From assembly GCA_024256165.1 (NCBI GenBank), contig JAKLZG010000008.1, positions 1 to 48,133 on the forward strand: a stretch of DNA of 48,133 bases, in the 5' to 3' direction. The notes under the pieces are model-generated. The model worked only from the letters and a program-made list of their open reading frames with translations, was not told the origin of the DNA and ran no database searches. Positions 1-48,133 of the stretch are shown piece after piece. The first letter of the stretch is position 1. Each line of letters begins with the position of its first letter. The DNA is from Candidatus Methylarchaceae archaeon HK02M2. GTDB lineage: Archaea; Thermoproteota; Nitrososphaeria; Nitrososphaerales; JACAEJ01. The translations under genes and the position numbers were made by a program.

Positions 1-97
1 CTTTGCTCTTCTTTTCTTCTATTAACTTTAACAAATCATTCTTGTCCAAGCTCGAACGCTTTTGTAATTCGGTAAATAATGAATTAAAATCTGCCAT
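1..97 (-). CDS. N-terminus of an unknown protein, possibly RPA/OB-fold type (partial)
   Basis: An open frame starts at an ATG whose first base is 97 and runs off the left edge. Only about 32 residues are visible: MADFNSLFTELQKRSS followed by LDKNDLLKLIEEKKSK. This helical pattern (two short helices ending in a charged IEEKK segment) resembles the N-terminal helical segment of archaeal replication protein A/OB-fold single-strand DNA-binding proteins, but the fragment is too short to be sure. It is divergent from secG, with about 130 bases of AT-rich promoter sequence between them. Confidence 0.45.
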   Translation of the reverse strand, partial: MADFNSLFTELQKRSSLDKNDLLKLIEEKKSK

Positions 98-225
98 TTC
101 TTTTAACCCAATTATGTCGATCGATTATTTAAGTTAATAGAACAATAACGCCATTAAAAAATAACAATGTTAAAAAGTAACACATTTTAAATAGATATGC
201 ATAAACTCGTGATGGAGGCTATTCT

Positions 226-402
226 TTGAGCAGCAAGAAAAAGAAGAAGAGCGGATCCCCGATGCCTGTTTCCAGTGCTGGACTTCTTCGCTTTTTCGAA
301 GATGAAAGTAGAGGGGCCAAAGTTCGCCCTGAGATAGTTATGGCAGTAGCAATAGGTATAGTAATTATCTCCATCCTCTTAAACATCTTTTTATCAGTAT
401 AA
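226..402 (+). CDS. secG: Preprotein translocase subunit SecG (Sec61-beta)
   Basis: This 58-residue protein starts at TTG, with a GGAGG ribosome-binding site at 214-218, seven bases upstream. It opens with a basic lysine-rich segment, then the family motif SAGLLRFFEDE, a short charged linker, and one C-terminal membrane helix (about residues 37-57). That is the normal size and layout of archaeal Sec61-beta, the tail-anchored third subunit of the SecYEG/Sec61 protein-conducting channel in the cytoplasmic membrane. The next gene begins six bases after the stop, so the two are probably co-transcribed. A TATA-like TTTAAATA lies near 186-193. Identification rests on the motif and topology. Confidence 0.88.
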   Translation: MSSKKKKKSGSPMPVSSAGLLRFFEDESRGAKVRPEIVMAVAIGIVIISILLNIFLSV

Positions 403-408
403 ATCTAG

Positions 409-2196
409 GTGGGGAAATATCTGCAGAAGGACCCTAAGTCAAATATTACTAGTAAGTATCATGCTCTTTTCACTCTTCCATCGATTAAGACAGCGGTTCT
501 TTTAGCTTTTATCGCATCTGCTACATTATTCATTTCTTCACATTTTTTACTATACGAAATCAACGCATTTACATTCATAATTCTTTTTGCTTTTGAAGCA
601 GTACTTTTTACATCTATTTTATTCGAAAAGACAATCTTGAGGGACAATCCATTGGTGACCTTTAGAAGGCTTATTGTTTTCTCATCCATATCTAACTCTA
701 TATGGGTTTCAATCATCTTTTTAGGTCTCATATTTTCCATACCTTTCTCGATCCATTTTGAGAAATATGTCTTCTTTTTACTTTTAGGCTTCTTTTGCGT
801 TATGGCTTTCAGGATGTTGGTATCAGTTTCTATCTTTTATGGGAGTATGCTGAGGAGAATTTTTAGTGCATTTTTTCAACCTATATTATTATCACTTATA
901 CTGCTTCTTTTTCCGATCATTCAAATAACCACCAACTACATAATCATTGCTTTAGTTGGGGCAGGAATCGTAACCTTAGTTATAATCTATCTAATCATAG
1001 TTGATCGATCAGGTGCCAAATTAATTGGAGTGGGTTCATTGAAACTTTTTCGTGCATTTCTTACAGCATGGGCCGCCAACCACCCTGAATTTATTGAAGA
1101 ATTCATAGAGAAGATGAGTTCTCGGCAAACCGTAAAGACAAATTTAATGATATTTGATAAAGATAGTTCGAAGCCGACTCTGGTAATCCCGGAAGTACAT
1201 CCAGGCCCGTTCTATCCAGTAGGAAGTAGCAACTTACCTCTTTACCTCAGAAATTGGTTTTTAGATGAAGGCTTATCGCCCCTAATTCTTCATGGTGTTT
1301 CCGGCCATGAACTAAACCTTCCTTCCAGAGTGGAAGTAGATAACTACATTTCAACTTTTGAGGGCTTTAAAACTATAGCTACGAGACAGACCTGCAGTTC
1401 ACCTGTATTTGCCAAGTTGGGTAAAGCGACAGTTACATGTATAGCATTTGGAGATTTAGTATTTGTAATGCCAACTTTATCTCCTTTTGGGATGGAGGAT
1501 TTGCCGTTGGGTATAAAGCATAAGGTAGAAACTTTGGCTTTAAAATCGGGTTATAATTACGTTATGATAGTTGATACGCATAATTCGCAAGGAGAGCTCA
1601 TCAGCGACGAAGATTATGAAGACCTTATCAAAGCTATTAAGAACGCCTTGACCCATTTAAAGTCTAGCGATCAATACGATTTGATGGTTGGTTCTGCCCA
1701 CTCTTCAGAGTTCGATATTCGTTTAGGGAATGATATAGGACCTGCCGGACTCGGCGTTCTCATTTTAAATATTGACGATAAGAAGTATAGCATAATAGTC
1801 TCTGATTCAAATAATGCAATTCCAGGTCTGAGAGAGGAGTTAATCAAAAATTTCAAAGATTCAGAAGCCCCAGTTTTAGAGTTATGTACTTCTGATACAC
1901 ATGTCACAGCTGGCAAGATATCCGATTTAAAGGGTTACATCGCTTTAGGAGAAAGGACAGGATTAGATGAGTTATCAGCAGCTATAAAGATACTTATCAA
2001 TAAAGCAGTAGAGCGTATATCCAGAGCCGAATTAAAGGTTAGGAGTGTGAATTCCTCGGTAAAGGTTATTGGCACAAAACTTATCGACGATCTATCGATT
2101 GTTCTAGATAGATCTTTCTACGTAGTTAAAAAAGGCGGTATCGTTATAATAACGATTTCTTTTTTTATCCTTCTTTTAACTGCAATAATTACTTAA
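409..2196 (+). CDS. DUF2070 family membrane protein
   Basis: A 595-residue protein. The first about 200 residues hold roughly six or seven hydrophobic membrane segments. A soluble domain of about 370 residues follows, then one final membrane helix (about 574-594). The soluble domain has conserved His/Asp motifs typical of archaeal DUF2070: PEVHPGPFYPVGSSN, HGVSGHELNLPS, IVDTHNSQGE and CTSDTH. The histidine- and aspartate-rich motifs look like a metal site and suggest a hydrolase, but no function is established. The start used is a GTG directly after secG; a CTG at 421 preceded by GGTGGGG cannot be excluded. Coupling to secG hints at a link with membrane protein biogenesis. Confidence 0.8.
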   Translation: MGKYLQKDPKSNITSKYHALFTLPSIKTAVLLAFIASATLFISSHFLLYEINAFTFIILFAFEAVLFTSILFEKTILRDNPLVTFRRLIVFSSISNSIWVSIIFLGLIFSIPFSIHFEKYVFFLLLGFFCVMAFRMLVSVSIFYGSMLRRIFSAFFQPILLSLILLLFPIIQITTNYIIIALVGAGIVTLVIIYLIIVDRSGAKLIGVGSLKLFRAFLTAWAANHPEFIEEFIEKMSSRQTVKTNLMIFDKDSSKPTLVIPEVHPGPFYPVGSSNLPLYLRNWFLDEGLSPLILHGVSGHELNLPSRVEVDNYISTFEGFKTIATRQTCSSPVFAKLGKATVTCIAFGDLVFVMPTLSPFGMEDLPLGIKHKVETLALKSGYNYVMIVDTHNSQGELISDEDYEDLIKAIKNALTHLKSSDQYDLMVGSAHSSEFDIRLGNDIGPAGLGVLILNIDDKKYSIIVSDSNNAIPGLREELIKNFKDSEAPVLELCTSDTHVTAGKISDLKGYIALGERTGLDELSAAIKILINKAVERISRAELKVRSVNSSVKVIGTKLIDDLSIVLDRSFYVVKKGGIVIITISFFILLLTAIIT

Positions 2197-2311
2197 GCAT
2201 TTTAAATCTAAATTGAGTTCTTAGATTTTTTAGTTATGTGAGAATATAATCTCTTTATCTATGATAGATTCCCAGAACACTTAACTTTTCGTTGAATATC
2301 AACGGTATAGG

Positions 2312-3283
2312 ATGTTATACAGAACTTTAGGGAAGACTGGCCTTAGAGTCTCGGAGATCGGTATAGGAACTTGGGCAATTGGTGGTCCTGTAGAGTACAG
2401 AGATCGACCTGGAGGTTGGGGCAGTGTAAATGATGATGAATCTATAAAAGCGATTAGGGTAGCTTTGGAACTAGGTGTAAATTTCATCGATACAGCTGAT
2501 ATATATGGTCTAGGAAGGAGTGAAGAGGTAATTGGTAAGGCCTTAAAAGGCAGATGGTCCGATTGCTATATTGCAACAAAGGTCGGTTATAAAAAAACTA
2601 ATGAAGGAGATCGTGGCAGAGATCTTTCCAAAAATCACATACTTGAATCTTTAGAAGGTAGCCTAAAAAGATTAAGGAAGGATATAATCGATGTTTATCA
2701 ACTTCACAGTCCATCATTAGAAGAGATCCAAAGAGAAAGATGCTTTGAAACAATGGAGCGGTTGAAAGATGAAGGAAAGATCAGATTTTGGGGTGTTTCA
2801 GTAAGAAGTGTGGATGATGCAGTAAAACTAATGCAAAGAGGTTATCCTGGCGATACTATCCAAGTAGTGTATAACCTCCTAAAGCTTGAAGCAGCCAAGG
2901 AACTATTCCCTTTAACATTACAAAATGAAATCGGAGTTATTGTAAGAGTTCCTTTTGAATTCGGACTTTTAACTGGCAAGTTTACTCCTGAGACAAAATT
3001 TCCTTCGAACGATCACCGTAGTAAAAATCTACCAAGATCTAAATTAATCGAAGAAATACCTAAAGTCGAAAAACTAAGATTTTTAGTCAAACGATCAAAT
3101 AGAACCATGGCCCAAGCAGCTCTTAAGTTTGTTTTAAACCATCCGGCTGTTTCTGTCACGATCCCAGGTGTAAGAAATGAAAAACAAGTAAGAGAAAATG
3201 TTATTGCCTCTGACGGCATTTTGCTAAACCAAGAAGATTTAGACAAAATCAAAGATCTTCATGAAAATAACTTTTATCTATGA
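2312..3283 (+). CDS. Aldo/keto reductase family oxidoreductase
   Basis: A 323-residue NAD(P)H-dependent aldo/keto reductase of full family length, probably cytosolic. The (beta/alpha)8 barrel signatures are intact: GKTGLRVSEIGIGTW at the N-terminus, then the catalytic tetrad Asp60 and Tyr65 (DTADIYG), Lys90 (ATKVG) and His132 (YQLHSP). Near the C-terminus, SVTIPGVRNEKQVREN is the usual cofactor-binding segment. It starts at ATG 2312 and overlaps the convergent small ORF by ten bases. The substrate cannot be read from the sequence. The closest relatives are probably the perakine reductase/YajO-like group that acts on aldehydes and ketones. Confidence 0.9.
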   Translation: MLYRTLGKTGLRVSEIGIGTWAIGGPVEYRDRPGGWGSVNDDESIKAIRVALELGVNFIDTADIYGLGRSEEVIGKALKGRWSDCYIATKVGYKKTNEGDRGRDLSKNHILESLEGSLKRLRKDIIDVYQLHSPSLEEIQRERCFETMERLKDEGKIRFWGVSVRSVDDAVKLMQRGYPGDTIQVVYNLLKLEAAKELFPLTLQNEIGVIVRVPFEFGLLTGKFTPETKFPSNDHRSKNLPRSKLIEEIPKVEKLRFLVKRSNRTMAQAALKFVLNHPAVSVTIPGVRNEKQVRENVIASDGILLNQEDLDKIKDLHENNFYL

Positions 3284-3486
3284 TCATTGTTTTTTAAGCC
3301 CCACAAACCTATGAAAACCAGAACCAATCCAACATAGAGATGGCTAAAGTATTTGTCCAGTTGCTCTAATCCAACTTTTGAATAGTTAAAGGAGATCGCG
3401 TGTAAGAATAAAGCGTCGATGATGAAAAAAAGCCCAATAAGGATTAATACTGATGATAGATATTTGACCTTGGCTATGCTTGACAA
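3274..3486 (-). CDS. Small two-helix membrane protein, unknown
   Basis: A 70-residue frame starting at TTG with two hydrophobic segments (about residues 9-30 and 48-64) separated by a polar, tyrosine-containing loop, and a short positively charged tail. This hairpin membrane topology with clean charge boundaries suggests a real protein rather than a chance frame. I do not recognise a family. It is convergent with the aldo/keto reductase and sits downstream of folD on the same strand, so it may be the last gene of a purN-folD transcript. Confidence 0.5.
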   Translation of the reverse strand: MSSIAKVKYLSSVLILIGLFFIIDALFLHAISFNYSKVGLEQLDKYFSHLYVGLVLVFIGLWGLKNNDHR

Positions 3487-3528
3487 AGATTAGGACCTTT
3501 ATACTTTATGAATCTTTACGAACAAAAA

Positions 3529-4425
3529 CTACATCCGTATATTTTGTGTTGCAATAATTGTATTCTTCAAAAGCATTGCTCTAGTCATCGGTCCGACACT
3601 GCCGAATTTTGGCGTTAGATACGATACCGTCTCCCTTACCTCATTAAAATCAATATCAAAAAATGATTCTTTTCCAAGATATCCAACACCTGTACCTATG
3701 ACAACAGCACCTTTCTTTACCATAGATTTTGTTATCTTAAATCCTGTTTCTCCATATATCTCTGGTGGTCTACCAACTGCACTTATCAAAATATCCGCTT
3801 GTTTTGTATATTCACTAATTCCAACAGTTCTACTATGACAAACTGTAACTGTAGCATTTTTATCTAAAAGCATTTTTGACATAGGACCACCAACCAAAAC
3901 ACTTCTACCAACAACTACAGCATGTTTCCCTTCTATTCTAATCTTATAATAAGCTAATAGTTCCATTATACCTTTTGGTGTACAAGGTAATAGAGACGAT
4001 TCAAAACTATATTCGCCCCTCATCAGTTTACCCATATTGTAAGGGTGTAACCCATCCACATCTTTATCGGGAGAAATTGTATATATTATCTTTTGTTCAT
4101 CGATATGTTTTGGAAGTGGTAATTGGACTAAAATACCATATACATCTTTTTTTAAATTTAGTTTATTAATAAGTTGTATTAGTTCAGTTTCACTTATCTC
4201 TTTTTGAAGATTATGTGATAAAGAGGATATGCCAACTTGCTGGCAATCTCTTTCCTTCATCTTGACATATTTTTGAGAACCAGGATCATCGCCAACAAGC
4301 ACAGTAGCCAATGTAGGCGATGCACCGCTTTCTTTCAAATCTACCACTCGTTTCTTTATTATCTCTTTAAACTTCTTTGCAACTAATTCTCCATCAATGA
4401 TTTTTGACATCATATTTACTACCAA
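3529..4425 (-). CDS. folD: Methylene-H4folate dehydrogenase / methenyl-H4folate cyclohydrolase
   Basis: FolD interconverts methylene-, methenyl- and formyl-tetrahydrofolate with NAD(P) in the cytosol. The 298-residue protein is full length. The catalytic YxxxK motif is present (Tyr53, Lys57 in YVKMKERD), as are the VQLPLPKHID and DKDVDGLHP active-site segments, the dinucleotide-binding GRSVLVGGPMSKMLL and the C-terminal VGPMTRAMLLKNT. The frame opens MVVNMMSK; the true start is probably one of the two internal ATGs just before SKIIDG. It lies 22 bases after purN on the same strand, so formyl-donor supply and use are likely co-expressed. Whether the carrier is folate or another pterin cannot be told from sequence. 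Confidence 0.95.
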   Translation of the reverse strand: MVVNMMSKIIDGELVAKKFKEIIKKRVVDLKESGASPTLATVLVGDDPGSQKYVKMKERDCQQVGISSLSHNLQKEISETELIQLINKLNLKKDVYGILVQLPLPKHIDEQKIIYTISPDKDVDGLHPYNMGKLMRGEYSFESSLLPCTPKGIMELLAYYKIRIEGKHAVVVGRSVLVGGPMSKMLLDKNATVTVCHSRTVGISEYTKQADILISAVGRPPEIYGETGFKITKSMVKKGAVVIGTGVGYLGKESFFDIDFNEVRETVSYLTPKFGSVGPMTRAMLLKNTIIATQNIRM

Positions 4426-4447
4426 TCTATTCTTAAAATGGACACTT

Positions 4448-5164
4448 TCATCCTATCGACTTATCCAAAGGCTTGCCTTGTTCAGCCCATAATTGTTTTT
4501 GATATTCAACATACACCTTTTGTCTCTTTTTCCATCTTTCCTCCCAATGATCACTGTAATCTACCTTTACTTTCCTACCTTCGATCTTCAATCTGCCATC
4601 TACATGTAATTGAATCGCTTTTGGATATAACCTGTGTTCGAAGACTAAGATTCTCTCAGAAAGGGTATCTTCCGTGTCATCTTCTTTTATTATAACAGGT
4701 TTCTGTAAGATTATGGGTCCCACATCTACCACCTTATCTACATAATGTACGGTGACACCAGATACCTTTACCCCATACTCGATAGCTTGTTTTTGTGCAT
4801 GCAGACCTGTAAATGAAGGTAATAAGGCGGGATGTATATTCATGATCCTATTCTTGTACTCATCAATAAAGTAAGGGCTAATTATCCTCATGAAACCTGA
4901 AAGGACTACCAAGTTTACATCATGATCCCTAAGCACATCGACAACTTCACTATCAAAGACTACCCTTTCTTTATTTCTGTGGTCTACAAACTTTCTTTCT
5001 ATCTCACTTTTTTCTGCAATCTTCAATGCATAGGCATCTTTATTGTTGCAAATTAGGACTCCACATCTTACATTTTTCAACACTCCGAGTCTTATATGAT
5101 CTATCAGAGATTGAAAGTTTGATCCCCTGCCAGAAGCTAACACACCAAGAGTATTTTTTTTCAA
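4448..5164 (-). CDS. purN: Phosphoribosylglycinamide formyltransferase
   Basis: PurN transfers a formyl group from 10-formyl-tetrahydrofolate to glycinamide ribonucleotide, the third step of purine synthesis. The N-terminal GVLASGRGSNFQSLI binds the substrate phosphate. The catalytic triad is intact: Asn109 and His111 (MNIHPALLPSF) and Asp147 (VDVGP). The 238 residues include a C-terminal basic extension of about 35 residues beyond the usual enzyme. It is the promoter-proximal gene of a two-gene set with folD, which would regenerate its cofactor. Many archaea use the folate-independent PurT instead, so this enzyme implies a formyl-pterin donor. Confidence 0.93.
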   Translation of the reverse strand: MKKNTLGVLASGRGSNFQSLIDHIRLGVLKNVRCGVLICNNKDAYALKIAEKSEIERKFVDHRNKERVVFDSEVVDVLRDHDVNLVVLSGFMRIISPYFIDEYKNRIMNIHPALLPSFTGLHAQKQAIEYGVKVSGVTVHYVDKVVDVGPIILQKPVIIKEDDTEDTLSERILVFEHRLYPKAIQLHVDGRLKIEGRKVKVDYSDHWEERWKKRQKVYVEYQKQLWAEQGKPLDKSIG

Positions 5165-5262
5165 AATTCCACCAATAAAAATTGAAGATCGAGGATTTTA
5201 CTTTTATTCACTTTTTTACAACATCTTTTAAAAGTTTCCCAAACACACTATTACCCTGAGTA

Positions 5263-5925
5263 ATGAATTCAGAATTTTTGATCAAAAAGATCAGACAGAT
5301 GGTCCAAACATATACATTGGAGAATACCGCTTTAGTAGAAACAAATCATAGTAGTATAAGAGATCCTTTTAAAATCCTGATAGCAACGATACTTTCCCAG
5401 AGGACAAGGGATGAAAATACAAAAAAAGCAGTCCAGAAACTATTCTCAGTCTATAAGGGTATGAAAGAAATCTCAGAGGCAGATGAAAAGGTAATACAAG
5501 AATTAATTAGAAATGCTGGATTTTATCGTGTAAAGGCAAAGAAAATTAAAGAAGTCTCTAAAATACTGATGGAACGATTTAATGGGAAAGTGCCTAGTGA
5601 TTTTGAAAATTTAATATCCTTACCGTCTGTTGGTAGGAAAACAGCGAATTGTGTTTTAGTTTACGGATTTGGTAAAGCTGCAATCCCAGTCGATACTCAC
5701 GTACATCGTATCACAAATAGGCTCGGCATTGTTCATACAAAGAGTCCAGAGGAGACAGAATTGGAGTTGATGGAGATAATAGACAAAAAATATTGGTTAG
5801 AGTTTAATGAATTACTCGTCAAGTTTGGTCAAAGTGTATGTAAACCAATAAAACCTAGATGTTATTTATGCTTATTAAAGCATTTATGCGAATACTACAA
5901 GTTAAACATTAACAAAGAAACCTAA
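5263..5925 (+). CDS. nth: Endonuclease III (DNA glycosylase/AP lyase)
   Basis: A 220-residue base-excision repair enzyme that removes oxidised pyrimidines and cleaves the abasic site. The helix-hairpin-helix [19 protein letters not shown] contains the catalytic lysine (Lys126), and the catalytic aspartate is Asp144 (IPVDTHVHR). The four-cysteine iron-sulfur loop has the standard CX6CX2CX5C spacing (Cys193, 200, 203, 209). The start at ATG 5263 gives the usual N-terminus. It is transcribed divergently from purN, sharing about 100 bases of AT-rich upstream sequence. Confidence 0.95.
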
Positions 5926-6000
5926 AAAATAACTTTTTAGGCATAAATTATGATATGATATGTTAGTTCGATTATTAGGACAGAAACAATAGATTTATAT

Positions 6001-6020
6001 ATTATAACTATAGTTATAAT
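6001..6020. promoter_or_regulatory. Perfect 20-bp palindrome (candidate operator)
   Basis: ATTATAACTATAGTTATAAT is perfectly self-complementary. It ends six bases before the ATG of the small zinc protein gene. A TATA-like TTTATATA (about 5994-6001) abuts its left end, so the palindrome covers the expected transcription start. Position and symmetry are those of an archaeal repressor operator; this is inference. Confidence 0.55.
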
Positions 6021-6026
6021 ACTATT

Positions 6027-6284
6027 ATGCGACCGAAAAAGCTTCGTATAGTTCAAGTAGTTGAAGAGTGTGGCATTTTCGGCGAGTGTTTATGCGGGGG
6101 AGACATAATATTTTACTCTGATTCAGGTGTCAAGTGTAAAGATTGTGGAAAATTATATGGTACTTGGCTTAAAAGGAAAAATAGGAAGCCCCGTCTTTCA
6201 ACAGTTATTAAAGATAATATGGAGACTTCCGATTCTATTGCAACTGAACCCGCCTTAATGGCCCAAAGTCGACCATTATTATAA
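6027..6284 (+). CDS. Small cysteine-rich (zinc-binding) protein, unknown
   Basis: An 85-residue protein with two cysteine pairs, ECLCGGD and VKCKDCGKLYG, about 15 residues apart, which would fold as a small zinc ribbon. A basic stretch (LKRKNRK) and a polar tail follow. No known family is recognised; a nucleic-acid-binding or regulatory role is possible. The ATG lies directly behind a perfect palindrome and a TATA-like box, so the transcript is probably leaderless and regulated. It ends one base before the convergent TrmJ-like gene. Confidence 0.6.
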   Translation: MRPKKLRIVQVVEECGIFGECLCGGDIIFYSDSGVKCKDCGKLYGTWLKRKNRKPRLSTVIKDNMETSDSIATEPALMAQSRPLL

Positions 6285-6285
6285 A

Positions 6286-6987
6286 TCAAGATTTAGGTCT
6301 TAGTAAAGCTATTTTTGCCTCCCTCAGCAAGCCCATTATTAGATAAACTTCTCTAGGGGTAGGTTTACCTTTTCCAAACAATCTTCTCATCGCTTCTTCT
6401 AACAAAGGGATTTTATGCTTTGTGAACCCACACATCTTTGCCAATTCGATCGAGTAGCTAATGGCTCTTTCTTTATCTTTTTTGGATGCTATATCTTCGG
6501 GGACTGATATTTCATTCTTCGATAATTCATACAACAATATAGCAAGAGAGTGTGATATATTCAAAGTTTTGTAGTCAGTTCCTGTCCTTATACTTACTAC
6601 CAAATCGCAGAGTCTCAATTCTTCATTTTTCAATCCTGTAGATTCACGTCCTAAAAGTAAGCAAACCTTACCTATGATGCTTTCCAAATTTTCAGCGAGA
6701 CCTTTGGGCGTCAACGCCTTCCTCAGAATATTGGATGATTTACTACATGTTATCGCTGTGGTCCCGACTATTACATCGAAACTCCTGATCAATTCTTCAA
6801 AGTCCATATTTTTTGTTCTATAAAGAACATCTACGCCATGAGATGCAAACTTTCTTGCATGACTTAAGTCCAACTTTGGGTTAATGAATATTAGTTCGTC
6901 TACTCCAAAGTTTTTCATAACTCGAGCTACTTGACCAGCATTTACTTCATAAGTTGGCTCTACAAGAGCTACTGAAATTCTCTTCAA
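6286..6987 (-). CDS. SPOUT-class RNA 2'-O-methyltransferase, TrmJ-like
   Basis: A 233-residue SpoU/TrmH-type methyltransferase. The N-terminus (SVALVEPTYEVNAGQVARVM) is motif 1 of this family. Motif 2 is LLLGRESTGLKNEELRLCD and motif 3 is YKTLNISHSLAILLYEL; together they form the trefoil-knot S-adenosylmethionine site. The C-terminal helical extension of about 70 residues and the overall length match archaeal TrmJ, which methylates the ribose of C32 in tRNA. Assignment within SPOUT enzymes is by resemblance; rRNA substrates are possible. Confidence 0.82.
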   Translation of the reverse strand: MKRISVALVEPTYEVNAGQVARVMKNFGVDELIFINPKLDLSHARKFASHGVDVLYRTKNMDFEELIRSFDVIVGTTAITCSKSSNILRKALTPKGLAENLESIIGKVCLLLGRESTGLKNEELRLCDLVVSIRTGTDYKTLNISHSLAILLYELSKNEISVPEDIASKKDKERAISYSIELAKMCGFTKHKIPLLEEAMRRLFGKGKPTPREVYLIMGLLREAKIALLRPKS

Positions 6988-7035
6988 TTTGTTCGCCCCA
7001 AGATTTTTTAGGTTACTTAGATATTTTTCAATTTA

Positions 7036-8145
7036 ATGGTTACAAATCTCCCAGAGAAAGCCAAGGCAAAGTGGGCAGAGGCAGTAGTTGCTCGAGATCC
7101 AGTTACAAAACTCCGTCTCTTAAAGGAATTCTACTCGAGCTTTCCTAAGCATAAAGGAACAGAGCGCTTAGAGAAATCGATCAAGAGACAGATATCATCT
7201 TTAGAGGATGAGGTAGATCGGGCAAGGTCAAAACGCAGAGGGTCTTCTAGATTAAAGTGGATTGTTAAGAAGGGGGAGCTCACCCAACTGGCTATTGTTG
7301 GTACCTTGCAGACTGCTACATCTTTCTTTAACCTCTTAGTTAGATCTGATATAAAAAATCATGAATCTTTGATGAGACCTATCTTGGGTGTATTCAAGGG
7401 AGCTGGTGTTCAATTTCAGTTGATTGTTGTCCCTTTTGATAAAAGAATAGGTGAAGGGAAACTTGAACGTTTTATGAACCTTGCTAGAAATGCAGAAGGT
7501 ATACTTATCGTCTTAGGTTACGAACCGTTTAGTTATGCCCAAGATGTAATTGATTGGTTCGAATCTCACAATATAGATTTATGTTCAGATTATCCAAAGG
7601 TCGAAATAGCTCAAACATCAAGTGGAGGAATAAGAATAGTAGGTTTTTCCTATACTTGTGATGAGAGAGAAATAAACGATTTCATATCCAGTTATAAGAT
7701 TAACAATGCTGTAGTGAAGATAACCACAGATTCTACCATTGACGATATTGAGTCTGCTTTATATGGTAGGATCGTGAAAAAGGCTATATTCGTCACTTTG
7801 AGAAGAGAGTGTATTAATCAGTTAAAGAATCTACTTCCTAATCAACTCATATTCGACTCATCTATTAGCCTAGATAAGTTGGCGTTACAAATTTTGCATA
7901 AACTCAATTTAATCCGTATATATACAAAAGTAATAGATGGGAAAATTGCACAAAAGCCCTTACTAATGCTAAAAGGAGCCAAAGCTATCGATGTTGCTGA
8001 TAAGATTCACAAAGATTTAGCAAGATTCTTTAAATACGCAAGGCTTTGGAGGGAAAATACTTACAAAGGGATTAGAGTCGGTCGTAGTTTTGAATTAAGA
8101 GATGGTGATATAATCGAGATTAGAACCACTTTGAAAGAGCATTAA
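7036..8145 (+). CDS. DRG/Obg-family protein with degenerate GTPase site and C-terminal TGS domain
   Basis: The 369-residue protein has the layout of the archaeal/eukaryotic DRG (Rbg) translation GTPases. A basic helical N-terminus (1-75) leads, a G-domain-like segment starts near 77 (VKKGELTQLAIVGT), and a TGS domain sits at about 295-365 ending DGDIIEIRTT. Where DRG has the GxxxxGKS P-loop, this protein reads VGTLQTATSFFNLL (88-101): the second glycine and the lysine are gone and one residue is missing. I see no NKxD either. ARNAEGILIVLGY still resembles the DRG switch II region. It is therefore probably a non-hydrolysing paralogue, perhaps a ribosome- or RNA-binding factor. The frame is intact, so this is not a pseudogene. 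Confidence 0.75.
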   Translation: MVTNLPEKAKAKWAEAVVARDPVTKLRLLKEFYSSFPKHKGTERLEKSIKRQISSLEDEVDRARSKRRGSSRLKWIVKKGELTQLAIVGTLQTATSFFNLLVRSDIKNHESLMRPILGVFKGAGVQFQLIVVPFDKRIGEGKLERFMNLARNAEGILIVLGYEPFSYAQDVIDWFESHNIDLCSDYPKVEIAQTSSGGIRIVGFSYTCDEREINDFISSYKINNAVVKITTDSTIDDIESALYGRIVKKAIFVTLRRECINQLKNLLPNQLIFDSSISLDKLALQILHKLNLIRIYTKVIDGKIAQKPLLMLKGAKAIDVADKIHKDLARFFKYARLWRENTYKGIRVGRSFELRDGDIIEIRTTLKEH

Positions 8146-8243
8146 CAGCATACCTTTTTCTCTTTTTGTCAAAGGATTCATCTAGTCTAGTCTTTTAGAT
8201 AACTATTAATCGATATTCATTCTTTAAAAATCGATGTATAATT

Positions 8244-8807
8244 TTGAATGAGTTTAGGATGATAGACGAGTGTTTATATGAGCCAGCAGAAGATACTTTT
8301 CTTCTTGCTAGGGTAACTCAAAGACATTCTGGCAAGGTTATATTGGAGATAGGAGTAGGGTCAGGCTACATTTCTGTTGAACTATCTAAAAATTCCTTTA
8401 CAGTAGGGACTGATATTAGTATAAATGCAATAAGAAAAGCTAAGATTAAGCTTAAATCTATTAACTGTAACAATATTGAATTAGTCCATTGTGATGGAGC
8501 AAGCCCTTTTCGTAAGAGCTGCTTTGACATGATCGTATTCAACCCTCCTTATCTCCCATCTGAAAAAATAATCGATTTAACTGTAGATGGAGGACAAGAA
8601 GGCATAGAAGTGGTGAAGAAATTTATTGAGGACTCTGTAAATGTATTGTCTAACTCAGGATCGATAATATTCCTCTTGTCTAATATATCGAATTATAAAA
8701 AAATATTCAAGATACTTAGGGAAAAGGGTTTTGAAGTTAGGATAAAAGAGTCACTTAAATTATTTTATGAAGAAATCTTCATACTAAAAGCATCGAAGAT
8801 TCACTAA
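8244..8807 (+). CDS. HemK/PrmC-like N5-glutamine methyltransferase
   Basis: A 187-residue class I methyltransferase. Motif I is EIGVGSGYISVEL and the substrate-binding NPPY motif appears as FNPPYLPSEK, typical of enzymes that methylate the GGQ glutamine of release factors (archaeal HemK/Mtq2 group). It lacks the N-terminal domain of bacterial PrmC, as archaeal members do. The frame starts at TTG 8244; an ATG at 8259 (MIDECLYEPAEDTF) is equally plausible. Its last 24 bases overlap the convergent ksgA. In many archaea this gene follows ksgA on the same strand; here it faces it. Confidence 0.85.
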   Translation: MNEFRMIDECLYEPAEDTFLLARVTQRHSGKVILEIGVGSGYISVELSKNSFTVGTDISINAIRKAKIKLKSINCNNIELVHCDGASPFRKSCFDMIVFNPPYLPSEKIIDLTVDGGQEGIEVVKKFIEDSVNVLSNSGSIIFLLSNISNYKKIFKILREKGFEVRIKESLKLFYEEIFILKASKIH

Positions 8808-9551
8808 TTCCTTTGCAACGTTTACCGACTCTATAATTGACAATTGCTCAACCCTCTTTTGGCACATTATAGAATCAAATTTCTCAAAAAGATAATTTTG
8901 ATTGTGATTCTTACCTCGCTTTTTATAGATCGTTTTTATTGCAGCACCAACTGTTTTTCCACGGAAAGAAAATAGTAGCTTTATGCATGAGATAGTAGCA
9001 TTATCAATCTTGTCAAGCTTAGGCTTTAATAACAGTATAAAAGAACTGACCTTCGGCTTCGGCTTGAAGGAATCTCTACTGACTTCCTTTAAAGGATTTA
9101 TTTCGAAACATGACCTTGCTATAACTGTAATAGCTTTATAATCATTCGATCCTTGTTTCGAAAGTAATTTTTCAGCAAACTCTTTTTGAACAGTGATTAC
9201 AGCTATATCAAAGTTTTTCTTTATCAACCATTTTATGAATTCACTTGATTTTGAGTATGGAATATTTGAGACTATTTTATCAAAATTCTGTCTCGATTTA
9301 AGAGCATTACCATGGATCAACTTCAGATTCTTTATTTTTTTTAATCTTGACTTGACTTTATTGTAAAGAATCTCATCTATTTCATATGATATCACTTTTT
9401 TAGCCCTATTGCATAAGATCTTAGTTAAGTTCCCATTACCAGAGCCAAACTCAAAAACTATATCTCTGTCAGATATCTTTGCAACCGTGACCATCTCGTT
9501 TAATAGTTTTTCATCTATTAGTGAATGTTGCCCTAACTTTCTCCTCTTCAT
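8784..9551 (-). CDS. rsmA: 16S rRNA (adenine-N6,N6) dimethyltransferase KsgA/Dim1
   Basis: A 255-residue rRNA dimethyltransferase that modifies two adjacent adenines in the 3' hairpin of 16S rRNA late in small-subunit assembly. Signatures are the N-terminal LGQHSLIDEKLL, the SAM motif FEFGSGNGNLTKIL, and the catalytic NIPYSKSSEF. FKPKPKVSSFIL is the conserved downstream motif. Its ATG overlaps the stop of the DUF655 gene by four bases (ATGA), so translation is coupled. It closes the conserved minus-strand series that starts at srp54. Confidence 0.95.
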   Translation of the reverse strand: MKRRKLGQHSLIDEKLLNEMVTVAKISDRDIVFEFGSGNGNLTKILCNRAKKVISYEIDEILYNKVKSRLKKIKNLKLIHGNALKSRQNFDKIVSNIPYSKSSEFIKWLIKKNFDIAVITVQKEFAEKLLSKQGSNDYKAITVIARSCFEINPLKEVSRDSFKPKPKVSSFILLLKPKLDKIDNATISCIKLLFSFRGKTVGAAIKTIYKKRGKNHNQNYLFEKFDSIMCQKRVEQLSIIESVNVAKELVNLRCF

Positions 9552-10102
9552 CTCTTTACAAATATCGTTATGCCTACTTTGCCTGATATTTCTGTAACCA
9601 TACGTTTTGCGATGCGCTTAGCGGGGTCTCTTAACCCAACTCTAGTTTGGATATCATCAAAACTCTCAAAAGGTTTCTTCTCTCTCTCTTTTAAAATCTG
9701 CCTTACAAGTGTCTTTCCTACTCCCGGAATTAGTTCAAGAGCATGGCGCCTTGGCGTCACAGGCTGTAACTCATTAAAATAAGTTACATACTTTTTCTCA
9801 TTATGCCGGACGATTTTTTCACAAACGTTCGTTAGTTCGTTCTTGGCTCCATTTGTCAAATCATTATATTCAAGTTTTCCTAAGACACTGATTACCTTTT
9901 CCCTACCTTCTCTTGAAATGCGAATTCTCTCTCCAATTACAAAATTGACTCTGTTCATAGCCAATATCTCGAGAAGAGTTGACCATTCTCCTCCTATTGC
10001 ATGAAGTAGTGGTCCTTCTCTTCCCTTTATACTAATAGATATGCCACGGGGGATGAAGTCCAAAACATACGCGTACTCTTCGTATCTTTTTGAAGACTTC
10101 AT
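9548..10102 (-). CDS. DUF655 RNA-associated helix-hairpin-helix protein
   Basis: A 184-residue member of the archaeal DUF655 family. The N-terminal half (EYAYVLDFIPRG) is an OB-like domain; the C-terminal half carries a helix-hairpin-helix, ELIPGVGKTLVRQILKER, suggesting nucleic-acid binding. In archaea this gene almost always sits between rpoF and ksgA, as here, which points to a role in RNA or ribosome biogenesis; the exact function is unknown. A gap of about 260 AT-rich bases separates it from rpoF. In that gap I see a TATA-like TTTATAAATATAA just upstream of the start, so it may have its own promoter. Confidence 0.88.
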   Translation of the reverse strand: MKSSKRYEEYAYVLDFIPRGISISIKGREGPLLHAIGGEWSTLLEILAMNRVNFVIGERIRISREGREKVISVLGKLEYNDLTNGAKNELTNVCEKIVRHNEKKYVTYFNELQPVTPRRHALELIPGVGKTLVRQILKEREKKPFESFDDIQTRVGLRDPAKRIAKRMVTEISGKVGITIFVKR

Positions 10103-10360
10103 CTTCGATAACCTTTTTCACTCTTTTTATAAATATAATTGATTCGTTCTCACCAAATCATCAGGATATTCAGTCTTATGTTATTTTTTATAAGGAAAAT
10201 CGTCTATCCATTCAATGACACCTAATCTTCGATAATTTTTTGTAAATAAATTAATGAAATTTTTTATTCGGAACATAGTTAGACGATATTAATAGGTATA
10301 TAATTATTTATGCTTTCCTTTAAGAGATTTCTTTATTGATCTCTAGAATCATGATTTTTC

Positions 10361-10690
10361 TCAAACTTCAGATAAAATCTTCAATATTTTTTTGATAGTA
10401 TCAGTAGGTAAAAGTTTCTTCCAACCAGATGTAAAAACCCTCATTTCTTCAATACTCCCAGGCATTATATTGACCAGTTCCGTTGCTTCCTCATCTGTCA
10501 ATGAGCACTCTTTTACGAGTTTTTCTTTAATCCCTGTTGCTTTTTCAGGTGTAGTTTTTGAGAATTTTGTAACGTAGTCTAACGTCCTTTTCTGTATTTG
10601 ATCAGCTTTTTCGACATCTATCTTTTCTAATATTTCCTTAGCTTCTGGTATGGATATAACGGTTTTTTTACCTTCATTCAATAAAATCAC
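10361..10690 (-). CDS. rpoF: RNA polymerase subunit Rpo4 (RpoF)
   Basis: A 109-residue homologue of eukaryotic Rpb4, which pairs with Rpo7 to form the stalk of archaeal RNA polymerase that contacts nascent RNA. Recognisable features are the N-terminal ISIPEAKEILEKI and the HRDC-like helices ending VNIMPGSIEEMRVF. Size and position directly after rpl21e (14-base gap) are the standard archaeal arrangement. The rpo7 partner is not in the window. Confidence 0.9.
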   Translation of the reverse strand: MILLNEGKKTVISIPEAKEILEKIDVEKADQIQKRTLDYVTKFSKTTPEKATGIKEKLVKECSLTDEEATELVNIMPGSIEEMRVFTSGWKKLLPTDTIKKILKILSEV

Positions 10691-10704
10691 CTAAATCATG
10701 AGTA

Positions 10705-10998
10705 TTAAACTGAGACATTTTCGACATGTGGCTTTACGTGCTCTAATCTTGCGATAACTTTCTTAACCTTTCCACCCATTTGTATAGTTACCACAACTGA
10801 CCTTCTCCTTACCTCTGCTATAGTGCCTACTCTACCTTGATAACGCCTATGGGGCATGCCTTTAACCTGACTTGGATCGATATTTATTACTACTTTATCT
10901 TCGACCTTATATTCGTGTAGAAAAGACATTAAACTCCTTTTTTTCTTCTTAGTCAATAAGCTTCTTGTCTTGCGCCTAAAACCTCTGCTATGTACCAT
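10705..10998 (-). CDS. rpl21e: Large ribosomal subunit protein eL21
   Basis: A 97-residue basic protein with the eL21 features: N-terminal HSRGFRRKTRSLL, central VVINIDPSQVKGMPHRRYQG and the KOW-like GRVGTIAEVRRRSVVVTI. It is a structural component of the 50S subunit, shared by archaea and eukaryotes. It is followed on the same strand by rpoF and preceded by pus10. Length is normal for archaea. Confidence 0.95.
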   Translation of the reverse strand: MVHSRGFRRKTRSLLTKKKKRSLMSFLHEYKVEDKVVINIDPSQVKGMPHRRYQGRVGTIAEVRRRSVVVTIQMGGKVKKVIARLEHVKPHVENVSV

Positions 10999-11092
10999 AT
11001 TACATCTCCATTTTGTCTAATATTAGGTATCCATCTCTATAAGCTTTCCTTGTTTATATAAGTTGTAATCGATTTATCTTCGTTAAGCTTTA

Positions 11093-12280
11093 TCATCTCT
11101 CAACTTGCCTTATAATTTCCAAATTCAATATATCGAAAATATAGCAAACAACTTCTACACCTAAGATTTTAGATATATTTGGCGATATTTCTATTATATC
11201 TCTTTTTAATAAGTTGGAGATCCCAATAAACATCTTTATATTAAGTCCTCCTTCACATTTAAAGGAAATTTTAGCCCTTCTTTTATCTATATTCTCTATA
11301 TCAAAATCAAATATCTTTTTCGTAAAAATCTTTTTCAAGGTTTTAACCTTGACCTCAGTATTCTGTAATGCTTTTTTGAGTATATTGATCTTGCATTCGT
11401 CTACATCCTCTATAAATCTTATATAAGCAGAGACTGTTACGATAAAGCTTGGAGTTTTATTCGGCTTTCTATCTACTACTCGAATCTCTCTAAGAATTAT
11501 ACCTTTATGAAATTCAGGTATACATGATGTATTAAAATGCCGTAATTTAGGTTCACGTATTTCTACATAGAAAGGTCTACCGTTACCTAATACTAAACTC
11601 TCGACGCTCTCACCTCCAATCCATGTGAACTTAGCTTTTTTTGCCTTGAAGTGGTCTATTAACCTTTGAGCAAGTATTTGCTCAATACTCTCCTCCTTCA
11701 GAAAACCTGTATGACTACATATGTTGCATCTCTTTCCAACACACTCTTTACACTTTCTCCTTTTTTGGGATAACCCCCTCACTGTCTTTAAATATCTCCC
11801 ATAAACAAATACTGGTTTAGACGATATTATGACTTTTCCAGATGTAAAGTTCATTAGAATAGTTACATCTGGATTACGAAAATTAACTTCTTTACCAGTC
11901 TTTGAAGCTATTGTCTTTCCTATCTCTTTCGTTATCTTGCCTTTTATAGCTTCTCCGCCTCTCAGCTTGAACTTAGCCCTTAACTCATCCTCATTTTCTA
12001 TGACTTCTCTAGGGAGGGTTGCACCGATAAGGAAGTTATCGAACTCGTAGTCTCCCAATTTCTTGACTATCTTAGATATAACATCTTTTAGAGATTGCAT
12101 TATACCTTGGCAGATAAAGCATCTTTTCTTTCTTGTTAAAACACCTTTAATCATTCTCTTAAGTTTGTCATCTTTTTCTATTAAACTTGGGAACTGCCTT
12201 CCAAGACAATCTCCACATAGTGGATAATTGACAAGTATCAAGTCTGCTAATTCAAATAAGCTCTTTTCAACCACAGTCAC
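11093..12280 (-). CDS. pus10: Pus10-family tRNA pseudouridine synthase with altered active site
   Basis: Archaeal Pus10 makes pseudouridine 54/55 in the T-loop of tRNA. This 395-residue protein has the N-terminal zinc module (CGDC at 22-25, CFIC at 54-57) and THUMP-like region. A second cysteine cluster (Cys177, 180, 185, 188) follows, then the catalytic core with LGNGRPFYVEI. In known Pus10 proteins the catalytic aspartate lies in a GxED motif just before this stretch; here the sequence is GGESVESLVLGNGRPF, with Ser225 (bases 11606-11608) in place of Asp. The rest of the fold looks intact, with no frameshift. It may be inactive as a synthase, use another residue, or act only as an RNA-binding protein. 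It sits between srp54 and rpl21e, its usual context. Confidence 0.87.
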   Translation of the reverse strand: MTVVEKSLFELADLILVNYPLCGDCLGRQFPSLIEKDDKLKRMIKGVLTRKKRCFICQGIMQSLKDVISKIVKKLGDYEFDNFLIGATLPREVIENEDELRAKFKLRGGEAIKGKITKEIGKTIASKTGKEVNFRNPDVTILMNFTSGKVIISSKPVFVYGRYLKTVRGLSQKRRKCKECVGKRCNICSHTGFLKEESIEQILAQRLIDHFKAKKAKFTWIGGESVESLVLGNGRPFYVEIREPKLRHFNTSCIPEFHKGIILREIRVVDRKPNKTPSFIVTVSAYIRFIEDVDECKINILKKALQNTEVKVKTLKKIFTKKIFDFDIENIDKRRAKISFKCEGGLNIKMFIGISNLLKRDIIEISPNISKILGVEVVCYIFDILNLEIIRQVER

Positions 12281-12373
12281 CTCAACACCTTGATGATCAA
12301 TCTTAGACCGAATTAAAGAAATAGAAACTCGTTAGATCAATTTTATAAGATGGATGATTTTATCAGATTTATT

Positions 12374-13696
12374 TTATGTCAGAGCCATCCTTTTCAGCAT
12401 CTGTCTCATTTTTCTTCCTTTAGAAGCCTTGATGATAGCTTTTGTCTGTCTATATTTTGAGAGCATCTCCTTAACTGCTTTTTCACTTGTACCAGAACCT
12501 CTGGCCATCCTTTTGATTCGGGATGAATTTAAAATTTCAGGGTTTTCCCTTTCAGCTTTGGTCATAGAAAGAATTATGTTCTTCCACGTTTTCATTTTTT
12601 CTTCCAACTCCTCTAAGCTTTCAGAAGAAATAGATGATGAAAGTCCAGGGATGAGCTCTAGAACCTTCCTTAAAGAACCCATCTTCTTAACCTGCTCTAA
12701 TTGATAATAGAGATCATCTATAGTCATCTTCCCAGATATTATTCTTTGAACCTTCTTCTCATCAGCTTCTATCTCTAGATCTCTTGCTCTCTCAACAAGG
12801 GCTTTGATATCTCCTAATCCTAAGAGCCTCCCAACAAATCGTGTAGGCGAAAAAGCCTCTAGATCATCTACTCTCTCACCTGTACCTATAAATAGCACTT
12901 TGGCTCCAGTTGTTGCTGCAGCGGTCAGTGCGCCACCTCCCTTAGCAGCACCATCTAACTTCGTTACTATTATCCCTCCAACATTTACAGCTTTGTGAAA
13001 AGCCTTGGATTGAGCATAAGACTGTTGCCCTATGGTACTATCGATGATAAGTAGTGTTAGTGTTGGTTTTACTTTGTTTGAAATATGTCTCATCTCATCT
13101 AAAAGACTTTTTTCTTCTTTGTGCCTGCCAGCTGTATCGACGATTATAACGTTCTTGTTCTCTCTAAAATTTCTTAAACCTTCAATAACAACTTTTATAG
13201 AATCTTTGAACTCCTCATCACCAAAAACTTCAATGCCAACATCTTTTGCATAAGTTCTTAACTGTACAAGAGCTCCAGGGCGAAAAGTATCTGCACATAT
13301 TAATCCTACCTTATATCCTTTCTTACGAAGAAATCTTGCAAGTTTTGCTGCTACTAATGTCTTCCCTGAACCCTGAATTCCCATAAGAAGAATTATATTG
13401 ACCTTTTTTGTTGAAAGGTCAAGTTTGCTCTCAGTACCTAATATATTGACTAACTCATCATATAGAATTTTTATTATATGGTCCTTCCTTGACAAGCCTG
13501 GGGGTGGGCTCTCATGAAGAGCTCTTTTCTCAATCTTTGATGAGAGTTCCAAAACCAGTTTAACGTTTACATCTGCTTGCAATAAAGCCCTTTGTGTATC
13601 TTTCACAAAATCCTTTATCAACTGCTTATCAATCGTGGTCGCTGTCAAAATCCTCTTTATCGCTGCCTGAAGTCCTTCCTTCAGCCTTTCTAACAT
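12374..13696 (-). CDS. srp54: Signal recognition particle protein SRP54
   Basis: A 440-residue GTPase that binds signal sequences and 7S RNA and delivers ribosomes to the membrane. The N-domain helices occupy about 1-90. The G domain has GIQGSGKT (106-113), DTFRPGA, DTAGRHKEE and TKLDGAAKGGGAL. The linker is GERVDDLEAFSPTRFVGRLL. The M domain (from about 330) carries the methionine-rich signal pocket and ends in RMARGSGTSEKAVKEML, the RNA-binding helix. It is full length and first in the minus-strand series with pus10, rpl21e, rpoF, DUF655 and ksgA, linking protein export and ribosome biogenesis. Confidence 0.97.
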   Translation of the reverse strand: MLERLKEGLQAAIKRILTATTIDKQLIKDFVKDTQRALLQADVNVKLVLELSSKIEKRALHESPPPGLSRKDHIIKILYDELVNILGTESKLDLSTKKVNIILLMGIQGSGKTLVAAKLARFLRKKGYKVGLICADTFRPGALVQLRTYAKDVGIEVFGDEEFKDSIKVVIEGLRNFRENKNVIIVDTAGRHKEEKSLLDEMRHISNKVKPTLTLLIIDSTIGQQSYAQSKAFHKAVNVGGIIVTKLDGAAKGGGALTAAATTGAKVLFIGTGERVDDLEAFSPTRFVGRLLGLGDIKALVERARDLEIEADEKKVQRIISGKMTIDDLYYQLEQVKKMGSLRKVLELIPGLSSSISSESLEELEEKMKTWKNIILSMTKAERENPEILNSSRIKRMARGSGTSEKAVKEMLSKYRQTKAIIKASKGRKMRQMLKRMALT

Positions 13697-13766
13697 GTTC
13701 TCATCTAACTCTACTCTTATTTATTCATAATAAAAGCCTTTAATAAATAACTTATTTCCAAAGAAC

Positions 13767-14540
13767 TCATCTTACTTTATCTTCCAATACTATTTTTTCA
13801 ATCTCTAAAGAGCCTCTATCCTTCTCCCAGGTTTTAACCACATTTACAGGTCTCAATCTTTTCTTATAAAGTGGTGCATCTAATACAAAAGACTCTAAAT
13901 CTCCACCTTCACCTGAAGGGTTAAAATGATACTTCTCTGACAGCTTCAGCAACTCACTTATACTCTTCTCTGTTAAACGCTTTCCTAACCACTCTTTACC
14001 TAATCCATAGGCTGCGACAGCTACTATAATCGCATCAATCTTCATTAAGATTATTTCTGTTAGAACTTCATGAGGTTCCATGCCCCATAGTGGTGTGTAA
14101 TGTCCCATATTTGCAGATTTTGTAATTCGATCGAATTTTTTCCTTTGGTAGTTTGATGCTATCTCTCCACTGATTAATACTTCAGCATCTAATTGCAATA
14201 ATGTCTTTTCTAAAGCTCTTTCCTCCTCTTCTTTTTTAGCTTCAACTCCATACCATTTTATTCCAATACTCTTTGCTATCTTTTCCACATGTATGACATT
14301 GTAGGTGTGGTATAACATACTCTCAGGATCTTCTGGCAATATAGTTATGATCCCATTTATATTAAATCCTAACTCATATGCTCTATGAAGCGCTAAAATG
14401 GAATCCTTCCCTCCTGAAGATAAAATTAAAGTTTTAACCCGCCTTGAATGAATAGAGCTATTTGAATTTTTTTTCAATTTAGACAAAATTAAATCTGATA
14501 TTTTAAAAGAAGACCTATCATAACTCATAATCCTCATCAC
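13767..14540 (-). CDS. Diphthine-ammonia ligase-like ATP pyrophosphatase (Dph6 family)
   Basis: A 257-residue PP-loop ATPase of the Dph6/MJ0570 group, which amidates diphthine on elongation factor 2. The PP-loop is SSGGKDSILALHRAYELG (41-58); downstream family motifs are VLISGEI, YTPLWGM and GEGGDLESFVLDAPLY. An unusual basic extension of about 35 residues precedes the PP-loop; the family normally starts just before it. The frame offers no later ATG before the PP-loop, so the extension may be real or the start may be a rare codon. It is divergent from the aIF5A gene, so two translation-factor functions share an intergenic region. Confidence 0.87.
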   Translation of the reverse strand: MMRIMSYDRSSFKISDLILSKLKKNSNSSIHSRRVKTLILSSGGKDSILALHRAYELGFNINGIITILPEDPESMLYHTYNVIHVEKIAKSIGIKWYGVEAKKEEEERALEKTLLQLDAEVLISGEIASNYQRKKFDRITKSANMGHYTPLWGMEPHEVLTEIILMKIDAIIVAVAAYGLGKEWLGKRLTEKSISELLKLSEKYHFNPSGEGGDLESFVLDAPLYKKRLRPVNVVKTWEKDRGSLEIEKIVLEDKVR

Positions 14541-14685
14541 TGTTCAGATATACATCCATATCATCTAGGTCAGATACTTCATTCCTGAAACTGCTAAAAA
14601 ACTTTTAGGATTGATATTTATCATTCATATTTTTCTAATTTTTTATACTTTAAGCCTAATCTACTTTAATTGCAGTATTTTATTT

Positions 14686-14693
14686 ATATATCC
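14686..14693 (+). promoter_or_regulatory. TATA-like box of the aIF5A gene
   Basis: TTTATATA lies about 24 bases before the ATG at 14710 and within a long AT run. This spacing is right for a leaderless or near-leaderless archaeal transcript and supports placing the start near 14710 rather than at the upstream in-frame codon. Confidence 0.5.
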
Positions 14694-14709
14694 CTTTTTG
14701 ATTGTAAGA

Positions 14710-15120
14710 ATGTGGGTGTTAAAACTGAGCAAGCCAGTAAACCTAGGTAGTTTGAAGATAGGTTCCTATATAATAATTGATGACGAAGCTTGCAGGATAG
14801 TTTCATATGACAAGTCAAAGCCAGGTAAGCATGGATCTGCAAAGGCGAGAGTTGTAGCGATGGGGCTCTTCGATAACGCGAAGAGGAGCATGGTGGCACC
14901 TGTTTCTAGTATGGTACAAGTTCCAATCGTAGAGAAAAGGAGCGGCCAAGTAATCGCTATTTTAGAAGATAAAATTCAAGTTATGGATCTTGAAACATTT
15001 GAGGTCTTTGAGTCTCCTAAAACTGATGAGCTTAATTTAAAAGACACGATATCTTCAGGAATAGAGGTAGAGTATTGGAAAGTCTTGGGGAAAAGGAAGA
15101 TCATGCGCACGAAAGGCTAA
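14710..15120 (+). CDS. eif5A: Translation initiation factor aIF5A
   Basis: A roughly 136-residue factor that binds the ribosomal E site and rescues stalled peptide bond formation. The SH3-like N-domain contains the hypusination loop KSKPGKHGSAKARVV with the target lysine at about residue 40. The C-terminal OB domain begins at VPIVEKRSGQVIAI. The frame is open upstream to 14611, but that extension is hydrophobic and unlike the family, so I start at ATG 14710 (MWVLKLSKPVNLG) or GTG 14716. A TATA-like box lies just upstream. The Dph6-like gene is divergent. Confidence 0.93.
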   Translation: MWVLKLSKPVNLGSLKIGSYIIIDDEACRIVSYDKSKPGKHGSAKARVVAMGLFDNAKRSMVAPVSSMVQVPIVEKRSGQVIAILEDKIQVMDLETFEVFESPKTDELNLKDTISSGIEVEYWKVLGKRKIMRTKG

Positions 15121-15192
15121 AGATTATCTTTCTATGATGATTTAAGAAAACTCTTAAAAGCCTCAGAAAACCTCAATTTAAAGGCAATTTAG

Positions 15193-16557
15193 ATGGCTCG
15201 TCTTGAAAGTTATGATGTAATCATCTTGGGTGCAGGTCCAGCAGGAATCTTCGCTGCCATAGAACTTTGTAATAAATCAGATTTACAAGTTCTTATCTTA
15301 GAAAAAGGAAAGGATATATCAAAACGTATTCGAACTAAAGATTCTATCCTTTGCGGCTGGGGTGGAGCAGGTGCATTTAGTGATGGTAAACTGACGTTCT
15401 CCACAGAAACTGGAGGATGGCTGAAGGACTATGTAGGTAAGAAGATGTTGAAAAAGTTGATGCAAGAAGTTGACGAGACCTACTTAAGGTTTAACGCTCC
15501 GAACACGATCTATGGTGATGACGATGATGCTATCGCTGAGATATCAAGAAAGGCAGCAAAGGTTGAATTGAGACTAATCCCAAGTCGTATAAGGCATCTC
15601 GGAACCGATCTATGCACCCAACTGCTAAAAAAGATGAGGCAAGAGATAGATGGTAAAGCAGAAGTTATTTTTGAAAAACCTGTTAGCAATCTCCTTGTTC
15701 AAGGCGATAAAGTAAAGGGTGTAAGAACTGATGATGGAGAAGAGATTTTAGCAAAGTATGTATTAGTTGCCCCTGGCAGAGGAGGGGCAGATTGGCTGAG
15801 GCGTGAAGCCTTTAGGCTTGGTTTAAGAACGACCAACAATCCAGTCGATATAGGTTTAAGAATTGAAGTGCCAGCGGCTGTGATGAACAATTTAACAGAT
15901 GTATTATATGAACCGAAGTTCGTTTATTATTCTAAATCTTTTGACGATAAAGTTCGGACTTTTTGTGTTTGTCCTCAAGGATTTGTGGTAACTGAGCGGC
16001 TGGATGATATAATAACTGTAAACGGTCATAGTTATAAAAGTAAAAAGTCTGAAAATACGAACTTTGCAATTCTTGCAAGTACATCATTTACAGAGCCCTT
16101 TAAGGAGCCTGTAGCCTATGGAAAGTATGTGGCAAAACTTGCAAACTTACTAGTTGGTGGCGTTATAGTACAAAGGCTAGGTGACCTCGAGGTTGGCAGG
16201 AGGTCTACGTTAGAAAGGTTGAATAGAAGTATTGTAAAGCCTACCCTTAAAGATATCAATCCAGGGGATTTGAGCTTTGCTTTGCCAGGGCGGTATCTGA
16301 GTGATGTAAAAGAGATGTTAAGTGCTCTTGATAAAATCTCCCCGGGTATATATTCGAGACATACCCTTCTCTATGGAGTAGAAGTAAAGTTTTACTCTTC
16401 AAGGTTAGAGCTTAATAGAGTTCTTGAGACAAAGATTAGAAATCTATTCACTGCTGGAGATGGTGCAGGCATTACACGAGGTCTTGTGCAATCATCTACT
16501 TCTGGTCTCATAGTTGCTAAGGAAATACTAAAAAGGACCAGCAATATCTCAATATAA
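15193..16557 (+). CDS. FAD-dependent dehydrogenase, COG2509 family
   Basis: A 454-residue flavoprotein. The N-terminal Rossmann fold is complete: VIILGAGPAGIFAAIEL for the ADP moiety, then an acidic LILEKG strand end. The family motif CGWGGAGAFSDGKL follows, and the C-terminal FAD motif is NLFTAGDGAGITRGLVQSS. This matches COG2509, uncharacterised FAD-dependent dehydrogenases found in archaea and bacteria. Substrate is unknown. The protein has no membrane segment. It is followed by a long perfect inverted repeat and a helix-turn-helix gene. Confidence 0.88.
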   Translation: MARLESYDVIILGAGPAGIFAAIELCNKSDLQVLILEKGKDISKRIRTKDSILCGWGGAGAFSDGKLTFSTETGGWLKDYVGKKMLKKLMQEVDETYLRFNAPNTIYGDDDDAIAEISRKAAKVELRLIPSRIRHLGTDLCTQLLKKMRQEIDGKAEVIFEKPVSNLLVQGDKVKGVRTDDGEEILAKYVLVAPGRGGADWLRREAFRLGLRTTNNPVDIGLRIEVPAAVMNNLTDVLYEPKFVYYSKSFDDKVRTFCVCPQGFVVTERLDDIITVNGHSYKSKKSENTNFAILASTSFTEPFKEPVAYGKYVAKLANLLVGGVIVQRLGDLEVGRRSTLERLNRSIVKPTLKDINPGDLSFALPGRYLSDVKEMLSALDKISPGIYSRHTLLYGVEVKFYSSRLELNRVLETKIRNLFTAGDGAGITRGLVQSSTSGLIVAKEILKRTSNISI

Positions 16558-16569
16558 TATATTCTAAAA

Positions 16570-16605
16570 AACTTACTATTTAATCGCAAAATTAAATAGT
16601 AAGTT
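16570..16605. promoter_or_regulatory. Perfect 15-bp inverted repeat upstream of a helix-turn-helix gene
   Basis: Arms AACTTACTATTTAAT (16570-16584) and ATTAAATAGTAAGTT (16591-16605) are exact reverse complements separated by CGCAAA. The repeat lies 12 bases after the flavoprotein stop and 28 bases before the ATG of the DUF4443-like regulator, overlapping the expected BRE/TATA region. It could be an autoregulatory operator, a terminator hairpin, or both. Confidence 0.6.
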
Positions 16606-16633
16606 AAAGAAATTGATGAAATAGTTTAAGAAG

Positions 16634-17287
16634 ATGAGATTTTTAGAGATAATTGATGCAATCACAAAAAAGGTAGCACCAGGTTTACATCCTTCTTTCA
16701 CACCTGTTCATGTATTTACTATTATAAAAATAGTCGGATCTAAAGGACCCATAGGCAGAGCAAAATTATCGCTTATTCTACAATTAGGAGAGGGTACGAC
16801 CCGTACTTTGATAAAGCGTTTGCAGAGAGAAGGTATGATCGAATCTACAAAGCTCGGTTGTATACTCACCGATTTTGGCAAGGAAATTTTTTGGGACCTA
16901 AACTCAAGAATCTCAGAGGTTTTAGAGCTTCCTCCATCTTCTTACTCAGTGAGTCGATTTAATATTGCAATCTTAGTTAAAGGTACTGCGAAGATCGTAG
17001 AACAGGGTGTAGAACAGAGGGATGCTGCACTTAAGGCAGGTGCTTCAGGGGCTACAACATTGATATACACTAAAAATAAGTTGATAATGCCTGGACTAAA
17101 GAAAAGTTTCTCTGAACATTCGCCTGAAATTCATAACATATTGATTTCAAAACTAAAACCAGATGATGGTGACTCGATAGTGATTGGAAGCGCAGATGAT
17201 AGAAAAATTGCAGAGTTCGGTGCAAAGGCAGCAGCTTTAGAGACATTAAGAAAACTTCCCGATGATAATATTTATCCTAATTCTTAA
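16634..17287 (+). CDS. Winged-helix protein with DUF4443-like C-terminal domain
   Basis: A 217-residue protein. Residues about 25-85 form a winged helix (IGRAKLSLILQLGEGTTRTL, then a wing ending STKLGCILTDFGKE). The second half is a small alpha/beta domain with AALKAGASGATTLIYTK and GDSIVIGSADDRKIAEFGAK, matching what I know of the archaeal DUF4443 domain. The layout suggests a transcription regulator that senses a small ligand. The long inverted repeat just upstream is a natural candidate for its own operator. Target genes are unknown. Confidence 0.72.
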   Translation: MRFLEIIDAITKKVAPGLHPSFTPVHVFTIIKIVGSKGPIGRAKLSLILQLGEGTTRTLIKRLQREGMIESTKLGCILTDFGKEIFWDLNSRISEVLELPPSSYSVSRFNIAILVKGTAKIVEQGVEQRDAALKAGASGATTLIYTKNKLIMPGLKKSFSEHSPEIHNILISKLKPDDGDSIVIGSADDRKIAEFGAKAAALETLRKLPDDNIYPNS

Positions 17288-17350
17288 CTAGCTATACTAC
17301 TTAATTGTATTTCCGAACAAATGATAGATCATAATTAAATACAGTTTGAA

Positions 17351-17475
17351 AATGGCAGTGGAACAAGGATACTCGTTACACTTTTGAATGCTTTAAAAGA
17401 ACGTGGTTTGAAGAGAGACTTGACTTGGTAACTGCTGGTGGAGGAAATTTTGTAGCAATAATCGTCAGAATATAA
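17351..17475 (+). pseudogene. Relic of a thiolase C-terminus (frameshifted)
   Basis: In one frame the sequence reads NGSGTRILVTLLNALKERG then LKRDL and hits a stop. A shift to another frame continues LVTAGGGNFVAIIVRI and ends at 17473-17475. This matches the end of thiolase/acetyl-CoA acetyltransferase (GASGARILVTLL...LKRRGLKRG...CIGGGxGVAMIVE), with the catalytic cysteine of the CxGGG loop lost. No upstream part of the gene is visible. It directly precedes an acyl-CoA synthetase subunit gene, suggesting decay of a CoA-ester pathway. Boundaries are approximate. Confidence 0.7.
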
Positions 17476-17554
17476 CCTTTGAATTAGAAGATATATAATC
17501 TTGTATAATCCAAATTAAATGTTATAAGAATAATTAAGGGGAAGTGTCTCATAG

Positions 17555-18262
17555 TTGAAGATACGATTTGAAAAAGCTTTTGAGTTAATCGAGAGTGCCC
17601 TATCCAAGGGAAGGCACGTATTACTCGAATCAGAAAGTATGACTTTGATGGCTATTATAGGTATTCCTGTGCCGACTTTTCAATTAGCTACCAGTGTAGA
17701 AGAAGCCCAAAAGATAGCTGAGGCATTTGGCTACCCAATTGTACTTAAAGTTGTATCTCCTGATATAATGCACAAGACCGATGTGGGAGGTGTAAAGTTA
17801 GGTATAATCAATTCGAATCAGATTGCAGAAAAATTCAAAGAGATTCAAAAGAGTGTTAAAGAGAAGGTACCCGATGCAAGAATTACTGGTATCATTGTTC
17901 ATAAGATGCAACCTTCAACAATAGAGGTAGCTATAGGAGCAGTGAGAGATCGACAGTTTGGTCCAGTGGTTATGTTCGGTCTTGGCGGTGTCTTTATTGA
18001 ACTCCTTAAAGATACATCCTTCAGAATTATCCCCATTTCTAAGGTTGATGCTTTAGAGATGATCCAGGAGACAAAGGGCTATCCTCTTTTAATAGGCTAT
18101 AGAGGTTCTCCAAAATTGGACTTAAACTCTATCACAGATGCTTTGGTGAGAGTCTCCGAATTAATGACATATATCAAAGAAATCGACCAAATTGATTTAA
18201 ACCCTATAATGGTCTATCAATTTGGACTGATTGCAGTCAGTGCAAGAATAATTCTTACTTAA
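17555..18262 (+). CDS. ADP-forming acyl-CoA synthetase, beta subunit (ATP-grasp)
   Basis: A 235-residue ATP-grasp protein whose size and sequence match the separate beta subunit of archaeal acetate-CoA ligase (ADP-forming), which makes ATP from acyl-CoA. The nucleotide-binding segment is GYPIVLKVVSPDIMHKTDVGGVKLG; later motifs are GVRD-like GAVRDRQFGPVVMFGLGG and the metal-binding IDLNPIMVY. It starts at TTG 17555. The alpha subunit, which carries the phosphohistidine, is not in the window, so a partner must be encoded elsewhere. A thiolase relic lies just upstream. Confidence 0.85.
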   Translation: MKIRFEKAFELIESALSKGRHVLLESESMTLMAIIGIPVPTFQLATSVEEAQKIAEAFGYPIVLKVVSPDIMHKTDVGGVKLGIINSNQIAEKFKEIQKSVKEKVPDARITGIIVHKMQPSTIEVAIGAVRDRQFGPVVMFGLGGVFIELLKDTSFRIIPISKVDALEMIQETKGYPLLIGYRGSPKLDLNSITDALVRVSELMTYIKEIDQIDLNPIMVYQFGLIAVSARIILT

Positions 18263-18281
18263 ATAATGGAGTCAGAAACTA

Positions 18282-19088
18282 ATGCCCAAAGATGAACAGA
18301 ATTCAGATGATATGGTGGAGAGATTTTATTCACGAATCAAATATAGGTCTAGTCTGATCTATGAGCTTGAAAGGCTGGCTCAAAGAGAGCGTGATCTAAG
18401 GAAAGAGATAATAGAAAATAAGATTAAGGAGAATAAAGAGAGAAACACTCTCTCAAAGCAATATAAATTGATAAGACGACTCAAAGAAACACGTAAGCCA
18501 ATTATAGCAAAGATGATCGAAATAGATGATAAGGTTGATAAAGTAAATAAGGCTCTCAAGGAGTTCCAGAATAAAGTTCCAACTAAATCTGAAAAAATAC
18601 TTACAGAAAAGTTAGAAAAAATAGAATGGGATCTTCAGACAATGAGTCTTACAAGAGATGAAGAAAAACAACTTGTGGGATACATCAAGAAATTAGAATT
18701 TGAATTATACCTTTGGAAAAAGGCATATGAGATGAGACAAGAACTAAATGCGCTTTTATCTGAAGTCAACTCTCTTAAAAGTAAATTAGATGAGGTGGAT
18801 GAGGCGAATAGTTCACTCCTCATTGAATTGAAAAATCGTAAAAAAATGTTAGACAAAATCATCATGATTAAGCAGCAATTATTAAAGGAGGATAATGAGA
18901 TAAAGCAAGATGTAGTTGAACTTAAAGAAATTTTGAATCATGTACAGGCAGAAATTTTCCAAAAAAAGCAACGCCTACTCAAAGTAGCTAGATCTAAAGT
19001 GAAAGATAAAGTTTCAAAAGGAAAAAGTCTGAGTTGGGATGAGTTAAAGATCTTATTTGAAGAAGATAAAAGTGAATCGTTTAAGTAA
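18282..19088 (+). CDS. Coiled-coil protein, COG1340-like
   Basis: A 268-residue protein that is almost entirely charged heptad coiled coil (about residues 10-240, rich in Lys, Glu and Leu), ending in KGKSLSWDELKILFEED. That short C-terminal motif and the length resemble the archaeal COG1340 coiled-coil proteins, whose role is unknown. It starts at ATG 18282 and is followed within 30 bases by the DUF373 gene and then a cis-prenyltransferase, so the three are probably one transcription unit. Confidence 0.65.
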   Translation: MPKDEQNSDDMVERFYSRIKYRSSLIYELERLAQRERDLRKEIIENKIKENKERNTLSKQYKLIRRLKETRKPIIAKMIEIDDKVDKVNKALKEFQNKVPTKSEKILTEKLEKIEWDLQTMSLTRDEEKQLVGYIKKLEFELYLWKKAYEMRQELNALLSEVNSLKSKLDEVDEANSSLLIELKNRKKMLDKIIMIKQQLLKEDNEIKQDVVELKEILNHVQAEIFQKKQRLLKVARSKVKDKVSKGKSLSWDELKILFEEDKSESFK

Positions 19089-19115
19089 TACTCACAACTT
19101 TATTATATTGAGACT

Positions 19116-20258
19116 TTGAGCGCGGAGCGAAGTTCATCAAAGATACTAATACTTAGTGTAGACAGAGATGACGATATAGGCGTTAAGGCAAAAATAAAAA
19201 CTCCTTTAATTGGCAGAGAATCTTGTATAGCGGCAGCAACAAAATTATCTATTGCAGATCCAGAAGAAGCCGATGCTAACGCCATTTTTGCAGCAGTAAA
19301 GCAGTATGATGAGTTAGTGAGTAAAGGTCATGAATGTGAAGTAGCGGCGATAGCTGGATCATCTGAAGAAGGAGTTGAAGCCGACCAGAAATTAAGGTCT
19401 GAACTGATGAAGGTGATACAGAGATTCAATGCAAATGGAATGATCTTAGTATCAGATGGATTTGATGATAGTGCCATATTACCTATCTTATTAGGAGTAG
19501 GTCCTGTAATTTCTGTGAGAAGGGTTGTTATAAAACATAGTAAAAGTGTAGAAGAATCTTACGCTGTTCTTGGTAGATACTTAAAAACGCTTTTTACCGA
19601 CCCTAAATACTCTAAATTTTCTTTGGGGGTACCTGGATTGTTACTTCTTGTTACAGGTTTTCTTAGTCTTTTTAATTTACTTCAACTTGCCACACAAATA
19701 ACCTCTATAATTCTTGGTATCGCTTTGGTGGCATGGGGTTTCGATTTAATTAAATATACTACATCAATAAAGAAGATGGAGATATCTATAAAGAAGACTA
19801 GACCATCTTCATATCTCCGATTCTTCTCTATAGTGACAACACTTTTAGTTATATGTGTTGCTTTATATCGAGCATTTATTGCGATGTCGAATTTACCTGA
19901 ATATCTTGAAATTTTGGGTGATGTCTCATTAATATTTAAACATGGACCTTTACTTTTTGGATTTTTTATGAAAGAAGCAATCCCTCTAACATGGGTTGGG
20001 CTCTCTATATATTTTGTATACTCTACAGTATCCCATTGGATAAGAAAAAGTGTAAAGATATGGCAGGATGTCTTTGCAATTATAATATTAGTTTTTCTTT
20101 ACATACCTCTACTCGAATTTTCACAAATCTTGATAAATCCAGAACAGAGCGTCTTTACACTCGTATCACAGCTCTTATTAGGACTTATGGTAACATTTTT
20201 AGTTTCGATGGTAGCTTATCAATATATTCGCCATCATAGGAAAGTGAAGAGGACTTAA
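19116..20258 (+). CDS. DUF373 family membrane protein
   Basis: A 380-residue protein of the archaeal DUF373 family. The soluble N-terminal half opens ILILSVDRDDDIGVKAKIKT and continues IGRESCIAAATKLSIADPEE, VAAIAGSSEEGVEADQKL and ILVSDGFDDSA, an acidic Rossmann-like domain. The C-terminal half has about six membrane helices. Start is TTG 19116. The stop is separated from the TTG of the cis-prenyltransferase by one base, implying coupled translation. Conservation of this neighbour suggests a role in isoprenoid lipid or lipid-linked glycan handling, but no function is established. Confidence 0.85.
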   Translation: MSAERSSSKILILSVDRDDDIGVKAKIKTPLIGRESCIAAATKLSIADPEEADANAIFAAVKQYDELVSKGHECEVAAIAGSSEEGVEADQKLRSELMKVIQRFNANGMILVSDGFDDSAILPILLGVGPVISVRRVVIKHSKSVEESYAVLGRYLKTLFTDPKYSKFSLGVPGLLLLVTGFLSLFNLLQLATQITSIILGIALVAWGFDLIKYTTSIKKMEISIKKTRPSSYLRFFSIVTTLLVICVALYRAFIAMSNLPEYLEILGDVSLIFKHGPLLFGFFMKEAIPLTWVGLSIYFVYSTVSHWIRKSVKIWQDVFAIIILVFLYIPLLEFSQILINPEQSVFTLVSQLLLGLMVTFLVSMVAYQYIRHHRKVKRT

Positions 20259-20259
20259 A

Positions 20260-21042
20260 TTGCTTGACTCGTTATTTAGAGTAGCAGGTGTCTATAAACT
20301 TTACACTAGATATCTAAGTAACCAGATCAGCAAGACTGAAGCTCCTAAGCATATAGGGATCATATTGGATGGAAACAGAAGATGGGCAGAATCCCGTTCT
20401 TTTACAAGATTGGTCGGCCATCGTCTTGGTGCAGAAAAAGCTGAAGAACTTCTTGAATGGTGCCACGAATTTAATATCAAGACTGTAACTTTATATATCT
20501 TATCAATAGAGAACCTACAAAGATCACCTGAAGAGATAAAAGAGTTATTCGATCTTTTAGGAGAAAAACTCAGAAATCTAATGCAGGATGAGCGAATTCA
20601 CAAGAATCATATTCGTGTAAAGGCCTTAGGTAAGCTTGATCTAATCCCCAATACTATAAGAAAACTTTTAGTTGAGATCGAAAAGGCTACAGAAAATTAT
20701 AATGAGCACTTTCTCAATGTTGCCATCGCTTATGGTGGACGATTGGAAATAGTCGATGGTGTTAAGAGTATAGTTGAAAAGGTTACACTTGGTAAAATCA
20801 ATCCTTCAGATATTACTCCAAAGATGATTGAGGAGCATCTATATACTTCACATCTTCCGCACCCTGAACCTGACCTTATAATCAGAACTTCTGGAGAGGA
20901 GAGGTTGAGCGGTTTCTTATTGTGGCAAAGTGCTTATAGTGAGTTCGTTTTTATAGATACCTATTGGCCAGAGTTCAGAAAGATCGATCTAATGAGGGCA
21001 ATAAGAACCTATCAGAGAAGGAAGAGAAGGTTTGGAAATTAA
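20260..21042 (+). CDS. uppS: cis-Prenyltransferase (undecaprenyl/dolichyl diphosphate synthase type)
   Basis: A 260-residue enzyme that condenses isopentenyl diphosphate units with cis stereochemistry to make the polyprenyl carrier lipid for glycan assembly. Signatures are HIGIILDGNRRWAESR with catalytic Asp37, TLYILSIENLQRSPEE, and the C-terminal PDLIIRTSGEERLSGFLLWQ and YWPEFRKIDL. It starts at TTG 20260, one base after the DUF373 stop. It is convergent with purA, with a T-rich inverted repeat between them. Confidence 0.95.
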   Translation: MLDSLFRVAGVYKLYTRYLSNQISKTEAPKHIGIILDGNRRWAESRSFTRLVGHRLGAEKAEELLEWCHEFNIKTVTLYILSIENLQRSPEEIKELFDLLGEKLRNLMQDERIHKNHIRVKALGKLDLIPNTIRKLLVEIEKATENYNEHFLNVAIAYGGRLEIVDGVKSIVEKVTLGKINPSDITPKMIEEHLYTSHLPHPEPDLIIRTSGEERLSGFLLWQSAYSEFVFIDTYWPEFRKIDLMRAIRTYQRRKRRFGN

Positions 21043-21066
21043 TCTATAGAAACCGTAGATCATCGG

Positions 21067-21088
21067 ATTCATTTTTACTTTTATGAAT
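21067..21088. terminator. T-rich inverted repeat between convergent genes
   Basis: ATTCAT and ATGAAT pair around a ten-base TTTTACTTTT loop, between the stop codons of uppS and purA. The T runs suit archaeal termination on the + strand. Weak, structural evidence only. Confidence 0.35.
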
Positions 21089-21120
21089 GATTTTAGTCTT
21101 TAAGGCTTATTAAACCTGAT

Positions 21121-22137
21121 CTATTTTAGCCCTGAACCTCTTCTATCAATTGTATCAAAGACTTCTGGACCAGTACTTATAATCGATACTGGCAAATTTA
21201 ATGAATTTTCTATATCTTCGATGAACCTTTTTGCCTGTAATGGTAAATCTTCAAAACGAGTAATTCTATAACTTTTAGGAAAGACCACATCTAATTTAGT
21301 GATAGCTATCTGGGTCGCACTATTTAACATCACAGCTCGCTTTGCAATCTCAAAATTAAAAGGCGCCGCTCTTCTCGCCCTACCAGTTACTGTAGCTATT
21401 TCTGCCCATCCCCTCTTAATAGTTTCCTCTTCACTAATCTCCCTAGGCAACTCGCCTTCACCGACTCTTGTAACATACGACTTAAAGACAATCAGAACAT
21501 CGTCTACCTTTTTCGGCCCTATTCCAATATCTGAGCAGATAGCAGATGCAGTTACATCCTTAGACGTTACGAATGGATAAGTTCCATGATAGAGAGAGAG
21601 AAAAGTGCCTTGAGTGCCTTCAAGTATAACATCTGAGCCACTATCAATAGATGTGTTAACTTCAAAGGCTACATCTCCTAAATATTTCTTTAAAGAAGGA
21701 AAATCTTTTGCAACTTTGGCAACCCTTAAAACCCTGTCTGAATTAGCCGGACCAGAACCTGATCCTGTAGTTCCTATCTTCTCCTTTAAATAACCCCTTT
21801 TATCACGCTCTATATGATCATGTTCGATGATACAACACTGCGAATCGACCATAACTCTTGAATCAACATTAAAAATCTTAATCTCGTTTAAAAGTACTTG
21901 GGGGTCGACTATAACTCCAGCACCTATCATCAATTTCGTCTGTTCATTTAGTATCGCACTAGGGAGCATCCTAAGCTTGTAGCTTTTTCCTTTAAAGACA
22001 ACAGTATGACCAGCATTTGGACCTACGCCTCCCCTGACAGTTATAGCAGGATTGTCCTCCATGGCTAGATAAGATATTATTTTTCCTTTCCCACAATCTC
22101 CAAAGAAACCTCCAACTATTACAGTGACAACCATCAC
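21121..22137 (-). CDS. purA: Adenylosuccinate synthetase (archaeal short form)
   Basis: PurA makes adenylosuccinate from IMP, aspartate and GTP in AMP synthesis. The 338-residue length is the compact archaeal form, about 90 residues shorter than bacterial enzymes. The P-loop-like motif is GGFFGDCGKGKI with catalytic Asp14; the usual glutamate of GDEGKGK is cysteine here. The second catalytic residue is His44 in PNAGHTVV. TTGSGSGPANSDR, LEGTQGTFLSLYHGTYP and VTGRARRAAPF bind IMP and the loop regions. The start is one of two adjacent ATGs. It stands alone on the minus strand. Confidence 0.95.
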   Translation of the reverse strand: MMVVTVIVGGFFGDCGKGKIISYLAMEDNPAITVRGGVGPNAGHTVVFKGKSYKLRMLPSAILNEQTKLMIGAGVIVDPQVLLNEIKIFNVDSRVMVDSQCCIIEHDHIERDKRGYLKEKIGTTGSGSGPANSDRVLRVAKVAKDFPSLKKYLGDVAFEVNTSIDSGSDVILEGTQGTFLSLYHGTYPFVTSKDVTASAICSDIGIGPKKVDDVLIVFKSYVTRVGEGELPREISEEETIKRGWAEIATVTGRARRAAPFNFEIAKRAVMLNSATQIAITKLDVVFPKSYRITRFEDLPLQAKRFIEDIENSLNLPVSIISTGPEVFDTIDRRGSGLK

Positions 22138-22219
22138 CTAATCATTACGACCATAAATAAACTGATAATTAAAGATATATATAATAAAGAATTAAAAATG
22201 ATGCTTTACTGATTAGATT

Positions 22220-22483
22220 ATGCTCAAGATAGTTTTGGGTAAATTAAAAGAAAGAAGTAATGATCTAGCGAATTTTTTAGAGGGGAAGCACTCTATTAAA
22301 TCGTCTATAGAAGGTGATGAAATAATATTAGATGATGAAGAAAAAAAGGTAAAACTAAAGAAGAGATTTGTCAAAACGTATTTGAAGAGGTACCTCTATA
22401 AAAATGATTTAAAAAAAACTTATAGGGTTTTGGTGGAAGGTGATAGATTGATGTTTGTTGAATTAAAGTTTAAAGAAGAATAA
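22220..22483 (+). CDS. Small basic protein resembling eukaryotic ribosomal protein eL22
   Basis: An 87-residue protein. Residues 47-72 (KKRFVKTYLKRYLYKNDL then KKTYRVLV) align well with the core of eukaryotic eL22 (SKRYLKYLTKKYLKKNNL then RDWLRVVA). The flanks agree in order too: an N-terminal FLEGK helix end, a short beta hairpin (GDEIILDDEEKKVKL), and a final FVELKFKEE matching YELRYF plus acidic tail. eL22 binds 28S rRNA near the tunnel exit. Archaeal homologues are generally regarded as absent outside Asgard archaea, so the match needs a profile search. The gene is alone between purA and pyrF. Confidence 0.55.
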   Translation: MLKIVLGKLKERSNDLANFLEGKHSIKSSIEGDEIILDDEEKKVKLKKRFVKTYLKRYLYKNDLKKTYRVLVEGDRLMFVELKFKEE

Positions 22484-22632
22484 CCCCAGGGTCCTTTAAA
22501 ACGAGATAATCATTTTCAATGAATTTCCTTGCATCTTTTAAAGCTTTATGAACTTTAGATACATTTAGATTATAAATTACTTCTTTTAATTTATTGGAAG
22601 TTTTTACTCAAAAATCAATCTATATTAAAAAT
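22484..22632. other. AT-rich gap with no supported gene
   Basis: About 150 bases between the eL22-like gene and a possible small ORF. The minus strand has an uninterrupted stretch of about 40 codons (about 22475-22597) that reads like protein (VSKVHKALKDARKFIEND) but has no start codon after the preceding stop, so it is at best a relic. I see no RNA gene here. Confidence 0.4.
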
Positions 22633-22791
22633 ATGCACAATAGGAAGAACACTAGATTAAAGCAATCTGATTTTATAAAACTTTGCGAATTAAAAGACCT
22701 ATCAAAGCAGACTTATGCTTTTAAGAAGACAGTGTGCATAAAGATCATAAAGTTTGTTAAGACATATTCATTGGTTGAACTTGAAAAATGA
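22633..22791 (+). CDS. Possible 52-residue basic protein coupled to pyrF
   Basis: A short frame from ATG 22633, opening MHNRKNTRLKQSDFIKLCEL and ending LVELEK. Its stop overlaps the pyrF ATG (ATGA at 22788-22791), the usual sign of translational coupling. The composition is very basic with several cysteines, and no family is recognised. The frame is open upstream to 22594 but that part is less protein-like. It may be a small nucleic-acid-binding protein or a leader ORF for pyrF. Confidence 0.35.
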   Translation: MHNRKNTRLKQSDFIKLCELKDLSKQTYAFKKTVCIKIIKFVKTYSLVELEK

Positions 22792-23546
22792 AAGAGCAGA
22801 ACTTTGTAGATAGGATTCAGTACTCAATGAGAAAACATTCTAGTAGGATAGTGTTGGCCCTTGATATAGTTGATGATGAAAAGTCAAAACTTCTGGAGAG
22901 AGTTTTGTCAATTATGAGAAGATTATCGCCTTATATTGCCACAGTCAAGCTAAACTACCATCTTCTCTTACCTTTGAACTTTAAAGAAATAAAGAAGATA
23001 GTAAATCTCGCTCATGATCACGATCTACAAGTTATAGCGGACTTGAAGTTAAATGATATAGCATCAACCAACTTGATAGTAAGTGATTATCTATGGAGAG
23101 CAGACTTTGATGCTGTTATTGCAAATCCATTCGTTGGTTATGAAGGAGGCCTTGAGCCAATGATTAAAAGAGCTCACGAAATGAGAAAGGGAGTAATCCT
23201 ACTGGTATATATGAGCCATAAAGGTGCAAGAGAAGGTTATGATTTAACAATTTTAAATGAGTATGATGAAAAGAAAAAGTTGTACGAATTATTCATTCAG
23301 AAGGCGAAGAGATGGCATGCAGATGGAATAGTCGTTGGTGGAACTAATTTGAAGATATTATCATCTATATCATCTCGAACAAAAGGAAAGCTATTGATCT
23401 TCTCCCCTGGAGTAGGTGCTCAAGGTGGTAATGCGGTTAAAGCTGTAAGGTCGGGTGCAGATTTTATAGTCATCGGTAGATCAATACTATTCTCAGAAGA
23501 TTCAGTATCTGTAGCTGTTAAGATCAATAAAGATACTTTTTATTAG
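22788..23546 (+). CDS. pyrF: Orotidine 5'-phosphate decarboxylase
   Basis: PyrF converts OMP to UMP, the last step of pyrimidine synthesis. The 252-residue TIM barrel has the catalytic DxKxxD signature as IADLKLNDIAST (Asp85, Lys87, Asp90). The substrate Asp is in VLALDI, and the phosphate-binding end is FSPGVGAQGGNAVKAV plus DFIVIGRSI. This resembles the archaeal/bacterial type of about 210-250 residues with a slightly longer N-terminus. It starts at ATG 22788 inside an ATGA overlap with a small upstream frame and is convergent with the TFB gene. Confidence 0.93.
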   Translation: MKEQNFVDRIQYSMRKHSSRIVLALDIVDDEKSKLLERVLSIMRRLSPYIATVKLNYHLLLPLNFKEIKKIVNLAHDHDLQVIADLKLNDIASTNLIVSDYLWRADFDAVIANPFVGYEGGLEPMIKRAHEMRKGVILLVYMSHKGAREGYDLTILNEYDEKKKLYELFIQKAKRWHADGIVVGGTNLKILSSISSRTKGKLLIFSPGVGAQGGNAVKAVRSGADFIVIGRSILFSEDSVSVAVKINKDTFY

Positions 23547-23569
23547 ATTTTATTTTAAGCGAATTAATA

Positions 23570-24517
23570 TCAAATCTTCAAAGTCGCCTTCAAGCCCTTG
23601 TAACGATTGCGTATAGTGACCTCTGTAACACCTGCTGCCTCAGCGATGTCCTTCTGAGTCTTGTTCTCGCCTTCAAGGACACACGAAACATATAGTGCTG
23701 CTGCTGCAAGACCCATAGGATCTTTTCCTGCTGATGTCTTCATTTTTATAGCTTTCTCTAAAATTTCTAAAGCCTTTCTTTGAGTTCTCTCTGAAAGCTT
23801 AGATTCGCTTGCAATTCTAGATACGCATTTAGCTGGGTTTACTACAGGCATTTTCATATCCATTTCTCTTAGGAGTAGACGATAACAACGCGCTATATCT
23901 TTCTTTCTGATATTACTAATGCTACTGACATCTTTAAGAGTCCTAGGAGTTTCTGTGTCACGACATGCTGCATATAAGGATGCTACTATAAGTGCAGATA
24001 TAGATCGCCCTCTAACTAAGCCCTTTTCGAGCGCCTTACGATAAATATATGCTGCTTTTTCTATTACTGCATCACTTACACTAAGTTTGTCAGCAAGTCG
24101 ATCCAACTCACTAAATGCTTGCCTTAAATTTCTGTCTACTGGTTGATGAACTTGACTTCTGCTATCCCAAGTACGAAGGCGTACAATGGTGGCTTTCATT
24201 GATGAAGGAAGAGATTTTCCTGAGGCATCTACATCCTTGACTCCAATAATTGTGGCTAAACCCATGTCATGCATTGCTAGTGAAGAAGGCATTCCTGTAC
24301 GACTCCTATTCTCTTTTTCTTCCTTTGAAAAAGCGCGCCACTCAGGTCCAACTTCTTCTATCTTCTCTTTTACTACAAAACCACAATTACTACAAAACAA
24401 CTCGCCAGCTGAGCTATCTGCTATCATAGGCCCCTTTCCACACTTAGGGCAACGATCTACAATTCTTTGTAATCTAAAAATATCTGAAGTTTTTTCAGAA
24501 ACCAAAATATACACCAA
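23570..24517 (-). CDS. tfb: Transcription initiation factor TFB
   Basis: A 315-residue TFIIB homologue that bridges TBP-DNA and RNA polymerase at promoters. The N-terminal zinc ribbon has Cys23, 26, 42 and 45. The B-reader region GPEWRAFSKEEKENRSRTG follows, then two cyclin repeats (starting near 110 and 210), the second ending with the helix-turn-helix DIAEAAGVTEVTIRNRYK that reads the BRE. It is full length. The start is one of TTG 24517, GTG 24514 or TTG 24505. A TATA-like AATTTATATATT lies about 40 bases upstream, with a short inverted repeat between it and the start. Confidence 0.96.
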   Translation of the reverse strand: MVYILVSEKTSDIFRLQRIVDRCPKCGKGPMIADSSAGELFCSNCGFVVKEKIEEVGPEWRAFSKEEKENRSRTGMPSSLAMHDMGLATIIGVKDVDASGKSLPSSMKATIVRLRTWDSRSQVHQPVDRNLRQAFSELDRLADKLSVSDAVIEKAAYIYRKALEKGLVRGRSISALIVASLYAACRDTETPRTLKDVSSISNIRKKDIARCYRLLLREMDMKMPVVNPAKCVSRIASESKLSERTQRKALEILEKAIKMKTSAGKDPMGLAAAALYVSCVLEGENKTQKDIAEAAGVTEVTIRNRYKGLKATLKI

Positions 24518-24535
24518 AAGATTTATTTACTTGGA

Positions 24536-24566
24536 ATTCTTAATTCAAGAATCTAATATATAAATT
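24536..24566 (-). promoter_or_regulatory. TATA-like box and inverted repeat upstream of tfb
   Basis: On the minus strand AATTTATATATT (about 24555-24566) forms a TATA-like box. ATTCTT (24536-24541) and AAGAAT (24547-24552) form a 6-bp inverted repeat with a five-base spacer placed between that box and the start codon. This position would let a regulator, possibly the TFB system itself, control tfb. Suggestive only. Confidence 0.4.
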
Positions 24567-24736
24567 TTCCCTTTTTTCGGTAAGATATATAAAAATAATT
24601 TTTAATAATTTAAAAATATTAAATATGAAAATAATTTTTCACGTATAATATTTTTAACTTAAAAAATTGTAATGAGAGAAAAAACATATAGTTTATTACA
24701 AGAGAAACCTATTTATGCTAAAATTTCAACACGCTC

Positions 24737-24749
24737 CTAACCAGGTTAG
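24737..24749. repeat. Short palindrome next to tRNA-Asp 3' end
   Basis: CTAACC-A-GGTTAG is symmetric around one base and touches the discriminator base of tRNA-Asp. In RNA it would form a 5-bp hairpin with a three-base loop, a possible processing or termination element. Its GTTAG also occurs in the D-loop of the tRNA. Confidence 0.4.
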
Positions 24750-24851
24750 CGCCCTTCGGCAAGGGTATCTTTTTCTCCCTTTTGGCCGGGATTTGAACCC
24801 GGGTCGGAGCGGTGACAGCGCCCCATACTAACCGGACTATACTACCAGGGC
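24750..24851 (-). tRNA. tRNA-Asp(GTC) with an intron in the 3' acceptor strand
   Basis: Reading the minus strand: acceptor GCCCTGG, D arm GTAT/GTAT with wobble pairs, anticodon stem GGGCG/CGCTC around loop CTGTCAC (anticodon GTC), variable loop CGAC, T arm CCGGG-TTCAAAT-CCCGG. After the T arm only CCA of the expected CCAGGGC is present. The remaining GGGC and the discriminator G come 28 bases later. Removing bases 24755-24782 restores a perfect 7-bp acceptor and a standard 74-nt tRNA. No CCA is encoded. The intron is at about position 68/69, far from the usual 37/38 site, so splicing must precede or accompany 3' maturation. Identity is certain; the exact splice points can shift by a base. Confidence 0.93.
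24755..24782 (-). other. 28-nt intron of tRNA-Asp
   Basis: The insert lies between tRNA positions 68 and 69. Inside it AAGGG and CCCTT pair in a 5-bp helix with an A-rich loop, which would bring the two splice sites together as in a bulge-helix-bulge target of the archaeal tRNA endonuclease. The adenine at each junction makes the cut ambiguous by one base. Confidence 0.8.
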
Positions 24852-24974
24852 AACTATTATGTTATATGGCTAGTAACCATTCCAGTTAAAAATTTTTCCT
24901 TTAAAGCTTCTATCTACCTCTTTCTAATCTCTCAAGCTAAGATTATATCTCTACTCTAAATCTTACTGAAAAGC

Positions 24975-24984
24975 TATTATAAAT
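24975..24984 (+). promoter_or_regulatory. TATA-like box of tRNA-Lys
   Basis: TATTATAAAT lies about 31-40 bases before the mature tRNA-Lys 5' end, predicting a transcript start about ten bases upstream of the tRNA. Confidence 0.45.
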
Positions 24985-25014
24985 GATGTCATATAGAGTT
25001 ATTGGCGGGTTCGA

Positions 25015-25122
25015 GGGCCCGTAGCTCAGTCAGGTAGAGCACCGGGCTTTTAATTAAAAAAGAAGCCACCCGGAAGGAGTTTTCCTGGGGATGGGTCCCG
25101 GGTCCGAATCCCGGCGGGCCCG
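25015..25122 (+). tRNA. tRNA-Lys(TTT) with one or two introns
   Basis: Acceptor GGGCCCG pairs perfectly with CGGGCCC (25115-25121); the D arm is GCTC/GAGC. The anticodon stem starts CCGGG (25042-25046), followed by loop CTTTTAA with anticodon TTT at 25049-25051. The T arm is CCGGG-TCCGAAT-CCCGG. The gene is 108 nt, about 33 more than a mature tRNA. A 15-nt insert after the loop (about 25054-25068) is the canonical 37/38 intron and leads to CCCGG (25069-25073), closing the anticodon stem. Between that stem and the T arm are 24 nt instead of about 5, containing the hairpin AGGA-GTTT-TCCT, so a second intron of about 19 nt in the variable region is likely. Exact junctions are not settled. Confidence 0.9.
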
Positions 25123-25432
25123 CCTCTATTTCGGTATAATTTTTGTACACTAATTTTCTTTCTAAAGACCTGAAAATTTTCATCCGTGAAAAACTTTAAT
25201 TTATTATCACCTTGAATTCCTCAAAGTTACGTGATCATAATTTTTATAATAAAATGACAGTTTTTTTGACGAATATGAAGGATTTTATGAAGAACCCTAA
25301 ATTCTAGAGTGGATGTATGCCAAAGTAAAAAAAATTTTCATCATTCTATCCAAAATGGATGAAAAAAAGAAGGTTTATATTTCCTATCAGGTCTAACCGA
25401 TATCGGAATTTTTATTTATATTGCTTTACAAA
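25123..25432. other. 310-base intergenic region, nothing recognised
   Basis: AT-rich sequence between tRNA-Lys and the stop of the ThrRS editing-domain gene. T runs follow the tRNA (25138-25141 and further on) and can serve as its terminator. The longest frames on either strand are short or antisense to the tRNA. Two similar motifs containing ATTTTCATC (about 25174 and 25336) recur, without clear meaning. Confidence 0.5.
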
Positions 25433-25843
25433 TCAAAATTCTCTGTAAGCTTCAGCGAGTGGGTGTCCTTTGCACTCTAGGCTAAAAGATTTATACCAAC
25501 CGAATGGCGATTTATGAGTATTTATTTTTTCACCAATAAGTCTATTCCTGAGTTCAGAGAGTAACTCTTTTGCCAATCTAGGTTTGCCTAGCTTTTTAGA
25601 AAGGTGTGCATAAGGATAAATAAGAACGCTTTTACATTTTATTCTGGAAATGTCCATTTTGACGTTTTTAACAAGCTTATCTAATAGCTCTTCAACTTTA
25701 TCTTCATCATTCTTTTCAAAGCATATGAAGCAAACTAAAACATCCTTTAAATTCTCGCTTTCTGGATCAGGGTCTTCGGCAACAGGAGTACTTTTTTTGA
25801 CTTGATAACTGAAAGATGAACAATGAATTTCTAGAACCTTCAA
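25433..25843 (-). CDS. Free-standing archaeal threonyl-tRNA synthetase editing domain
   Basis: A 136-residue protein corresponding to the N-terminal editing domain of archaeal ThrRS, a D-aminoacyl-tRNA deacylase-like fold that removes serine wrongly attached to tRNA-Thr. Recognisable segments are the N-terminal MKVLEIHCSSFSYQVKK, then VLIYPYAHLSKKLGKP, SPFGWYKSFSLECKGHPLAE. In most archaeal ThrRS the catalytic domain follows this point; here a stop comes six residues later, with no aminoacylation domain downstream. Separate trans-editing proteins (ThrRS-ed) are known in some crenarchaea, so this is probably a functional stand-alone editor rather than a truncated synthetase. The synthetase itself is not in the window. 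Confidence 0.87.
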   Translation of the reverse strand: MKVLEIHCSSFSYQVKKSTPVAEDPDPESENLKDVLVCFICFEKNDEDKVEELLDKLVKNVKMDISRIKCKSVLIYPYAHLSKKLGKPRLAKELLSELRNRLIGEKINTHKSPFGWYKSFSLECKGHPLAEAYREF

Positions 25844-25938
25844 ATTCGGTCCACCAGTTTTTCAACAAAACCTAAAAATCAAACTGTACTTAAACACTTC
25901 GTATAGGAGAATACTTTTTTAGGATTTTAATTATTTAT

Positions 25939-25980
25939 GTGTAAAAGATGATTTTTTATTCCATGAATAATCTTTTACGC
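25939..25980. repeat. Imperfect long hairpin between divergent genes
   Basis: GTGTAAAAGA (25939-25948) pairs with TCTTTTACGC (25971-25980) with one wobble. Inside, TTATTC (25956-25961) pairs with GAATAA (25965-25970) around a CAT loop, leaving a seven-base bulge on one side. It lies between the ThrRS editing-domain gene and the zinc ribbon gene. It may be a protein-binding site or an RNA structure. Confidence 0.45.
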
Positions 25981-26018
25981 GTATGTATGATAAATTAGAT
26001 ACGAATATTTTTATGCTT

Positions 26019-26030
26019 AACTCATGAGTT
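26019..26030. promoter_or_regulatory. Perfect 12-bp palindrome upstream of the zinc ribbon gene
   Basis: AACTCATGAGTT is exactly symmetric and lies 18 bases before ATG 26049, immediately downstream of a TATA-like AATATTTTTATG (26004-26015). The placement over the expected transcription start fits a repressor operator. Confidence 0.45.
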
Positions 26031-26048
26031 CCGAATGAGTAGATAAAA

Positions 26049-26246
26049 ATGGTTCAAGCATTTTGTGTAAAGTGTAAGAAGAAAGTGGAGATCAAAAAAC
26101 CTAAACAAGTGACATTAAAGAATAAGAGACCAGCTATTAAAGGTACATGTCCTGTATGCGGAACTATAACTTATAGAATGGGTAGATATAGTAAAAAGAA
26201 GAAAACTCTAAAAGGAAAATTAGGGCTATTAAAATTATTTTTTTAA
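26049..26246 (+). CDS. Small zinc ribbon protein, DUF5679 type
   Basis: A 65-residue protein with two CxxC pairs (FCVKCKKK and GTCPVCGT) flanking VTLKNKRPAIKG, matching the archaeal DUF5679 family, followed by a very basic tail (SKKKKTLKGKLG). It probably folds as a zinc ribbon and binds nucleic acid or the ribosome. Function is unknown. The promoter region contains a TATA-like box and a 12-bp palindrome. It precedes the RNA polymerase cluster on the same strand but is separated by about 220 AT-rich bases. Confidence 0.8.
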   Translation: MVQAFCVKCKKKVEIKKPKQVTLKNKRPAIKGTCPVCGTITYRMGRYSKKKKTLKGKLGLLKLFF

Positions 26247-26465
26247 TCCTTTGATATTTTCATTTCATATATTTGCTCGTTATATTTTATTATGTAATGC
26301 TTTATTATGTAATATTTGATTTAATAATAATTAGATACATATACTAATGTGATGACTAAAATAGGGTAAACTTTAGACTTTTTATAAAAGTTTAAATATA
26401 ACAAGTTATTTCGAAATATCATTCCTTTCTATTTTAAGGCACAAATAGCATATGTATCCTAATTA

Positions 26466-26732
26466 GTGATTGTAATGAAGAAAAATTCTGAAGAAAGAAA
26501 TGTAGCAGTTGCTGAGCACATCCTTGTATCTAAGCATGAGATATTGACCCCTAAAGAAATAAAAAAGGTTCTTAAAAGATATAATACAAAATTAGATCAG
26601 TTCCCATACATTTTAGGTACCGATCCGGTCGTCAAGGAAATAGGAGCAAAACTTGGAGATTTGATTAAAATTACTAGGAAAAGTGAAACAGCAGGAAAAA
26701 ATATCTATTACCGTTATGTGGTGGAGGGATAA
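26466..26732 (+). CDS. rpoH: RNA polymerase subunit Rpo5 (RpoH)
   Basis: An 88-residue homologue of the C-terminal domain of eukaryotic Rpb5, part of the lower jaw of RNA polymerase. Signatures are HILVSKHEILTPKEIKKVL, the central FPYILGTDPVVKEIGAKLGD, and the C-terminal YYRYVVEG. The frame opens at GTG 26466; ATG 26475 (MKKNSEERN) is a better match to the family length. A TATA-like TTTATAAAAG lies near 26381. It heads the classic rpoH-rpoB-rpoA-rpl30e-nusA operon, three bases from rpoB. Confidence 0.95.
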   Translation: MIVMKKNSEERNVAVAEHILVSKHEILTPKEIKKVLKRYNTKLDQFPYILGTDPVVKEIGAKLGDLIKITRKSETAGKNIYYRYVVEG

Positions 26733-26735
26733 TAT

Positions 26736-29700
26736 ATGGGGATACCAAAGACCCAAGAATTCGATCCTTGGGTTATAATGCAAGATATAATTGAGAAAGA
26801 AGGAGTTGCTCGCCAGCACTTAAACTCTTACAATGATTTTGTTCCAAAAGACATCCAAAATATCATAGGTGATATTGGAGAAGTGGAGATTGAAGCAATT
26901 GGAGGTTCTTATAAGGTAAAGTTCGGTAAGGTTTCTATCGGGCCTCCTAGAGTTGTGGAGATTGATGGCTCTGTTAGTAACATTCTGCCGATGGAGGCTA
27001 GATTACGTGATCTTACTTACACTTCACCGATATCCTTGGAAATGAGTATACTTGAGAATGATACTATACGAGAAATGCAAAGCCATTATATTGGAGATCT
27101 ACCCATTATGGTGAAATCCTCTATATGCCCCCTTAATAGAATGAGTAAAGAAGATTTAATCCGTGTTGGTGAAGATCCAGATGACCCAGGAGGTTACTTC
27201 ATCATAAATGGTTCTGAGCGAGTTATAGTTGGTCTTGAGGATCTTATCCCTAATCAAATTTTAGTAGATTATGAAAAGAGCGGAAGTGTGTCCTTATACA
27301 AGGCAAAGATCTATTCATCAATAGTTGGTTATCGAGCGAAACTTGAACTAACATTGAAACGAGACGGTGCTCTTTATATTAAAGTTCCGACATCTCCAGT
27401 TGAACTCCCGTTTATAATAATAATGAGGGCACTAGGACTTAAATCAGATAAAGAAATTGCTGAGATGGTCTCAATAAAACCTGAAGTTCAAAATTTTCTA
27501 GATATATCTTTTGATAAATCAAGTAATGTTATGTCTCCAGAAGCAGCTCTGATATATATAGGAAATAGAATAGCATATGGAATGCTCGATGAATTTCGGA
27601 TTAGAAGAGCTCAATCATTACTTGATTGGGGACTTCTACCACATTTGGGCAGATCATCAGAAGATCGTATGAGTAAAGCTATATTCCTAGGCGAAGCTGC
27701 TTCTAAGCTTTTTGAATTAAAGCTTGGATGGGTTGAAATAGATGACAGAGATCATTATGGTAATAAAGTTATTAAATTCGCTGGGGAGATGATAGCTGAT
27801 CTATTTAGAACCGCTTTCCGTAGTATGGTAAGGGATATGAGGTATCAGCTCGAGAAAATGGGTCAGAGGCGTGGCATCAATGCGGTTGGGGCCGCTATAA
27901 GACCCGGTATAATCACAGATAAATTAAGAAATTCAATAGCAACGGGTAATTGGGGTAGAGGTAAAGTTGGAGTTACACAACTTCTTGATAGAACGAACTA
28001 CCTTTCAACAATCAGTCACTTAAGGCGCATTCAGTCGCCCTTGAGTAGAAGTCAGCCCAATTATGAGGCTAGAGACCTTCACGGAACTCACTTTGGTAGA
28101 ATTTGTCCCAACGAAACTCCAGAAGGTTCTAACTGCGGTCTTGTAAAAAATCTTGCTCTCTCGACCATAATTTCTGTAAGCGTTCCAAAGTCTGATATTA
28201 TAGATAAATTATTTGAGTTGGAAGTTAAGTCTATTTCAGAAATAGGTGAAGAACTACGAAAAAATGGTTGTAAAGTCTTCTTAGAAGGTAGCTTCATAGG
28301 TTACGTAGATGATGGTGAATCCTTTGCTAGATCTTTCAGGAAGTTACGTAGACAGGGGTTGATTAATCCTAATGTTAGCATTTTTCTTTATATACCAAAG
28401 GACCCGAGAGGAACTAGAAGGATTTACATATCTGCGCGCTCTGGGCGAGTCATGAGGCCCCTGATTATAGTGGAAAACGGGAAACCACTTTTAAATAATG
28501 AAATTATTGCACAAGTGTTACAAAATAATCTCAAATGGCGTGATTTACTGGAGCAGGGTATAATAGAATTGATTGATGCGAACGAAGAAGAGAACTGTCT
28601 AGTAGCCATTGATATGCATTCTCTAAACGAGAAGCATACTCACCTTGAATTGATAACATCTGTAATATTTGGAGTTGCAGCCTCTACGATACCGTATCCT
28701 GAGCATAACCAATCGCCACGTAATTCGTACGAATCTGCCATGGCTAAACAATCATTAGGTTTTCCCTTGCCCACGTTTCCTATCTCTACTTATGTGAGGA
28801 GCCATTTGCTAGCATATCCTCAAAAACCTCTAGTTGCGACGCGTTCATCCTCATTAATAAAATTAGAAGAGAGACCTATAGGACAAAATTGCTTAGTTGC
28901 TGTACTATCTTATGAAGGATATAATATAGAAGACGCAATAGTAATGAACAAATCTTCTGTAGAGAGAGGGCTTGCACGCTCATTCTTCTATAGACTTTAC
29001 GAAGCTGAAGCTAAGCAATATTTGGGTGGTATGAAAGATGAATTTAAAATTCCCTCTCCAGATGATAATGTGAGAGGATATCGTGGTGAGAAGTACTACC
29101 GTCTTTTAGAATCTGATGGTGTGGTTATGCATGAAGCCAACGTTTATGGAGGAGATGTAGTCATAGGGAGGACCAGTCCACCTAGGTTTATGGAAGAATA
29201 TAGGGAGTTCGAAATAAGGGGTCCATATAGGCGAGATACTTCTATTGCAATAAGACCCTCAGAGTTAGGAGTCGTAGACAGTGTTTTTCTAACTGAGAGT
29301 GTGGATGGTGGCAAGATGTTCAAAATAAGGGTTAGAAATATGAGGGTCCCAGAGATAGGAGATAAATTTGCCTCAAGGCATGGGCAGAAGGGTGTAATAG
29401 GCCTCTTAGTGAATCAAGAGGACATGCCTTATACTGAGGATGGGATCGTTCCTGATATTATCATAAATCCTCATGCATTCCCATCAAGAATGACAGTTGG
29501 TCAATTTATAGAATCTATAACAGGAAAAGTAGCCGCGATTAAAGGTGTTACTATTGATGGTACCGCATTTACTGGGGAAAAAACAGATAAATTAGAAAAG
29601 ATATTAACTGAAGCAGGTTTTCATCCTTTAGGAATGGAAGTAATGTTTGACGGAAAAACCGGAAAACAATACAAAACGAACATCTTTCTGGGTGTAGTTT

Positions 29701-30095
29701 ATTATCAAAAACTACACCATATGGTTGCAGACAAGATTCACGCTAGGGCAAGAGGGCAAGTACAGATGCTTACAAAGCAACCTACTGAGGGTAGAGCAAG
29801 AGGCGGTGGGTTAAGGTTCGGAGAGATGGAAAGAGATTGCTTGATAGCTTATGGCGCCTCAATGGTTCTTAAAGATAGGCTACTTGACGAAGCTGACAGA
29901 ACTGAGCTTCATATTTGTGAAAGATGTGGTTTGATTGCTTATTATGATACAAGGCAAAGAAAATATGTATGTAGAGTATGCGGTGAATCAGCGGAGATAT
30001 CTGTAGTTGTTGTGGCATATGCATTTAAGCTTCTACTACAAGAAATGATAAGTCTGAATATCGTGCCTAAGTTAATCTTAAAGGGTAAAGTATAA
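26736..30095 (+). CDS. rpoB: RNA polymerase subunit Rpo2 (RpoB), unsplit
   Basis: The 1119-residue second-largest subunit as one chain; in many methanogens and halophiles it is split into B'' and B'. Landmarks are RHGTHFGR-type DLHGTHFGRICPNETPEGSN, SYEGYNIEDAIVMNKSS, the catalytic-face GDKFASRHGQKGVIG (about 874-888) and GGGLRFGEMERDCLIAYG. The C-terminal zinc site is CERCG...CRVCG (about 1060-1083). It forms half of the active-site cleft in the cytosolic enzyme. It is directly followed by rpoA (13-base gap). Confidence 0.98.
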   Translation: MGIPKTQEFDPWVIMQDIIEKEGVARQHLNSYNDFVPKDIQNIIGDIGEVEIEAIGGSYKVKFGKVSIGPPRVVEIDGSVSNILPMEARLRDLTYTSPISLEMSILENDTIREMQSHYIGDLPIMVKSSICPLNRMSKEDLIRVGEDPDDPGGYFIINGSERVIVGLEDLIPNQILVDYEKSGSVSLYKAKIYSSIVGYRAKLELTLKRDGALYIKVPTSPVELPFIIIMRALGLKSDKEIAEMVSIKPEVQNFLDISFDKSSNVMSPEAALIYIGNRIAYGMLDEFRIRRAQSLLDWGLLPHLGRSSEDRMSKAIFLGEAASKLFELKLGWVEIDDRDHYGNKVIKFAGEMIADLFRTAFRSMVRDMRYQLEKMGQRRGINAVGAAIRPGIITDKLRNSIATGNWGRGKVGVTQLLDRTNYLSTISHLRRIQSPLSRSQPNYEARDLHGTHFGRICPNETPEGSNCGLVKNLALSTIISVSVPKSDIIDKLFELEVKSISEIGEELRKNGCKVFLEGSFIGYVDDGESFARSFRKLRRQGLINPNVSIFLYIPKDPRGTRRIYISARSGRVMRPLIIVENGKPLLNNEIIAQVLQNNLKWRDLLEQGIIELIDANEEENCLVAIDMHSLNEKHTHLELITSVIFGVAASTIPYPEHNQSPRNSYESAMAKQSLGFPLPTFPISTYVRSHLLAYPQKPLVATRSSSLIKLEERPIGQNCLVAVLSYEGYNIEDAIVMNKSSVERGLARSFFYRLYEAEAKQYLGGMKDEFKIPSPDDNVRGYRGEKYYRLLESDGVVMHEANVYGGDVVIGRTSPPRFMEEYREFEIRGPYRRDTSIAIRPSELGVVDSVFLTESVDGGKMFKIRVRNMRVPEIGDKFASRHGQKGVIGLLVNQEDMPYTEDGIVPDIIINPHAFPSRMTVGQFIESITGKVAAIKGVTIDGTAFTGEKTDKLEKILTEAGFHPLGMEVMFDGKTGKQYKTNIFLGVVYYQKLHHMVADKIHARARGQVQMLTKQPTEGRARGGGLRFGEMERDCLIAYGASMVLKDRLLDEADRTELHICERCGLIAYYDTRQRKYVCRVCGESAEISVVVVAYAFKLLLQEMISLNIVPKLILKGKV

Positions 30096-30108
30096 AGGTG
30101 CATAATTA

Positions 30109-33100
30109 ATGTATCTCGAAGAATCTATTAAAACTATAGACTCCATTAAATTTACAGTTTTTTCCCCAAATCAAATAAGAAAATACTCTGTTACTGAAAT
30201 AACTACTCCTGAAACATACGATGAAGATGGAATACCCGTTCAAGGTGGACTCATGGATAACAGATTAGGCACTTTAGAACCTGGCCAAAAATGTGCCACA
30301 TGTGGAAATACCACTGCAAGATGTCCAGGTCATTATGGCCATATCGAATTAGCAGAGCCTGTATTGCATATAGCCTTTGTCAAAGTCATTTATAAATTAC
30401 TTCGATCTATCTGTCGGGCTTGTGGAAGACTTCTAATATCTGAAGCTGAACTAGAGAACTATAGGAAAAGATTCACTAATGATTGCAATTTTACACCAAA
30501 ATGTCGAGAAGATATTTCAAAAGAGATAATAGCTAAAGCTAAGAAGATCAAAATCTGTCCCCATTGTGGTAAACAGCAATATGATATAGAATTTACAAAG
30601 CCTACTATATTCCATGAGATAACAGAAGAAGGTGGAGCAATAAGATTATTACCTATAGCCATAAGAGAAAGATTTGAGAGAATCCCTGATAGTGATCTTG
30701 AGCTTTTGGACTACGATCCAAAATCATCAAGACCTGAATGGTTTATCTTGCAAGTCTTATCAGTTCCCCCATTATCTGTTAGACCATCAATTACACTTGA
30801 GTCTGGGATAAGGTCAGAGGACGATCTAACACATAAACTCGTCGATATATTAAGAGTTAACCAGAGAGTCAGAGAGAGTAAGGCATCGGGAACTCCTCCT
30901 TTAATAGTTCAGGATTTGGTAGACTTATTGCAATACCACGTGACTACTTTTTTTGACAATGAAGTCTCAGGGATACCACAAGCTCACCATAGATCGGGCC
31001 GCCCTTTGAAAACTATTAGTCAACGTCTTAAAGGAAAAGAAGGTCGTTTCAGAGGTAGCTTATCGGGTAAGCGCGTCGACTTCTCCAGTAGGACTGTCAT
31101 TTCACCAGACCCAAGTCTAGAGATATCTGAAGTTGGAGTACCTTTTGAAGTAGCTAAAAAGGTGACTGTAGTAGAAAAAGTTTCTTCTTGGAATATTGAA
31201 TTCTTAAAGAAACTAATTAAAAATGGGCCCAATGAGCATCCAGGTGCAAATTATATAATCCGACCTGATGGTGTTAAAATAAGGCTCGATTACGTTAGTG
31301 ATAGGGAAACTTTAGCCAATACGCTCATCCCAGGCTTTTTAGTTGAAAGGCATTTGATGGATGGTGATATTGTAATATTCAATAGGCAACCTTCATTACA
31401 CAGGATGTCTATCATGTCCCATTACGTTAAGGTGTTGCCTTTTAGAACTTTTAGATTGCATCCAGCTGTATGCCCACCTTATAATGCAGATTTTGATGGG
31501 GATGAGATGAACTTACATGTGCCACAAAGCGAGGAAGCAAGATCAGAGGCTTTAACTTTGATGAGAGTTCAACAACAGATACTTTCACCGAGGTATGGTG
31601 GCCCTATAATAGGTGCCATAAGGGATTTCATTACCGCTGCGTACCTTTTAACTAAACCGGACACGTTCCTAACAAAAGAAGAGTTCGCCAATTTGGCGCT
31701 TGCAGGTAGATATTATGGACCAATACCTAACCCAGAGATCAGCAAGCCTATAGAACTCTATACAGGTAAGCAGCTATTCTCTTTATTTTTACCAAAAGAT
31801 TTCAACTATACAATGACCTCTAAATGGGTTATTAGCTTGGGAAAAGGTAAGGCTGTTAGAGATATAGTGATCAAGAATGGTTCATTATTTAGTGGTGTAA
31901 TGGATAGGGCTGCAATTGGAGCCGAAGAACCTGATAGTCTTCTTCATAGGATCGCAAAGGATTATGGTATTGATGTAGCTAGTAATTTCTTGAACTCAAT
32001 ACTTTCAGTATTAAAATCATACATTACAATGCATGGCTTCTCTTATAGTTACGATGGTTTGATGCTTAATGAAGAAGCTAAGAAGATCATAAATGATGAA
32101 ATAAAAAATTCTTATAGAAAAATTACAGAATATATCGATCAATATAAAAAAGGAATAATTGCAACTGTTCGAGGACTATCTTCAGAGGAAACTCTAGAAT
32201 ATTATATTGTAAATGAATTGGCTAAGGCCAGGGATCGTGTGGGACGGACCGCTGATCAAGCTTTTCCTCTTGACAATAGCGGTGTCATAATGGCTAGAAC
32301 TGGGGCTAGAGGCTCAAGCTTGAACATAGGGCAGATGACGGCTGCCTTAGGACAGCAATCTGTTAGGGGAAAGCGTATTGAAAAAGGTTATCAAGGTCGC
32401 CCTCTATCTCATTTTCCTCCGTGGGATCTCACGCCAGATGCAAAGGGCTTTGTCCGATCCAATTATAGAGAAGGATTAGACCCAACAGAATTTTTCTTCC
32501 ACGCTATAGGAGGGCGTGAAGGATTGGTCGATACAGCTGTAAGAACTCAGCAAAGCGGATATATGCAAAGGCGCTTAATAAATGCACTTGAACATATAAA
32601 GGCAGAATACGACTTAACTGTGCGGGATCCCTTTGGTAATATTATACAGTTCTTGTACGGTGAAGACGGTATCGATCCAGCTAAGAGTGACCATGGAAAA
32701 GCCGTAAATGTAGAACATTTAGTCGAAATTGAGGCATTGACTAATAAGAGAGAAAAACTATTAAAAGAAGAACGATTAGATGAGATTTTAAATAAATATT
32801 CAGAACAACTAAACATTAAACTGATCCAAAACCTGAAAGCTTCATTACTTAAGATTCCTTTAAAGGTTTCAGGAATTAAAAATGTCTGTAAAAAGGTTGT
32901 AGAGTTACTCGATAAAGCAACTATTGAACCTGGGGAGGCTTGTGGCATTGTTGCTGCACAATCTATTGGTGAGCCTGGTACACAAATGACTTTAAGGACA
33001 TTCCATTTTGCAGGCGTAAAGGAAAGGGATGTCACATTAGGCTTACCTAGGCTCATCGAACTTGTAGATGCAAGAAAGCAACCTTCAACACCATCTATGG

Positions 33101-33924
33101 ACATCTATCTAGATAAGGCTCATAAATCTACCGAAGAGAATGCCCTTAAAGTAGCAAAGGATATTCTTCTAACCAAAGTTGCTGATTTGGTTGAATATAG
33201 TGAAATTAACTATAGCGAGAAAGGTTATGAGATAAAGCTATTTTTAAACAAAGAAGCACTTAAAGAACGAGACTGTAGCCCTGAACTTATTATTAAAGCT
33301 TTATCCCTAAAGACTGGGAAACGTAAAGCGAAAATGAATGACGATGGTTCTATATCTATAACGATGGAAGGCGCTGATTTTTCAACAATATCCGTTCTAA
33401 ATGACAAGATAAAGACTATGCGTGTAAAAGGTGTTTCAGGAATAGATCATATTACCATAGTAAAGAAAGATAATGAGTGGATGATGCAAACTGCAGGCTC
33501 TAACTTATCTAAAGTTTTAAAAATTCCAGGGGTGGATCGTTCACGTACAACTACAAACAGCATTTATGAAATAGAGGCAGTGTTAGGTATCGAAGCAGTA
33601 AGGGCAGCGCATATAAAAGAGATCATGAACACTTTAGATGAACAAGGTCTTGAAGTTGATATAAGGCATATATTACTTTTAGCAGACCTCATGACTTCTA
33701 AAGGCTTTTTCCAATCTATTGGGAGGCATGGAATTGCAGGAAAAAAGCCTAGCGTACTTGCTAGAGCTGCTTTTGAGATAACAGTCCCTACCCTGGTTGA
33801 AGCATCGGTGAAAGGCGAGGTAGAGGAATTAAAAGGGGTGACCGAGAATGTGATCGTCGGTCTTCCAATACCTATTGGCACAGGTATGATCGATCTATTT
33901 ATGAAAAGCGATAAAAATGATTAG
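30109..33924 (+). CDS. rpoA: RNA polymerase subunit Rpo1, A' and A'' fused
   Basis: A single 1271-residue chain covering both the A' (N-terminal about 880) and A'' (C-terminal about 390) parts that are separate genes in most archaea. The N-terminal zinc module is CATCGNTTARCPGHYGH. The catalytic magnesium loop NADFDGDEMN is near residue 460, and the bridge helix region GREGLVDTAVRTQQSGYMQ is intact. The A'' part contains EPGEACGIVAAQSIGEPGTQ and the trigger-loop TLRTFHFAGV. There is no stop, start or ribosome site at the usual A'/A'' junction. A fused A subunit is characteristic of Thaumarchaeota and relatives. Its last bases overlap rpl30e. Confidence 0.97.
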   Translation: MYLEESIKTIDSIKFTVFSPNQIRKYSVTEITTPETYDEDGIPVQGGLMDNRLGTLEPGQKCATCGNTTARCPGHYGHIELAEPVLHIAFVKVIYKLLRSICRACGRLLISEAELENYRKRFTNDCNFTPKCREDISKEIIAKAKKIKICPHCGKQQYDIEFTKPTIFHEITEEGGAIRLLPIAIRERFERIPDSDLELLDYDPKSSRPEWFILQVLSVPPLSVRPSITLESGIRSEDDLTHKLVDILRVNQRVRESKASGTPPLIVQDLVDLLQYHVTTFFDNEVSGIPQAHHRSGRPLKTISQRLKGKEGRFRGSLSGKRVDFSSRTVISPDPSLEISEVGVPFEVAKKVTVVEKVSSWNIEFLKKLIKNGPNEHPGANYIIRPDGVKIRLDYVSDRETLANTLIPGFLVERHLMDGDIVIFNRQPSLHRMSIMSHYVKVLPFRTFRLHPAVCPPYNADFDGDEMNLHVPQSEEARSEALTLMRVQQQILSPRYGGPIIGAIRDFITAAYLLTKPDTFLTKEEFANLALAGRYYGPIPNPEISKPIELYTGKQLFSLFLPKDFNYTMTSKWVISLGKGKAVRDIVIKNGSLFSGVMDRAAIGAEEPDSLLHRIAKDYGIDVASNFLNSILSVLKSYITMHGFSYSYDGLMLNEEAKKIINDEIKNSYRKITEYIDQYKKGIIATVRGLSSEETLEYYIVNELAKARDRVGRTADQAFPLDNSGVIMARTGARGSSLNIGQMTAALGQQSVRGKRIEKGYQGRPLSHFPPWDLTPDAKGFVRSNYREGLDPTEFFFHAIGGREGLVDTAVRTQQSGYMQRRLINALEHIKAEYDLTVRDPFGNIIQFLYGEDGIDPAKSDHGKAVNVEHLVEIEALTNKREKLLKEERLDEILNKYSEQLNIKLIQNLKASLLKIPLKVSGIKNVCKKVVELLDKATIEPGEACGIVAAQSIGEPGTQMTLRTFHFAGVKERDVTLGLPRLIELVDARKQPSTPSMDIYLDKAHKSTEENALKVAKDILLTKVADLVEYSEINYSEKGYEIKLFLNKEALKERDCSPELIIKALSLKTGKRKAKMNDDGSISITMEGADFSTISVLNDKIKTMRVKGVSGIDHITIVKKDNEWMMQTAGSNLSKVLKIPGVDRSRTTTNSIYEIEAVLGIEAVRAAHIKEIMNTLDEQGLEVDIRHILLLADLMTSKGFFQSIGRHGIAGKKPSVLARAAFEITVPTLVEASVKGEVEELKGVTENVIVGLPIPIGTGMIDLFMKSDKND

Positions 33925-34228
33925 TGAAAAAAAACTCGAAAAAATTTTGAGGACAGTAATAAAGACTGGAAAGGTCGTTATTGGTACTAAGCAAGTATCT
34001 AAATCCATAAAAGGGTCTAAACTTGTGATTTACTCAACCTCTTTATCTGAAGAACGAACCTCGGAGCTTATTCGAACATGTAAATCTCTATCAGTGCCAT
34101 TCATGGAATATAGGGGAACCTCTATGGACCTAGGAAGGATCTGTGGAAAACTTTTCCTTATATCTGCGATATCGATAAAGTCGTCTGGAGAAGTCGATCT
34201 GAATCCAATAATAAGCAACCTTGAATGA
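33917..34228 (+). CDS. rpl30e: Large ribosomal subunit protein eL30
   Basis: A 103-residue protein of the L7Ae/L30e fold with KTGKVVIGTKQVSKSIKGSK at the N-terminus and the RNA-binding loop VPFMEYRGTSMDLGRICGK near the middle. It binds kink-turn RNA in the 50S subunit. Its start overlaps the end of rpoA by eight bases, so translation is coupled, as in other archaeal rpo operons. Confidence 0.93.
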   Translation: MISEKKLEKILRTVIKTGKVVIGTKQVSKSIKGSKLVIYSTSLSEERTSELIRTCKSLSVPFMEYRGTSMDLGRICGKLFLISAISIKSSGEVDLNPIISNLE

Positions 34229-34316
34229 CAAATGACTTAATAACCTTGACCATTTTTAAAAAGCTTAAATTCAACCTTTAAAGATATATGATGCTTAGTT
34301 ACATGGCGTATCGATT

Positions 34317-34760
34317 ATGACGGAAAAAATTAAATTGACATCTGACGAGTTTAGATTAATATCCCTGTTTCAGAGCATTAGTGGCGCTACAGCTAAAGAT
34401 TGTATCATTGACGACAAAATGAATCGAGTAATATTCGTAGTAAATATCGGGGATATGGGTCTTGCCATAGGTAAGAATGGTCAATCTATAAAAACATTGG
34501 AAAAGCTCATAGGAAAGCCAGTTGAGCTTGTAGAGTATTCTCAAGATCCCAAGGAGTTTATAGGAAATGCACTTAATCGCAGATATATTTGTGATATAAG
34601 ACTTACAGAAAAGTTAGATGGCAGTAAAATGGGAGTTATAGTTGTTTCCCGAAGACATAAAGGTGCTGCAGTTGGAAAAGGTGGAAAGAATGCTGAAAAA
34701 GTAAGGCTTCTAGCAAAGCGATACTTCCAAATAGACAAAATCCATATTGTTGCACATTAA
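34317..34760 (+). CDS. nusA: Transcription factor NusA, archaeal short form
   Basis: A 147-residue protein made of two KH domains, as in archaeal NusA which lacks the N-terminal RNA-polymerase-binding domain of bacteria. The first GxxG loop is in GLAIGKNGQSIKTLEKLIG and the second in HKGAAVGKGGKNAEKVRLL. It binds RNA and is thought to act in elongation or termination. It is the last gene of the rpo cluster here. The rps12-rps7 genes that often come next in archaea are absent; instead the cdv genes follow after an AT-only inverted repeat. Confidence 0.93.
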   Translation: MTEKIKLTSDEFRLISLFQSISGATAKDCIIDDKMNRVIFVVNIGDMGLAIGKNGQSIKTLEKLIGKPVELVEYSQDPKEFIGNALNRRYICDIRLTEKLDGSKMGVIVVSRRHKGAAVGKGGKNAEKVRLLAKRYFQIDKIHIVAH

Positions 34761-34800
34761 TTATACTATATAAACGATTATTAAATAAAGTTCATTATAT

Positions 34801-34831
34801 ATTATATATTTTTATTTAAAAAATATATAAT
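34801..34831. terminator. Perfect 13-bp AT-only inverted repeat after nusA
   Basis: ATTATATATTTTT (34801-34813) and AAAAATATATAAT (34819-34831) are exact reverse complements with a five-base ATTTA spacer. The element lies 40 bases after the nusA stop and 108 before cdvB. With its T run it is a plausible terminator of the rpo operon, and the A/T content could also serve as promoter DNA for the cdv genes. Confidence 0.55.
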
Positions 34832-34938
34832 GACTATACATTCAATTTAAGATGTCATTTTACTATTTGGTTTAATTTTCTATACTCTATTTCTTATCAC
34901 TAACGGATTTAATACACTTCTTAGGTGTTGGATAGAAG

Positions 34939-35580
34939 ATGCCACAATTTGCCGATAAATGGACAAAGTCATCATCCCCAACGGTCGGTGAAAGGGTCAA
35001 GGAGGCCATAAGACCAGCAGGTCCTCTGAAGCCAAGGCTAGATGCAGCGGTAAGGCAGATTAAAGCCCAAGTCTCAAAGCTCGATTCTACAACTACTAGA
35101 TTAAAGGATAGGGATAGTGCTATATTTAACAAAGTAGTTTTGGCTATTCAAAAACATGATATGCCACATGCATCGGTGTTTGCAAATGAACTAGCTGAAA
35201 TAAGAAAGATGAACAAGATGGTTACACAGGCAAAAATAGCACTTGAGCAGATAGTCTTACGATTAAATACTGTCCAGGAACTTGGTGATGTAGTCGTAAC
35301 ACTTACTCCAGCAATGGCTGTTATAAGAAGTGTGAAGTCAGGACTTGGAAGTGTATTGCCAGAAGCCGATCGAGAAATAGGAGAGATCAGCGGTCTACTT
35401 AGCAGCATCCTTGTAGATGCTGGACAACTCGGAGGTTATACACTCAATTTCGAAGCAGCCAATGAAGATGCTGAGAGAATAATATCAGAAGCCTCAATTG
35501 TAGCAGAACAAAGAATGAAAGACAAGTTCCCAGAGTTACCGATGGGAGATGAACTCCCTTCTACTGAAGGTCTAGAATGA
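34939..35580 (+). CDS. CdvB-type ESCRT-III protein (first copy)
   Basis: A 213-residue Snf7/ESCRT-III-like protein: basic helical hairpin (about 30-100, RLDAAVRQIKAQVSKLDSTT), then helices with NELAEIRKMNKMVTQAKIAL and VIRSVKSGLGSVLPEADREI. The C-terminus (FPELPMGDELP, about 197-207) is proline-rich like an MIM2 motif that binds the MIT domain of CdvC/Vps4. CdvB-type proteins polymerise at the division site in the membrane of TACK archaea. It lacks the C-terminal winged helix of crenarchaeal CdvB. Its stop overlaps the next small ORF by four bases (ATGA). Confidence 0.88.
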   Translation: MPQFADKWTKSSSPTVGERVKEAIRPAGPLKPRLDAAVRQIKAQVSKLDSTTTRLKDRDSAIFNKVVLAIQKHDMPHASVFANELAEIRKMNKMVTQAKIALEQIVLRLNTVQELGDVVVTLTPAMAVIRSVKSGLGSVLPEADREIGEISGLLSSILVDAGQLGGYTLNFEAANEDAERIISEASIVAEQRMKDKFPELPMGDELPSTEGLE

Positions 35581-35792
35581 AACAACAACGAATGGGCATG
35601 ACAGCCATAATCCCTACAAAATTAAGAAAGCCTGTAACTTCCAGAGAAGACGTGGGATACGGTTGTCTACCCTTTTTCTTTTCTTTTAAAGATAAAAATG
35701 ATCCAATAGATTTTATTTATAATTTGGAATCCTCTATCCAAAATTTAGGGCGAAAGTTCTTTGAATCTCTTCAAATCGCTATCAAAGGATGA
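35577..35792 (+). CDS. 71-residue unknown protein inside the cdv cluster
   Basis: An open frame starting in an ATGA overlap with the first cdvB-type gene and overlapping the start of the second by 32 bases. The sequence (IIPTKLRKPVTSREDVGYG, LPFFFSFKDKNDPIDFIYNL) has no motif I recognise and no membrane helix. Translational coupling on one side and overlap on the other suggest a genuine, co-expressed cdv component. An alternative is that it is the displaced N-terminus of the second CdvB by frameshift, since SIQNLGRKFFESL ends where that protein begins. Confidence 0.5.
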   Translation: MKQQRMGMTAIIPTKLRKPVTSREDVGYGCLPFFFSFKDKNDPIDFIYNLESSIQNLGRKFFESLQIAIKG

Positions 35793-36510
35793 GAATGATG
35801 GACTGAAGATCAAAGTATCATCAGCTATCAGAAAGATAGAAGTTCGTAGAAGAAATATCAATAACGTAAAGTATAGATTGAGAAACCGAATTAAAAGACT
35901 TCTAGAGCTGAGAAAAATGGAGAGTGAGTATAAAAACGATACCAAAATAAATCTTTATGAAACAGAGTACTTGAATCTTGATAATTTAATTCGGATAGTT
36001 GATGCTTGTGAATTGGCCCTTATTCAAATCATGATTAGGCTAGAAATATTTAGGGATCTTAATGAAGTTGTTTATAATTTGAGCTCTACCTTAAAAATTA
36101 TGAAAGAAGTCGGCAAGTCCATATTTGGAATTTTGCCTAGCTTTGAGAGCTTTTTTAATGATTTTAATTCTACATTTAATGAAACTTATGGAAAACTACA
36201 AAATTTATCTCCCAGATTAAGCATCGATTTAATAACAGAAGAAGGGGAAGAATTAATCGAAGATGCCATTAAATATGTGGAAAAGAAAGTTTTAAAAGAT
36301 GAGACTTTAGAGTCGATTATATCGAATAAAGATAATATCGTTATTGAGAAACCAAAAAAAGTGGCTATGTTGATAACTGGAGAAGCTGTTGATGAATCTT
36401 CCTGTTTATCACCAATCAATTCAAAAATTAATAGAGCAATAGTTGATTATATATCTGAACATAAAGGTAATTTAAATATGTTGGAAGCTTTAGATGAAGT
36501 TGATCACTAA
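35761..36510 (+). CDS. CdvB-type ESCRT-III protein (second copy) with partial winged helix
   Basis: A 249-residue protein starting at TTG 35761. Helical hairpin residues 15-60 (KIEVRRRNINNVKYRLRNRI) are strongly basic. ELALIQIMIRLEIFRDLNEV and STLKIMKEVGKSIFGILPSF follow the first copy position by position, so the two are paralogues. Unlike that copy, it ends in KINRAIVDYISEHKGNLNML, resembling the first half of the winged helix by which Sulfolobus CdvB binds CdvA. The two copies therefore seem to divide the CdvC-binding and winged-helix functions. Divergence is high, and the start is uncertain because of the overlapping small ORF. Confidence 0.75.
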   Translation: MNLFKSLSKDENDGLKIKVSSAIRKIEVRRRNINNVKYRLRNRIKRLLELRKMESEYKNDTKINLYETEYLNLDNLIRIVDACELALIQIMIRLEIFRDLNEVVYNLSSTLKIMKEVGKSIFGILPSFESFFNDFNSTFNETYGKLQNLSPRLSIDLITEEGEELIEDAIKYVEKKVLKDETLESIISNKDNIVIEKPKKVAMLITGEAVDESSCLSPINSKINRAIVDYISEHKGNLNMLEALDEVDH

Positions 36511-36528
36511 ATGGTTGAGTGATAGAAG

Positions 36529-37725
36529 TTGAGCATGGGGGTTGCTAAAGAATTGGAGGATGCAGCTGGTGAATACGCCTCAAAGGCTATCCGACTCGAC
36601 TCTCAAGGCGCTCATGGTATGGCGATAGTTATGTATCAAAAGTCTATTTCAACTTTGATAAAATTATCGAAATTATATCCAGAATATAAGTTGAACAAAC
36701 TTTACTTGGAGAGAGCTAGAGCTTACCAAGAAAGAATTAAAGCCCTTCACTCGACACATGGAATTATACAAGATGACTCGAAGGAAGAAATCTTTAGACC
36801 TGGATACAGCCCAATATCTAGACAAGCTCCCAAAATAGTCGAATCTTTGAAAGCGTCTTATAGCGATCTTGTCTTAAAAGAAAAGCCTAATGTGAAGTGG
36901 GATGATGTGATAGGCATAGACGAATCAAAAAAAGCTTTAAGAGAGTCTATAATATTCCCAACACAGCGGCCAGATCTTTTCCCATTGGGCTGGCCCAGAG
37001 GACTATTACTTTTTGGGCCACCTGGTTGTGGTAAGACCATGCTTGCAGCAGCTACAGCTTCAGAGATTGATAGCAACTTTATAACTATTGATGCAGCCAC
37101 TATAATGTCAAAATGGTTGGGAGAAGCAGAAAAGAATGTAGCTAAGCTTTTCAATTCAGCAAGGAAGATGACGGAAGGAGATAAGTCTGTAATTATCTTT
37201 ATAGACGAACTAGATTCGATGCTTGGATCGAGGTCACAAGAAGTTGGGGGAGAGATTAGAGTAAGAAATCAGTTTCTTAAGGAAATGGATGGAATAATCG
37301 ATAAAGGTAAGAGAATCCACCTCTATGTAATAGGAGCAACCAATAAGCCTTGGTCTTTAGATTGGCCTTTCTTAAGGCGCTTCCAGAAGCGAATATATGT
37401 GCCTCTCCCATCTTTGAAATCAAGGATGGAAATGTTAAAGCTTTATACATCACCTCTAAAGCTTAATCCAGAAGTCAACTTAAGAGAACTTGCAAAGATG
37501 ACGGAAGGCTACTCAGGTAGTGATATTAGGGACATATGCCAAGCTGTCCAGATAAGAGTAGTTTCAGAGCTGTTTGACTGTGGAGATGCTTGCGACGAAT
37601 CATCTCAAACAAGGGAGATAACTCAAGACGACTTTAAAAATATCCTTACGATGAGAAGACCAAGCGTGTCTCAAGATATGCTTAGAGCTTATGTTTCTTG
37701 GAGTGATAATTTTAAAGCATTATAA
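36529..37725 (+). CDS. cdvC: CdvC, Vps4-type AAA ATPase
   Basis: A 398-residue ATPase that disassembles ESCRT-III/CdvB filaments in division. An N-terminal MIT domain (1-75; three helices including AAGEYASKAIRLDSQGAHGM) is joined by a linker to the AAA domain. That domain has WDDVIGIDESKKALRE, Walker A GPPGCGKT (163-170), Walker B IIFIDELD (222-229) and GATNKPWSLDWPFLRRFQKR with the arginine fingers. It ends in a Vps4-like C-terminal helix (RPSVSQDMLRAYVSW). The frame starts at TTG; ATG 36535 is two codons inside. It lies 18 bases after the second cdvB-type gene. cdvA is not nearby. Confidence 0.95.
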   Translation: MSMGVAKELEDAAGEYASKAIRLDSQGAHGMAIVMYQKSISTLIKLSKLYPEYKLNKLYLERARAYQERIKALHSTHGIIQDDSKEEIFRPGYSPISRQAPKIVESLKASYSDLVLKEKPNVKWDDVIGIDESKKALRESIIFPTQRPDLFPLGWPRGLLLFGPPGCGKTMLAAATASEIDSNFITIDAATIMSKWLGEAEKNVAKLFNSARKMTEGDKSVIIFIDELDSMLGSRSQEVGGEIRVRNQFLKEMDGIIDKGKRIHLYVIGATNKPWSLDWPFLRRFQKRIYVPLPSLKSRMEMLKLYTSPLKLNPEVNLRELAKMTEGYSGSDIRDICQAVQIRVVSELFDCGDACDESSQTREITQDDFKNILTMRRPSVSQDMLRAYVSWSDNFKAL

Positions 37726-37765
37726 AAATCGTTTAAATTTTTATACCCTATATTTCAGAAGAAAT

Positions 37766-39082
37766 TTAAGGAGTTAACCTGAATCTATCTCTGGGATACA
37801 ATACTGCCTCACGGATATTTTCCATTCCTGTAAAAACCATAATAAATCTATCCAAGCCTAGACCCCAACCTGCATGGGGGGGCATCCCCCAGGAGAAAGC
37901 CTCTAAATGATCTGAAAAACTTTTAGTGTCAAGACCACTTTCTAAAAGACGTTTCTCTAACTTTTTTTTATCTGACACTCTTGTTCCTCCTGATGCAAGT
38001 TCTATATGCCCGTACATTAGGTCAAATGACTCTGAAATTTCATCATTTAATTCATCAATCTCTATATAGAAAGGTTTGAGCTTAGTTGGCCAATCTATAA
38101 TGAAATAGAAGCCTTCATGCTTTCTTCCAAGAATTCTTAAAGCTCTAGTATCTAAGTCATCTCCAAAGTTTATTTTTAAACCAGAATCATGTAACTCTTC
38201 CAAAGCTTTGAAGTAGGTTATTTTATTAAAAGGAATTCTAGGAATATCTAAGTCTCTATTTAGTATATTCAACTCGTTTTGACAGTTTTTTAATACATCC
38301 TCATGAGCCTTAACAATTATTTTTTCTAATATATTCATGACATCATCTTTGCATGAGAAGGCTGATTCTATATCTACACTTACAAATTCGTTGAGATGCC
38401 TCCTTGTATGAGATTTTTCAGCTCTAAAGTAGGTCGATATTTCAAAGACTCTTTCTAAGGATAAAGTCAACTGCTCTTTATAAAGTTGTGGAGATTGAGC
38501 CAGAAAAGCCTCATTTCCAAAATAATCTAGAGAGAAAAGGGTGGCTCCCCCTTCAACTGCTTGCCCTATTATTTTTGGCGTATTTACTTCTATAAATCTC
38601 TCATCAATCAAAGTTTTCCGAATTGATTGTAAAACTAAATGCTTTATCTTGAAAATAGCTGCTGTTGAAGGATTTCGAAGATCCAAAGCTCTAGCATGTA
38701 ATCTTAGATCTAATGAGGAATCAACTCTTCCTGTTGGATCTATAGGTAAAGGATGAGTGGCTGGAGAGACTATCTCTATACTATCAGCTTGAATTTCCAC
38801 CTTTACATGTTTAGCCTTGCTCTCTTTTACAGTACCATGAATTACTACAATACTTTGTCTTGTTAAAATCTTTGCAGTTGTGAATGCATCCCGAGGCGTA
38901 TTACTCTTTCTGAATACAGCTTGAACGATTCCGCTAACATCCCTCACCGTTAAAAAGAGCAAAGAGCCAAGAGGTCTTACGTCTTCGACCCAACCTGCTA
39001 CACTAACTTTCTCCTCTAAGAGGTTCCTATCTAATTCAGATGCAAAAATCCTCCTCTTTGAACCTTTTTTAATATCTTTCAA
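37766..39082 (-). CDS. aspS: Aspartyl-tRNA synthetase, archaeal type
   Basis: A class IIb synthetase of about 438 residues. The anticodon-binding OB domain is N-terminal (VAGWVEDVRPLGSLLFLTVR). Motif 1 surrounds FIEVNTPKI, motif 2 is VFEISTYFRAEKSHTRRHL, and motif 3 is GWGLGLDRFIMVF. The frame is open further upstream to 39145, but that part overlaps the preceding gene. I start at TTG 39082 (MKDIKKGSKRRIFASEL), still overlapping it by 14 bases. Archaeal AspRS can be discriminating or also charge tRNA-Asn; the sequence alone does not settle it. Confidence 0.93.
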   Translation of the reverse strand: MKDIKKGSKRRIFASELDRNLLEEKVSVAGWVEDVRPLGSLLFLTVRDVSGIVQAVFRKSNTPRDAFTTAKILTRQSIVVIHGTVKESKAKHVKVEIQADSIEIVSPATHPLPIDPTGRVDSSLDLRLHARALDLRNPSTAAIFKIKHLVLQSIRKTLIDERFIEVNTPKIIGQAVEGGATLFSLDYFGNEAFLAQSPQLYKEQLTLSLERVFEISTYFRAEKSHTRRHLNEFVSVDIESAFSCKDDVMNILEKIIVKAHEDVLKNCQNELNILNRDLDIPRIPFNKITYFKALEELHDSGLKINFGDDLDTRALRILGRKHEGFYFIIDWPTKLKPFYIEIDELNDEISESFDLMYGHIELASGGTRVSDKKKLEKRLLESGLDTKSFSDHLEAFSWGMPPHAGWGLGLDRFIMVFTGMENIREAVLYPRDRFRLTP

Positions 39083-39578
39083 ACTCAACCAAAAGGTCAA
39101 TTTCCCTGACTTCCTTGACAATCCTCTTGACTTTCTTGATGTCAAGAGGGAGTCTTTCTGTCTTCCTACCTGATATAACGACTTTAGTTATTTTGCTCCC
39201 ATCAGGAAGCCATACAACATTTACTGTTGCAATCCTAATAGGATAAAAAAGATCTTCTAACATCTTACGATCAGAAGCATCTCCTTCAATTAACCATACT
39301 TTTCCTTGTAGCTCAGATTCTATCTTTTTCATAGTCTGAGGATTTTTTCTTAATATGTGTGGATCGCCTGCTGTAACTACAAAAATATACTCCCCACCCA
39401 AATCTAATGCACGAATCAAGGTTACTTTATCAAGATCGGGCAACTTGTCGGCAAGTTTTGTTAATCGTACTGATATTTCAACATCTGATTTGCCTATATG
39501 CCCGCTCTTCAGTTTAGTCTCACATTTTGGGCATAAGACTCCTGTTTTAGCGCAGAAAGCACAGATGGGCGTCCTCAA
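39069..39578 (-). CDS. NusA-like zinc finger/KH RNA-binding protein
   Basis: A 169-residue archaeal protein. The N-terminus has CAFC and CPKC (PICAFCAKTGVLCPKCETKL), a small zinc site. A KH-like domain of alternating strands and helices follows, ending LEDLFYPIRIATVNVVWLPD, and a basic C-terminal region. It resembles the archaeal NusA-like/KH proteins encoded beside informational genes. The canonical GxxG loop is altered (TAGDPHILRKN), so the mode of RNA binding is uncertain. Its stop lies inside the start of aspS, so the two are co-translated. Confidence 0.7.
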   Translation of the reverse strand: MRTPICAFCAKTGVLCPKCETKLKSGHIGKSDVEISVRLTKLADKLPDLDKVTLIRALDLGGEYIFVVTAGDPHILRKNPQTMKKIESELQGKVWLIEGDASDRKMLEDLFYPIRIATVNVVWLPDGSKITKVVISGRKTERLPLDIKKVKRIVKEVREIDLLVEFERY

Positions 39579-39792
39579 ATTAAGATATAGTAAAAAGAGG
39601 TAGTAAATTTATTTTACGCATTTAATAAGAATATTATTTTACTATGCGCTCTATCTTTACTTTCAAGAATTGATAAATATCTTGTATTCTTTTTTCAATA
39701 TTTTAAACCATCTTTTTACTTCTCTATCTTGCATCAGAACCTCATGCGATTTTTTAGTATCCTTTTTAAATAGATTTAACTAAGTTTGTTCT

Positions 39793-40143
39793 ATGCCAGA
39801 ACTTCCTAAATATGCTGATTACAAAGAAAAAGAATTTGAGAATATAAAAGATTCATATTGGCCAAAAGACCCTTCAAAGCGAGAAATTTGGTTGACTATC
39901 ATTTTCTCCTTAGTTGAAAGCCCAAAGAAATGGACCGATCTTCTATATTTTACGAAGCTCTCACTTCCAAGATTAGCAGAACAAATAAGAGAGATGGAGA
40001 GGGCTGGGATAGTAAAGAGAAAATGTGACGCTTTCCATTTGATAGCCTCTAGAGAGAAGATTTACAATACTCTAAATCAGGCTTTACAAGAATGTGAAAA
40101 GAAGATGAGCCTCCTCAAAAATTTACTCGTAATTTTAAGATAG
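39793..40143 (+). CDS. Winged-helix DNA-binding protein, unknown target
   Basis: A 116-residue protein. Residues about 30-85 form a winged helix: IWLTIIFSLVESPKKWTDLL, then recognition helix KLSLPRLAEQIREMERAGIV and wing KRKCDAFHLIAS. A short helical tail may dimerise. The pattern is that of small ArsR/MarR-like archaeal regulators. A TATA-like TTTTAAATAG lies about 30 bases before ATG 39793. No ligand residues are evident. Confidence 0.6.
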   Translation: MPELPKYADYKEKEFENIKDSYWPKDPSKREIWLTIIFSLVESPKKWTDLLYFTKLSLPRLAEQIREMERAGIVKRKCDAFHLIASREKIYNTLNQALQECEKKMSLLKNLLVILR

Positions 40144-40394
40144 GTATTTTGTTAAATAACTTGGAAAAATCTTTTTTAATAATTAGACCATTTTGATGCT
40201 GCTTTGATTTCACTTTTTAATTAGAATATAGAAATATACCCACAAAGGATAATAAATAATATTTTAGATCAAACCAATTGTTATAATAAATCATCACGAG
40301 AGGAAAGAAATTGTCAGTTTTCTTCATCTGAAATATTTCACAAATTAATAATATTGATAGTTAAGTTAAATTATACATGATATTTATATAATAC
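40144..40394. other. AT-rich intergenic region
   Basis: Very AT-rich sequence between the winged-helix gene and the cytochrome b5-like promoter. I see T runs just after the stop that could terminate transcription (about 40171-40178) and no RNA gene or coding frame. Confidence 0.4.
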
Positions 40395-40411
40395 TCTCCC
40401 TTTTTGGGAGA
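40381..40411 (+). promoter_or_regulatory. TATA-like box followed by a GC-rich hairpin, cytochrome b5-like gene
   Basis: TATTTATATA (40381-40390) is followed by TCTCCC (40395-40400), TTTTT, and GGGAGA (40406-40411), a perfect 6-bp inverted repeat, then ATG 40429. The repeat covers the expected transcription start and the leader, so it could be an operator or a hairpin at the mRNA 5' end. It stands out because it is GC-rich in an AT-rich region. Confidence 0.5.
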
Positions 40412-40428
40412 TAAAATGAGGATGGAAG

Positions 40429-40665
40429 ATGAAGATATTTACTAGAGAGGAATTAAAGGAATTTAATGGCAAAGGTGGAAAGCCTGCCTATGCTGCATAT
40501 AAGGGTAAAGTCTATGATGTCTCTGAGAGTTACCTTTGGGAAGATGGTGAACATCAAGACGAACATTTTGCAGGAAAAGATCTAACTAATGAACTTGAAG
40601 ATGCTCCTCATGAAGCAGAGGTGTTAGAGAGATTTCCTTTAGTAGGAGAATTAAAAGAAGAATGA
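40429..40665 (+). CDS. Cytochrome b5-like heme/steroid-binding domain protein
   Basis: A 78-residue single-domain protein: FTREELKEFNGKGGKPAYAA followed by YKGKVYDVSES and a histidine-containing segment (EHQDEHFAGKDLTN with His42 and His46, DAPHEAEVLERFPLVG with His61). This is the pattern of the short prokaryotic cytochrome b5-like (predicted heme/steroid binding) proteins. It is soluble, with no signal peptide. Electron partner unknown. A hairpin in the leader and a second hairpin after the stop frame the gene, so it is probably transcribed alone. Confidence 0.88.
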   Translation: MKIFTREELKEFNGKGGKPAYAAYKGKVYDVSESYLWEDGEHQDEHFAGKDLTNELEDAPHEAEVLERFPLVGELKEE

Positions 40666-40695
40666 TGAAGTAAGAAGTTAATTCAACATTATGAT

Positions 40696-40718
40696 ATCTT
40701 CTTTTAATCAAAGAAGAT
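40696..40718 (+). terminator. Hairpin after the cytochrome b5-like gene
   Basis: ATCTTCTTT (40696-40704) and AAAGAAGAT (40710-40718) are exact reverse complements around TAATC, 30 bases after the stop. T runs (TCATTTTTGAG and beyond) follow. A terminator is the simplest reading. Confidence 0.45.
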
Positions 40719-40833
40719 GAATATTTGTAATCATTTTTGAGTCTACATTTTGCTTTTAAGATAACTAATTATTTTTGTCATATGGCAAATAAAAATTTAA
40801 TAAAAATCTTTCACTATAAGGTCGCACCAAGGA

Positions 40834-41802
40834 TTGAATTTAAGTATAGGCCTGACTACAAACGCGAGTTATAAAAAAGTAAGATGGTTAGCTACTTTAG
40901 CTAAAGAAACGAGATTATATAGAATTTGGATAGGGGAAGATATTGATAGTTTACATAACGTTTTCACTTTAACAAGCATATTTCTATTGAAAACAAGCTT
41001 CACAAAGGTTGGCATAGGAATAACTAGCCCATTAATTCGCAATATCACAACCATTGCTCGAGCTGCAGCAGGATTGATTGAGCTTGACTCTGAAGAGAGA
41101 TTTATACTAGGATTGGGCATAGGTGGTCTTCAAGACTTGTCCAAAAAGGGCTTAGTCATTAAAAACCCTTTACAGATTTTAAGAAATGCTAATGATATTC
41201 TAAAAAGGATTTGGTTTGGCGAAAAGGTAACTTCTAAAGAAGGATTTGTACTTGATGGTTACTCAGCTAGAAGTAAATTAAAGATTCCTATTTATTTTGG
41301 AGCTAGAGGTCCTAAATTACTTGAACTGGCGGGTGAAATAGCTGATGGCGTAATCATAAGCGGACCTAGATCGTATCTAGAAAAGGCAACTAACATAGTT
41401 AAAAAAGGATTAGAAAAAAGTAAAAATCCATACAGGAATTTTAACATAGTAGTATGGCTTCCGACAGTTTTAATTAAAGATGGTAAAGGGATAGCCATTG
41501 CAAAGGAGGTAGTTTCTATAATAATTTCTGATACGCCTAAAAAAGTATTAGAGCTTTCTGGGATCGACGATATGAGAATAAGGAAAGTTCGTGATGCAAT
41601 CTTAAAATTTGGTATAAAAAGGGCATCAGAATTGGTTACAGAAGATCTTATAAGAGATTTTAGTATTTCTGGCAATGCTCAACAAATTTGTGAAGAATTA
41701 AAATCTTTTAAAGAATTTGGAGTGGATGAAGTTGTCTTCGGCCCTCCTTACGGATTGAATTGGCAAAGTTCTATCGTAAATGTATTAGAGGCGTGGAAAT
41801 AG
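40834..41802 (+). CDS. Luciferase-like F420-dependent oxidoreductase (Mer-like), first copy
   Basis: A 322-residue bacterial-luciferase-fold (LLM) protein. ETRLYRIWIGEDIDS, VGIGITSPLIRN, GLGIGGLQDLS and the phosphate-binding IYFGARGPKLLELAGEIADG match the F420-dependent group that includes methylene-tetrahydromethanopterin reductase (Mer). Start is TTG 40834. The following gene begins two bases after its stop and is a divergent paralogue; a DmrB/AfpA-like flavoprotein comes third. The set suggests pterin-linked one-carbon chemistry, but the substrate is inferred only from family and context. Confidence 0.82.
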   Translation: MNLSIGLTTNASYKKVRWLATLAKETRLYRIWIGEDIDSLHNVFTLTSIFLLKTSFTKVGIGITSPLIRNITTIARAAAGLIELDSEERFILGLGIGGLQDLSKKGLVIKNPLQILRNANDILKRIWFGEKVTSKEGFVLDGYSARSKLKIPIYFGARGPKLLELAGEIADGVIISGPRSYLEKATNIVKKGLEKSKNPYRNFNIVVWLPTVLIKDGKGIAIAKEVVSIIISDTPKKVLELSGIDDMRIRKVRDAILKFGIKRASELVTEDLIRDFSISGNAQQICEELKSFKEFGVDEVVFGPPYGLNWQSSIVNVLEAWK

Positions 41803-41804
41803 AT

Positions 41805-42686
41805 ATGAAGTATAGCCTTCACCTAAATTCAGAGAGTAAAATAGATCGAATAGTTCAAAAAGGTATAGAGGCTGAACGTTTAGGATTGGATTCAATTTGG
41901 ATTTGCGATATGCCTAGCCAGAGATATGTGCCCATAGTTGCTTCTGCGATAGCATCAAGGACCAGTAAAATTCAGATTGGATTGGGTTTCAGTCCATTTT
42001 TGCATACTTGCCATCAGATTGTAAGTGCTTTTTACTCTTTAATCAGTGCTTATGGGGAGCGTTTTGAACTTTGTCTAGTGCCAGGAGATAGGAATCAACT
42101 TCAAAAGGTTGGAGTTTTCCGATTTAAAAGTGTTCGAGATCGCATTCTTAAAGCTAAGGTTGAGATAATGAAAAAGTCTGAAGAACAAGGATTGAATTTC
42201 GAAATTTCACTTGGTGCCCAAGGTCCCAAGATGCTTAGAATCGCTTCTTCATTTGATAGTTTACATCTTAATTTCTGCTCGCCACGTATTATCGAGTGGG
42301 CTAAAAGTGAAATCGGAAGTATAGAAAATTTTTTTCAAGTAGGAATCTTTGCACCCTCCTATATTTATGATATCTTCGATCAAGATATATATGAGCTTCT
42401 TTACAGATCCGCAAAAGCTGTCATTTTGGGCTCTTCAGATAGATTTTTAAAGATTTTAGGATTCTATGAGGAGTTGTATGGATTTGATGGCAGACCGGAT
42501 AACTCCTTTTTTGAAAGAATTCCTCTAAAGATAATAAAAGAGTTTTCAATATCTATGCCTTCTAAAAAACTCAAAGAGTATATCTTGACAATCAAAAATC
42601 TAGGTGTTACGAATATCGTCTTCTCATATCCTCAAGATTATTCGATTGACACTATACGTGATTTGGCGAAATCCCTAAATAAATAA
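41805..42686 (+). CDS. Luciferase-like oxidoreductase (Mer-like), second divergent copy
   Basis: A paralogue of the preceding gene, about 293 residues from ATG 41805 (MKYSLHLNSESKIDRIVQKG); the frame is open upstream, but that extension overlaps the previous gene. Conserved spots are GLDSIWICDMPS, SKIQIGLGFSPF and SLGAQGPKMLRIASSF, the last matching GARGPKLLELAGE of its neighbour. The central part is shorter and several positions around the cofactor pocket differ. The two may form a heteromer or have different substrates. Confidence 0.72.
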   Translation: MKYSLHLNSESKIDRIVQKGIEAERLGLDSIWICDMPSQRYVPIVASAIASRTSKIQIGLGFSPFLHTCHQIVSAFYSLISAYGERFELCLVPGDRNQLQKVGVFRFKSVRDRILKAKVEIMKKSEEQGLNFEISLGAQGPKMLRIASSFDSLHLNFCSPRIIEWAKSEIGSIENFFQVGIFAPSYIYDIFDQDIYELLYRSAKAVILGSSDRFLKILGFYEELYGFDGRPDNSFFERIPLKIIKEFSISMPSKKLKEYILTIKNLGVTNIVFSYPQDYSIDTIRDLAKSLNK

Positions 42687-42712
42687 AACAAATATCATGA
42701 GTTGAATTTGAC

Positions 42713-43282
42713 TTGAGCGAAAAAAGGCTTACTACAAAGATTGCATGGGGGATATCCGGTTCAGGAGATTATATGCCTGAAACGGTTCAAGTTATGAAGA
42801 AGATAGTAAAAAGTGGCGATGTAAAGGTTGCAATATTTTTATCAAAATCAGCAGTCATGGTTTTAAAATGGTACGGTTTATTTAATGAATTGGAAAGTAT
42901 ATCTCCAAGAATTATGGTAGAAAAAGGACCTAACGAACCTTTCATAGCAGGTCCGCTACAATTAGGGAAGTTCAAATTTCTTTTAATAGCTCCTGCAACT
43001 GCAAATACAGTTGCGAAGATAGTCAATGGGATAGCGGACACTTTAATAACGAATGCAGTCTCACAGGCTAATAAAGGTAATGTACCGATTTACATACTAC
43101 CTGTAGACCAAGAAACAGAAACTAAAAATGTAACAACTATTCTCCCTAATGGAGAGAAATTTGAATTAACGATGAGAGACATCGATCTAGAGAACACAAG
43201 GAAGCTGAAAAGAATGAAAGGAATAACGGTTATAACTAGGCCTCTAGAGATTGAGAAGATATTAAAAAGATATATGACATAA
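42713..43282 (+). CDS. Archaeoflavoprotein AfpA / dihydromethanopterin reductase (DmrB)-like
   Basis: A 189-residue flavoprotein of the HFCD/UbiX-like fold. It opens TTKIAWGISGSGDYMPETVQ, continues with VAIFLSKSAVMVLKWYGL, and has the FMN-contacting LLIAPATANTVAKIVNGIAD and ADTLITNAVSQANKG. The layout matches archaeal AfpA, and DmrB, which reduces dihydromethanopterin with electrons from ferredoxin. It starts with a TTG about 25 bases after two Mer-like oxidoreductases on the same strand and is probably co-transcribed with them, which supports a methanopterin role. Confidence 0.8.
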   Translation: MSEKRLTTKIAWGISGSGDYMPETVQVMKKIVKSGDVKVAIFLSKSAVMVLKWYGLFNELESISPRIMVEKGPNEPFIAGPLQLGKFKFLLIAPATANTVAKIVNGIADTLITNAVSQANKGNVPIYILPVDQETETKNVTTILPNGEKFELTMRDIDLENTRKLKRMKGITVITRPLEIEKILKRYMT

Positions 43283-43329
43283 ATAGATTATCTTTATCTT
43301 GGAAACACTCAAAATCCTATACTTTGGAT

Positions 43330-44544
43330 TTAAGGATTCTTTCTAAGAAAAAGAGGCATGAAATCCTCTCCTTTTATTATCCCTAAGGATCCTTTTTTAA
43401 CTGAAAATTCATTAAAATGCATAATATCGTCCCCATTATGTTGTAATGTTGAGAATATGGCGAAAGGAACGGGGCCTCTTGCATGAACTCTCAAATCTGT
43501 AAGAGTAGCATGATCCGATAAAATTCCGATGGTGTGATCAGCCTCAAGACGATTCAGTAATCTACCAATCAATCTTTTATCCAAATCCTCTATAGTTCTT
43601 ATCTTCAAGTTGTAATCACCAATGTGGCTAGCTTCATCAGGCGCTTCTACATGAACTAATGTAAAGTCATGATCTTCGAGGCTTTTTAGTGCATAGTCCG
43701 CTTTACCTTCGTAATTGGTGTCGTAATAGCCCGTAGCGCCAGGGACTCGTATAATATTCATACCTGCGAAAACTCCTATGCCATTGACAATATCGACTGC
43801 AGAGATTACAGCGCCTCTGACTGCGTGGATATCAAAAAAAGGTTGAAAGTTTAACATTCTCCCCTGACCCCAAGGCCATATCGTATTTGCAGGTTTCATA
43901 CCTTCTTTAACCCTTCTCATGTTGATCGGATGGTTAGAGAGTATATCTTTAGAATTAATAATCATCTCATTAAGTGTTTGGGTCGTCTTTGTGCCTCTCT
44001 CATCAGTTGGTATTATAAGAATTTTAAAAATTGAACTGCCTAAAGCATCATGAGGTGGTGTGCATAAGATCTTATCTGAATATCTACTTCCTCTTAGTAC
44101 TAGCAGATGCCTATAGCCTACACCTGTAAAGAACTCGATCTCTCCAGCTCTTCTATACGCTTCACTGATACATCCGATCAGCTCTTTAGCCTCTTCGGTT
44201 GAGATATGACCTGCTGAGTAGTCTATCAAAATATTTTCTTTCACAGTTACAAGGTTACATCTCAAAGCCAGATCGTCTTGACCAAGTTTAACCCCCATAC
44301 TAGCTGCTTCCAAAGGCCCTCTTCCTACAGAAAAATTTTTTGGGTTATATCCTAATATAGACATAATTGCCACATCTGTTCCTATATCCAACCCTTGAGG
44401 CACGGTCTCCAAACTTCCGCATAAGCCCCTAGATGATATAAAATCCATGTTTGGATGATTTGCTATTTGTAAAGGTGTTTTTCCACCCAACTCTTCTAAT
44501 GGGTGGTCTGCCATTCCATCCCCGATTATCAATATGTATTTCAT
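43330..44544 (-). CDS. apgM: 2,3-bisphosphoglycerate-independent phosphoglycerate mutase (archaeal)
   Basis: A 404-residue alkaline-phosphatase-superfamily enzyme interconverting 3- and 2-phosphoglycerate in glycolysis/gluconeogenesis. Metal and catalytic segments are present: IIGDGMADHPLEELGGKTPL, the nucleophile region GTDVAIMSILGYNP, FSVGRGPLEAASMG, the distal HVEAPDEASHIGD and GILSDHATLTDLRVHARGP. Length is standard for the archaeal ApgM family. It stands convergent to the AfpA-like gene with a 47-base gap. Confidence 0.95.
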   Translation of the reverse strand: MKYILIIGDGMADHPLEELGGKTPLQIANHPNMDFISSRGLCGSLETVPQGLDIGTDVAIMSILGYNPKNFSVGRGPLEAASMGVKLGQDDLALRCNLVTVKENILIDYSAGHISTEEAKELIGCISEAYRRAGEIEFFTGVGYRHLLVLRGSRYSDKILCTPPHDALGSSIFKILIIPTDERGTKTTQTLNEMIINSKDILSNHPINMRRVKEGMKPANTIWPWGQGRMLNFQPFFDIHAVRGAVISAVDIVNGIGVFAGMNIIRVPGATGYYDTNYEGKADYALKSLEDHDFTLVHVEAPDEASHIGDYNLKIRTIEDLDKRLIGRLLNRLEADHTIGILSDHATLTDLRVHARGPVPFAIFSTLQHNGDDIMHFNEFSVKKGSLGIIKGEDFMPLFLRKNP

Positions 44545-44670
44545 CAGAACTGTACGACTATTGGTACAATATCATAAACTTTTAGTTGATATGAGTGATT
44601 ACATACTATGCTTGTTGATCAATAAATAATGCTATGATGTGTAATATGATGAAGAAGACAATTGAGATAA

Positions 44671-45819
44671 TTACTTCTTCATTATGATTATGCTTTCTCT
44701 AGCCCTGCCTATCTTTACAGTTCTATCTCTAGTTACAACTCTATTGTTCACAACGACTACTTTCTCAACTTCAAGCCCTGCTCTTTCAGCCAAATCTGCT
44801 AAAAGTACATCGACAGGGACTATACTTTCTGGGAAAGCACCTTCAGCAACAACTATGACACAATTGGACCCATCCTTCATAACTCTGTAAATCTCTTTAA
44901 TTGACTCATTCATATCTTGTAAGTACGCTTTAGCTATCTCTGGTAAATTTAATTCTGGGAACAAATCCTTGATATTCTTTGGATTCAATCCTATATATGA
45001 TCTTAAATTATCAACCTTTAGATCATTGAAGAATAGATCATACTCTATTGAATAGACCTTTGTATATTCTATTTTATTCAAGTATGGAGGGGATGTTATA
45101 ACAGAATCGAAGTGTTCCTCTTTAAGGAAATCCATCCTTCTTGCATCTCCAAGATAGATCTTGATCTCGGAGCCTTTGAAGTAAGCTTTCTTTAAGTTAC
45201 CTATCATTCTTTTTATGACTCTTTTAAAGACCTTCTTCAGAGGGGGACAAGACTTTTTGAATATCTTGATAACCCCCCCATCCTTATATGCATACGTTAC
45301 TTTATTTGCTGAATTCATCAAAGCTAGTGTAAAAAAATTCCTTATCTTTGGGTCTTCTATGCGTCTTATCTCTTCCTTAAAAAAAAGTATATCTTCGAGT
45401 GAATATTTTGAGAAAGCTCTTTTTGTAAGTTGACTTAATCTTCCAATATCATATCTTTTAAACTTCTTTGAGAAAAGCTCCCTAGCAGAATCTTTGATCT
45501 TATCTAGATCGTAATCTTCTGTTTTGACCTGTGTCACAAAGACTGCAAGAGGGGAAATATCGATTCCTACTGCATTTACCCCAAATTCCTTTGATGCTAA
45601 AAGGCTTGTTCCTGATCCACAGAAAGGGTCTAATATCCAATCAGCTTTTTTGATCTTAAGCCAATCAAACATTAATAACATAAAATCTCTTGAAAAACCC
45701 TCTTTAAAGTAGAACCAGTTATGTATTGGAACTAACTTATTTGGTATAAACGTCACTAACTTGCCTAAATCATACCTCTCTCCAATCATATATAGATGGT
45801 GTTCTTTTCGATTTTCCAT
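44671..45819 (-). CDS. DNA methyltransferase, N4-cytosine/N6-adenine type, solitary
   Basis: A 382-residue class I methyltransferase. Motif I is WILDPFCGSGTSLLASKEFG (61-80) followed by GIDISPLAVF, and motif IV is ITSPPYLNKIEYTKVY (about 241-256). The SPPY catalytic motif and the phenylalanine of the FxGxGT motif are those of DNA amino-methyltransferases, with SPPY favouring N4-cytosine. No restriction endonuclease or specificity subunit is adjacent, so it is an orphan modification enzyme or a tRNA/DNA methylase of similar fold. Base composition does not differ from neighbours, so there is no sign of recent transfer. Confidence 0.82.
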   Translation of the reverse strand: MENRKEHHLYMIGERYDLGKLVTFIPNKLVPIHNWFYFKEGFSRDFMLLMFDWLKIKKADWILDPFCGSGTSLLASKEFGVNAVGIDISPLAVFVTQVKTEDYDLDKIKDSARELFSKKFKRYDIGRLSQLTKRAFSKYSLEDILFFKEEIRRIEDPKIRNFFTLALMNSANKVTYAYKDGGVIKIFKKSCPPLKKVFKRVIKRMIGNLKKAYFKGSEIKIYLGDARRMDFLKEEHFDSVITSPPYLNKIEYTKVYSIEYDLFFNDLKVDNLRSYIGLNPKNIKDLFPELNLPEIAKAYLQDMNESIKEIYRVMKDGSNCVIVVAEGAFPESIVPVDVLLADLAERAGLEVEKVVVVNNRVVTRDRTVKIGRARESIIIMKK

Positions 45820-45872
45820 ATGTCATTAATATTTTATTTAAAGAGGTTTATATCTTGATACCGTAAAAAAAA

Positions 45873-46382
45873 TCATGACTTTTTAGACTTCTTGGCTAGC
45901 GTCTTACTTAGCCAATGAATACCTTGAGTAGTTATCTTGTAATTTATGCCTTCTTCGCTTTGCTCTCTTTCAACATAGCCATGTTTTGTCATCTCACTCA
46001 TTCTAGAGCTTATGGACTTAGGATTAAGAGCAGTAGCCGATTTTATCTCATTTAAAGTTGTGGATGGTGAAAATGTTTTTCCAAGCTCATGATTTATTCT
46101 GGCTGCTACAAGTTGGAGCCCCAATGTCTTCTTATCACTTATTTTTTCACTTTTCCAGACTATCGGGCCCTCTGGTGTAATCTTTACATAATCGCTAAAG
46201 AGTTCTATTAATTCATTTAGTGAATAGTTCAGGGTAACCTTAGATGCCAGTTCTATATTTGGTATATGTTTAGCCAAGAATTCATTAACCGAAGAAGATA
46301 CATTTTGTGGATTTCCACTGAATTCAGCTCTTAATTCGCCATAAGTGACCACTATATTAAGCATTTTTTTTTCTAGACTCAT
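45873..46382 (-). CDS. Winged-helix protein of unknown function, second of a pair
   Basis: A 169-residue protein. The first 50 residues form a small alpha/beta domain (NIVVTYGELRAEFSGNPQNV then SVNEFLAKHIPNIELASKV). The C-terminal half is a winged helix: SATALNPKSISSRMSEMTKH then GYVEREQSEEGINYKITTQG. The N-terminal pattern (two strands, AEFSGNP turn, helix ending in PNIELA) recurs in the gene just upstream, with which it overlaps by four bases (ATGA). No family function is known to me. The pair probably forms one complex. Confidence 0.62.
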   Translation of the reverse strand: MSLEKKMLNIVVTYGELRAEFSGNPQNVSSSVNEFLAKHIPNIELASKVTLNYSLNELIELFSDYVKITPEGPIVWKSEKISDKKTLGLQLVAARINHELGKTFSPSTTLNEIKSATALNPKSISSRMSEMTKHGYVEREQSEEGINYKITTQGIHWLSKTLAKKSKKS

Positions 46383-46891
46383 CCAATAATCACACCCTTA
46401 TCGGTTACTTCAATATTTTTCGGAGGTGTTGGAGGATTACTTACAGCAAGGCTTGTCGATGCTGTGTAAACATACTCATTGCTCTCATCTTTGAACCTTC
46501 TCAACTTTCCATCTTTTGCAAGTCTGAGCAGTGCAACAGCTACGGACTGCTTTGGGTAAATCAAACCATACGATTCTAATACATCCCTTATATCATTCAG
46601 TTTATGTGGCTTCCTTCCCCAACTCTCCTGAAAGAACTTTACAATAACGTTAGGTAGCGAATCTTCTTTCTCTACCTTGATTTCTGGTAAAATCTTAGAA
46701 ATCTCAGACTTTTCCTTAATTTGTATCCTGGCTCCAGTATTGGTTTGTAAGGGTAATGATACGCTTTTAGGCAAATGTTGGACTACTTCAGGAACTAGAT
46801 GTATAGCTTCTTTGATTGATGAGAGTGGAGCTTCTATTTCCGCTTCATTTGCACCCAATCTAACCCTTATCTTTACAATACTCTCCGACAT
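46379..46891 (-). CDS. Winged-helix-like protein of unknown function, first of a pair
   Basis: A 170-residue protein with the same order of parts as its neighbour. It has a short N-terminal strand pair and helix (VKIRVRLGANEAEIEAP then AIHLVPEVVQHLPKSVSLP), a polar linker, and a helical winged-helix-like domain (LPNVIVKFFQESWGRKPHKL then YPKQSVAVALLRLAKDGKL and a wing RRFKDESNEYVYT). It ends with a proline-rich tail. Coupled translation with the next gene argues for a stoichiometric pair. It is encoded beside gatE, on the same strand. Confidence 0.6.
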   Translation of the reverse strand: MSESIVKIRVRLGANEAEIEAPLSSIKEAIHLVPEVVQHLPKSVSLPLQTNTGARIQIKEKSEISKILPEIKVEKEDSLPNVIVKFFQESWGRKPHKLNDIRDVLESYGLIYPKQSVAVALLRLAKDGKLRRFKDESNEYVYTASTSLAVSNPPTPPKNIEVTDKGVIIG

Positions 46892-46927
46892 ATGTAAATG
46901 AATCTGAAAACACTTATTTATTATTTT

Positions 46928-48133
46928 TTACTCTGTTATACCTTCTTCTTCTTTCATTACATTTTCAATTTCATTTTTCAAAAAGGCTCCAACTTTTGAT
47001 CCATCAGCCCGTCCTCTGACAATGTTCATGACCTTGCCCATAATGATGCTGAATGATCGCTCTCCCTTATCTTTGATCAAGATCTTGTTCTCTATTGCTA
47101 TTTTTCTGATAAGTTGCAAAAGTTCTGCTTCTGAGATCGTTACAATTCCTAACTTTTTAATAACATCCTCGATTCTCTCTACTTTCCCCTCTAAAACGAC
47201 TTCAAGAATTTCAGGTATTGCTTCTTTTGATATCATTCCCTTATCAAGGTTTAAAAAGAGCTCTGTTAACGTACTTTCCTTAAGAAGATCGATGTTGAAA
47301 CCTGATCTTGATAAGCTTATGAGCGTCTCTGTTAATGTCGCAGCTATTACACTTGGTTGAATTTTGGTCTTCGACGCTATGGTTTTAAAAAATTCTGAAA
47401 ATTCAGAGTCGAAGATTTGTATGGCAAGTTTTTGACTCAAACCATACTTGGACATAAATTCTTTTATCTGCTCTTCCCAAGGTTTAGGTACATCTTTCTT
47501 GAGCTTTGACAACAAATCTTTTGTAATAGCTATTGGAGGAATATCCGTCTCTGGGTACATTCTAGCAGGTCCAGGTCTAGGTCTGATGAACTTTGTTTTA
47601 CCATCAGGGGTTGGACCACGAGTCTCATAAGGTACTCCTTGTAAAGCATCCTTTGCCCTCTCAACGATCGCCATCATCCCATCTTCAGCGCTATCCTTTG
47701 GTCCTGCTAAGAGCACAAATCCATCTTCTTCAGACATTTCTAACATTCTCCTCAGATTTTCTACTTTATCGATTGTTATGCCATAACCAGGTAGTTCATC
47801 AGAATGGTAAATGCCACCCAATCCATAAAAACGGACAATCTCAGCCATCTCTTTACCTAATCTAATTTCTGGATATGGCTCATAACTTAACAACCCTGAG
47901 AAACCTTTTAACCTTATAGCCAGCGCAATGCCCTTCTCTTTTATAGCTTGTTTTATTCTTTTACACTCTGTGTTTTTGAATAAACTTGTCACATTTATAG
48001 GATGGCCCACATCTTCTGGTTTCACATTTTTTTTCTCAAGCGCTTCTTTTATCTTTATCAATCCCGTCTGCCTAGTAGCCTCAAACTCAACGATCTTTGA
48101 TATCATATCTAGCTTCTGAATTCCTTTAACTTC
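46928..48133 (-). CDS. gatE: Glu-tRNA(Gln) amidotransferase subunit E (partial, N-terminus outside)
   Basis: GatE, with GatD, converts Glu-tRNA(Gln) to Gln-tRNA(Gln) in archaea. The visible part is about 400 residues of the roughly 630 expected. It starts in the kinase-like catalytic domain (frame open to the window end, EVKGIQKLDMISKIVEFEA). It passes through the AspRS-like insert domain (RLGKEMAEIVRFYGLGGIYH and EEDGFVLLAG), then RPRPGPARMYPETDIPP, and ends in the helical and YqeY-like tail (KVMNIVRGRADGSKVGAFLK). The coding strand continues past base 48133. It shows that this organism forms Gln-tRNA indirectly. Confidence 0.93.
   Translation of the reverse strand, partial: EVKGIQKLDMISKIVEFEATRQTGLIKIKEALEKKNVKPEDVGHPINVTSLFKNTECKRIKQAIKEKGIALAIRLKGFSGLLSYEPYPEIRLGKEMAEIVRFYGLGGIYHSDELPGYGITIDKVENLRRMLEMSEEDGFVLLAGPKDSAEDGMMAIVERAKDALQGVPYETRGPTPDGKTKFIRPRPGPARMYPETDIPPIAITKDLLSKLKKDVPKPWEEQIKEFMSKYGLSQKLAIQIFDSEFSEFFKTIASKTKIQPSVIAATLTETLISLSRSGFNIDLLKESTLTELFLNLDKGMISKEAIPEILEVVLEGKVERIEDVIKKLGIVTISEAELLQLIRKIAIENKILIKDKGERSFSIIMGKVMNIVRGRADGSKVGAFLKNEIENVMKEEEGITE

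What the first reader, a model, noticed from the sequence alone, without database searches (positions are those of the whole stretch)
24750..24851. tRNA-Asp interrupted in the 3' strand of the acceptor stem
Seen directly: the tRNA body is complete, but the 3' acceptor strand is split after CCA and resumes 28 bases later. Removing 24755-24782 restores a perfect 7-bp acceptor. Known: most archaeal tRNA introns are at 37/38; acceptor-stem introns are rare and mainly reported in Thermoproteales and some other TACK archaea. Such an intron prevents acceptor folding and 3' end maturation until it is spliced.
Basis: partly seen in the sequence, partly recalled or inferred. Interest (0 to 1): 0.62.

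Follow-up and report, generated by a model that had tools for sequence, protein, structure and literature searches.

The report
tRNA-Asp with an acceptor-stem intron
An archaeon's only detected gene for the aspartate transfer RNA is interrupted by a 28-base intron in the stem that carries the amino acid, and comparison with relatives suggests that the sequence just after the gene helps the RNA refold so that the intron can be cut out.

Summary
The minus-strand tRNA-Asp(GUC) gene at 24851-24750 has a 28-nt insert (24782-24755) between positions 68 and 69. Removing it restores a 7-bp acceptor stem and G73. The junction is a textbook bulge-helix-bulge (BHB): CGGC(63-66):GCCG, bulges CA^A and AA^G, inner stem AAGGG:CCCTT. 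It is the only tRNA-Asp gene found in a 96%-complete Nitrososphaerales MAG close to "Ca. Methylarchaceae" HK01M. The genome encodes catalytic and non-catalytic splicing-endonuclease paralogues and RtcB.

The site recurs. BHB-consistent 68/69 introns occur in 11 families of the phylum, nearly all in tRNA-Asp, plus one tRNA-Met-like gene. A same-genus relative keeps the intron inside a broken copy.

New here: genes with this intron carry a 3' trailer complementary to the T-arm 5' strand. Seen in 15 genes, it held in 8 of 8 further genes; 35 tRNA-Asp genes without the intron lack it. T-stem pair 49:65, the intron and the trailer change together. The trailer may hold the T-stem 5' strand, freeing its 3' strand for the BHB; the RNA refolds after splicing. 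In the window's own gene this helix is modest (7 bp).

No RNA data exist. A new variant of a known kind.

The parts
24783..24851 (-). exon 1 of tRNA-Asp(GUC), positions 1-68
   Evidence: Rfam tRNA match 40.3 bits over model 5-66; anticodon loop CTGTCAC and acceptor GCCCTGG read in the sequence
24755..24782 (-). 28-nt intron at 68/69
   Evidence: removal restores acceptor and G73; canonical BHB at both junctions
24785..24788 (-). exon strand of the 4-bp BHB central helix, CGGC, positions 63-66 (3' strand of the T stem plus C66)
   Evidence: pairs with intron GCCG; invariant pairing in 17 distinct homologues, with one compensated pair type at 65
24757..24760 (-). intron strand of the BHB central helix, GCCG
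24777..24781 (-). 5' strand of the intron inner stem, AAGGG
   Evidence: pairs with 24765-24761 CCCTT; compensatory changes in relatives
24761..24765 (-). 3' strand of the intron inner stem, CCCTT
24750..24754 (-). exon 2, G69 G70 G71 C72 and discriminator G73
   Evidence: completes the 7-bp acceptor
24741..24747 (-). 3' trailer stretch AACCTGG complementary to T-arm CCGGGTT (24802-24796); candidate splicing helper
   Evidence: 7 bp, -10.1 kcal/mol, weak on its own (shuffle p 0.13); homologous stretch -12.4 in G002 and strong in the other families
24796..24802 (-). T-stem 5' strand and first T-loop bases, CCGGGTT, target of the trailer
   Evidence: precursor MFE pairs it with the trailer
24867..24911 (-). 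conserved upstream block, probable promoter, A/T-rich AAAGGAAAAATTTTTAACTGG
   Evidence: 91% identical over 45 nt at the syntenic place in G001; aligned

Best explanation
This is a working tRNA-Asp(GUC) gene whose 28-nt protein-spliced (BHB) intron lies at 68/69, in the 3' strand of the acceptor stem. The precursor folds into a rod: intron bases GCCG pair with C63-C66, AAGGG pairs with CCCUU inside the intron, and the T-stem 5' strand, left without its partner, is held by the 3' trailer (AACCUGG:CCGGGUU). The two-subunit EndA cuts after A68 and before G69 within the two 3-nt bulges, and RtcB joins the exons. The T stem and acceptor then form, and end maturation and charging follow. Shown: the sequence, the BHB geometry, its conservation with compensatory changes, the trailer pattern across families, and genes for two EndA subunits and RtcB. 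Inferred: transcription, cutting, the order of maturation, and the helper role of the trailer, which is weakest in this very gene.
For: Exact canonical BHB in register with a restored acceptor; chance of the full motif below detection in 400,000 trials. Only tRNA-Asp found in the genome. Same-position introns with BHB in 23 genes of 11 families. Covariation: 96.0% of cells paired against 27-53% slid; 33 cells changed on both sides against 0-3 slid. Two EndA paralogues, one with the Tyr/His/Lys triad and one without His and Lys, and RtcB. Trailer: 15 intron genes mean -19.3 against -6.0 for 35 controls, and 8 of 8 later genes -15.3 to -24.4. Native trailer gives the highest modelled BHB probability for G000, 0.72 against 0.55 without and lower in 60 of 60 shuffles.
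Against: No RNA evidence of transcription or splicing. The trailer helix in this gene is only 7 bp with one G-U and is not significant alone; the same trailer can form its own 5-bp hairpin. In f25 and f55 the model does not consistently favour the BHB with the trailer. The MAG is 3.7% incomplete, and same-genus relatives carry a different, intronless tRNA-Asp at this locus.
Confidence: 0.85

Rival explanations
1. The insert is spliced as a BHB intron, but the trailer complementarity has another role (transcription end, 3'-end protection) or is incidental in this gene.
For: Weak match in G000 itself; mixed modelling in f25 and f55.
Against: Present in all 11 families with the intron and absent from tRNA-Asp genes without it, including other genera of f25; held in 8 of 8 later genes; trailer base opposite position 49 follows the flip of the 49:65 pair.
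Confidence: 0.3
2. The gene is a decaying pseudogene; an uninterrupted tRNA-Asp elsewhere does the work and is missing from the assembly.
For: Same-genus G001 and G002 use an intronless GCCTCGG-type tRNA-Asp, and their old gene is broken. The MAG is 96% complete.
Against: Body, BHB and upstream block are intact here, while the old gene decays in relatives that have the new one. No second gene found. Introns at this position are preserved with compensatory changes elsewhere.
Confidence: 0.04
3. Chance resemblance or misassembly: the insert is an artefact of the metagenome assembly.
For: Metagenome assembly in 91 contigs.
Against: Chance rate of the full motif below about 2.5e-6 per gene. Independent assemblies carry the same intron. 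Flanks are syntenic with G001 and G002.
Confidence: 0.01

Closest known systems
Noncanonical archaeal tRNA introns with a BHB motif (673 counted in 217 genomes, 107 in Thaumarchaeota; PMC8450103)
   Same: Short intron, BHB at the junctions, two-subunit EndA, single-copy tRNA gene.
   Different: Site 68/69 in the acceptor 3' strand; central helix made from the T-stem 3' strand; conserved trailer complementary to the T arm. Positions named in the review text read (PMC4090602) include 3/4 but not 68/69; its figure and the primary lists were not seen.
Split (trans-spliced) archaeal tRNAs, including tRNA-Asp of Aeropyrum pernix and Thermosphaera (PMC3218864)
   Same: Sequences outside the mature tRNA pair to build the splice structure.
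   Different: Here both exons are in one transcript in normal order, and the outside sequence is the 3' trailer pairing with an exon.
Caldiarchaeum tRNA-Thr disruption model (PMC3293823)
   Same: A 5' fragment of a tRNA gene next to a complete copy of the same tRNA, as in G002.
   Different: In G002 the complete copy lies inside the old gene, with only about 0.2 kb inserted and no recombinase recognised; a side finding, not the window's own state.

Membership tests
Archaeal BHB tRNA intron | Two 3-nt bulges on opposite strands separated by a 4-bp helix, cut sites in register | tested here: met
   CGGC:GCCG with CA^A and AA^G
Archaeal BHB tRNA intron | Removal yields a complete tRNA | tested here: met
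   7-bp acceptor and G73 restored
Archaeal BHB tRNA intron | Splicing endonuclease and ligase in the same genome | tested here: met
   two EndA paralogues and RtcB
Archaeal BHB tRNA intron | Cut and joined in the cell | not testable with these tools
   no RNA data
Archaeal BHB tRNA intron | Canonical position 37/38 | tested here: not met
   position 68/69; not a requirement for the noncanonical class
Split or permuted tRNA | Halves in separate transcripts or in reversed order | tested here: not met
   both exons contiguous and in normal order, 28 nt apart
alpha2beta2 EndA organism | One catalytic and one non-catalytic EndA subunit | tested here: met
   Tyr145/His153/Lys184 in the 208-aa protein; His and Lys absent from the 179-aa one; best PDB matches 2cv8, 3p1z, 3ajv, 2zyz; assembly state not tested

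The most novel reading that the evidence does not exclude
Introns at 68/69 define a class of tRNA precursor with two mutually exclusive folds. Before splicing, a conserved 3' trailer pairs with the T-arm 5' strand and the intron with the T-stem 3' strand; after splicing the RNA switches to the cloverleaf. The trailer is thus a splicing helper kept in 11 families and in two kinds of tRNA (Asp and, once, a Met-like gene).
Probability: 0.6. Interest if true: 0.66.

Novelty: new variant of a known kind. Interest (0 to 1): 0.55.

Why it matters
If right, the 3' trailer, usually seen as waste, is part of the splice substrate when an intron sits in the acceptor stem. That explains how a BHB can form where its strands belong to the T stem, gives a flank signature by which missing tRNAs in archaeal genomes could be found, and offers a testable RNA refolding step. 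It also raises why one isotype, tRNA-Asp, is hit at one site in many lineages: descent or repeated site-specific gain.

Tried and rejected
The order-wide pattern hit in G045 is an uninterrupted tRNA-Asp acceptor with a chance GGGCG downstream, and most phylum and class hits whose intron does not complement positions 63-66 are chance hits too. A first idea that the BHB central helix pairs intron 5' bases with exon 2 was rejected because AAGG and GGCG do not pair; pairing of exon-1 bases before the 5' cut with intron bases before the 3' cut fits. The idea that the trailer always raises the modelled BHB probability is not borne out: clear for G000, G010 and G585, mixed for f25 and f55. The original papers listing all intron positions (Sugahara 2008; Marck and Grosjean 2003) were not read, so '68/69 is unreported' is not claimed.

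Full report
WHAT IS THERE. On the minus strand, 24851-24750 reads as tRNA-Asp(GUC) with a 28-nt insert at 24782-24755. Without it the acceptor is G1CCCUGG7 with C66CAGGGC72 and G73. Rfam sees the body only over model positions 5-66 of 71, as an interrupted acceptor would give. The insert boundary can be shifted by one base from sequence alone, but only CA^A / AA^G gives the standard BHB: exon C63 G64 G65 C66 with intron GCCG, 3-nt bulges, then AAGGG:CCCUU closing an 11-nt loop. The MFE of the gene alone contains this structure. A random sequence of the window's composition gives the acceptor-restoring GGGCG in 0.8% of cases, with GCCG in register in 7.5e-6, and with the inner helix in none of 400,000.

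WHOSE IT IS. The window is contig C8 of a 1.34-Mb, 96.3%-complete MAG with 91 contigs. Its rpoB protein is 88% identical to that of Candidatus Methylarchaceae archaeon HK01M, a putative methyl-reducing methanogen from mangrove sediment (PMC9478090). No other tRNA-Asp gene was found in this genome with two different tRNA-Asp genes as queries. It has two EndA paralogues. The 208-aa one keeps Tyr145, His153 and Lys184 and is closest to solved splicing endonucleases such as 2cv8, 3p1z and 2zyz; the 179-aa one lacks the His and Lys. RtcB is present. This fits the alpha2beta2 type that the review PMC4090602 assigns to Thaumarchaeota and Crenarchaeota and links with noncanonical introns.

HISTORY AT THE LOCUS. 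In same-genus G002 the syntenic place (tRNA-Lys head to head, same upstream block) holds the first 36 positions of the old tRNA-Asp, then a complete, intronless tRNA-Asp of another type (GCCTCGG), then the old intron and 3' exon, AAAAGGGGGAAACTTCCTTGCCGAAGGGCG. So the intron is older than the G000/G002 split. G001 and G003 keep shorter 5' remnants before the same new gene, G004 only a marginal one, and G006 none above chance. How G000 alone retains the intact old gene is unexplained; recombination or transfer is possible.

RECURRENCE. A pattern for the T arm followed within 14-44 nt by GGGCG hit 3 of 400 genomes of the order; two are real, G000 and G010 of another family, and G045 is a chance hit. 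In 398 genomes of the phylum, filtering for the BHB gave more in families f25, f62 and f55; within f25 only genus g74 has it, 6 genomes, and in f55 6 of 9 genomes. A class-wide search added f72, f53, f80, f40, f70 and f87. In all, 23 genes in 11 families have the BHB at 68/69; 22 show the tRNA-Asp anticodon loop, and for G758 the 5' part was not located. G864 adds a gene that reads as tRNA-Met(CAU) with an intron at the same position. The pattern demands GGGCG and CC, so other isotypes are under-sampled.

TRAILER. Reading the flanks showed a stretch after G73 complementary to the T-arm 5' strand; the idea was written down before testing. Duplex energy of the T-arm 5' region with 40 nt of trailer: 15 intron genes mean -19.3, range -24.1 to -10.1; 35 tRNA-Asp genes without the 68/69 intron, from the same order and from the order of f25, mean -6.0, minimum -11.7; by family p = 3e-4. 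The controls include intronless genera of f25 and genes with D-arm introns. Eight genes found afterwards all had it, -15.3 to -24.4, and the Met-like gene -17.6. Because the first set suggested the idea, the later eight are the fair test. For the window's own gene the match is AACCUGG:CCGGGUU, 7 bp, -10.1, not significant alone (2 of 28 other tRNAs of the genome score as low); the G002 fossil has AACCCGG, -12.4.

COVARIATION. On 17 distinct sequences (A1), cells pair at 96.0% against 27-53% when partners are slid, with 33 cells changed on both sides against 0-3. T-stem pair 49:65 is C:G in some families and G:C in others. Where it flips, the intron partner of 65 and the trailer partner of 49 flip too, in every sequence. 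The trailer segment was chosen as the best match, which favours pairing; the flip at 49 and the independent set argue against that as the whole cause.

MECHANISM. The BHB central helix takes T-stem bases 63-65 and C66, so T stem and splice structure exclude each other. The trailer would hold the orphaned 5' strand and lengthen the outer side of the BHB, the part that exon sequence cannot supply at this end of the molecule. In G000 the modelled helix probability is 0.72 with the native trailer, 0.55 without, and lower with all 60 shuffled trailers; G010 0.58 against 0.04; G585 0.90 against 0.06; f25 and f55 are mixed. After splicing the body can refold and the ends be processed. The order of steps is inferred.

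STANDING. Noncanonical BHB introns, including in Thaumarchaeota, are known (PMC8450103), and acceptor-stem introns are mentioned in the literature (PMC12397907; 3/4 in PMC4090602). No description of trailer pairing with the T arm was found among the papers listed or read.

Noticed in passing
25015-25122 (+): tRNA-Lys(TTT), head to head with tRNA-Asp, appears to have two introns (37/38 and in the variable region); the arrangement is kept in G001 and G002.
   Followed up: partly
L043 (G002), near 1336-1640, minus strand: A complete intronless tRNA-Asp sits inside a broken older tRNA-Asp, flanked by its 5' half and by its old 68/69 intron with 3' exon; decayed forms in L042 and L038. G000 in the same genus has the old gene intact, which is unexplained.
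   Followed up: partly
L157, L184-L188 (family f55): The tRNA-Asp appears to have four introns: 4/5 on the 5' acceptor strand (GTGC:GCAT central helix, bulges CC^A and AA^A), one in the D arm, one in the variable region and 68/69, so both acceptor strands are cut at the same step. PMC8450103 gives three as the most per archaeal tRNA. D-arm and variable-region junctions not verified.
   Followed up: partly
L177 (G504) and L156 (G585), upstream of the tRNA-Asp T arm: The 5' acceptor strand also seems interrupted, near 5/6.
   Followed up: no
L238 (G864): A gene reading as tRNA-Met(CAU) has an intron at 68/69 (CGCC:GGCG, CC^A, AT^C) and a trailer complementary to its T arm.
   Followed up: partly
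L044, L054, L055 (T loop); L033, L034, L050, L051, L056 (D arm): Other members of the order carry tRNA-Asp introns at other sites, so this isotype is interrupted again and again.
   Followed up: no
L183 (G449), upstream of tRNA-Asp: A partial extra copy of the tRNA-Asp 5' end lies just upstream of the complete gene.
   Followed up: no
G000 contig C25, 4493-7560: The non-catalytic EndA subunit and RtcB genes lie within about 3 kb of each other.
   Followed up: no
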